IMG/VR virus record: IMGVR_UViG_3300031602_000014
Location: 1 to 33,497 of that record
Length of the DNA: 33,497 bases
Source: a virus
Reading direction: 5' to 3' (one strand)
Below are positions 1 through 33,497 of this stretch, piece after piece. How positions within the stretch are numbered: position 1 is the stretch's first letter; each line of letters starts with the position of its first letter. The notes beneath the pieces are model-generated. The model had not been told where the DNA came from and made no database searches. It saw only the letters and a program-made list of their open reading frames with translations. The position numbers and the translations under genes are program-made.

Positions 1-136
1 TCGGTTCGTTTCCGTCGTACACGACCACAAACAGCCCGCTGCCGGGCGGAAGCACATCAATCAGCGCCTCGACGTCTGCCAGCGATTTCCGCATTTCTTC
101 GGCGCTGTCTTTTGTCGGTATCAGTGTGACTGGCAT
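1..136 (-). CDS. Small unknown phage protein, cut by the window edge
   Basis: The gene reads from an ATG at 136 and is still open at base 1 (45 codons visible). It begins MPVTLIPTKDSAEEM and contains a hydrophobic stretch GLFVVVYDG. A good GGAGG ribosome site lies 8 bases before the ATG, inside the end of the upstream gene, and only one base separates that gene's TGA from this ATG, so the two are translationally coupled. If the window is circular, the frame continues across the junction for SADFSRAI and then TGA, giving a 53-residue protein ending 15 bases before the ParB-methyltransferase gene. I do not recognise a family. It sits between a T5 A1-like gene and the packaging genes. Confidence 0.7.
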   Translation of the reverse strand, partial: MPVTLIPTKDSAEEMRKSLADVEALIDVLPPGSGLFVVVYDGNEP

Positions 137-137
137 T

Positions 138-1685
138 TCACGCCCTCCACTTGCCCGCGAAAATATCCACCAGCGTGCGCTTGCCGTTGGCATACTGAAC
201 GCAGTGCGTCTGCCCCTGCGTTGTCAGTCCTCGCTCGTACTCAAGCCGGGTGGCTGATTTGCCGACCTGAAAAACGCCCTTGTTGATCCTGGGGGTGTGG
301 CTGTGACCGATGACCATTTTATATGTCGTTTTTGCCAGCCCCACAGCGCTGCCTCTGCTGCCGTTCACCCCCACATCACCATGCTGGCTGTAATCGACGC
401 CTTTGATGACAAACGGTTTTGACCGCCCCAGCCATTTGATCGGCGCCGTCACCTTGCCTTTGCAGAACAGCATCAGCGGGCGGTGATCTTCGCCAGCCAG
501 TAACGCCCGGCGTTGCGCGGCCTGCATCTCGGCAATAAAAACGGCGTTTGTATGGTCGACATTTGCGTCGGCATTGTTGAGAAATTGCTGCAAATGGTCG
601 TGATGATTTGAATCGACCATCACATTGATCGCGCCGGCGGGGGTGGTGTCGTTGATAAAATCGACCACCTGGTCAAGCTCGGCCCGGTAACAATCCGACC
701 CGGTTGCGCGTTTTTTGAATTGCGTCAGCGGGTCATGTTTATGGTGGTGGCTGCCGGCATAGCCATCAAGCACATCATGGCGCACCAGATGCGCGGGTTT
801 CACCACATCGGCAATGCCCCCGGCGTGATAGGTTGCGCGCCTGACCGCCTTGTCGTGAAATCTTACATGCTCATCGCCGGTTGTTAGCGCCAGGCACGGT
901 TCGCCCTTTGTCACTTTTTGGGGGGTGTATTTCAGTAGCTGACCGCCAGCCAGATCATAAAAGCAGCCATTCCCCCATGCCAGTTGCCTGACAAACGCCT
1001 GGGCACCTGAAACCTCAACCACCAGCGCGCCGGCTGTGTGATGGAACTCAGCGATTTTGCCCGACTTTGAACGGCTATAATTTCGATGCGTAACGCTGCC
1101 GGTCGAATACACGCGCTTAGGCCGCACCCCGGCGGGCGCCGCGACAGGCTCCATTGCCACTTGCGCGTGCCCTATTACTTGCCATCGATGCCCGCCGACT
1201 GTGTGCATTCCTGAGATCGGGTTGACGGCTGTGGCGGCGATTTTGGTGTCTGCTGCAATCTCAACACCTGCCCCGATATTAATATTGTCGTCGATCAGAT
1301 ACTTTTTGACTGCCGGGTGCCAGATTTTTTTGAATTCCTGCCCGCCAGTGAATGCGCTGGGGTTTTTATAGGACACCGGGATCACCACCAGCGGGCACTC
1401 CCACTTTTTAGCGTACCGTTCCAACGCCGTCAAAAAATCAGCATTCACGCGGGTATTGTTTTGTGCGCTTGTAATGACGAACCGCTTGGCCCCGGCTTTT
1501 ATCGATGCCTGGAGTGCCTGCGTGTTTGATTTCGTCAATTCTGGATCGTAGCCCAGCGCGCCGTCATCGTTGCCAGTGGTGCGGAATTGACACTGGCTGC
1601 ATCGATACCGCTGGTGCTTTGATTCTGACAGACCGGCCTTGTGCATCGGCACGCCGCAACAGATGGGCTTATCCAATATCGCCAT
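138..1685 (-). CDS. T5 A1-like protein, putative metallophosphoesterase with N-terminal zinc ribbon
   Basis: The 515-residue protein has a cysteine-rich N-terminus (C9-C10 and C29-x2-C32 within RYRCSQCQFRTT), like the zinc ribbons of DNA-binding proteins. The C-terminal half carries calcineurin-type phosphoesterase signatures: VDSNHHD at 357-363 (the GNHD-like motif), HGDVG at 435-439 and GHSHTP at 460-465 (the GHxH metal-binding motif). An aspartate/histidine-rich stretch at 303-318 may give further metal ligands. This layout resembles the A1 protein of phage T5, needed there for completing DNA transfer and shutting off the host, and its homologues in other siphophages; the exact role here is inference. 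The ATG at 1685 overlaps the VRR-NUC gene by 17 bases, so the two are co-translated. A DNA-end or nucleotide phosphoesterase is an alternative reading. Confidence 0.8.
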   Translation of the reverse strand: MAILDKPICCGVPMHKAGLSESKHQRYRCSQCQFRTTGNDDGALGYDPELTKSNTQALQASIKAGAKRFVITSAQNNTRVNADFLTALERYAKKWECPLVVIPVSYKNPSAFTGGQEFKKIWHPAVKKYLIDDNINIGAGVEIAADTKIAATAVNPISGMHTVGGHRWQVIGHAQVAMEPVAAPAGVRPKRVYSTGSVTHRNYSRSKSGKIAEFHHTAGALVVEVSGAQAFVRQLAWGNGCFYDLAGGQLLKYTPQKVTKGEPCLALTTGDEHVRFHDKAVRRATYHAGGIADVVKPAHLVRHDVLDGYAGSHHHKHDPLTQFKKRATGSDCYRAELDQVVDFINDTTPAGAINVMVDSNHHDHLQQFLNNADANVDHTNAVFIAEMQAAQRRALLAGEDHRPLMLFCKGKVTAPIKWLGRSKPFVIKGVDYSQHGDVGVNGSRGSAVGLAKTTYKMVIGHSHTPRINKGVFQVGKSATRLEYERGLTTQGQTHCVQYANGKRTLVDIFAGKWRA

Positions 1686-2034
1686 TCATATACCCGGAGA
1701 AGAAAATTTGTGCCTCTGACAATGTAACCACTCTCGCGGCATATCCACACTTCACAAAATGTTCAATCCATTTTTTCTGTTCAGCGGTGGCCCGACCTTT
1801 GCCCAGCTTCAATTCAATGACGCACCCCATATAGTCGCCCACCGGCCAGGGTAGGAACAGATCAGGAAAGCCAGCACGCACCCCCATCAGCTTCAATTTT
1901 TGACCGTCTGACGCAGAGCGCCGTTTGCCATTTGGTGAATGGTGCAGGAACGGCCAGGCGTCCGGGTATGTGCGATGCACCCAATTCACAAACAGGATTT
2001 GGTCGGTTTCCTCAGACTTGCCCGGCGTCGGCAT
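1669..2034 (-). CDS. VRR-NUC domain nuclease
   Basis: The 121-residue protein matches the small stand-alone phage VRR-NUC nucleases of the PD-(D/E)XK fold. Visible motifs are HSPNGKRR near residue 32, MGVRAGFPDLFL near 50-61 (catalytic Asp), VIELK near 72-76 (the E-x-K pair) and EQKKWIEHF near 85-93. Family members cut branched DNA such as Holliday junctions, so it may resolve replication or recombination intermediates before packaging. The ATG at 2034 follows an AGGGGAC ribosome site at good spacing. It heads the VRR-NUC/A1-like/small-gene operon. The 0.5-kb repeat region upstream separates it from the primase-helicase gene and may hold its promoter. Confidence 0.9.
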   Translation of the reverse strand: MPTPGKSEETDQILFVNWVHRTYPDAWPFLHHSPNGKRRSASDGQKLKLMGVRAGFPDLFLPWPVGDYMGCVIELKLGKGRATAEQKKWIEHFVKCGYAARVVTLSEAQIFFSGYMNGDIG

Positions 2035-2044
2035 TTTTGTCCCC

Positions 2045-2081
2045 TAATCGTCTAACATCTAACATCGAATAATCGTCTAAC
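2045..2081. repeat. Pair of 12-bp direct repeats upstream of VRR-NUC
   Basis: TAATCGTCTAAC occurs at 2045-2056 and again at 2070-2081, with a partial copy (ATCTAACATCG) between them. The pair lies just upstream of the VRR-NUC ribosome site, in the expected 5' leader or promoter. It may bind a regulator; no protein is assigned. Confidence 0.6.
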
Positions 2082-2107
2082 GTGTAGCCCGCCGCGTGCG
2101 CCGAAAA

Positions 2108-2139
2108 GGGGAAGGGTCTTAAAACCCTTTCCCCCATTT
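2108..2139 (-). terminator. Stem-loop with T-tracts, possible terminator or attenuator
   Basis: GGGGAAGGGT at 2108-2117 pairs with ACCCTTTCCCC at 2124-2134 (one bulged base), with a six-base loop. On the minus strand the stem is followed by TTTTC, and on the plus strand by CATTTTCC. It lies between the primase-helicase gene and the VRR-NUC gene, so it may end read-through from the primase gene or attenuate the next operon. The T-tracts are short. Confidence 0.5.
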
Positions 2140-2162
2140 TCCGGCACTCACCAGTGGAATCC

Positions 2163-2376
2163 AAATGTTCGTAAATGTTCGTAAATGTACTTTTTCTCTA
2201 CAGGCCACTGATAGCAATGGTTTCAAAATTTGATAAAAATACATTCTCGAACATTTGCAAACATTTACGAACATTCGGAAATTATGTTCGTGAATGTTCG
2301 TAGATGTACGTTTTCCCTACAGGCCACGCCGCTACTGTGTTATGCAATAATATCACAAATGTTCGCAAATGTTTGT
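2163..2376. repeat. Cluster of 10-bp iterated repeats (AAATGTTCGT family), candidate origin or regulatory array
   Basis: The unit AAATGTTCGT is repeated head to tail: exact copies at 2163-2172 and 2173-2182 followed by a variant, three or four copies in the opposite orientation at about 2244-2278, two or three variants at 2284-2310, and two variants at 2357-2376. The 10-bp period is about one helical turn. The roughly 500-bp noncoding stretch is AT-rich and lies beside the primase-polymerase/helicase gene, which fits an iteron-type replication origin. Another exact copy sits at 14438-14447 upstream of the LuxR-HTH gene, which instead favours a transcription regulator. I cannot decide between these from the sequence. 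Confidence 0.75.
2171..2327 (+). repeat. 38-bp imperfect direct repeat within the iteron cluster
   Basis: The segments 2171-2208 and 2290-2327 agree at 34 of 38 positions by my count. Each consists of iteron units followed by a pyrimidine tract and the invariant 11-mer CTACAGGCCAC (2198-2208 and 2317-2327). The two copies are 119 bp apart with the inverted iterons between them. This looks like a duplicated protein-binding module. Confidence 0.75.
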
Positions 2377-2480
2377 CACTTAGGTTATATCACTATTTGT
2401 CATTTTAAAACTTCGCCGAAATGTCGCTATCTTCGTCGAACGTGCAGAGGGTGTATTTTGCTTGGTTTTGGTCGATAAAT

Positions 2481-2522
2481 CTACCTAACATGAAGTTAGG
2501 TAGACAACCCTAACGGCTAGGG
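2481..2522 (-). terminator. Double stem-loop after the primase-helicase gene
   Basis: CTACCTAAC (2481-2489) and GTTAGGTAG (2495-2503) form a perfect 9-bp stem with a 5-base loop. A second small hairpin, CCCTA/TAGGG, lies at 2508-2522. Both follow directly after the stop of the minus-strand primase-helicase gene. On that strand the large stem is followed by ATTTAT, so it is a plausible but not classical intrinsic terminator. Confidence 0.5.
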
Positions 2523-2529
2523 CTTGTGA

Positions 2530-4626
2530 TTATGACGCCTTTTTGTTCAGTGCGTCGATGTCAATTTTCTGCGTTAACTCCGTGGTTTCTATTATCACTT
2601 TTAATGTTTTCAGCTTATTGATCTGTCTGCGCCTTTCTGCCGATCCCAACTTGGGATCAAGCCCTTCCTTTATTGTCGACCGTCCAATGACCCAAACCTC
2701 GCTATCGGGGTTTGCCTTTCGTTTACGCTCAATTTCATCAACAAACCAATCCAAAGCAATCCGCTGATTTTTGCCCATTTCCTTGGTAGCCACCGGGCTG
2801 TCCTCATGCTCGCCCTTGCGCTTTTGATCCTCGGCCACCATATCGTTGATGACAATTTGCAGCGGGACGCACGATTCGACGGCCTCGCCATCTTCATCCT
2901 TGCATAACTCTATGACCGACAGATTGAAAACAGACGGCAGGAACGGCGCCGCGTCTTTTTGCTTAGTACACACAAGCTCTATATTCGTCGACAGCGGCCT
3001 GACCACCATTTCGGTATCCATAGCCGCCCGAAGGCTGCTGTTCCCCCTGGCAAGCTCGCTGTCGCCTTTCCCGGTATGATGCACGACCATCATGCACGCT
3101 TGCGTGTGGTTTTGTAGGAACGTCAAATGGTCGACGAACCGCGTCATATCTTTGGTGGTGTTTTCGTCGCCATCACCAAAATTCCTGTTCAGCGTGTCGA
3201 TAATTATCAGCGACGGTTTTTGCGGCAAATCCTCGATGACTTTGAGCAATTCCCTGACGCGCAGCGCGTCCAGAATGGCAACCGGCTGGCTAGTCACATG
3301 GAAAGTCTCGGCCAGAGTTTCTTTGTCAATGCCATGATGTTGGCACCACGCGATGATGCGGGCATTGATCCCTGCCACACCCTCGCCGGCAACGTAAAGC
3401 ACCGCCCCGGTGTTTGTCTTATAATCGCACCACTGGCGCCCTGATGCGATTGACAGGCCCATATCGACCGCCACAAACGATTTGCCGGCACCACTAGCGC
3501 CGTAAAGCATCGCCAAACTGTCGCGTATAATATGCTTTTTGATGATCCACGCGGGCGGTTTTAAGTCGCCCAACTTGGTCGCCGGTATTGCAAAAAGGCC
3601 GGTTTTTCGCGGGGGTTCCGGTGGCTTGCTGTAATGATAGTCGGCGTCATAGGTGTGCCACATATGCATAGCTTTCAGCAATGTCGGGCGCTCGTATTGT
3701 TGAACGTATCCATTCTCTTTGGCAAGCTGCCACAGCGACCCAACCCCCACGCCATTGTTAGACGGCTTGATGCTGTTCCAACGGCCCCGTATATGATTGT
3801 AGGTGTCTTGATCTGGATAGTTGTTAGGATTCGGCCACCGTTCGCACCATTTGGCCCACAGCGCAAACCCCTGCTCACCGTATTGGCGCAACGCCATGCC
3901 CAGCCGAATGAATTGATCGTCATCGGTGTATGGGATCAGGTCAAGCGCCTTCCAGATTTCCTCATGGTCGAACTGGCTCAACTCGGTTTCTTCGATCACA
4001 TCCAGCGGCCCAGTGTGCGTTGATTGGCGTGCCGTCCCGCGCCACGGCGCCAGCGCAGCGGTCAGCGTGTCGTGATAACCAGGCGGCAGTTTCGGCAATT
4101 CGTCGAGCTGGATTTCTTGCAATTGGAACGGCGTCAGCCAATCGTACAAGTCACCATTCGGGTGTATCGATGGCGGTATGACCGTCTGCGTGCCGGCGCT
4201 CAGTAGGTCAACCACACGGCTGGTTTGACCGTCGACCTCGGCATTGAATCGGCCATTCGTTTCGCCGTTGTACTGGTAGAACGCTGCATACCCTTTTGAC
4301 CCGCGTTTTCTGCACCACGATGGGGGTGTCACAGCCTCAATCGCTGCAATGATTGCCGGGTCATCCGTGTCGACATCAAGCACCACCAGCCCTGAAAGCG
4401 GCCCCAATACCACCCCCACGCCACACAGCGGCCACGTCTCCCAGGCATCGATCTCAGCATCAACGGCAAGCCGTTCGCCGTATTGATCCCAGCCGGGCAT
4501 CGCGTGCCAGCCTGTGCCGTCGAAGCGCGCTGGATACTTTTCTCTTGGCGCGATCGGCAAAATGCTGACCCCTTTTTGTAATAATTTTTCTCCAATTTGC
4601 TGCATTGGTGTGTGGTTTTGGCTCAT
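2530..4626 (-). CDS. Bifunctional primase-polymerase with PriCT-2 and RepA-like helicase domains
   Basis: This 698-residue protein is likely the main replication initiator. The N-terminal third is a Prim-Pol (archaeo-eukaryotic primase) domain with metal-binding DVDTD at 84-88, a KRGSKGYAAFY strand near 107-117 and IPPSIHP near 150-156. Residues about 220-305 (IWKALDLIPY to GSLWQLA) resemble the PriCT-2 helical domain. The C-terminal part is an AAA_25/RepA-type hexameric helicase: Walker A GASGAGKS at 376-383, Walker B LIIIDTL at 473-479 and VVHHTGKG at 514-521. Such fusions synthesise primers and unwind DNA at the phage origin. The ATG at 4626 follows a GGGG ribosome site. The gene diverges from the repressor gene, so both promoters share the 4627-4837 region. 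Confidence 0.92.
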   Translation of the reverse strand: MSQNHTPMQQIGEKLLQKGVSILPIAPREKYPARFDGTGWHAMPGWDQYGERLAVDAEIDAWETWPLCGVGVVLGPLSGLVVLDVDTDDPAIIAAIEAVTPPSWCRKRGSKGYAAFYQYNGETNGRFNAEVDGQTSRVVDLLSAGTQTVIPPSIHPNGDLYDWLTPFQLQEIQLDELPKLPPGYHDTLTAALAPWRGTARQSTHTGPLDVIEETELSQFDHEEIWKALDLIPYTDDDQFIRLGMALRQYGEQGFALWAKWCERWPNPNNYPDQDTYNHIRGRWNSIKPSNNGVGVGSLWQLAKENGYVQQYERPTLLKAMHMWHTYDADYHYSKPPEPPRKTGLFAIPATKLGDLKPPAWIIKKHIIRDSLAMLYGASGAGKSFVAVDMGLSIASGRQWCDYKTNTGAVLYVAGEGVAGINARIIAWCQHHGIDKETLAETFHVTSQPVAILDALRVRELLKVIEDLPQKPSLIIIDTLNRNFGDGDENTTKDMTRFVDHLTFLQNHTQACMMVVHHTGKGDSELARGNSSLRAAMDTEMVVRPLSTNIELVCTKQKDAAPFLPSVFNLSVIELCKDEDGEAVESCVPLQIVINDMVAEDQKRKGEHEDSPVATKEMGKNQRIALDWFVDEIERKRKANPDSEVWVIGRSTIKEGLDPKLGSAERRRQINKLKTLKVIIETTELTQKIDIDALNKKAS

Positions 4627-4682
4627 AAGTACCCCGTATGTGTTTGATTATCCGTAGCATTGCGATTTTTATGTTCGATTCA

Positions 4683-4702
4683 TTAGTATATTTCGATACT
4701 AA
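4683..4702. promoter_or_regulatory. 7-6-7 inverted repeat over the leftward promoter region
   Basis: TTAGTAT (4683-4689) and ATACTAA (4696-4702) form an inverted repeat around ATTTCG. On the minus strand one arm contains TATACT, a good -10 hexamer about 60 bases before the primase-helicase ATG, though I see no clear -35. Its sequence differs from the TACACA-N3-TGTGTA operators, so a second regulator may act here. Confidence 0.5.
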
Positions 4703-4729
4703 AAACCGAATGCTTGTGCCCAAACGGTA

Positions 4730-4744
4730 TACACATCCTGTGTA
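4730..4744. promoter_or_regulatory. Putative repressor operator O1
   Basis: TACACA-TCC-TGTGTA is a perfect 6-3-6 palindrome in the divergent region upstream of the repressor gene. It shares both half-sites with the palindrome at 5421-5437 on the other side of the repressor gene, the paired-operator arrangement of lambdoid switches. A role in repressor autoregulation is inferred. Confidence 0.7.
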
Positions 4745-4837
4745 CTTATCCACATAAATCACTATATGGTAGGCAAATACCCCCCCGCCGAAAGGAAAAA
4801 AAAGGCGTACACTTCGCAAATGAGTGAGGCAAACCAC

Positions 4838-5323
4838 ATGGCAGGACAGGCACTGAAACGGGCAATGCGCTCCGCAGACGTTAGCGGCCTCCAACTATCG
4901 CAAGCTATAAAATGCTCACCTCAGTCTGTCAGTAATTGGACTCTGCGCGGTGTACCAGCGGGGAAAGCGCACCATGTCGCGCAGGTCTTGCACTGCGATC
5001 CTGGCGAAATATGTCCTGGCCTGTCCGGCCACTCAAAAAACGCGTCACCCGGTGCCGGGCTGCACGAATACAAAGTTTCTGACAACGCGATGGCCCCGCT
5101 GATTTTGAAAAATGACATCGTGATCGTCGACACTAACAGCACCGGGCTGGTGCCTGATTTGATTTATGCGGCGCGCGCGTCTGGCGATGAAGCGGTGGTC
5201 ATTCGCCGGCTTGATAGCAGCAGCACCCCCGCGCGGTTGATCCCAGAAAATAGTCATTTCCCAGCCGTTACCGACTTTGAAATCATCGGGCGGGCGGTCA
5301 GCTTCTCCCACGTTTTCGAATAA
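4838..5323 (+). CDS. CI-like phage repressor (HTH plus degenerate S24/LexA-type domain)
   Basis: I chose the ATG at 4838 because GAGG lies 8 bases upstream; in-frame ATGs at 4766 and 4820 lack a good ribosome site but would add 24 or 6 residues. The 161-residue product has an N-terminal helix-turn-helix (about residues 16-50, LQLSQAIKCSPQSVSNW) and a C-terminal S24-type dimerisation fold (about 78-155, from VSDNAMAP to FEIIGRAV). The catalytic serine of the usual D-S-M-x-P motif is alanine (DNAMAP, A84), and the lysine of the usual V-K-R-L motif is arginine (IRRL, R123). Self-cleavage is therefore not expected. Matching operators flank the gene on both sides. It should maintain lysogeny by shutting the rightward early promoter and regulating itself. 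Confidence 0.88.
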   Translation: MAGQALKRAMRSADVSGLQLSQAIKCSPQSVSNWTLRGVPAGKAHHVAQVLHCDPGEICPGLSGHSKNASPGAGLHEYKVSDNAMAPLILKNDIVIVDTNSTGLVPDLIYAARASGDEAVVIRRLDSSSTPARLIPENSHFPAVTDFEIIGRAVSFSHVFE

Positions 5324-5412
5324 AATCACCCTTCTGACGTATTTTTAGCGCGTTAAACCACCCCGTTTCTCGTTCAAATTTGTTTTTTTTTCGCCTTTTT
5401 TTCCACAGAGTG

Positions 5413-5440
5413 TTGATCTAATACACAGATTGTGTATATT
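5413..5440 (+). promoter_or_regulatory. Early rightward promoter with embedded operator O2
   Basis: A -35-like TTGATC (5413-5418) and a -10-like TATATT (5435-5440) are 16 bp apart. The 17-bp palindrome ATACACA-GAT-TGTGTAT at 5421-5437 fills the spacer, so bound repressor would exclude RNA polymerase. The half-sites equal those of O1 at 4730-4744. This promoter should drive the plus-strand early operon starting at 5477. Confidence 0.72.
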
Positions 5441-5476
5441 TGGGTTCACGTTTTGAACTCAACGAAGGGAAAAAGC

Positions 5477-5713
5477 ATGGCGATTACTGACCTTTTGCAC
5501 AAGGCATACAAATGGCACCTGATTGAGGACGAACACTTTAAATCAATGGCAACGTATGACCATGAGATTAAACCCGACTCGCTGTCAGAACTTGAATTGA
5601 AATATTTCAATCTCGCAGCGGCCTGCTATATCCGGGATGAAGAACTCACAGCAACACGCGCTCGAAGAGATGGCGCGTTCATCGCGTGGCGAAATGCGGG
5701 TGGCTATAAGTAG
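5477..5713 (+). CDS. First early-operon protein, unknown function
   Basis: The 78-residue protein starts at the ATG at 5477, after a GAAGGGA ribosome site; an upstream in-frame GTG at 5432 falls inside the operator and is unlikely. The sequence is mostly helical and charged (MAITDLLHKAYKWHLIEDEH...), without a recognisable DNA-binding motif. Its place directly after the operator-controlled promoter is where many temperate phages carry cro, but I see no HTH that would justify that name. Confidence 0.75.
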   Translation: MAITDLLHKAYKWHLIEDEHFKSMATYDHEIKPDSLSELELKYFNLAAACYIRDEELTATRARRDGAFIAWRNAGGYK

Positions 5714-5724
5714 ACCGCCGCCCA

Positions 5725-6270
5725 GTGCTGACACTTTCACTGTATGGCGGTTCGCGATATGTGCGAATCACCAACCCTCACACACTGGCAATGCCGCCTA
5801 GCGCGCTATATGCCCGCTTTAAATCGGTGGTCAAGATACACCCAGAATCCGGTCATCAGCGCATGGCTTTGGCGCTAATCAAACGCCATTTTGACGATCT
5901 GGCCCTCTGCGGCGATGACTACATCACGAAAGAATCGTATTTCATTCTGCGTGAGGCCCGCCGCGATTACACGTTCTGCCATTTCTGGTGGTGCAATTAT
6001 TTCACTGTCGACGCACCCGGTTTGCCCACTGACGGCGACCCACTGAACCCCGCTTACTTTCGACGCCTGGTCGAATCTGCTGGTTATATGCCCGCCGTCC
6101 GGTGGCGCCATATCAGCCGCGCGCGGATCGAATATTTCGGCCTTGAGCCAACCATCAAAAAGCTGGCCCGGTCAAACGGTCTGGCGCACAAACGCAAACG
6201 GCTCCGCGATGCCGGCATTTTAAAAACGCGAAAAATCGAACTTTTAACCCTTCTGAAAGAGTACCAATAA
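5725..6270 (+). CDS. Early-operon protein, unknown function
   Basis: The 181-residue protein starts at a GTG 11 bases after the previous stop; it is the only start codon before the upstream in-frame stop, although no strong ribosome site precedes it. ATG at 5791 is an alternative. The sequence is rich in aromatic and basic residues, with the patch YTFCHFWWCNYFT near residues 80-92 and a basic C-terminus (NGLAHKRKRLRDAGILKTRK) suggesting nucleic-acid binding. I recognise no family. The next gene starts one base after its stop. Confidence 0.7.
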   Translation: MLTLSLYGGSRYVRITNPHTLAMPPSALYARFKSVVKIHPESGHQRMALALIKRHFDDLALCGDDYITKESYFILREARRDYTFCHFWWCNYFTVDAPGLPTDGDPLNPAYFRRLVESAGYMPAVRWRHISRARIEYFGLEPTIKKLARSNGLAHKRKRLRDAGILKTRKIELLTLLKEYQ

Positions 6271-6271
6271 T

Positions 6272-7066
6272 ATGGCTTTATCCCTGAAACAATTTTCACG
6301 GCCTGAAAACCGCGAAAAAATAATCACGATAGTGGGCGAGGGTGGCGTTGGCAAAACGTCACTGGCTGCACTGTTCCCCGATCCCGTCATTATTCGAATA
6401 GAAGATGGCGTCACGACCGACATGGAAAATGTGGTCTGTTCCCCAGTCATCAAAACCAGCGGCGAAATTTTCGAATGTATCGCCGCGTTGAAAACCGAAA
6501 ACCACCAGCGCAAGACCGTGATTTTCGATTCGATTACGCAGGCTAATCTAATATTTGAAAAGGAAATTGTTGCCGGCGATCCCAAAAACCCGGCATCAAT
6601 TAATCAGGCGCAGGGCGGATATGGGAACGGCCACGGTGCAGTCAGCGCATTGCATCAGGCACTACGCGAACACGCTGGCGATTTGAGCCTGTCGCGGAAT
6701 ATGCACGTCATATTCATCGCGCACGCGGAAGGCATGACGATTGACCCAGCCGATTCCGACCCGTTTCTACAGTACACACTTCGCCTGAACAAACGATCAA
6801 TCAGCCCGTATGTCGACAATGTTGACGCGGTGGCATTCATAAAACTGGCACGAACGCTGAAAAGCAGCAGCAAAGAAAACGGCCCTAAAAAGGCGCTTGG
6901 GGACGGTAGTCGAATCATTAGTTGCTACAGCAGCCCGGCTCAGGTTTCAAAAAATAGATTTCGGATTAAAGCCGATTTGCCTTTTATTGAAGGCACCAAC
7001 CCGTTCGCCCCGTTTCTTGAAATCCCATCGGAAACACCCAAAACCACAGAGGAACAATCAACATGA
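6272..7066 (+). CDS. Sak4-like RecA-fold ATPase (phage recombination)
   Basis: The 264-residue protein carries a Walker A motif GEGGVGKTS (about residues 22-30) and a Walker B strand TVIFDS (about 83-88), followed by NMHVIFIAHAEG, the pattern of AAA_24/Sak4-like ATPases. Sak4 proteins promote single-strand annealing and strand exchange together with a phage SSB. The next gene overlaps it by ATGA and encodes a DUF669 protein with an SSB-like tail, and a RecB-like exonuclease follows soon after, so the three form a recombination module. The start is ATG at 6272. Calling it Sak4-like rather than a generic nucleotide-binding protein rests on context and motif order. Confidence 0.82.
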   Translation: MALSLKQFSRPENREKIITIVGEGGVGKTSLAALFPDPVIIRIEDGVTTDMENVVCSPVIKTSGEIFECIAALKTENHQRKTVIFDSITQANLIFEKEIVAGDPKNPASINQAQGGYGNGHGAVSALHQALREHAGDLSLSRNMHVIFIAHAEGMTIDPADSDPFLQYTLRLNKRSISPYVDNVDAVAFIKLARTLKSSSKENGPKKALGDGSRIISCYSSPAQVSKNRFRIKADLPFIEGTNPFAPFLEIPSETPKTTEEQST

Positions 7067-7575
7067 ATATAGAAATCCCACCTATGGGCTTCAAGCCCGA
7101 CCCCAACGTGCAGGCCACCACCGGCAGAACACTCATACCACCGGGCTGGTATGAAACTTATATCAGCGCGTCAGAAATCAAGCGCAACAACAAAGACACT
7201 GGATACAACTGCTCGCTGACTTTCACGATCACCGGCCCAACATCTGAAAATCGCAAAGTGTTCAAAAATTTGTCGTATGTCAACCCGTCAGCGCAGGCGC
7301 AGGAAATTGCGGAAAAGGAACTGCATCTGATTTGTGCCGCCGTAAACCTGCGCGTCGATTTAGACCACCCGACGCAATTGGAAAACACGCCTCTGCGTAT
7401 CAAAATCGGCGCCAAAAAAGACAACCGGGGAGAAATGGAAACGGCCATTTTCGAATACAAAAAATTCACTGATGTGCCTGGACTCGCAGCGACGGCCCCA
7501 GTGCCACCCCCGATAGCAGCGCCAAAAACGGCCGCTGACTCACCACCTTGGACTGAGGACGACATCCCCTTTTGA
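7063..7575 (+). CDS. DUF669 protein, SSB-like with acidic C-terminal tip
   Basis: The 170-residue protein fits the DUF669 family common beside Sak4-type recombinases: PPGWYETYISASEIKRNN, then LTFTITGP, RKVFKNLSYVNP, and a helix with ELHLICAAVNL. The last 30 residues are a proline/alanine linker ending in WTEDDIPF, very like the DDIPF tip by which bacterial SSB recruits partner proteins. It is probably the phage single-stranded DNA-binding protein working with the ATPase upstream. The start overlaps the preceding stop (ATGA at 7063-7066). The SSB function is inferred from the tail and the neighbours. Confidence 0.85.
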   Translation: MNIEIPPMGFKPDPNVQATTGRTLIPPGWYETYISASEIKRNNKDTGYNCSLTFTITGPTSENRKVFKNLSYVNPSAQAQEIAEKELHLICAAVNLRVDLDHPTQLENTPLRIKIGAKKDNRGEMETAIFEYKKFTDVPGLAATAPVPPPIAAPKTAADSPPWTEDDIPF

Positions 7576-7628
7576 GGGTTGAAACGGCCAGCGGTATAAC
7601 AATAAAAAGCTGGCCGAATTATAACTGC

Positions 7629-7652
7629 GGGGGTGTTGTGCCCCCTTTTTTT
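7629..7652 (+). terminator. Intrinsic terminator inside the early operon
   Basis: GGGGG (7629-7633) and CCCCC (7641-7645) pair around a 7-base loop and are followed at once by seven T residues (7646-7652). The next ribosome site (GGAG, 7655-7658) begins three bases later. It divides the operon after the ATPase/SSB pair, so downstream genes would need read-through, antitermination or their own promoter. Confidence 0.72.
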
Positions 7653-7667
7653 AACGGAGCGATACAA

Positions 7668-7817
7668 ATGTCAAAACAAAATTACTCGCCAGAATACGGA
7701 AAGGCTGCGCGCACATCGTCGCTTATACGCCGGCACGCTGCGGCCAAAAAGAAAATGAAAAAACGGCGGCAAGAACGCTCACGGATCGAAGCAGCGCGAG
7801 GCGATTTTTATGATTAA
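7668..7817 (+). CDS. Small, very basic protein, unknown
   Basis: The 49-residue protein starts at the ATG at 7668, 9 bases after a GGAG ribosome site and just after the terminator. It is rich in lysine and arginine (AAAKKKMKKRRQERSR), suggesting nucleic-acid binding. Its position right after an intrinsic terminator makes an RNA-related role imaginable, but there is no homology to support one. The next gene overlaps its end by 8 bases. Confidence 0.65.
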   Translation: MSKQNYSPEYGKAARTSSLIRRHAAAKKKMKKRRQERSRIEAARGDFYD

Positions 7818-7929
7818 GCAATTCAAGAAACACCAGCCACTACACCCGGCGCCTAACCATTTTGCGCGCACGGCGTTTTATATATACGTCGCCCTAATGG
7901 TCGGCCTAATTGTGGGACACATGATATGA
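7810..7929 (+). CDS. 39-residue single-span membrane protein
   Basis: The reading frame from ATG 7810 to TGA 7929 encodes a basic N-terminus (MIKQFKKHQPLHP) followed by one strongly hydrophobic stretch of about 17 residues (FYIYVALMVGLIVGHMI) at the C-terminus. It overlaps its neighbours on both sides (8 bases upstream, ATGA downstream), the tight coupling of real operon genes. The only clear small membrane protein I found in the genome, it might act at the cell envelope, but its position among early genes is unusual for a holin. Confidence 0.6.
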   Translation: MIKQFKKHQPLHPAPNHFARTAFYIYVALMVGLIVGHMI

Positions 7930-8180
7930 CGAAAACCTATAACGAACGCTATGGGTCAGACTTGGCGATTCGCCAGCGGCTCAGTGACAACTTGACTGAT
8001 GTGGTCGACGAAATCACTGCGCGTTTTGGAAGCGAGGCCGTCGCCGGTGTTTTGGCGCGGCAGCTACTCCACGCGCTTATAAATCACGGCGCCAGCGGCG
8101 TCAGTCTTTCTGTTCACAAAGTCGGCACCGTGCAGGTTGATGCGTTTATTACCTCACAGGATTCTGTCTCATGGCATTAA
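7926..8180 (+). CDS. Early-operon protein, unknown function
   Basis: The 84-residue protein starts at an ATG overlapping the previous stop (ATGA) and ends 10 bases inside the exonuclease gene. Its predicted helices (LSDNLTDVVDEITARFG and AVAGVLARQLLHALINHG) look well folded, but I recognise no family. Tight overlap on both sides supports it being real. It lies within the recombination module. Confidence 0.72.
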   Translation: MTKTYNERYGSDLAIRQRLSDNLTDVVDEITARFGSEAVAGVLARQLLHALINHGASGVSLSVHKVGTVQVDAFITSQDSVSWH

Positions 8181-9328
8181 AAACCACAGCCGACGCTATC
8201 GACCAGGCATGGTTTGACGCGCAGCCCAGCAGCCACCGGGCGCACCTCGGCGCGTCATCTATTGGCCGGGAGTGCCGCAGGGAACTCTGGTATTCGTTTC
8301 GCTGGAACACAAAGATACAGCACAGCGGCAGACTGCTGCGCCTGTTTGATCGCGGCCAGAATGAAGAAGCCCGGTTCACTGCTGACCTCGAAAAAATCGG
8401 CGCGAAAGTGTGGGAAGTCGACCCAGAGACAGGGCATCAGTTTAACTGGTCAGAATTTGGCGGCCATTTTTCTGGGTCTTGTGACGGATTTGCGACTGGC
8501 TTGCCAGAGGCGCCGCACGATCTGCACCTGTTAGAAATGAAAACCCACGGTGATAAAAGTTTCAAACTGCTAGAAAAAAAGCAGGTCAAAGGGTCGAAGC
8601 CTGAACACGCGGTGCAGATGAACATATATATGCATTGGGCACGGCGTGCCGGCATGGAAGTGTCAGACTCGCTGTATATGGCCGTCAATAAAAACACAGA
8701 CGCGCTGTATTTAGAGCGCGGAAAATATGACGAATCTGCTGCGCTGGAAATCGTAAAAAAAGCCGGCGACATCATTGCCAGCACGGAACCGCCTGCGCGA
8801 ATCCGTGAGGATGCAACACACTACTATTGCAGATCATTCTGCGACCACCGCGAAAGCTGCAACGGTGACAAGCCAGCCGACGCGAACTGCCGCACCTGTA
8901 TCAGCGCCACCCCCAACATGGAAAACGGCACATGGCGGTGCGAACACTACGACATTGACCTTGGCACAGAAACGCAGCGGGTCGGCGGCAAGTGTCCCGC
9001 CCATTTGTTCATCCCGGCGCTGGTGCCATTTGCTGACGCCATCGATGCCGGCGAATCGCCCCGGTTCGTCAGGTACAAGATCAAAGGCACCGATTTCGAA
9101 TTCATCAACGGCGCCACTGACTCGACAGCGCCCGCCTATAAAAGCCGAGAACTGCAACACCTGACGCCTGACCTTATTACTGACCCAAATCTGCAAGCGA
9201 TCACAGACCGATTTGCGGGCGAAATCATATCAACCAAAAAGGATGTAAAACGTGAACAGGAAAAAGACAATCAAACCCCCACACCCCCGCAGCATTCGCG
9301 GCGTGTCCCAGCGGCACGGAATATCTGA
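8171..9328 (+). CDS. RecB/YqaJ-like PD-(D/E)XK exonuclease
   Basis: The 385-residue protein shows the phage recombination exonuclease pattern: an N-terminal ASSIGRECRRELWYSFRW segment, then GHFSGSCDGF (about residues 97-106, catalytic Asp), LLEMKTH (about 117-123, the E-x-K pair) and a helix with HAVQMNIYMHWA (about 144-155). The C-terminal part has several cysteines (CDHRESCNG, CRTC, CEHY), perhaps a zinc or iron-sulfur site as in Cas4/AddB-type nucleases. It likely resects double-stranded ends to give the single strands used by the Sak4-like ATPase and the DUF669 protein. The ATG at 8171 overlaps the previous gene by 10 bases. Confidence 0.85.
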   Translation: MALKTTADAIDQAWFDAQPSSHRAHLGASSIGRECRRELWYSFRWNTKIQHSGRLLRLFDRGQNEEARFTADLEKIGAKVWEVDPETGHQFNWSEFGGHFSGSCDGFATGLPEAPHDLHLLEMKTHGDKSFKLLEKKQVKGSKPEHAVQMNIYMHWARRAGMEVSDSLYMAVNKNTDALYLERGKYDESAALEIVKKAGDIIASTEPPARIREDATHYYCRSFCDHRESCNGDKPADANCRTCISATPNMENGTWRCEHYDIDLGTETQRVGGKCPAHLFIPALVPFADAIDAGESPRFVRYKIKGTDFEFINGATDSTAPAYKSRELQHLTPDLITDPNLQAITDRFAGEIISTKKDVKREQEKDNQTPTPPQHSRRVPAARNI

Positions 9329-9443
9329 ACAGTTGATACGCAACCAGATGGCGGCGGGCTTGCTCGGCAGTTACAAAGTCGGGCGCCTGCGCTTCATCAG
9401 CGACCAGCAGGAGGCCGAATGGATGGCCGGGTGGCACCAGTGA
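9252..9443 (+). CDS. Small excisionase-like HTH protein
   Basis: The 63-residue protein starts at a GTG preceded by AAGGA at 8-base spacing, although the first 77 bases overlap the exonuclease gene. The central segment (VSQRHGISEQLIRNQMAAGLLGSYKVGRLRFIS) matches the winged helix-turn-helix of excisionase/MerR-like proteins (HTH_17 type). It could be the Xis directionality factor for the integrase at 12690-13907, or a regulator. Assignment as Xis is inference because many short phage HTH proteins look alike. Confidence 0.72.
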   Translation: MNRKKTIKPPHPRSIRGVSQRHGISEQLIRNQMAAGLLGSYKVGRLRFISDQQEAEWMAGWHQ

Positions 9444-9655
9444 TCTGGCGACTGCTGACGGAAAACGACCGCCCGTATGTGCTGGACTTCACGCAGGATG
9501 AGATTGTCGAACTGCTCGACCTTCATCGCCGGGGATATACGTGGGCCGACTGCGCCGAACATTTTGGCAAGAACAGAAACACTGTGCGGCGGTATGCGCG
9601 TGTTTTTGAGTCGTATGGCATCCACGCGTTCATCAGCCAACTGAGACAGAAATGA
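9419..9655 (+). CDS. Small homeodomain-like HTH protein
   Basis: The 78-residue protein starts at ATG 9419 with GGAGG 5-6 bases upstream and overlaps the preceding gene by 25 bases. Residues about 25-65 form a helix-turn-helix of the Hin/transposase type (DEIVELLDLHRRGYTWADCAEHF then NTVRRYARVFESYG). It probably binds DNA as a regulator. The target is unknown. Confidence 0.78.
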   Translation: MDGRVAPVIWRLLTENDRPYVLDFTQDEIVELLDLHRRGYTWADCAEHFGKNRNTVRRYARVFESYGIHAFISQLRQK

Positions 9656-9951
9656 ACTATCGGATTGACATATACAAGCTCTACGCGCGCGTCCCGGTGA
9701 CAGTGTTCTATAAATATTTAGACGATGCGCTCAAAACCTACTGCGCCGAAACGCGCAAATGCCAGCCCGGTGAAACGGTCAAAATGGTGCTGCCGCAGAT
9801 TGAAAAATTGCAGCACCGCATTGACTGCTTAGAGGAAACGCAGCGCGAAATCGATTACATGAATGCTATCGAATGGGCGGCGCTCAGTGTAGAGGAAAAA
9901 ATATCGGCCATTCAAAAATCAGAAATACTCAGAGTGAAAAAATGCCCCTGA
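9652..9951 (+). CDS. Early-operon protein, unknown, with coiled-coil segment
   Basis: The 99-residue protein starts at an ATGA overlap with the preceding stop. Residues about 45-70 (VLPQIEKLQHRIDCLEETQREID) read as a coiled coil. It overlaps the helicase gene by 10 bases at its end. No family is recognised; a helicase partner is possible from position alone. Confidence 0.72.
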   Translation: MNYRIDIYKLYARVPVTVFYKYLDDALKTYCAETRKCQPGETVKMVLPQIEKLQHRIDCLEETQREIDYMNAIEWAALSVEEKISAIQKSEILRVKKCP

Positions 9952-11687
9952 CTTTATACCCGCATCAGGCGAAAGCCATCGCCAGCCTGTACACGTTTTT
10001 TCGCGGCAATCCGACCGGGCACCCCTGCCTAGTCGCGCCCACCGGATCGGGCAAGTCGCTCATTCAGGCTGAATTCATCAAGGGTGTGATCGAAAAATGG
10101 CCCAAACAGCGTGTCCTGTGCCTGACTCATGTGCGCGAATTGGTGGAACAGAACTATCAGGAAATGATAGGCCAATGGCCTGACGCCCCGGCAGGGATCG
10201 ACTGCGCGGCATTGAAACGCCGGGAACCGACCAGCCAGATATTGTTCGCCAGCGTGCAGTCAACGTATAAAAAGGCCGACGCCATCGGCCACTGTGATCT
10301 GATTTTCATCGACGAAGCGCACCTGTGCCCGGTCAAAACCAGTGCGGGAATGTATCGCACATTGATTGATGACCTACTGGTGATCAATCCAGCCCTGCGC
10401 GTCATCGGCATGACGGCCACCCCCTACAGGCTCGACAATGGATCGCTGACGTATTCCGAAAACGCTCTGTTCACTGACTTGATCCCAGACAAGGTGAACT
10501 GCATGGAAGTCTCCACGCTGGTCGATAAGGGGTATTTGTCAGCGCTGACCAATGAGGCCGTGCGGGTGCGATATGAGCTATCTAAGGTTGCTGTGCGCGG
10601 GGGTGATTATGTGCCCGGCGAACTGGAAAAGGTTGTCAATATCAGTGAGAAAAACACCAGCGCAAGCAAAGAAATAAATTCCCTCGGCGCCGCCCGAAAA
10701 TCATGGCTAGTGTTTGCGATCAACGTCGATCACGCACACAACATTTGTGCAGCCCTCACAGTGCAGGGCATAAATGCCAAGGTATTGACCGGGGAAACCC
10801 CCGCCAAACAGCGCGCCCAGTTAATTGAGGATTTCAAAACGCACAAAATCCGCGCGCTGGTCAATGTCAATTGCCTGACCACTGGATTCAACGCCAGAGG
10901 CGTCGACCTGATTGCGTTTATGCGGCCCACCAAATCGCCCGGCCTATATAGTCAGATGGCGGGGCGTGGTATGCGCCTATCACCAGAGACAGGCAAAACA
11001 GATTGCCTCGTTTTGGACTTTGCCGGGTTGATCGAAACGCATGGCCCGATCACGCAGATCAAGCCACCCCCGAATAAAGATGATCCCGATGGTGACGCTC
11101 CCGAAAAGGAATGCCCGGCCTGTTATATGCTCGTCAATCTAAGCGCGCGGGAGTGCCCGTATTGTCAGCACGTTTTTGAAAAGGAACCGGAAACCGGCGG
11201 CACGATTCTCAGCCAGACCGCCAGCACGATTGACATTATGGGCAAGAAACAGTCGACCGCGCAGCATCGCAGAGTCCACCGGATGAACTGCTATCTTCAC
11301 AAAAAGGAAGGCCAGCCGGCCAGCTTAAAAATCATATATTACGCGCTCGGCGGCGACCAGATTGCGACCGAATGGGTGTGCCTGTTTCACAGAGGGTATG
11401 CCAAGAAAAAAGCAATGGAATGGTGGGCCGATCACCTCCCTGGTGACAAGCAAAACCCGGCGCCCATCGGCATCGATGAGGCTCTGGCGCGCGCGAAACA
11501 GTGGGGCATTCGCCCGCTATATATAAACGTCGAGCCAGATGGCCGTTATATCAAGATCAACTACCGCGTCATGCCGACAAAACAGATGCGGAAATCTACG
11601 CTCGGATGCGTCACTGACGGCATTGGCGAAACTATAACGACGCGCCTTATGCGTCAAAACTCGGAGAAAGGGAAATCATGTGGATAA
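9942..11687 (+). CDS. SF2 DEAH-box helicase
   Basis: The protein is 581 residues from the ATG at 9942; an upstream extension in the same frame overlaps the previous gene and is not needed. Motifs in order: YPHQA Q-motif-like start, Walker A APTGSGKS at 32-39, DEAH at 124-127, MTATPYRLD (motif III) at 157-165, LTTGFNARGVD (motif V) near 312-322 and QMAGRGMR (motif VI) at 338-345. A zinc-binding pair CPAC/CPYC follows at 391-408. It is of the RecG/UvsW-like or restriction-helicase-like DEAD/DEAH group widespread in phages, probably acting on replication forks or recombination intermediates. The methyltransferase gene starts within its last 10 bases. Confidence 0.92.
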   Translation: MPLTLYPHQAKAIASLYTFFRGNPTGHPCLVAPTGSGKSLIQAEFIKGVIEKWPKQRVLCLTHVRELVEQNYQEMIGQWPDAPAGIDCAALKRREPTSQILFASVQSTYKKADAIGHCDLIFIDEAHLCPVKTSAGMYRTLIDDLLVINPALRVIGMTATPYRLDNGSLTYSENALFTDLIPDKVNCMEVSTLVDKGYLSALTNEAVRVRYELSKVAVRGGDYVPGELEKVVNISEKNTSASKEINSLGAARKSWLVFAINVDHAHNICAALTVQGINAKVLTGETPAKQRAQLIEDFKTHKIRALVNVNCLTTGFNARGVDLIAFMRPTKSPGLYSQMAGRGMRLSPETGKTDCLVLDFAGLIETHGPITQIKPPPNKDDPDGDAPEKECPACYMLVNLSARECPYCQHVFEKEPETGGTILSQTASTIDIMGKKQSTAQHRRVHRMNCYLHKKEGQPASLKIIYYALGGDQIATEWVCLFHRGYAKKKAMEWWADHLPGDKQNPAPIGIDEALARAKQWGIRPLYINVEPDGRYIKINYRVMPTKQMRKSTLGCVTDGIGETITTRLMRQNSEKGKSCG

Positions 11688-12550
11688 TACCGAACACACA
11701 CACACTGTACTCAGCCTTTGCACTGGATATGGTGGTATTGAACTCGGCCTCGGACTTGCAGGCGTTAAACATCGAACAGTCGCTTTTTGCGAGGTCGAAG
11801 CCTTCCAGTGCCAAAACTTGGTGGACAAGATGCAAGCGAACGTCATACCTCCAGCGCCTATTTGGACAAACCTTAAGTCCCTGCCAGTGGCGCCGTTTCG
11901 AAACAGAATTGACATCCTCACTGGCGGCTACCCATGCCAGCCATTTTCTGCCGCAGGAAAACGCGCAGGAAAAGATGACCCCCGACACTTGTGGCCCTAC
12001 ATCAGAGACATCATCAGATCAGTACGACCTGTTAGATGCTTCTTTGAAAACGTCGAAGGACACATCAGCCTCGGACTGCGAGAAGTCATTAGCGATTTGG
12101 AAAGCCTCGGTTATCGACCGGCGTGGGGCATATTTAGCGCGACTCTCTGCGGCGCGCCACATCAGAGAAAGCGAGTCTATATCATGGCCGACGCCACCGC
12201 TGGCTCTTGCAGCGCAGATGGGCACACCGGATTTCCGACAGTGGCCGACTCCCACGACTCAAGACAGCAACAAAGCGACCAAAAAAATGCGAGTCGATCA
12301 CCAGAACAATTTGACAGCGGTGGTGTTCAATCAGGAAATGCTACCAACACCAATCACGCGGGATCACAAAGGGGGTTACAAGACGGAATCGCTTATCAGA
12401 GCCGATGGCAAGAGCAGAGCATTCGACGCTCTGCCGAATGCGGCAATCGGGGGGGTGGGGGTGGAGAAGCACCCAGGGCACCTGAATCCTTCATGGGTGG
12501 AATGGCTGATGGGTATACCGCAGGGCTGGACTGCACTGATTGGGGATTAA
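11678..12550 (+). CDS. Overlapping +1-frame gene inside the cytosine methyltransferase, unknown protein
   Basis: This is a 290-codon frame starting at ATG 11678, two bases before the methyltransferase GTG and using the same AAAGGGA ribosome site. It runs through 85% of the methyltransferase gene in a different frame. The protein has repeated TP motifs (SWPTPPL, WPTPTTQDS, LPTPITRDHKGG) and a C-terminal LNPSWVEWLMGIPQGWT. Both are patterns I know from phage proteins encoded next to or over C5-cytosine methyltransferases. In the region 12180-12540 the methyltransferase frame is low-complexity and hydrophilic whereas this frame looks structured. That argues for real dual coding, but an accidental open frame conserved only through its partner cannot be excluded. 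Confidence 0.5.
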   Translation: MWIIPNTHTLYSAFALDMVVLNSASDLQALNIEQSLFARSKPSSAKTWWTRCKRTSYLQRLFGQTLSPCQWRRFETELTSSLAATHASHFLPQENAQEKMTPDTCGPTSETSSDQYDLLDASLKTSKDTSASDCEKSLAIWKASVIDRRGAYLARLSAARHIRESESISWPTPPLALAAQMGTPDFRQWPTPTTQDSNKATKKMRVDHQNNLTAVVFNQEMLPTPITRDHKGGYKTESLIRADGKSRAFDALPNAAIGGVGVEKHPGHLNPSWVEWLMGIPQGWTALIGD

Positions 12551-12705
12551 ACGAACCTGCCGACCGGGTTGTGCCGTTTTGCGAACACCGCGTTGACCGT
12601 ATCCGCAGCCTGGGCAACGGCGTCGTACCCGCCACCGCGTGTGACGCTTGGATCGTGCTGGATCGTGAGCTAAAAAAGCACGCCAAATCCTACCCCCGCA
12701 ACTGA
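11680..12705 (+). CDS. dcm: C5-cytosine DNA methyltransferase
   Basis: The 341-residue protein starts at GTG 11680, the first start before motif I. It shows the C5-methyltransferase series: motif I SLCTGYGGIELGL (12-24), motif IV GGYPCQPFSAAGKRAG (82-97, catalytic Cys86), motif VI ENVEGH (123-128), motif VIII QRKRVYI (162-168) and, near the C-terminus, RSLGNGVVPATA (motif X). The target recognition region (about 175-270) is hydrophilic and of low complexity, exactly where the overlapping +1 frame carries its best motifs. It probably methylates phage DNA against host restriction. It is the last early-operon gene and meets the integrase gene tail to tail with a 16-base overlap. The symbol is used in the broad family sense. 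Confidence 0.93.
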   Translation: MDNTEHTHTVLSLCTGYGGIELGLGLAGVKHRTVAFCEVEAFQCQNLVDKMQANVIPPAPIWTNLKSLPVAPFRNRIDILTGGYPCQPFSAAGKRAGKDDPRHLWPYIRDIIRSVRPVRCFFENVEGHISLGLREVISDLESLGYRPAWGIFSATLCGAPHQRKRVYIMADATAGSCSADGHTGFPTVADSHDSRQQQSDQKNASRSPEQFDSGGVQSGNATNTNHAGSQRGLQDGIAYQSRWQEQSIRRSAECGNRGGGGGEAPRAPESFMGGMADGYTAGLDCTDWGLNEPADRVVPFCEHRVDRIRSLGNGVVPATACDAWIVLDRELKKHAKSYPRN

Positions 12706-13907
12706 ACCTCCTGACGCAGATGGTCATCGGATAGATGGGCATAAACCTGCGTCATTTCGGCGGTTGAATGCGTCATCAATTTCTGCACCGTGAACAGCGA
12801 CGCCCCCTGCATCACCAGCCAACTGGCGAACGTGTGGCGCAGATCGTGAAACCGGAAATCCTGAATATCTGCGGCAGCCATCAGATTGCGCCACGCCGTT
12901 TTTACCGAATCCAATTGTTTGCCAGTGACGGGGGAGGGGAACACCAGCCCGTTGCCGTCCGTCTGCGCGCGCCAATCTTTTAAGACGGCCACAGCGTCAT
13001 TACGCAGCGGCAGCGTCACCGGCTTGACCGTTTTGCGCCGGGTTTTATTGATGACTTTTGTCACCTGGCCGCGTTCCAGATTGATGTGCGACCATTCCAG
13101 ACTGAACAGATCGCCCCGGCGCAGCCCTGTATGCAACGCCACCAGCACCAGCGGCATTAGATGGTCGGTATACTGCCCAGTCATGCACGGCAGACCACTG
13201 GCACGCATTCGCGTCTGGCGGGCATTGAGTGCAGCCACCAGTCGGGGGTATTCATCGTTCCGGGTCAGGAATCGCGGCGGCTTTTCGTCGGCGGTTTCAA
13301 GCTGCGCGGTGGTGCGTTTCAGCGTCACCCCCGCAAGCTGGTGGTGGGTGATGACCTTGTGCGTTTTTAGCGCCGTATTGAGGCACGCTTTTAATGCTGT
13401 GAATCTGCGCTGCACAGTAGTGAATGCCACTGGGCTGGGTTGTTTGGCAAGTTTAGCCCGCCATCGCTGGACATCCATTTCGCTGATGTCTGTCATTGGG
13501 GCGCCATAGAGATGACCGAAATTTGCGGCCAATAGTTTCAGCGTGCCATCGTGCGATGCGATGTTTTGCTGCGCGTATTCCGCATATTGACCCCGCACGT
13601 ACACCCCCAGTGTGGCCCGCTTTTCGCGCTTGGCGTCCCTTCCGGGATCGGCCCCGGCGTTCGCCTGACTTAGCACCTCCAACGCCTGTACTCGCGCCAT
13701 AGCCACTGTCATGGTGGGATATGTGCCCAGCTTTTTATTGTTCCTGCGCCCACCGGGAGGGGTGTACCGCACAGACCACGTTTTTCGGCCAGTGGGCGCT
13801 ATTCTAAGCACCAGCCCGATGACGCGTGAATCGCGCATTTCCCACTCTGTTGATCTGGGTGCCGCGTCTTTGATGTCCTGTTGATTCATGTGCTTGCTGC
13901 TTGCCAT
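12690..13907 (-). CDS. int: Tyrosine-recombinase integrase
   Basis: I take the ATG at 13907 (405 residues) with AGGGTG upstream; a longer frame from 14027 runs through the att-arm repeats and is unlikely to be translated. The C-terminal catalytic domain has HTGLRRGDL (catalytic Arg263), a central TRRKTVKP lysine-bearing hairpin, FHDLRHTFASWL (His354, Arg357), MTHSTAEMTQVYAHL (His380) and nucleophile Tyr389. The N-terminus has a DUF4102-like arm-binding region (RDSRVIGLVLRIAPTGRKTW...LGTYPTM), as in P4-type integrases, which commonly use the 3' ends of tRNA genes. The adjacent attP with a tRNA-Arg fragment agrees with this. It converges on the methyltransferase gene. Confidence 0.95.
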   Translation of the reverse strand: MASSKHMNQQDIKDAAPRSTEWEMRDSRVIGLVLRIAPTGRKTWSVRYTPPGGRRNNKKLGTYPTMTVAMARVQALEVLSQANAGADPGRDAKREKRATLGVYVRGQYAEYAQQNIASHDGTLKLLAANFGHLYGAPMTDISEMDVQRWRAKLAKQPSPVAFTTVQRRFTALKACLNTALKTHKVITHHQLAGVTLKRTTAQLETADEKPPRFLTRNDEYPRLVAALNARQTRMRASGLPCMTGQYTDHLMPLVLVALHTGLRRGDLFSLEWSHINLERGQVTKVINKTRRKTVKPVTLPLRNDAVAVLKDWRAQTDGNGLVFPSPVTGKQLDSVKTAWRNLMAAADIQDFRFHDLRHTFASWLVMQGASLFTVQKLMTHSTAEMTQVYAHLSDDHLRQEVQLRG

Positions 13908-13926
13908 ATTATTCACCCTGTTTGTT

Positions 13927-13956
13927 TGGGGCCAGTCTGGGGCCAATCTGGGGCCA
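13927..13956 (+). repeat. Left arm-type repeats of attP (three TGGGGCCA copies)
   Basis: TGGGGCCA occurs at 13927-13934, 13938-13945 and 13949-13956, an 11-bp period, immediately upstream of the integrase start. The same octamer recurs twice with the same period on the other side of the tRNA-like core (14214-14232). Iterated arm sites on both sides of a core are the hallmark of attP; they are inferred to bind the integrase N-terminal domain. Confidence 0.78.
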
Positions 13957-14107
13957 GATTCACTATAGCATGGGATAGCGTGAACGCGTAACAACTTGTA
14001 ACTATTAGACCGCACAGCCCTATACATACGCTATATATACAGCATATTATACGTCAGGCGCGCGGTATCAGTGGGCTGTCGGGGAATGTAGCAAACGCGG
14101 GGGCGCC

Positions 14108-14157
14108 GCGCCCTTCTAAGGCGTCGGTCAAAGGTTCGAATCCTTTAGGGCGCACCA
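14108..14157 (+). other. attP: attP core: 3' half of tRNA-Arg(TCT)
   Basis: From 14108 the sequence folds as the anticodon arm onward of a tRNA: stem 14108-14112 with 14120-14124, loop CTTCTAA with anticodon TCT at 14115-14117, variable loop 14125-14129, T-arm AAAGG-TTCGAAT-CCTTT at 14130-14146, 3' acceptor strand AGGGCGC, discriminator A and CCA at 14155-14157. The 3' end is nearly that of E. coli argU. No D-arm or 5' acceptor strand precedes it, so this is not a complete tRNA gene. It is the homology that restores the host tRNA gene on integration, and phage genes on both sides identify it as attP rather than attL or attR. Confidence 0.85.
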
Positions 14158-14162
14158 TTAAA

Positions 14163-14387
14163 CTACTGATTTATATAGATTTTATTCTTTAGCCCTTTTT
14201 GTCCTGAAACGCTTGGGGCCATATTGGGGCCAAATTCGCGCCCTTTTATCATTTCGCGCAGCATTTGCGCCCGATTTTCGGGCGGCGCCGCGTGAACGTG
14301 GGGATACAGCCGACTCACATCGATCAGGCCGTCACCGAAATCGATCATTGTGTTGTTTGCTGTGCTGGTGATGCTTTTCAATTCCAC
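14163..14387 (-). CDS. Possible small protein overlapping the right att arm
   Basis: A 74-codon minus-strand frame starts at GTG 14387 with only a weak purine-rich site. Its first 50 residues look protein-like (MIDFGDGLIDVSRLYPHVH, PPENRAQMLREMIKG), but its end is encoded by the TGGGGCCA arm repeats and AT-rich DNA. It might be a genuine small gene upstream of int or a chance frame. I recognise no family. Confidence 0.35.
   Translation of the reverse strand: MELKSITSTANNTMIDFGDGLIDVSRLYPHVHAAPPENRAQMLREMIKGREFGPNMAPSVSGQKGLKNKIYINQ
14214..14232 (+). repeat. Right arm-type repeats of attP (two TGGGGCCA copies)
   Basis: TGGGGCCA lies at 14214-14221 and 14225-14232, again with an 11-bp period, about 60 bp beyond the CCA end of the tRNA-like core. 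Together with the three copies at 13927-13956 these define the two arms of an integrase-binding attP of about 300 bp. Confidence 0.75.
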
Positions 14388-14437
14388 ATTCTCTGCCGCT
14401 TATAGGTACAAACACATAGTACCCTCGGCCGGTTTAC

Positions 14438-14480
14438 AAATGTTCGTATACCGTTTGCATTTTGGCTTATAAATTTATAA
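14438..14480 (+). promoter_or_regulatory. Putative promoter/operator region of the LuxR-HTH gene
   Basis: The stretch holds an exact AAATGTTCGT (14438-14447), the unit of the repeats at 2163-2376. It also has a -35-like TTTGCA (14454-14459), a -10-like TATAAC (14476-14481) at 16-bp spacing, and the perfect 14-bp palindrome TTATAAA/TTTATAA (14467-14480) overlapping the -10. The downstream gene starts at 14527 after AGGGAG. Which protein binds is unknown. Confidence 0.5.
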
Positions 14481-14526
14481 CCTGCGCGAAAAGGCGACAC
14501 AATAATCAACAGGGAGTGATTAAAAA

Positions 14527-15189
14527 ATGAGCAATTATTCATCAAATTTCGAGCGCAACGCCGCCGGCGAATATCTGCAAATGACTGGCGTGCTGCCGGG
14601 CATGGCTGGATTGACCGAACAGTTTGATGCGCGGCTGAAATTGCGCGACACCGATCTGCCCCGGATGGCGCCGCTTGCAGATGACTTCCAAAAAAGCGCG
14701 ATGAAAATACTACGATCTACCAGCGACAAAATCACCGGGTCGACCACATGGGTTTTTGTACCCGGCCACGGCTGGGTCTGCACCACGGCAGAAACGCAAA
14801 AATCGGCCACTGGCACGCTGATCGGTTCCAGCCATTGCCTCGCCGCCAGCGTATTGTTTCCGCTTTGGTATAAGCACCTCGACGTTGAAAATCGGCGCCT
14901 GTATCAGCCGGCCACAGATTCCTATTTGCAGGAACGTGAAATCAAGATTCTGCGCGGGCTTATGATGGGCTGGGAACGTCAGGCAATGGCCGATGCCGTG
15001 TGCCTGTCAGTGTATAGCATCGACAAAATTCTGGCCGCGATGAAAAAATACCCCACCCCCAATGATGTGCCATTTTTGCAGGGCATGGCCGAATGCGGTC
15101 TGTCTAGTTTCTTGCTTGCAAATCCAAACTGGTTTGAAACCGATGGGCACATGGAAGTTGAGGGCAACCCTAAGCCCAGACAGTGCTGA
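14527..15189 (+). CDS. Putative transcription regulator with LuxR-type HTH
   Basis: The 220-residue protein starts at ATG 14527 after an AGGGAG ribosome site. Residues about 133-173 (YLQEREIKILRGLMMGWERQ then SVYSIDKILAAMKKY) follow the LuxR/GerE helix-turn-helix pattern, where the E-x-E/R-I-L-x-L motif and the V-x-x-x-I recognition helix are typical. Residues 1-130 have no recognised fold; the segment TTWVFVPGHGWVCTTAET could be a small sensory or dimerisation domain, but I see no proof of an autoinducer-binding site. It lies just outside attP and points into the tail operon, overlapping the last minus-strand gene by 20 bases tail to tail. It may control lysogeny or late genes. Confidence 0.75.
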   Translation: MSNYSSNFERNAAGEYLQMTGVLPGMAGLTEQFDARLKLRDTDLPRMAPLADDFQKSAMKILRSTSDKITGSTTWVFVPGHGWVCTTAETQKSATGTLIGSSHCLAASVLFPLWYKHLDVENRRLYQPATDSYLQEREIKILRGLMMGWERQAMADAVCLSVYSIDKILAAMKKYPTPNDVPFLQGMAECGLSSFLLANPNWFETDGHMEVEGNPKPRQC

Positions 15190-15541
15190 CCACGTTGCTG
15201 CCGGAATCATAACTGATTGTTTCTGTGCCTATAGCGTCAAACACCGGCGTGCCCACTGTATGGTCAGCAGTATATTCCCAGACCGCCACGGTGACGTTGC
15301 CGTCAGCACCCCCAGATGTGCCCCACGTTAGCGTGCCGCGTATCCTCTGGTTAGCATTGGAATATCTTACTTCGCCAGGCTCTTCCGATGTGCCTCCGCT
15401 CTTGGTGTAATTCCACCCGCTCGCTGTGCCCATGACCACCGCATCTCGCATCGCTTCCAGATTGTTGCGGGTGTCGGTGCAAAGCTCGTTGATCGTCCCG
15501 GACGCGGTTGGGACTCCATCTTCAAAATTGACGTATGCCAT
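15170..15541 (-). CDS. Last gene of the tail operon, unknown tail-associated protein
   Basis: The 123-residue protein (ATG 15541) begins MAYVNFEDGVPTASGTINELCTDTRNN and has a beta-rich C-terminal half (VRYSNANQRIRGTLTWG, NVTVAVWEYTAD). It follows the Tfa-like gene directly (its ATG abuts the preceding stop) and lies in the fibre gene cluster, so a minor fibre or fibre-tip protein is likely. It ends 20 bases inside the convergent LuxR-HTH gene. No family is recognised. Confidence 0.72.
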   Translation of the reverse strand: MAYVNFEDGVPTASGTINELCTDTRNNLEAMRDAVVMGTASGWNYTKSGGTSEEPGEVRYSNANQRIRGTLTWGTSGGADGNVTVAVWEYTADHTVGTPVFDAIGTETISYDSGSNVVSTVWA

Positions 15542-16024
15542 CTATAAAATCCCTGCTTGTAATTCGGCCTTTCGCGGCTCAGTAATAAAACCCTGCTCGA
15601 CTAAAAACGTGTAGTAGTTATCCAGGGGCGGCTGCAAAACATCGACCGCCCGCTGGCCTGCACCCGGCCCCGGTATGTTGGATTTTATAACGTCCAAATA
15701 TTGCCTCCATTCTTGCCGCACCGCGTCAGACACAACCACACCATCCAAAACAAACCCCGGCTGATATGCCGCGTTTTCGGAATGCTCCCACTCGGCTGGA
15801 GTAAATGTCGCCGTCCATTCCGCGATGGTCATATCGTAGCGGAAAGTTTCAATAATTTGTGGCTCTTCAAAATTATCATCTGAGGTATATATCCACCCGA
15901 CTTTAACGTCGGGCAATAATGAGATGTCGACAAATTCCCCCAGGCCATCAGTCGAAAGAGGCACGGTCGACATCTCGTATATTCCCTCGACACGACCGGC
16001 ATCAATTTTTGCAAATGTGAGCAT
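15542..16024 (-). CDS. Tail fibre assembly (Tfa-like) or fibre accessory protein
   Basis: The 160-residue protein starts at ATG 16024 after AAAGGAAA. The N-terminal pattern (MLTFAKIDAGRVEGIYE...FVDISLLPDVKVGWIYTSDDNFEEP) is that of phage tail-fibre assembly proteins, which open with a short strand, a variable value and a VGW(x)Y motif. The C-terminal helices (FVLDGVVVSDAVRQEWRQYL, DVLQPPLDNYYTFL) may bind the fibre. It sits directly after the glycine-rich fibre gene, the usual place for such a chaperone. Assignment is by pattern and context. Confidence 0.62.
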   Translation of the reverse strand: MLTFAKIDAGRVEGIYEMSTVPLSTDGLGEFVDISLLPDVKVGWIYTSDDNFEEPQIIETFRYDMTIAEWTATFTPAEWEHSENAAYQPGFVLDGVVVSDAVRQEWRQYLDVIKSNIPGPGAGQRAVDVLQPPLDNYYTFLVEQGFITEPRKAELQAGIL

Positions 16025-16038
16025 AATTTTTTCCTTTT

Positions 16039-17040
16039 TTAAAATTCTATGAGGATATAACCAGAACCGCCAGCACCGCCTGGCCCTGGTGTCCGACCAG
16101 GGTATGCAGAACTGCCACCGCCGCCGCCCGCTCCAGTATATGCTGGCCCCGCAGTTCCCGCCCCGCCGTTGGCATTAGAATTCGCAGCACTGCCGCCCGC
16201 ACCTCCACTCCCTCGCCAAGCGTGCCCACCTCCGCCGCCTCCACCCCCGCCGCTCCAATCACTGGCACCTGAATTGTTGCTTTCGTGCCCGTATATTGCT
16301 GACGCTCCTGTGGCAAATGGAAAAGCTCCAGCCCCTCCGGCGCCTCCACTCCCGCCGACTCCAAAGCTAGATTGCGCGTAGTCTGGCCCGGTTTGGCCGC
16401 CTGGAGCAGTGGACGAAGATGCAGAGCTGTTGCCAGCGTTGCCAAGTTTTCCACCTGCGACTGTTAAAAGGCTCGGAAAAAAAGGTAGGCCGATTGAGGT
16501 TGCTGACCCCGCGCCCCCATTGGCGGATGCACCGCCAGCCGCACCACCCGCGCCGATCAATATGTTGTATACCTGACCGGGGATAACGCCGAGCGGCACG
16601 CGCAGACACATTGCCCCCCCACCGCCGCCCGCTCCGCCGTTGTACCTGTAGGCTGTGTACGCGCTTGAGCGTGTATACCCGCCGCCACCTCCGCCGCCGC
16701 CACCCTGCATGGTGACTAAAATGGTGTTGCAGCCAGTCGGCACAGTAAAAGTGCCGCCTGCAAAAAATTCAGCTTTGCGAGTAACCCCCGCCTGGGCAAG
16801 AATAGAATTGTAACGCACCAGCGCGTTCGCCTCACTTTGTCGTGACAAAACAGAACCGTCGCAATTATCCAGCAGCGCAGCCCTTGCTGGCGTGAGCACG
16901 GCATTCGATACGGCGGTGTTTGCTGGTGCTCTGCTCGATGTCGTCGCGTCCAGCTTTGCAATCTGTGTTGCGTTGTTCGATGGAACCCGCGACAATAATA
17001 ATTTTAGTTTGCCAGGCACGCCGAAAAATATTGCGCTCAT
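16039..17040 (-). CDS. Glycine-rich tail fibre or adhesin
   Basis: I take ATG 17040 (333 residues, GGGAG upstream); an upstream in-frame start at 17082 overlaps the tail tip gene. Residues 1-100 are ordinary; from about residue 113 glycine dominates with runs such as QGGGGGGGGGYTR, GGAGGGGGAM, WSGGGGGGGGGHAW and PGPGGAGGSGYILIEF. Such blocks with aromatic residues between them resemble the polyglycine-II lattices of phage receptor-binding adhesins. It probably recognises the host surface at the fibre tip. The gene lies 4 bases after the tail tip gene and is followed by the Tfa-like gene. Confidence 0.82.
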   Translation of the reverse strand: MSAIFFGVPGKLKLLLSRVPSNNATQIAKLDATTSSRAPANTAVSNAVLTPARAALLDNCDGSVLSRQSEANALVRYNSILAQAGVTRKAEFFAGGTFTVPTGCNTILVTMQGGGGGGGGGYTRSSAYTAYRYNGGAGGGGGAMCLRVPLGVIPGQVYNILIGAGGAAGGASANGGAGSATSIGLPFFPSLLTVAGGKLGNAGNSSASSSTAPGGQTGPDYAQSSFGVGGSGGAGGAGAFPFATGASAIYGHESNNSGASDWSGGGGGGGGGHAWRGSGGAGGSAANSNANGGAGTAGPAYTGAGGGGGSSAYPGRTPGPGGAGGSGYILIEF

Positions 17041-17044
17041 TTTT

Positions 17045-19654
17045 TTATACTCCCTTGAATTGCCATTGAACCGGCACCGCAACTTGCGCGCCCGTTATTG
17101 TGTTAAATGCGTAAATATCAAACTCGGTTTTCCCACTTGCTCCATTCAGTATAATATTATCGACCGCCGTGCTTACGCTTGTCACTCCCTGTGGTGTCAG
17201 GGTTATAGATCGGACGGCGGCGTAATTAGTTGAAAGAATGATTTTTTTAGGGCCACTGACCGCAGTGGTGTCGGTGCTTGTTTCTTCTCTTGCGATAACA
17301 TTGGCGCGCAACGAACCCTGCGGGGCGGTAACTTTTAAAATACCAGAGCTGCTGATTTTTCCTTTCGCATATCTTGCTGTGACTTGCTGCGATAAGTTGC
17401 CGAAAGTGTATGTACCACCGTTTGGTTTGGTTCCCAGTTGCGGCACTGCTGTGCCCGACAAATCGGTGTAATCAAATTGCAAAACCAAGCCAGCACTTTG
17501 ATTTATAAGCAGGTCAAGCTCGCCGAAATAAAACACCGCGCCCGCTGCTGGCATTGTCTGATAGCTTAAAATATTTGCTGTCAACGCGGCCAGCGACCCG
17601 CCGCCAAATACCGCCGCGCAGCTCTGGCCGCTGTCGCTGTAATACTGCTGCACAGCCGACGCTCTGCTCTCTTTTGCCACGGCCATATTTGTAAAGCTGC
17701 CCACTGGCATTGGCTCCAGACTGCCAGCCTCAAAAGCATCATTATCTTGCGTAATAACAACATCGACGTATGCCGCATCGGTAGACACTCCGCCGACGCT
17801 ATCTATCGTGCGAACCCAGATTCGGAAAAGCCCCTCAGGTATTGATTTGGTGTTTAAGCGCAGCGCATCCACCTGGTCGAGATCGATGCCCTCGTCCCAC
17901 GTTTGCGAGGGGGTGCTATAGCGCAGCCAATAACGCCGGGCATCGATGTCGGTGGATTTAGTCCACGACAATCGCACCTCACCGCCGACCTCAAACCCTG
18001 CAATACTGGCGGGTGCGTCGGGTAGCTCAAACTTGCCAATCAATAAATGCGAGCTGGTCGCGGCAGTGCCAACATACAGCGAACTCAGTGCGCGCACCTC
18101 CACTGTGTAAGTTTTTAACTCTTGCAGCGGGCTAGTCGACGCGCAGACCTTACCCGCGCCGTTTACTGAATTGGCGGCAGTGGTGGTAAACACTGGAGTC
18201 ACTCCATCCAGAACCGTCACGCTGTACCCGGTGATGTATAAATTGGGCGACGGGTTCCAGCAAATGTCCAGACGGGATGGAAAATCTCCAGATTGGATTT
18301 GATATGTCGTTTCAGTTATCGCCAGGCCGGTGACTGCAACCGGGGGCGTGTTAACCGGAAGAGATGTATCCGGGGTGCTTGGCTCAGTAACAACATCATC
18401 AGAGTAGGCGGCAGCATCATATTCGACCGCCGCGATTTCCCACCGTCCGATGCTTGTTTGCACTGGCGGTTCAATAATTCTGAGCATCTTGGCGGTCAAT
18501 CCTATCGGGTGCGTCAGCGTGAAAACATCGCCAACGACCAGTTGTAGACCATTGTCAAACATTGTGAAATTGACTGCCAAATCTGACAGCGTTAGCTTAT
18601 TCAACCGCTCGACGGCCTCACGATACGCTTGAGAGTGCCGGGTGATACCGTTCATATTAACGAGAGATTCGCGGCGTTGTACTGAGCCACTGCCCACCCC
18701 CGGAATCTGCGCGGGGTCGCTGCGCGCCTCGACCCATTCACCCCCGGTGGTGTTGCTGTATATTATGCGAACGACCGTAGGAATCTCTGCGCTGTCTGCT
18801 TTTTTTATTGACAAAGAACCCTTTACAATATCGGCGGCATTTAATGCCATTACTGAACTGGCGGGCCTGTCAGGTATTAAAAAGGCTGTCGGCCCGCGAT
18901 AGTCGACCCAGCACCCGGCGTATGCGCGCAGAATATCCACCCAGTCGTCGACGATACTTTGCGAGTCTAATGACAAGCACAAACTGCGCCGAACCTCACC
19001 CCCTACCAGTGCGTCACAAGCATCCTGTGCAGCCTCTAATGCGGTGTCATCAACGGCAGTGCCCCTGCCATAGTCGGTGCTTCGGATTAAATCACCCAGG
19101 CATAGCGCGGGGTTTTTACTGTATACGGTGGTCGCTGTTTTTGGATTGTATACTTTCAGCCCGCGTATTTCGCACACGACCTGCGGCCACGAATCCATCA
19201 CCCCGGCGGGCATTTGCAACACGATATACGCCAAGCCGGTCAGTGTGTCGGTGTATCCGGTTATCGCTGCCGCTAATAGCGGGTCGACTGTTTGGGCTTG
19301 CGTGCCCAGGTATTGATTGATAGTGATTTCTGCCGGGGGTGTTTCGCCATTGAATAAAACGCTGACAAATCCATCGATGCCAGTCGCGCCACCATCGGCC
19401 ACAATAAACCCGGTCGTGATTACGCTGGTGTCAGGGTTCCAATGAAACGCAAACATTTTGCATCCGACCTGTACCTGGCCGTAAACTACCGGGGCGTGCG
19501 CCAGGTCAGCGGTTACAGTTACCAAACGCTCGCGCAGCTCTGTCTGAGTGTTTAGCGTAGCTGCGGGCGTGACAGGCTTTAGCGCAGCCGTAACTGCGGC
19601 TATTGGGGGCGGGAAAACCTCGACCCCGTATAAAAAATGTCTAAATGTAGCCAT
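17045..19654 (-). CDS. Tail tip / host specificity protein (gpJ-like) with FN3 domains
   Basis: The 869-residue protein is the central tail tip or fibre protein. Its first 430 residues resemble the hub part of gpJ-type proteins (Phage-tail_3-like: VYSKNPALCLGDLIRSTDYGRG, VDDWVDILRAYAGCWVDYRG, VVRIIYSN...GEWVEARSDP). About residues 433-541 (VTGLAITETTYQI ... TYTVEVRALSS) and 545-640 (APASIAGFEVGGEVRLSW ... FRIWVRTIDSVGG) are two fibronectin type III-like domains. The rest is beta-rich and ends VPVQWQFKGV. The start shares one base with the previous stop (TGATG). It should contact the cell during adsorption and anchor the fibre proteins encoded next. Confidence 0.85.
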   Translation of the reverse strand: MATFRHFLYGVEVFPPPIAAVTAALKPVTPAATLNTQTELRERLVTVTADLAHAPVVYGQVQVGCKMFAFHWNPDTSVITTGFIVADGGATGIDGFVSVLFNGETPPAEITINQYLGTQAQTVDPLLAAAITGYTDTLTGLAYIVLQMPAGVMDSWPQVVCEIRGLKVYNPKTATTVYSKNPALCLGDLIRSTDYGRGTAVDDTALEAAQDACDALVGGEVRRSLCLSLDSQSIVDDWVDILRAYAGCWVDYRGPTAFLIPDRPASSVMALNAADIVKGSLSIKKADSAEIPTVVRIIYSNTTGGEWVEARSDPAQIPGVGSGSVQRRESLVNMNGITRHSQAYREAVERLNKLTLSDLAVNFTMFDNGLQLVVGDVFTLTHPIGLTAKMLRIIEPPVQTSIGRWEIAAVEYDAAAYSDDVVTEPSTPDTSLPVNTPPVAVTGLAITETTYQIQSGDFPSRLDICWNPSPNLYITGYSVTVLDGVTPVFTTTAANSVNGAGKVCASTSPLQELKTYTVEVRALSSLYVGTAATSSHLLIGKFELPDAPASIAGFEVGGEVRLSWTKSTDIDARRYWLRYSTPSQTWDEGIDLDQVDALRLNTKSIPEGLFRIWVRTIDSVGGVSTDAAYVDVVITQDNDAFEAGSLEPMPVGSFTNMAVAKESRASAVQQYYSDSGQSCAAVFGGGSLAALTANILSYQTMPAAGAVFYFGELDLLINQSAGLVLQFDYTDLSGTAVPQLGTKPNGGTYTFGNLSQQVTARYAKGKISSSGILKVTAPQGSLRANVIAREETSTDTTAVSGPKKIILSTNYAAVRSITLTPQGVTSVSTAVDNIILNGASGKTEFDIYAFNTITGAQVAVPVQWQFKGV

Positions 19655-19986
19655 CAGGCAATCGTGCCTCTTAGCGTTAGCTCGACACTAAATAGCCCGC
19701 TTTCAGCCACCCATCCATCAGAGCCGGGGATCAGTTTGCCGGTTACGTTGCGCGTGCCCAAATCTACAATAATATCATTCGTTTGGTTTGCTGAGATCAA
19801 GTCTGTCAGTGTGTCCCGTTGTGCTGCTGTAAGTCCTTCAAACAACACCCGCGCATCGTATTGAGTTGCATACCCCAAATCTAACAGCCGAAGCGTGCCA
19901 TCTTCTGCCTCGTCTGCAACAATCGCCGATGCCCTTTTGACACTGCTGCCAGTGCTTGCTTTGTATAATGTCAAATTTAACGCCAT
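19654..19986 (-). CDS. Minor tail protein, unknown
   Basis: The 110-residue protein (ATG 19986) is compact and beta-rich (MALNLTLYKASTGSSVKRAS, ITLRLLDLGYATQYDARVLF-like strands and a final VELTLRGTIA). It lies between the distal tail protein and the tail tip protein and overlaps the latter by one base, so a small tail tip component is likely. No family is named. Confidence 0.75.
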   Translation of the reverse strand: MALNLTLYKASTGSSVKRASAIVADEAEDGTLRLLDLGYATQYDARVLFEGLTAAQRDTLTDLISANQTNDIIVDLGTRNVTGKLIPGSDGWVAESGLFSVELTLRGTIA

Positions 19987-19995
19987 TTTTTATGC

Positions 19996-20490
19996 CTATT
20001 CTAAGATGTAAACGTCGGCGGGCATTTCAATGCGAGTACCCGCCGCTGGCAAATGGTTGCACGCCGGGGGTGCGATCACTTTGCGCGGGCAACGTAACGG
20101 TGCGACTGATTTGCATTTAATTTGTATTGTTTCGCCGATATTTACGTTCGACATTTCACCCCTGAAAACTTCGACCGGCATGGTGTATCCGGTCGGTGCG
20201 CCTGGTGTGACTGTGCTGGTCGCGTAGGTTTCTAGCACATAAATGCCTCGGCCTGTTGTGCCTTGCAATAAAAGTGCCGCACCCAATCCCAGCCCGTCGT
20301 TAAATATTTCCAGCGTCGGTGGGGAGCCGGTAACTTTTATTGATGCCGAGCCGAATAATATAGAGTTAAAAGTAATAGCCTCGCCGCTTGAAAATCCAAA
20401 CGGAGTATCGAACAAAAAATAAACAAGAAAAATCGGACGGGTCGAAGTTTCTGCAACTGCTGCGGCTGTGGCCGAATCAACCGCTCTCAC
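19996..20490 (-). CDS. Distal tail or baseplate-type minor tail protein
   Basis: The 164-residue protein starts at GTG 20490, overlapping the tape measure stop (GTGA). It resembles small proteins placed after tape measure genes in siphophages, with LFDTPFGFSSGEAITFNSI at the start, a PVEVFRGEMSNVNIGETIQIKCKS centre and PLRCPRKVIAPPACNHLPA near the end. Two or three cysteines at the C-terminus may bind a metal. A role in joining the tail tube to the tip is inferred from position. Confidence 0.75.
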   Translation of the reverse strand: MRAVDSATAAAVAETSTRPIFLVYFLFDTPFGFSSGEAITFNSILFGSASIKVTGSPPTLEIFNDGLGLGAALLLQGTTGRGIYVLETYATSTVTPGAPTGYTMPVEVFRGEMSNVNIGETIQIKCKSVAPLRCPRKVIAPPACNHLPAAGTRIEMPADVYILE

Positions 20491-23400
20491 CTGTTCACCT
20501 CGGAAGCAGTGCTGTTGACGGTGACATTGATGCCACGGCTGACAAGCTGAGAAACTAGCGCGCCAAATGTAGCAACGTGCCCCCCCATATCATCCGAGGC
20601 CGCTTGCATTGTTTGCCCTGCGTTGGTCACATCAGCGACCAGTTTTGCGTTTATTTCTTCCTGACTCAATTGTAAGCCTGCGAGCGCGGTGCCAAGTATT
20701 GACTGCGCGATAGTGTCGACTTCCTGCGCCATTGCCGTGAATGTTGCAACTTGCGCGGCTTGCTGCTCTTCGTTTAGCCCGTCAAATAATTCACGGTTTA
20801 TTGAGGCGAACTGATTGACCAAATCCATCACTTCCTGCGGGTCGGTTGCTGTTCTCAATTCATCGACAAGTGCGTCGCGTTGCGCGATACGCTTCGCGCG
20901 CAGTTCTTCCTCGCCCATTATGGCCTCGTTAAAATACTCAACCTGGCTACTCAACATCGTTCCGATAGCGTCCGACATTGAAAGTATTGCAGTCGCTAAT
21001 TCGTAAGCCATCGCGCGCGATACTTGCAGCGCATCGTTTAGGTTGACGGTCGCATCAAAACTCCCATCATAGCTGGCTATTAACTCGGTGACTGCTGCCG
21101 CTTGCTCATTGTAAAAACTTAACATTGTGCCACGACTGGCATCGATGCCCGCAACCGCGTCGGCCAGTGCTTGCTCGACCGGGTTGCTTTTGACTGCTTG
21201 GTGGATTCCATCGGCGGCCATGACAAACTGCATCAACTCCTCGGTGCTGCCGTCAAAAGACGCGACCACATCCTTGACCGCATCGCTGATATTGGTCGCC
21301 GATTGCACGATCTGTTTTGTAACCTCGGCCAGAAGCGCGTCAACATCATCGCCAAACGATTGGCCGTTGAAAGTAATCCCGCTATTATTCCCGATGGCAA
21401 TCTCGCCTGACAAATCACTGCCGCCGAATGCTGCCGCGATTACCATAAGTTGATTGCTCAACTGATCAGCGGCATCAACGCTCGCCTGATTAAAACTTTT
21501 CCCTTCGCCGAACGAATTAATACTTCCATCGGCCAGATCGAACCGCGACCGGCCTCTGTTGTCGCCGTTGTTGTCTCCGGTGAACAGCGATTCGATTGCT
21601 GTGCCAACGAATGACCCAATAGCCGCGCCAAGCACAGGGACAGGAATTGCAACACTACCAACCACGCCACCAACTGACGCGCCTATACCGCTGGTTTCGC
21701 CGAACACTTTGCCGCCCAAATAACCACCGGCCAGACCACCCGCAAAATCACCGGCCATTGTGAGGCCGGTGGTGCTTCCTGCCTTGTTAAATGCCATTTC
21801 CGACGCGCTGCCAAAACCCATATCACTGAGGCCGACCCCTATCGCATCGTATGCGCTTCGACCCGCTGCCCCAAAACCCCCGCTAAACATACTCGCCACT
21901 GGGCCAAAACCTGAACCCGTCGCGGTTGTTGCACCCCCGGCGGCGGCAGTGGTAGGCATCAGGCCGCCCATTGCGGTGGTCATGCCGATGGTGATCGGCC
22001 TAGTGATTGCCATGTGCGCCATGTTTGCGAGTAGATTTATCAGCGCGTCTTTCATCTTTTCGGCAAAATTCTTGAACCCGCCTTCAACGCCATTGAATGC
22101 ATCGCGCCAGCCGTCGACGAAACCGCTATCGATACTTGCGGCCATCTCTTGCAATGCCGAGTTGAACGGTTCGACCGCATCCTCGGCGGCTTTCACTGCG
22201 GCCTCTGTTGCTGCCTCTGCTGCCTTTGCCGCGTCTTTGACCGCTTCCGCTGCGGCATCAGTTTCTAGTTGCAGATCATAAAGTGCCCCGGCCTTCTGCA
22301 TAATCGCGGCGGCTGAATCGTCGGTAACTTCAATGTCTGCCTTTTGTAGCGCAGTATGTATCGCTTGCTGTCGATCAGTTCTCTTTAGTTGCGCTAGTTT
22401 AAATTCCAACGACTCCGTGACTTTATCGATTTTTTTCTTGGCGGCTTCGAGTGTCTTGTTTTCGGCTTTGATTTGTTTCTGCGTTTTAGTCGCGGCCTCG
22501 CCTCGGCGTTTAACTGTGACGGTTACCTCTTGCAGAGCATCGGAAAGCTCTTTATTTTTTTTCGCTGCGGCACTAACGGTATATGAATTACTTTCGATTT
22601 CGCCGTTTAACTTTTCTATTTTTTGCTTCACTTCGTCAATGTCTTTCTGGCTGACACGAAAACCATTAAAAAAGCCGTCGCCTGCTCTTTCCATTTCAAT
22701 AAGCTGGTTTTCTAGCCCCATCAACTCGACGACCAAATCGCCTAACAGCGGCTCGTTTCCGACACCCCCGACCATGCCATTCAGTTCACGATAAAACCAT
22801 GCGAACGCCTTTCCCGCTTCAATCGCATCGACGGCCAGACCCAGCAGGCCCACGCTCATATCTTGGAACGCCTTAACAGTTGCCGGGTCGCTCATCACGC
22901 TTTCAAGCTCTTGCACCGCTTTCGTCAAATCGGCAGAACCCTCTGCGCTTGCTTCAAACAAATCATTAAAGCTGTTGCTCAATCCCTGCAACGCACCGCC
23001 CAGGGTATTGCGTGCGGCCTCGGCAGACCCCTCAAATTGCCCCTCTAATTCTTCCAGTATGATAGTTTGCGCCCCGGCCATATTGCCAGACGCTTGCATA
23101 GCTTTCGCCATTTCGATCTGCGTTTCTGTAAACCTTACCCCCGACCTGGACAATGCCGACATTTGCGTTTTTGGGTCGTTGAGGGCTTTACCTACCAATA
23201 TCGCGGCACTTTTTAAGTCGGTGCCCATGCTCGTAGCCATATCAAGCACGGCCTCAGTGGTGCGGTCGAAATTGTCACCTTTTATTTCTTTGAATGTTGC
23301 GATTAACGACTGGGCGGCAATGATAGTCTCATCACCAAAAACCGTAATCTTTTGCAATTCTGCCGCTGTCCTGGCCAACTCGCTGGCGGTTTTACCTGCG

Positions 23401-23711
23401 GCACCCCCGGTTGCTTTGATGGTCGCTTCCAACTGCGCCATCGCTTTATCTTGCGCGGCGGTGTTTGTGATTACCTTGCGTATTGCGACACCTAAGCCGG
23501 CAATAGCAACGGCACCCAACGCCGCCAGCTTTTTGCCGTGCTTTTGCACCGCTTTGTCAGCCTTTGCCCAGCCATCGGCCATTTTTTGCTGCGCCGTTCG
23601 AACCTTTTTGTCAGTCTTGCCCACAGCATTTTCTGCGGCTTTTAACTCCCGGCGCATCTGCTCGGTGGTGGCATCGATGCGGATCAATAATCGTTCGACT
23701 GATTCTGACAT
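20487..23711 (-). CDS. Tail tape measure protein
   Basis: The 1074-residue protein is the longest in the genome and lies after the tail chaperones, as is standard. The N-terminal third is alpha-helical and coiled-coil (LRRELKAAENAVGKTDKKVRTAQQ region), with a hydrophobic stretch near 60-80 (KLAALGAVAIAGLGVAI). A second long coiled coil covers about 400-520. Two Gly/Ala-rich hydrophobic regions near 555-620 and 655-710 (GIGASVGGVVGSVAIPVPVLG) may be membrane-active during DNA ejection. By the usual ruler relation of about 0.15 nm per residue, a tail near 160 nm would be expected. No peptidase motif was recognised. The ATG is 4 bases after the gpT-like stop. Confidence 0.93.
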   Translation of the reverse strand: MSESVERLLIRIDATTEQMRRELKAAENAVGKTDKKVRTAQQKMADGWAKADKAVQKHGKKLAALGAVAIAGLGVAIRKVITNTAAQDKAMAQLEATIKATGGAAGKTASELARTAAELQKITVFGDETIIAAQSLIATFKEIKGDNFDRTTEAVLDMATSMGTDLKSAAILVGKALNDPKTQMSALSRSGVRFTETQIEMAKAMQASGNMAGAQTIILEELEGQFEGSAEAARNTLGGALQGLSNSFNDLFEASAEGSADLTKAVQELESVMSDPATVKAFQDMSVGLLGLAVDAIEAGKAFAWFYRELNGMVGGVGNEPLLGDLVVELMGLENQLIEMERAGDGFFNGFRVSQKDIDEVKQKIEKLNGEIESNSYTVSAAAKKNKELSDALQEVTVTVKRRGEAATKTQKQIKAENKTLEAAKKKIDKVTESLEFKLAQLKRTDRQQAIHTALQKADIEVTDDSAAAIMQKAGALYDLQLETDAAAEAVKDAAKAAEAATEAAVKAAEDAVEPFNSALQEMAASIDSGFVDGWRDAFNGVEGGFKNFAEKMKDALINLLANMAHMAITRPITIGMTTAMGGLMPTTAAAGGATTATGSGFGPVASMFSGGFGAAGRSAYDAIGVGLSDMGFGSASEMAFNKAGSTTGLTMAGDFAGGLAGGYLGGKVFGETSGIGASVGGVVGSVAIPVPVLGAAIGSFVGTAIESLFTGDNNGDNRGRSRFDLADGSINSFGEGKSFNQASVDAADQLSNQLMVIAAAFGGSDLSGEIAIGNNSGITFNGQSFGDDVDALLAEVTKQIVQSATNISDAVKDVVASFDGSTEELMQFVMAADGIHQAVKSNPVEQALADAVAGIDASRGTMLSFYNEQAAAVTELIASYDGSFDATVNLNDALQVSRAMAYELATAILSMSDAIGTMLSSQVEYFNEAIMGEEELRAKRIAQRDALVDELRTATDPQEVMDLVNQFASINRELFDGLNEEQQAAQVATFTAMAQEVDTIAQSILGTALAGLQLSQEEINAKLVADVTNAGQTMQAASDDMGGHVATFGALVSQLVSRGINVTVNSTASEVNR

Positions 23712-23715
23712 TTTA

Positions 23716-24000
23716 CTATCCTTTTGCCGCCGCTTTTTGCGCTGCCTCGGCTTTCATAAAATTAAAACGCAGCTTTTGATCTGCGATTTTTTTAAGATCA
23801 ACGGGCTTGTCTCCCGCTTTTTTCTTTGACTCCCCAGACCCGAAAGGATTGGTCTTTTTGACGAAATCAACCTTTCCCTCTAACGCCAGAAAAAGCTGTG
23901 GCATCGGTGTGTCAAACGTCTGGTCAGGTGACCATGCGAGCCACCCGGTTCCCAACTTGAAAACCTGATCGACAAACGTGTCCGGGGATATTACTTTTCC
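23716..24000 (-). CDS. Tail chaperone C-terminal part (gpT-like), made by -1 frameshift
   Basis: This frame has no usable ATG at its start. It opens after TGA codons at about 24006 and overlaps the end of the gpG-like gene; the first possible independent start is TTG 23955. Entry by a -1 shift at GGAAAAG (24000-23994) gives ...EEK-VISPDTFVDQVF and a fusion of about 207 residues, the standard G-GT arrangement of siphophage tail assembly chaperones. The C-terminal part is helical and basic (KKKAGDKPVDLKKIADQKLRF). The fusion would hold the tape measure protein and recruit tube subunits during assembly and is absent from virions in studied phages. Confidence 0.72.
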   Translation of the reverse strand, partial: GKVISPDTFVDQVFKLGTGWLAWSPDQTFDTPMPQLFLALEGKVDFVKKTNPFGSGESKKKAGDKPVDLKKIADQKLRFNFMKAEAAQKAAAKG

Positions 24001-24338
24001 TCGTCATCATCCTCGGCCTCACCCTCTGGCGATTCTTTGCCGGTGGGGTTCATTAGCAGCGCCAGAAACTCGCTGGTTTTGCCGATGACGTTGACCACGC
24101 CAGCGCTGAAAATTTGCTCTTTCAATTTCTCGGTGTCTTTAGTGCCATTGATGCCGGCCCCGGCTGCAACCACTGCCGCCACATTGTCGATGTTCAGGCC
24201 CGAAAGCCCCTGTATCGCCTGTGACAATCCACCGAATCTGTTTTGTATTTTCTGAAACGCCCGTAGGGTTGGCTTCAACTCCAATTCCTCGCCGTTCAAA
24301 TCCAGTGTGACAATTCCGAACTCTGCTCTGTCTGACAT
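23991..24338 (-). CDS. Tail assembly chaperone (gpG-like)
   Basis: The 115-residue protein starts at ATG 24338 after AAGGA. It has the compact fold pattern of tail chaperones and GTA gp10-like proteins (IVTLDLNGEELELKPTLRAF, QNRFGGLSQAIQGL) and an acidic tail (EGEAEDDDEEK). The acidic tail codons include the GGAAAAG slip site just before the TAA. The gene lies between the tail tube terminator and the tape measure gene, the expected place. Most ribosomes would stop here; a fraction would shift into the gpT-like frame. Confidence 0.82.
   Translation of the reverse strand: MSDRAEFGIVTLDLNGEELELKPTLRAFQKIQNRFGGLSQAIQGLSGLNIDNVAAVVAAGAGINGTKDTEKLKEQIFSAGVVNVIGKTSEFLALLMNPTGKESPEGEAEDDDEEK
23994..24000 (-). 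other. Programmed -1 frameshift site
   Basis: Minus-strand G-GAA-AAG (24000 to 23994) directly precedes the TAA of the gpG-like gene. The -1 frame has tandem TGA codons just upstream (about 24004-24009), so the shift must occur within these few codons. The A-site AAG can re-pair as AAA, while the P-site GAA to GGA pairing is poor, so it is a non-canonical slip site. Confidence 0.55.
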
Positions 24339-24363
24339 TTTTTTATCCTTATTTTCACGACTT

Positions 24364-24388
24364 GTGTATTGAGTTCACAGCTTGTGAA
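24364..24388. promoter_or_regulatory. Operator-like palindrome O3 upstream of the tail chaperone genes
   Basis: TTCACA-GCT-TGTGAA at 24374-24388 is a perfect 6-3-6 palindrome with the same CACA-N3-TGTG core as O1 and O2, and a further TGTGTA half-site lies at 24364-24369. It sits between the tail tube terminator and the chaperone gene. It may control an internal promoter; no good -10/-35 pair is evident. Confidence 0.45.
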
Positions 24389-24397
24389 TCCGCAACC

Positions 24398-24428
24398 AAA
24401 AAAAAGGGGCGGGCATTAGCCGCGCCCC
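24398..24428 (-). terminator. Strong intrinsic terminator after the major tail protein gene
   Basis: Read on the minus strand, a GC-rich stem (24419-24428 with 24406-24414, one bulged base, ATTA-type loop) is followed by eight T residues (24405-24398). It follows the tail tube gene stop by about 28 bases. It would raise tail tube output relative to the downstream tail genes, common in siphophages. Confidence 0.88.
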
Positions 24429-24455
24429 AAGTTCAAACGGAAAATCAAAACTCGA

Positions 24456-24896
24456 TTATGTGGTTTTGATGATCGCGCTATTGATAGACATTGATGCGTT
24501 GACCATCAGAATCGAGTCGGCATTCGGTGCTGATTCCGATAGCTGCATGATCTGCGCTTTAAAAAAGCGAATTTCACCTCCAGGGAATGTCACCTTAATG
24601 TTGTAGGTTCCGGTGGCATCTGCGTGCGCGACCATCAGCGCAGCCTGTCCAGCGTTCGTGTCATCAAATGCGAACGTGAACGACACATCACCGCCGTCTG
24701 CGCTGCCTTTAAACTTCTGCACGCGGCTGTCACTCAGCCCAGTGAAACTGACCGGGTTGAAGTTGTCGCCAAAATCGCCAATGGATTCTAAAAATCCGAT
24801 AGCGTTGTAGGTGTCTGAGGCGAATGATGCTGCATCAGTTGCCGCTGCTGTTGTTCCTATTGACAGGGTAGTCCCTGCCGCTGATTGAATTGCCAT
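24456..24896 (-). CDS. Major tail (tube) protein
   Basis: The 146-residue protein (ATG 24896) is typical of siphophage tube subunits: a short N-terminal strand (AAGTTLSIGTT), FLESIGDFGDNFNPVSFTGLSDSRVQKFKGS in the middle (the loop and beta-strand pattern of tube proteins), then VSFTFAFDDTNAGQAALM and IKVTFPGGEIRFFKAQIMQL. It forms the hexameric rings of the tail tube. A strong terminator follows the gene, agreeing with high expression. Confidence 0.9.
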   Translation of the reverse strand: MAIQSAAGTTLSIGTTAAATDAASFASDTYNAIGFLESIGDFGDNFNPVSFTGLSDSRVQKFKGSADGGDVSFTFAFDDTNAGQAALMVAHADATGTYNIKVTFPGGEIRFFKAQIMQLSESAPNADSILMVNASMSINSAIIKTT

Positions 24897-24912
24897 AATT
24901 AAAGCCCTGCCT

Positions 24913-25296
24913 CTAGTTTTTAGTAATGACTTTTAAAGTCATGTTGCCCTGATATGTGACACCATCCGCATCACGACTTGTTTCGCTGCGAAAACATCGC
25001 AACAATACAACTTGCCCAGTTGTCAGCGTCAACGCTGTCAAATGGATGTTTTTGATTTCGGCCAGTATGCCCATGACCTGCGCCTGCCCGCGTTGTTCGC
25101 TCCAGACTGATATATAAATATTTCTCTCATCGATCTGCGTTCCGTCAATAAATTCCGCGTCCATCGCCATCTGTGAATCAAGCTGAACATACGGATATGC
25201 GCTATTCCTCGGAACCGCGTCATAGACTGGCACGCTGCACAGTGTGGTCAGCTTCGCCAATAGCGCGACCTGTAGCGCGACAGTGCAATCAGCCAC
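24913..25296 (-). CDS. Tail terminator/completion protein (DUF3168-like)
   Basis: The frame is open from TTG 25305, but GTG 25296 (127 residues) is also a possible start; neither has a clear ribosome site and both overlap the preceding gene. The sequence matches the DUF3168 family: VYDAVPRNSAYPYVQLDSQ, then IYISVWSEQRGQAQVMGILAEI and LLRCFRSETSRDADGVTYQGNMTLKVIT. These proteins cap the tail and join it to the head. It precedes the tail tube gene, the conserved order. Confidence 0.82.
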   Translation of the reverse strand: MADCTVALQVALLAKLTTLCSVPVYDAVPRNSAYPYVQLDSQMAMDAEFIDGTQIDERNIYISVWSEQRGQAQVMGILAEIKNIHLTALTLTTGQVVLLRCFRSETSRDADGVTYQGNMTLKVITKN

Positions 25297-25798
25297 TAGC
25301 GGCAACCGTCAGCGCTCTTGATACTGCGCCCTGAACCTTGCGCTTGATTCCCTTTTCTTCGGCGTCAAACGCTTTTTGGTGGAAATGGCTGGCCGACTGC
25401 GGTGGCACCTTGTCTGTGCCCTTAGTGCCAAACTCATGCCACAGCGCTTTGTACAATTGCCACCGGGCGTTTTCATCCCTGATCGTGACCTTTGTTTTCC
25501 CGCCTGATTTATTGCGCTTGACCACTACCTCGGCGAATCCATTTTTCTGTATGCTCGCATTGCCAGCACCCACCCCCGCGACCACGGTCAGCTTGTCGCG
25601 TGAAACTTTGTATCCGACCTCTGCGATCAGATCGCCAGTGTCGCGCGGTGCCCTTGCCCTGACACCACGCGCCAGCGCGATGCCTGTTTGTTCAATCGCG
25701 GTGGCGACGTTTTTCTTTGTTTCAGGATCCAGGCGCCGCAGTGTTTTGCGTAGCTTTGTAACGCCGGCAAATCCTCTTTTTTGCGATTTGCTTGCCAT
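25289..25798 (-). CDS. HK97 gp10-like head-tail joining protein
   Basis: The 169-residue protein (ATG 25798) is very basic, with GARVRARAPRDTGDLIAEVGYKV-type residues near 47-70 and the signature WHEFGTKGTDKVPPQSASHFHQKAFD near 115-140. The latter is the family's EFGT...PARPFLRPA motif in altered form. It joins the head-closure and tail-completion proteins and belongs to the standard connector cluster. Confidence 0.85.
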   Translation of the reverse strand: MASKSQKRGFAGVTKLRKTLRRLDPETKKNVATAIEQTGIALARGVRARAPRDTGDLIAEVGYKVSRDKLTVVAGVGAGNASIQKNGFAEVVVKRNKSGGKTKVTIRDENARWQLYKALWHEFGTKGTDKVPPQSASHFHQKAFDAEEKGIKRKVQGAVSRALTVAASG

Positions 25799-26110
25799 TT
25801 ATTGCGCCACATCCTTTTCCGCGTCGACCCAGATATACACGCCACGTTCACCGCTTGTGCCTATATACCGAATATTAAATTTTTCGCCTTTCCATGTGAT
25901 GACTTGGCTTTCATTGATAGCCCTTTGTCTCAGATGAAAACGGTACAATACCGGCGCCCTTACTTGGCCCGACACATATCGCTCGGAACCGCTGATAGGC
26001 TTGATCGCCGCAAATATTTGCACACTGTTCACAAGTGATAGTGTAAGGCTCCCATCTGGCTGCGACACTTCCTTCTCGTTCGAAAGTGTGACTATCTGGT
26101 CGAGGGTCAT
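25799..26110 (-). CDS. Head closure / head-tail adaptor protein
   Basis: The 103-residue protein starts at ATG 26110, sharing one base with the previous stop (TGATG); a TTG one codon earlier is not needed. It resembles SPP1 gp16/HK97 gp7-type head closure proteins: an N-terminal helix, a beta-barrel core with SVQIFAAIKPISGSERYVSG and RFHLRQRAINESQVITWKG, and a terminal IWVDAE strand. It would stop up the packaged head and dock the tail. Confidence 0.8.
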   Translation of the reverse strand: MTLDQIVTLSNEKEVSQPDGSLTLSLVNSVQIFAAIKPISGSERYVSGQVRAPVLYRFHLRQRAINESQVITWKGEKFNIRYIGTSGERGVYIWVDAEKDVAQ

Positions 26111-26784
26111 CAACCAGCCCTGACGCGGCTGTGGGGCGCCAGCATTGTTTTCATCGAATTCAGATTTTTTGCGATAATTGTTCCGCTAGTGGTTTCTCCA
26201 CGGTTGTCGAACAATTCATGCACGCGCATCAATATGGCGATTTTAATATCGTCAGGCACATCGTCTGCGCTGTCATAGCCCACTGTCATCGTGATCCTGA
26301 CGGCATCGGGTTTTCCCTTTTGCGTTGCCGGCCAGCCCGCGACAAATTCAGGCACCAGAAACGGGTAAAGCGTCTGCTGCGATAATCCCAGCGGCCAATA
26401 CCCCACACCAGCCCCGGAAAGCGTCTGTGCAGCACCGTTTTCGTCGGTATACGCCACGGCGTCCACTGTCTTAACAGGCGCTGCAATCAAATCCAGCGCG
26501 CCACGGCGGGCGCAATGGTTGGAAACTACCTCTCGGCAGTCGTTGCCAGCGTCTTCGAGTGTGCGCGATGTGACCGTTGAGCCAGGGAAATGCGGCACCA
26601 ATAGCTGCACGACCTGCGGCATCAGCCGCAATTTTGTCACAGCCTGGGCGCCTGCCGTTGCCGCTGCAATCAGGCCGGTGATATGGGTGTCGAAACCCGT
26701 TTCAGTCGCACCGATTCCAAGCTGCATTTTAGCCTCGGCCATTGTGACCGGGAAAGCCGTCGGGGGGGTGGTCGTTATCAGCAC
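26110..26784 (-). CDS. Head-tail connector (gp6-like adaptor)
   Basis: The 224-residue protein starts at GTG 26784 after GGAG. It shows the DNA-packaging connector pattern: PVTMAEAKMQLGIGATETGFDTHI (helix), IAAATAGAQAVTKLRL, and a C-terminal VTVGYDSADDVPDDIKIAILMRVHELFDNRG. These proteins form the 12- or 13-mer ring under the portal. The neighbours on both sides (capsid cluster and head closure) confirm the position. Confidence 0.85.
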   Translation of the reverse strand: MLITTTPPTAFPVTMAEAKMQLGIGATETGFDTHITGLIAAATAGAQAVTKLRLMPQVVQLLVPHFPGSTVTSRTLEDAGNDCREVVSNHCARRGALDLIAAPVKTVDAVAYTDENGAAQTLSGAGVGYWPLGLSQQTLYPFLVPEFVAGWPATQKGKPDAVRITMTVGYDSADDVPDDIKIAILMRVHELFDNRGETTSGTIIAKNLNSMKTMLAPHSRVRAG

Positions 26785-26787
26785 GTT

Positions 26788-26958
26788 CTATTTCTTCTCC
26801 GCTTTGGGTGCTTTGGCTTTTAGTATTTTTTTGGCGATTTTATTGTCGATCAAAATCTCAGAAATGCTGTCAGGCACTTCGTGCTGCTCGCCCGGCTTGG
26901 CGTTCGTGACATTTATGCCATCGGCAGAAAATGCGTAATTCTTTAAAAATTCCAGCAT
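26788..26958 (-). CDS. Small protein between capsid and connector genes
   Basis: The 56-residue frame (ATG 26958, TAG 26788-26790) starts 8 bases after AGGAA. It reads MLEFLKNYAFSADGINVTNA and then a helix EVPDSISEILIDNKIAKK with a lysine-rich end. Proteins of this size and pattern are common just after HK97-type capsid genes and may decorate or join the head. Its stop is 3 bases before the connector GTG. Confidence 0.75.
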   Translation of the reverse strand: MLEFLKNYAFSADGINVTNAKPGEQHEVPDSISEILIDNKIAKKILKAKAPKAEKK

Positions 26959-26990
26959 GGTTTCGGTTCCTGTTATTTTTCACTGAAGAA

Positions 26991-27035
26991 GGGGGCACAT
27001 GGCCCCCGTCAGGAAATGGCCGCTAATAAACGGCC
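26991..27035 (-). promoter_or_regulatory. Two hairpins after the capsid gene
   Basis: GGGGGC (26991-26996) pairs with GCCCCC (27002-27007), and GGCCG (27018-27022) with CGGCC (27031-27035), in the short gap downstream of the capsid stop. There is no T-tract, so they are more likely RNA-stabilising or weak termination structures than a full terminator. Confidence 0.45.
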
Positions 27036-27054
27036 AGACTGTGCGCTGTCGCTG

Positions 27055-28242
27055 TTAGGCGATAGGCTGCAACGACACGACAGCGGCGCTGTCCATTAAG
27101 CCACCACCGACACGCTTGGTGGTGTAAAACGTGACGTATGGCTTGGCGGTGAACGGATCACGCAGAATGCGCGTGCCACGAACGTCTGCAATCGTATATG
27201 CACGATTGAAGTCACCAAACAACACGCTATTTGCACCAGCGGCCAGGTCAGGCAAGTCGTGGTTCTCAACGACTGAGTAGCCCAAAATGCTGCTGGCTTC
27301 GCCCGCTTGATAACCCTGCGACCAGATGTAGTTGCCTTGTCCGTCTTTCAACTTTCGGGCAACTGCCACTGACAGATCATTCATCATAAAGACAGCGCGA
27401 TTTGTGCGGTATCCTTGCTTGATGGCGTGAACCATTGAGATGAAATCGTCAGCGCCAAATGATACTGACACAGTGCTGTCGATCTTTTTGATCTGCCCAA
27501 AGTTAGGCGATGCCGCGAACGTATAAGCCAAAATACCTTTGGGCTTGTTCGTGCCGTTGCCACTTGTGAATGCAAGGTTTTCCTGCGCCGCAAATTCCTC
27601 GGCCACTTCGCTGTTCATCCATGCCTCGGCGTTGAAAAACATATCATCAAGCGCTTTTTGAGTGATTGAAGGATTTGCGTATACCTCGCCAAATGACGGA
27701 GTCACTTTTGCCAGCGTTGACGTAGCAGTCACCGGGCGTGCAGCTTCTTCGCCAACCCAGCCGGCAACGCTGCCGCCCTGATTGAATAGCTTGCTGTATG
27801 TTTCGTTTCCGACAGAGATCACGTTTGCAACGCCACGCATCGGATTCAAATCACGCACCAACTGACCGATGGTTGTATCCATTTCGTCAGTCAAGGCAAA
27901 ACCGCCATCAGCATCAACGCCAAGGTTGACCGCTTTGCGTTCAAGATCGGCAAGACCGGAATCCTGACCTTTGCGAATGAAACCCATCAGCGCAGCTTTG
28001 TGTGCCTCGACGTTCTCATCGGCAACACCGGCAAACGACTCGCGTCGGCTGGCTTGCTTTTGCAGCGTTTCAACACTGGCGATGACTTCGCTCAGGCTTT
28101 TTTCTGCCACTTCCAGCTTGCTTTCGGCCTCACTGACACGCTCGTCAGATGCTTTTGCGTCAAGCGCCTGGTCATTTGCTGCACGCATTTCGTGCAACTT
28201 TTCGCCCATGCTTTTCAGGGCTGTGTTTAATTCTTCGGACAT
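27055..28242 (-). CDS. Major capsid protein (HK97 gp5-like)
   Basis: The 395-residue protein has the HK97 layout. Residues 1-102 form a coiled-coil delta (scaffold) domain with AESKLEVAEKSLSEVIASVE. A likely protease cut after K103 (LERK-AVNLGVDADGG) is followed by the mature coat domain, with WVGEEAARPVTATSTLAKVTPSF, TSGNGTNKPKGIL, a P-domain/A-domain pattern and the final GGGLMDSAAVVSLQP. It assembles the icosahedral head around the portal and is matured by the protease encoded upstream. Confidence 0.95.
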   Translation of the reverse strand: MSEELNTALKSMGEKLHEMRAANDQALDAKASDERVSEAESKLEVAEKSLSEVIASVETLQKQASRRESFAGVADENVEAHKAALMGFIRKGQDSGLADLERKAVNLGVDADGGFALTDEMDTTIGQLVRDLNPMRGVANVISVGNETYSKLFNQGGSVAGWVGEEAARPVTATSTLAKVTPSFGEVYANPSITQKALDDMFFNAEAWMNSEVAEEFAAQENLAFTSGNGTNKPKGILAYTFAASPNFGQIKKIDSTVSVSFGADDFISMVHAIKQGYRTNRAVFMMNDLSVAVARKLKDGQGNYIWSQGYQAGEASSILGYSVVENHDLPDLAAGANSVLFGDFNRAYTIADVRGTRILRDPFTAKPYVTFYTTKRVGGGLMDSAAVVSLQPIA

Positions 28243-28253
28243 AATATTTCTCG

Positions 28254-28928
28254 CTATTTAAAGTTGTGAGTCAAAAAATCGTTTATCAAATCCGCTGCTT
28301 TTTGTGCTTCCCCGGCCTCAGTTTCAGCATCACGCTGACCCGTCAAACCTTTAAAACCAGAAGCCAGCAACGATTTGGCTTGTGATCGACTGAACCCTGC
28401 ATCACGCAGGAAAACTTCGCATTCTCTAATGTCATCAATAAAATCAGCGGCCTTAACTGTTTGCACCTGCGCCTCCTGATTTGCAGGGAATGTGACTAGA
28501 CTGGTTTCCCATAGCGTGACCTGTTTCAGTCGATACACGCCGTCCTCGTCGTCCCACTCGCCACCGTTCTTATCAACAGAATATCCTATGGATAGACCGC
28601 CCACACTTCCCGCCTTCAAATGAGCATAAGCACGTTTTGCAAGCGGATCATCGTCAATTAATAGACGGCCTTTCACTAGCAGCCCGTGGTCGTCCTCCGA
28701 CATTTCCTGCCATACGCCAATCGGCTCGGCGTGATTGTGCTGCCACAGCAGTGCAGGCATTCGCCCGGACTTGCGGTGTGTCTCCAGCGACTTTTTGAAT
28801 GCGCCTTTTTCGACCACATCGCCATAGCTGTCAGTGTTTCCGAACACGGAACCGTACCCGACGAATGTACCGTCAGCCTCTAGGTTTTTGACTTCAAAGG
28901 GTTTCGCTAGTTTCTTCATCTGTTGCAT
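28254..28928 (-). CDS. Prohead protease (HK97 gp4-like, peptidase U35)
   Basis: I use ATG 28928 (224 residues), 7 bases after AGGGA; the frame also opens at TTG 28943. The catalytic region shows LWQHNHAEPIG (His near residue 62) and GSVGGLSIGYSV (Ser near 109), with GYGSVFGNTDSYGDVVEKGAF near the start, the pattern of herpes-like prohead proteases. It removes the delta domain of the capsid protein during maturation. It overlaps the portal gene by 35 bases and precedes the capsid gene by 11 bases. Confidence 0.93.
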   Translation of the reverse strand: MQQMKKLAKPFEVKNLEADGTFVGYGSVFGNTDSYGDVVEKGAFKKSLETHRKSGRMPALLWQHNHAEPIGVWQEMSEDDHGLLVKGRLLIDDDPLAKRAYAHLKAGSVGGLSIGYSVDKNGGEWDDEDGVYRLKQVTLWETSLVTFPANQEAQVQTVKAADFIDDIRECEVFLRDAGFSRSQAKSLLASGFKGLTGQRDAETEAGEAQKAADLINDFLTHNFK

Positions 28929-30138
28929 TTTCTGTTCCCTCAATAACCATATTTGCAGGTGTTAAATAAATGTCCCCACCCTCGCGGGGGTTCATATCTT
29001 CCAACGCGCGCACCTCATTCGGTGACAGCGCGCCAGCCAGTTGCAGCTTGGTATAAAAATCACCGCGCGCAGCCATATCGCCACGCAGTAGCGCCCGAAC
29101 GTCAAACTTCACAAAAATGTTAGCGTTTGCCGCTGTCTCGCCCAGCATGAAATCACTGACCCGGCTTTCGATTCTGGTCAATATTGGCATCAGGCTGTCG
29201 CTGACAAACTCCTGAGATTGGTGTTCGATGTTTGAAAATGTCGCGTGCGTCAGATCGCCAATCTTGTGCGGCGGCACCCGGAAGATTCCACAGATTTCAG
29301 CGCGCTGGTATTTGCGGGTTTCAAGAAACTGCGCGTCAGAATTGCTCAGGCTCATCGCCTGGTACTTCAATCCTGATTCGAGTATCGCTGTCCTGTGCGC
29401 GTTCGATGTGCCTTGGTGCGTATCGTTCCAGCTTGTTCGAATGCGATCATAGGTTTCGTCAGCGATCACCTGGTCTGTCGACAGTACGCCCTGCGGCTGC
29501 GCGCCGTTTTTAAACAGCACGGCGCCATGCTTTTCGGTGGACATTGCCAGCCCGATGGCGTTTTTGCTTTGCTCTATATCGGACATCCCGACCAGACCAT
29601 CGATGCTCGGCCCTTTGATGTGCAGAATTTTGTCGGCATCGATGATGTCTGTACCGCCATCGAGGTATGTAACGTGATACACAAGATCACCATTTTCGCG
29701 CAGTTTGGGCTGAACCGCCCCGGCGCAATACGGCATGATTTCCAGAATGCGCCCGCCGACGCCGTGAACAATAAACGCATAAAAATTACCCGTCATTTTC
29801 AACAATGTGACAGCCATTTCCCAGAACTCCTGACCTGTTTGCCGGGGGTTTGGGCGCCTCAATAGCTGTTGGATTTCATGGTCTGGCAGGTAGTCCCGCC
29901 CGTTGGGGGTGCGCTGGTAAACTTTCAGCGGCAACTGGCCCACTGATTCAGATAGCACCTTGACGCACGAATACACTGTGGACAATTGCATGGCGGTAGT
30001 CGGGTTGACGTTGGCGCCTGAATCGCTGCCACCGCCACCGATAAGCATCTGCGCTAAGTCATCGGATGCCACACCCGACTTCTTTGCCGGGGGTGCGTCT
30101 GTTTTTGAAAAGGGATTCAGCCGGCTGAATATACTCAT
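28894..30138 (-). CDS. Portal protein (HK97 family)
   Basis: The 414-residue protein (ATG 30138, ATGA overlap with the terminase stop) shows portal hallmarks: AMQLSTVYSCVKVLSESVGQLPLKVYQ near 47-75, GNFYAFIVHGVGG near 115-127, HIKGPSIDGLVGMSD, and ALLRGDMAARGDFYTKLQLAGALSPNEVRALED near the C-terminus. It forms the dodecameric vertex ring through which DNA enters and leaves. Gene order terS-terL-portal-protease-capsid is canonical. Confidence 0.94.
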   Translation of the reverse strand: MSIFSRLNPFSKTDAPPAKKSGVASDDLAQMLIGGGGSDSGANVNPTTAMQLSTVYSCVKVLSESVGQLPLKVYQRTPNGRDYLPDHEIQQLLRRPNPRQTGQEFWEMAVTLLKMTGNFYAFIVHGVGGRILEIMPYCAGAVQPKLRENGDLVYHVTYLDGGTDIIDADKILHIKGPSIDGLVGMSDIEQSKNAIGLAMSTEKHGAVLFKNGAQPQGVLSTDQVIADETYDRIRTSWNDTHQGTSNAHRTAILESGLKYQAMSLSNSDAQFLETRKYQRAEICGIFRVPPHKIGDLTHATFSNIEHQSQEFVSDSLMPILTRIESRVSDFMLGETAANANIFVKFDVRALLRGDMAARGDFYTKLQLAGALSPNEVRALEDMNPREGGDIYLTPANMVIEGTENATDEETSETL

Positions 30139-31814
30139 AGTGTCCGAATCCCGCGCTCTGCGTATGTCGTGTTCAAGCTGATTTCTGTTTCCACATTTAC
30201 AAACCTATTAATAGCCATTAGCAGCGCGACCACTCCGTCAATCTTATTTTGAGGCCGCGATTTATTGGGATAAATATTGTCCTTTTTATCGGTATGCGCG
30301 ACCACGTTCGACACCATCCAAGTCATCACCGGGCATCCGTTGTGATGGAAGTGCCCGGACAGAACCATCGCCTCTAGCCACTTCATCGGCTCGCTGAAAT
30401 TCTGCACCGTTGCGCGTATCTCGACCATCGTGCAGCCTTCGTCTGACAACGCGCTTGATAGCATTGTGGCATTCCACGGATCGAAGCACACTTCATCCAC
30501 TGCATATCGACTGTGGTCATCAATCACGCCCTCTTTGATCTCATTGTGATCGATGACGGCGCCGAATGTTTCGGTCAGATGGCCGTTGATTAGCCACCCC
30601 CGGTAGGAAGAATTCGCGTCTGATTCGATGGTGTCCTCTGGCAGATAATACTGGCCGAAATAGTAATAGTGCCCATCACGTTCGAACACATACGCCTTGG
30701 CCGCGATGTCGATTTTCGACGCCAAATCCAGCGCCAGCTTGCAGGGTTGCCCGACAAAATCGTTTATATCCAGCGACGGATCAGCGCAGGCGTGCCACTT
30801 CACCATATTCATCCACGCGCTATCGGCAGACGCCCAGACGTTCATGCGCTTGGTCAGGAAATTGTTTTGTGCGCTTGCCATTTCTTGCGCCTTGCGACAC
30901 AGCCGGGCAACGTCATCCGGGAACACTGACACGCCCCAATTGGGGTTCGCCTTGGCTTGGATCACCGGGTCGGCCCAGTCATCACCCTCATCGATGGTGT
31001 AGATCACGCCAAAATAGGTGTCATCAAACGCCACTCCATCCAGAATCTTTGTTAGGTATTCCCTCTGTTCGTAACATATCCCGGCCAAATTGGTGCCGGC
31101 TGTAGTGATTAACCACAGCATTGACTGCGTGCGGGCGCCTGTGCCTGTCTCTAATACATCGAACACGGTGCGCGTGCGGTGAGAATGTAGCTCATCCAGT
31201 GCAGCAAAATGCACATTTAAGCCGTCAAGATTGTTCCCCTCGGCTGACAATGGCTGAAACATCGAAGCGGTATTTTCGACATAAATACTTTTCGCTGTGA
31301 CTTCCACGCCGTAGCGTTTGCCCTGTAGCCAGCGCGACCGTTTCGCCATGCGCCACGCATCATTCCAGACTAGCTTCGCCTGGTCGCGGGAGTTTGCTGC
31401 GGCGAAACATTCGGCCCCGCCCTCGCCATCAGCCGCCAGCATATAAAGCCCGACGCCACTGGTCAGTGTTGACTTGGCATTTTTGCGCGGCACCTCGCAA
31501 TACGTTGTGCGGAACCGGCGCATCCCTTCCTCATCAACCCAGCCAAACGCCACGCCCAGAATGAAACACTGCCAATCTTCCAACCTGATCGGCGTCCCGG
31601 CCCACTTGCCTTTGATGTGCGTCAGCCCTTCGATGAAAAGACAGATTCTATTCGCGCGGCTGTCATCAAAAAAATAGGGGAACTCGTCATCACCAACGCG
31701 GCCCAGATCATTGATCTGCCGCTGGCACGATTGCCGGGTCAGCTTAGACACTAGGATATTGCCGGCCAGCACATCATCGATATACCGCTGGCATTTTTCG
31801 GCGTGTGTAATCAA
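30135..31814 (-). CDS. terL: Terminase large subunit
   Basis: The 559-residue protein starts at TTG 31814, overlapping the TerS stop; I see no better ATG nearby. The ATPase part has the Walker A-like PRKNAKST at 109-116, Walker B HFAALDELH at 202-210 (Asp207, Glu208) and a coupling motif ITTAGT near 236-241. The nuclease part lies at about 350-530 with acidic residues in LDLASKIDIAAKAYVF and DEVCFDPWNATML. The deviating Walker A is normal in this terminase group. It cuts concatemers and drives DNA into the head. Confidence 0.93.
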   Translation of the reverse strand: MITHAEKCQRYIDDVLAGNILVSKLTRQSCQRQINDLGRVGDDEFPYFFDDSRANRICLFIEGLTHIKGKWAGTPIRLEDWQCFILGVAFGWVDEEGMRRFRTTYCEVPRKNAKSTLTSGVGLYMLAADGEGGAECFAAANSRDQAKLVWNDAWRMAKRSRWLQGKRYGVEVTAKSIYVENTASMFQPLSAEGNNLDGLNVHFAALDELHSHRTRTVFDVLETGTGARTQSMLWLITTAGTNLAGICYEQREYLTKILDGVAFDDTYFGVIYTIDEGDDWADPVIQAKANPNWGVSVFPDDVARLCRKAQEMASAQNNFLTKRMNVWASADSAWMNMVKWHACADPSLDINDFVGQPCKLALDLASKIDIAAKAYVFERDGHYYYFGQYYLPEDTIESDANSSYRGWLINGHLTETFGAVIDHNEIKEGVIDDHSRYAVDEVCFDPWNATMLSSALSDEGCTMVEIRATVQNFSEPMKWLEAMVLSGHFHHNGCPVMTWMVSNVVAHTDKKDNIYPNKSRPQNKIDGVVALLMAINRFVNVETEISLNTTYAERGIRTL

Positions 31815-32263
31815 CGCAGTGGGTCGCCGTCATCTTCATCGTCGGGCGGCCCAGCCCCGGCCACCCTCGACCGGCTGCTGGGGGTCATTCCAAACTCGAC
31901 CAGCATTTTTGTCATCTGGTCGAACGACTTATTTGCAATCTGCAAGAATGGCGACTGCACCGGGTAGCCGCTTGGCGCTTTTACAATCGGGCCGAACTTT
32001 TTGATCTGGTCGTTTGCGTATGTCCACCGGGCAAAAACTTCGCAGTACATTGCCAGAGCAAACGTGTCCAAGTTAGTCAGCAGGCCCGCAGCGGTGAGAT
32101 GTTTGGCGGCAATTTTCCACTGCTTTTTTGCATCGTCAGATAGACCGGCAGGCATTCGCACCGCGTCGGCCTTTGGTTTTGGTTCGTCTTTTAAGATGCG
32201 ACACGGCTGTGCTGTGCCTTTGACGATCTTCAAGTTTGTGGGGATTGGTTTGCGGCCACTCAT
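31811..32263 (-). CDS. terS: Terminase small subunit, P27 family
   Basis: The 150-residue protein (ATG 32263, ATGA overlap with the methyltransferase stop) begins MSGRKPIPTNLKIVKGTAQP, the P27-family start, followed by helices (LSDDAKKQWKIAAKHL, LLTNLDTFALAMYCEVFARW) and a flexible acidic tail. It recognises phage DNA for packaging together with TerL. Confidence 0.93.
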   Translation of the reverse strand: MSGRKPIPTNLKIVKGTAQPCRILKDEPKPKADAVRMPAGLSDDAKKQWKIAAKHLTAAGLLTNLDTFALAMYCEVFARWTYANDQIKKFGPIVKAPSGYPVQSPFLQIANKSFDQMTKMLVEFGMTPSSRSRVAGAGPPDDEDDGDPLR

Positions 32264-33456
32264 GCTGTCACCTCCTGCGTGAATTGTTCGCCAGTAGATT
32301 CAAGCGTTGCCTTTTTGCCGGTGTATTCTTCCCAGCGTTTGACGATTACATCGCAATACTTTGGGTCAAGCTCCATCATTCGGCAATGTCTGGCGGTCTT
32401 TTCGCAGGCGATCAGGGTGCTGCCACTGCCGCCAAATAGGTCAAGAACGGCGTCTGTGTGCCGCGTTGTTTTATCAATAGCCTCCTCCGCCAAGGCGACC
32501 GGCTTTTGGGTGGGGTGGTTATATGTCGCGGCCCCGTCTTTATTAACTTTCCATACGCTCCCAATTCTTTTGCCTGTCAGCTCCGCGCCCCTGTGCCAAA
32601 CCAGTCCTGTCTCGTAATCACTAGAAAATGTTTTTTTCAAGTCGCCAATGCCGCCACCCGGCTTGTACCAGATCACTTGGTTTGTCGGATAGCCGAACCC
32701 CTCAAACATATCTATCCATACAGTGATGACTTTCCAGCTCGTCCAGATAAAAACCCAGCCCGACGAAAAGACTTCGATAATTGGGGCGACATCCAAGAAC
32801 ACATTATCGTTTTCTATAACTTCAAACTTTTCAGTTTTCACGCGCATATTGCTTTGATATTTAATCCCATACGGCGGGTCAGTGAAAACCATATCAGCCT
32901 TCTGCCCCGCCATTAGTTTTTCAACCGCATCGATGCTTGTACTGTCCCCACACATCACACGATGATTGCCCAGTATCCAAACGTCACCCTCAACCGTGAC
33001 GGGTATCTCTGGCGCATCGGGCACCGCATCCTCGTCGGTTTCGCCCCCTGGAATCTCTGTCAATAATTCACTGGTAAACTCGCCGTCAAAACCTAGCAGG
33101 GACAAATCGAATTCCATTGCTGTCAAATCTTGCAACTCGATTTTAAGCAAATCTAAATCCCAGCCGGCATTTGTCGCCAGTTGATTGTCGGCCAGTACAT
33201 ACGCCTTGCGCTGCGCCTCTGTCAGCCCGTCGATGGTGATGCACGGCACATCATCCAGCCCCAAAATTATGGCCGCTTGAAGCCTGCCATGCCCGGCGAT
33301 CACGCCGCCGTCCGGGTCGACCAATATCGGGTTCGTGAAACCCCACTCCGTTATGCTGGCACATATTTGCGCGACCTGTTCGTCGCTGTGCGTGCGGCTG
33401 TTGCTTTCATACGGCACTAGGCTGTTCGTCTTTTTTATATTATGTTGATAAAACAT
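32260..33456 (-). CDS. ParB-like domain fused to adenine DNA methyltransferase
   Basis: I use ATG 33456 (398 residues), preceded by a very purine-rich AAGGGGGAG site. The N-terminal domain (about 1-105) is ParB/Srx-like: LVPYESNSRTHSDEQVAQI, GHGR at 55-58 and a helical ADNQLATNAGW. The C-terminal part is a beta-class N6/N4 amino-methyltransferase: catalytic TDPPYG near 192-197, SWKVITVWIDMF, and the SAM-binding DLFGGSGSTLIACE near 341-354. Such fusions are common before terminase genes and may protect or mark DNA for packaging. It starts the packaging operon; on a circular map only the small gene cut by the window edge precedes it. Confidence 0.93.
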   Translation of the reverse strand: MFYQHNIKKTNSLVPYESNSRTHSDEQVAQICASITEWGFTNPILVDPDGGVIAGHGRLQAAIILGLDDVPCITIDGLTEAQRKAYVLADNQLATNAGWDLDLLKIELQDLTAMEFDLSLLGFDGEFTSELLTEIPGGETDEDAVPDAPEIPVTVEGDVWILGNHRVMCGDSTSIDAVEKLMAGQKADMVFTDPPYGIKYQSNMRVKTEKFEVIENDNVFLDVAPIIEVFSSGWVFIWTSWKVITVWIDMFEGFGYPTNQVIWYKPGGGIGDLKKTFSSDYETGLVWHRGAELTGKRIGSVWKVNKDGAATYNHPTQKPVALAEEAIDKTTRHTDAVLDLFGGSGSTLIACEKTARHCRMMELDPKYCDVIVKRWEEYTGKKATLESTGEQFTQEVTA

Positions 33457-33497
33457 CACTCCCCCTTACTTTCAAATTGCACGCGAAAAATCTGCAC

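Follow-up and report, generated by a model that had tools for sequence, protein, structure and literature searches.

Two overlapping reading frames under selection in phage cytosine methyltransferase genes: a probable split enzyme

RESULTS

Two reading frames overlap at the methyltransferase locus

The window, by which we mean the whole stretch of DNA analyzed, is an IMG/VR virus record (IMGVR_UViG_3300031602_000014) of 33,497 nucleotides. Downstream of a helicase gene (9873-11687; phrog_16, 2e-92) and upstream of a convergent integrase gene (12690-14027; phrog_1, 1.6e-70), two frames of the same strand overlap over about 870 bases. We refer to the C5-methyltransferase frame as alpha and to the second frame, which lies in the +1 frame relative to alpha, as beta. 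An earlier note, made from the letters alone, had described a 290-codon second frame inside the methyltransferase gene, and its coordinates, length and phase all agree with the open reading frame found here (11678-12550; 290 codons, 290 amino acids). Because beta is +1 to alpha, the wobble base of each alpha codon is the second codon base of beta. The features of the locus are as follows.

11663..11672, + strand: Shine-Dalgarno-like sequence GGAGAAAGGG for both starts, read from sequence; a Shine-Dalgarno sequence followed by ATGTGGAT recurs in many homologues
11678..11682, + strand: ATGTG double start, in which ATG 11678-11680 opens beta and GTG 11680-11682 opens alpha
11678..12550, + strand: beta, the overlapping +1 frame, with putative recognition modules and motif IX; phrog_1008; supported by shuffle and substitution tests
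11680..12705, + strand: alpha, C5-methyltransferase catalytic subunit of 341 amino acids, with motifs I to VIII and X and without motif IX
11719..11736, + strand: alpha motif I, CTGYGG
11923..11949, + strand: alpha motif IV, GGYPCQPFS, with the catalytic Cys; PCQPFS columns invariant in 44 alphas
11975..11995, + strand: possible internal beta start (ATG 11975, MTPDTCG) behind AGGAAAAG; no evidence of use
12043..12060, + strand: alpha motif VI, FENVEG
12157..12183, + strand: alpha motif VIII, PHQRKRVYI
12182..12238, + strand: putative beta recognition module 1, SWPTPP...
12239..12340, + strand: putative beta recognition module 2, QWPTPTTQDSNKATKK...; modules of this type also seen elsewhere
12341..12481, + strand: putative beta recognition module 3, LPTPITRDHKGGYK...; other loci have modules of similar type
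12482..12529, + strand: putative beta motif IX, LNPSWVEWLMGIPQGW; in frame with motif X in loci L025 and L027, and also in actinophage enzymes
12604..12630, + strand: alpha motif X, RSLGNGVVP; its L, G and N invariant in 44 alphas

The start region is conserved. Half of the distinct loci (90 of 180) begin with [ATG]TGTGG, and among these 90, a Shine-Dalgarno-like sequence precedes the start in 60 and ATGTG is followed by GAT in 58. The proposal that a single ribosome site serves both frames therefore holds as a conserved arrangement, with the two products themselves unshown. In other lineages, beta opens within alpha, and in phage N15 an apparent beta start lies behind GGGAGG. As some overlap loci lack a coincident start, initiation of both frames at one site cannot hold for all of them. 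Initiation at the internal ATG at 11975 would leave a beta core of 191 amino acids.

Alpha is a catalytic chain without motif IX

C5-methyltransferases carry motifs I to VIII and X in a large domain and the target recognition domain (TRD) and motif IX in a small domain (PMC3404938). Alpha matched PF00145 (2.4e-30; 106.5 bits versus a cutoff of 22) over only profile positions 2-164 of 324. The PCQ of motif IV, the ENV of motif VI and the QxRxR of motif VIII were all located in alpha, as expected of a member of the C5 family, and neither motif IX nor a TRD was found on the alpha chain. The motif IX pattern was likewise absent from all 45 alphas listed, out of 82 representatives, and from nine overlap-type alphas of whole genomes; it was present in some, not all, of the controls, and motif IX was visible in most rows of a control alignment. 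An intact C-terminal motif had been claimed for the methyltransferase frame, and this is motif X, with motif IX missing there.

AlphaFold2 modeled most of alpha residues 11-175 with a pLDDT above 90 and the motif X helix with high confidence, and residues 180-310 were mostly below 50 (180-264 and 272-310). When the alpha model was used in a Foldseek search, M.HaeIII, M.HhaI, Dnmt2 and DNMT1 matched over about 170 columns. We conclude from the predicted structure that alpha is the large domain of a C5-methyltransferase without its small domain, and that the gap is predicted to be disordered. The low-complexity stretch that had been taken for the recognition region of alpha is probably not one; recognition seems to lie in the beta frame.

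The second frame exceeds what alpha alone would produce

A set of 261 sequences was assembled by three kinds of search, namely, for beta in viral contigs, for beta in bacterial genomes and for alpha alone in viral contigs. The alpha-only set was chosen by methyltransferase patterns alone and is unbiased for beta. Both frames were present in all 261 loci, in the same +1 phase in 260, and the sole exception, L078, consists of two partial copies. In the methyltransferase domain of the window, the longest +1 run was 293 codons compared to a mean of 153 in synonymous shuffles, and none of 200 shuffles produced a run as long; the +2 frame was ordinary (58 versus 62 codons in shuffles, p 0.57). Across 57 distinct alpha-chosen loci, every +1 frame exceeded its synonymous shuffles (p <= 0.05; mean 317 codons versus 119), and the +2 frame was again ordinary.

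C5-methyltransferases from the same bacterial genomes served as controls. Those with a beta match showed the +1 excess, whereas those without a beta match did not, and not one of 15 such controls lacking a match was free of +1 stops between PCQ and motif VIII. In the overlap loci, 99% had no +1 stop in that interval, compared to 27% expected. Homologues keep the beta frame open, and the outcome that would have refuted a functional second frame, alternate-frame stops in homologues, was not obtained. Moreover, a beta profile scored 375 bits on the real frame of the window and at most 101 bits on its shuffles, the window being itself a row of the profile. At every locus tested, including those outside the profile, the real frame scored above its own ten shuffles. 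We note that synonymous shuffles nonetheless retained a mean of about 45 to 60 bits, and thus, part of the similarity among betas is a shadow of alpha.

Both frames are under selection

Substitutions were compared in pairs that are independent at the tips only, without a model of deeper kinship, and the values are counts rather than a fitted dual-frame model. In 91 pairs sharing no sequence, four-fold alpha sites differed at 0.25 inside the overlap and 0.45 outside it, so that the normal synonymous variation that would have argued against the second frame was absent. Up to motif VIII, alpha dominates, with identities of 0.826 for alpha and 0.677 for beta (62 pairs). After motif VIII, codon positions 1, 2 and 3 differed at 0.105, 0.033 and 0.033 in pairs 80-98% alike, and beta was the better conserved of the two (0.947 versus 0.880 for alpha). 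Alpha also stays open there, as 89% of loci had no alpha stop after motif VIII compared to about 3% of beta-codon shuffles. A further possible refutation, that database hits occur only in the overlap and show no independent constraint, was met in its first part, as hits are almost only in the overlap, but failed in its second, as independent constraint is clear. We conclude from the shuffles, the wobble substitutions and the same-genome controls that selection acts on both frames and that past motif VIII beta is the dominant one. The shuffle tests, the openness of homologues and the substitution counts bear out the earlier note in its claim that both frames carry meaning.

Beta carries tandem modules and a motif IX-like tail

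By profile, beta is a member of phrog_1008 (8.3e-22, residues 76-286); Pfam, NCBIfam and PADLOC returned no match for beta, and a PDB sequence search gave one chance-level match only (E 0.23). AlphaFold2 of beta alone, run with 53 sequences and with annotated phage records left out, gave a pLDDT of 59 and a pTM of 0.27. Because this lone model was poor, no fold search was made with beta. A component that folds against its partner could well give such a model; we do not count this as evidence.

The first half of beta has no clear counterpart in ordinary methyltransferases. It is followed by [W]PTP segments with a median length of 41 amino acids, mostly two to four per protein, and then by a tail with the consensus LNPxWVEWLMGxPxGWT. 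Modules were counted by pattern in 201 betas, and 568 segments were cut and compared. Between loci with alphas under 50% identical, 718 module pairs were at least 60% identical over at least 25 amino acids, and 367 of the 718 stood at different ranks from motif IX. For example, WPTPTVHGNYN..GDGLATAV is found in both L077 and L235, whose modules are 89% identical and whose alphas are 29% identical. These counts are of pairs, many of them related, and have no null model behind them; a single BLAST segment supplied each alpha identity. Recurrence of modules with distant alphas, often reordered, suggests from sequence comparison that the modules are exchangeable recognition cassettes, the targets of which are not known.

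The tail shares its spacing with motif IX, in that canonical LTPRECARLMGFP and the LNPxWVEWLMGFP of beta are spaced alike. When beta was aligned with ordinary C5-methyltransferases by hhalign, the best local match fell exactly at motif IX but was not significant (19 columns, E 0.04, probability 1.3%).

Relatives join the frames differently

In L025 and L027, both IMG/VR contigs, alpha stops after motif VIII, and the modules, LNPDWVEQLMGLP and RxDRLRLLGNGVVP follow one another in the beta frame; Pfam found no match on the chains of these two loci that hold motifs IX and X. Motifs IX and X also share a second chain in mycobacteriophages Chupacabra and Empress. In the actinophage enzymes L316, L317 and L318, motifs I to VIII, an IX-like segment and motif X lie in one frame, which in L316 also holds LPTP modules, and the beta profile finds the IX-like segments of the three at E values of 3e-11, 1e-7 and 2e-9, respectively. 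Because relatives join an IX-like segment in frame to motif X, we infer that the beta tail stands in for motif IX. In an alpha tree, 79 rows grouped with 100/98 support, including all overlap, AquI-type and actinophage rows. Two rows labeled canonical fall within the group, and the number of origins of the split does not follow from the tree.

Other arrangements were also observed. An additional +1 frame in L316, L317 and L318 matches the initial portion of beta at 53 to 121 bits, which implies that the frame-joining point differs between lineages. In L047, alpha seems to be interrupted past motif VIII, a separate short open reading frame holds motif X, and beta is open for 468 codons. In L169, one open reading frame runs from motifs I to VIII into the beta tail, leaving motif X in a different frame; this could be either a frameshifted copy or a natural variant. 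Dunaliella viridis virus SI2 (L319, 1820-2224) has a short remnant in which the N terminus runs directly into the motif X end, while the other frame remains open across the beta tail; this looks like an internal deletion. On the minus strand of L344, an adenine-methyltransferase-like frame reaches the alpha/beta tail, with motifs IX and X in two frames, and the arrangement looks like a recombination joint.

The overlap is widespread

The overlap was read in Escherichia coli phages N15, K1ind2, Bas72 and Delraymugoa, in Paenibacillus phage Jacopo, Acinetobacter phage ABMM1, Synechococcus phage JY39 and cyanophage Cy-LDV1, and in a Methanomethylovorans plasmid. Its range thus takes in E. coli phages (N15, Kagunavirus and Krischvirus), Paenibacillus, cyanobacterial and Acinetobacter phages, prophages of many bacterial phyla and an archaeal plasmid. 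Searches of genomes from the classes of Pseudomonas and Bradyrhizobium gave matches in 15 of 274 and 14 of 289, respectively. Of the 38 resulting loci, 32 overlap in phase 1, 4 have no match to the A5 profile and 2 are beta-like tails without alpha; put differently, 32 of the 34 genome loci with a beta-type A5-profile match overlap in the +1 phase. We conclude that the arrangement, with both frames selected, occurs in hundreds of phages and prophages.

DISCUSSION

Relation to known methyltransferases

The closest layout is that of M.EcoHK31I, a two-polypeptide C5-methyltransferase specific for YGGCCR, in which the larger subunit has motifs I to VIII and X and the smaller has motif IX (PMC3404938). 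Alpha of the window has the same motifs as the larger subunit and lacks the same one, and beta answers to the smaller, with the reservation that its direct similarity to an ordinary motif IX is weak. The gene for the small subunit of M.EcoHK31I lies within that for the large subunit but is read in a different frame, a layout that the overlap of beta with alpha matches. The two systems differ in that the predicted TRD of M.EcoHK31I was assigned to the large subunit, whereas the modules of the window appear in beta, and in that the window pair shares a start at ATGTG and belongs to genes of phages and prophages. By motif layout, without a comparison of sequence homology, the best explanation is that alpha and beta are built like M.EcoHK31I. 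M.AquI (CYCGRG) is also split, with the catalytic half on one chain and motif IX on the other (PMC3404938). Its layout, with both IX and X on beta, is met by L025, L027 and Chupacabra gp76/gp75 but not by the window, where motif X is on alpha.

An overlapping +1 pair was already annotated as alpha and beta subunits of a C5-methyltransferase in Streptococcus phage MM1 1998 (DQ113772). Unlike alpha of the window, MM1 alpha keeps its own motif IX, and MM1 beta (141 amino acids, ending SLSDILEEEVDERYFLS) has neither WPTP modules nor LNPxWVEWLMG. MM1 (L325, 1501-2658 / 1652-2077) and L327 to L331 form a side case in which motif IX is kept in alpha, yet a +1 open reading frame is conserved. That frame spans 141-189 codons (shuffle p <= 0.003 in six of six), wobble differences are lower inside the overlap, and 226 phage records match it. 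Its end, SLSDILEEEVDERYFLS, is similar to a segment usually found after motif VIII. Against the beta profile, the MM1 +1 frame scored 34.8, not above its own shuffles (best, 40.4).

Window beta belongs to phrog_1008, annotated as DNA methyltransferase, and the PHROG entry is silent on both the mechanism and the overlap. The multispecific C5-methyltransferases of SPbeta-type Bacillus phages carry, within one enzyme, a number of short recognition domains (about 40 amino acids each) that can be exchanged. They differ from the present pair in that these domains share a chain and a frame with the catalytic motifs, although sequences were not compared. In mycobacteriophage ShiLan, an HNH endonuclease lies out of frame in a methylase gene (PMC11855218). 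The likeness is a second frame inside a phage methylase gene, and the difference is that the HNH is a mobile insertion whereas beta spans the gene itself. Insertion of a homing endonuclease of the ShiLan type was rejected, both for that reason and because Pfam found no HNH domain in beta. The literature searched, which did not cover many journals, held no prior description of the overlap, its constraint or the modules. We conclude that split C5-methyltransferases and the overlapping alpha/beta annotation of MM1 were already known, and that the present variant is new and widespread.

A probable split enzyme with a proposed out-of-frame recognition subunit

We consider it highly probable that the two frames encode two subunits of one naturally split C5-methyltransferase, a catalytic alpha and a beta that supplies recognition and motif IX. 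Alpha would be the large catalytic domain, comprising the SAM-binding site, the PCQ loop, motifs I to VIII and the motif X helix, with a predicted disordered stretch in place of its small domain. Beta would bring the missing small domain, with tandem [W]PTP modules as target recognition cassettes and motif IX. From the one Shine-Dalgarno site, ribosomes would start at either the ATG of beta or the overlapping GTG of alpha, and the two products would form an active heterodimer, which would methylate cytosines of the phage DNA and presumably thereby evade host restriction. Double initiation, the heterodimer, module-encoded specificity and protection from restriction are all inferred, as there are no expression, mass spectrometry or activity data. 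The earlier suggestion of a methyltransferase and its specificity partner thus fits the missing motif IX and the relatives with IX and X in frame, but translation and interaction are unshown.

With less assurance, though we lean toward it, beta may be an out-of-frame cassette array within the catalytic gene, swapped by recombination to change the sites methylated, with the alpha frame kept open there only as a disordered linker. If alpha is kept only as a linker, one start would yield a catalyst plus an interchangeable, possibly multispecific, recognition subunit.

One alternative is that ribosomes leave the alpha frame for that of beta once past motif VIII, and perhaps return ahead of motif X, so that one full polypeptide is made. 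The motif order, with I to VIII in alpha, the modules and IX in beta and X in alpha, is indeed collinear with an ordinary C5-methyltransferase, and IX and X share one frame in some relatives. Such a scheme, however, needs two opposite shifts and accounts neither for the openness of alpha across the modules, far above that of shuffles (89% of loci without a stop versus about 3%), nor for that of beta upstream, where a shifted product would not need the beta frame. In the window, beta also begins at a start of its own, and in N15 it has an apparent start behind a Shine-Dalgarno sequence. We regard programmed frameshifting as improbable.

It also seems improbable, and slightly more so, that beta, although a genuine overlapping protein, is no enzyme subunit and serves a different purpose, for instance to block host restriction or to control the methyltransferase. 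The lack of a clear ordinary-methyltransferase counterpart for its first half would allow this, as would the streptococcal MM1-type enzymes, which have motif IX in alpha and still carry a conserved +1 frame. Alpha of the window, however, lacks motif IX and has a gap predicted to be disordered, relatives have an IX-like motif joined to X within a single frame, and beta is almost never found without alpha. Finally, the idea that the second frame is a functionless shadow of methyltransferase sequence and codon usage can draw on the bits retained by synonymous shuffles (about 45 to 60 on average) and on database matches being almost only in the overlap, but is effectively ruled out, as each locus tested beats its ten own shuffles, stops are avoided, wobble substitution is depressed and controls have no such frame.

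The two-subunit reading, if correct in that beta is the recognition subunit, would mean that many phage methyltransferases in databases are half enzymes. An annotated gene made from recoded DNA would then fail, since it would supply half an enzyme, and the cassettes would offer a way to read the sequence rules of phage DNA modification. The laboratory phages N15 and Bas72 carry the alpha/beta pair, which in N15 is gene 58. To our knowledge, few cases have been documented outside small viruses in which long same-strand overlaps show demonstrable constraint on both frames.

Most annotations give a single frame, or label both "DNA methyltransferase"; the K1ind2 and Paenibacillus records list both. 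In cyanophage Cy-LDV1 (L321, 1727-3001 / 2331-2885), only part of the beta frame is annotated as a methyltransferase, and the 425-codon alpha frame is unannotated.
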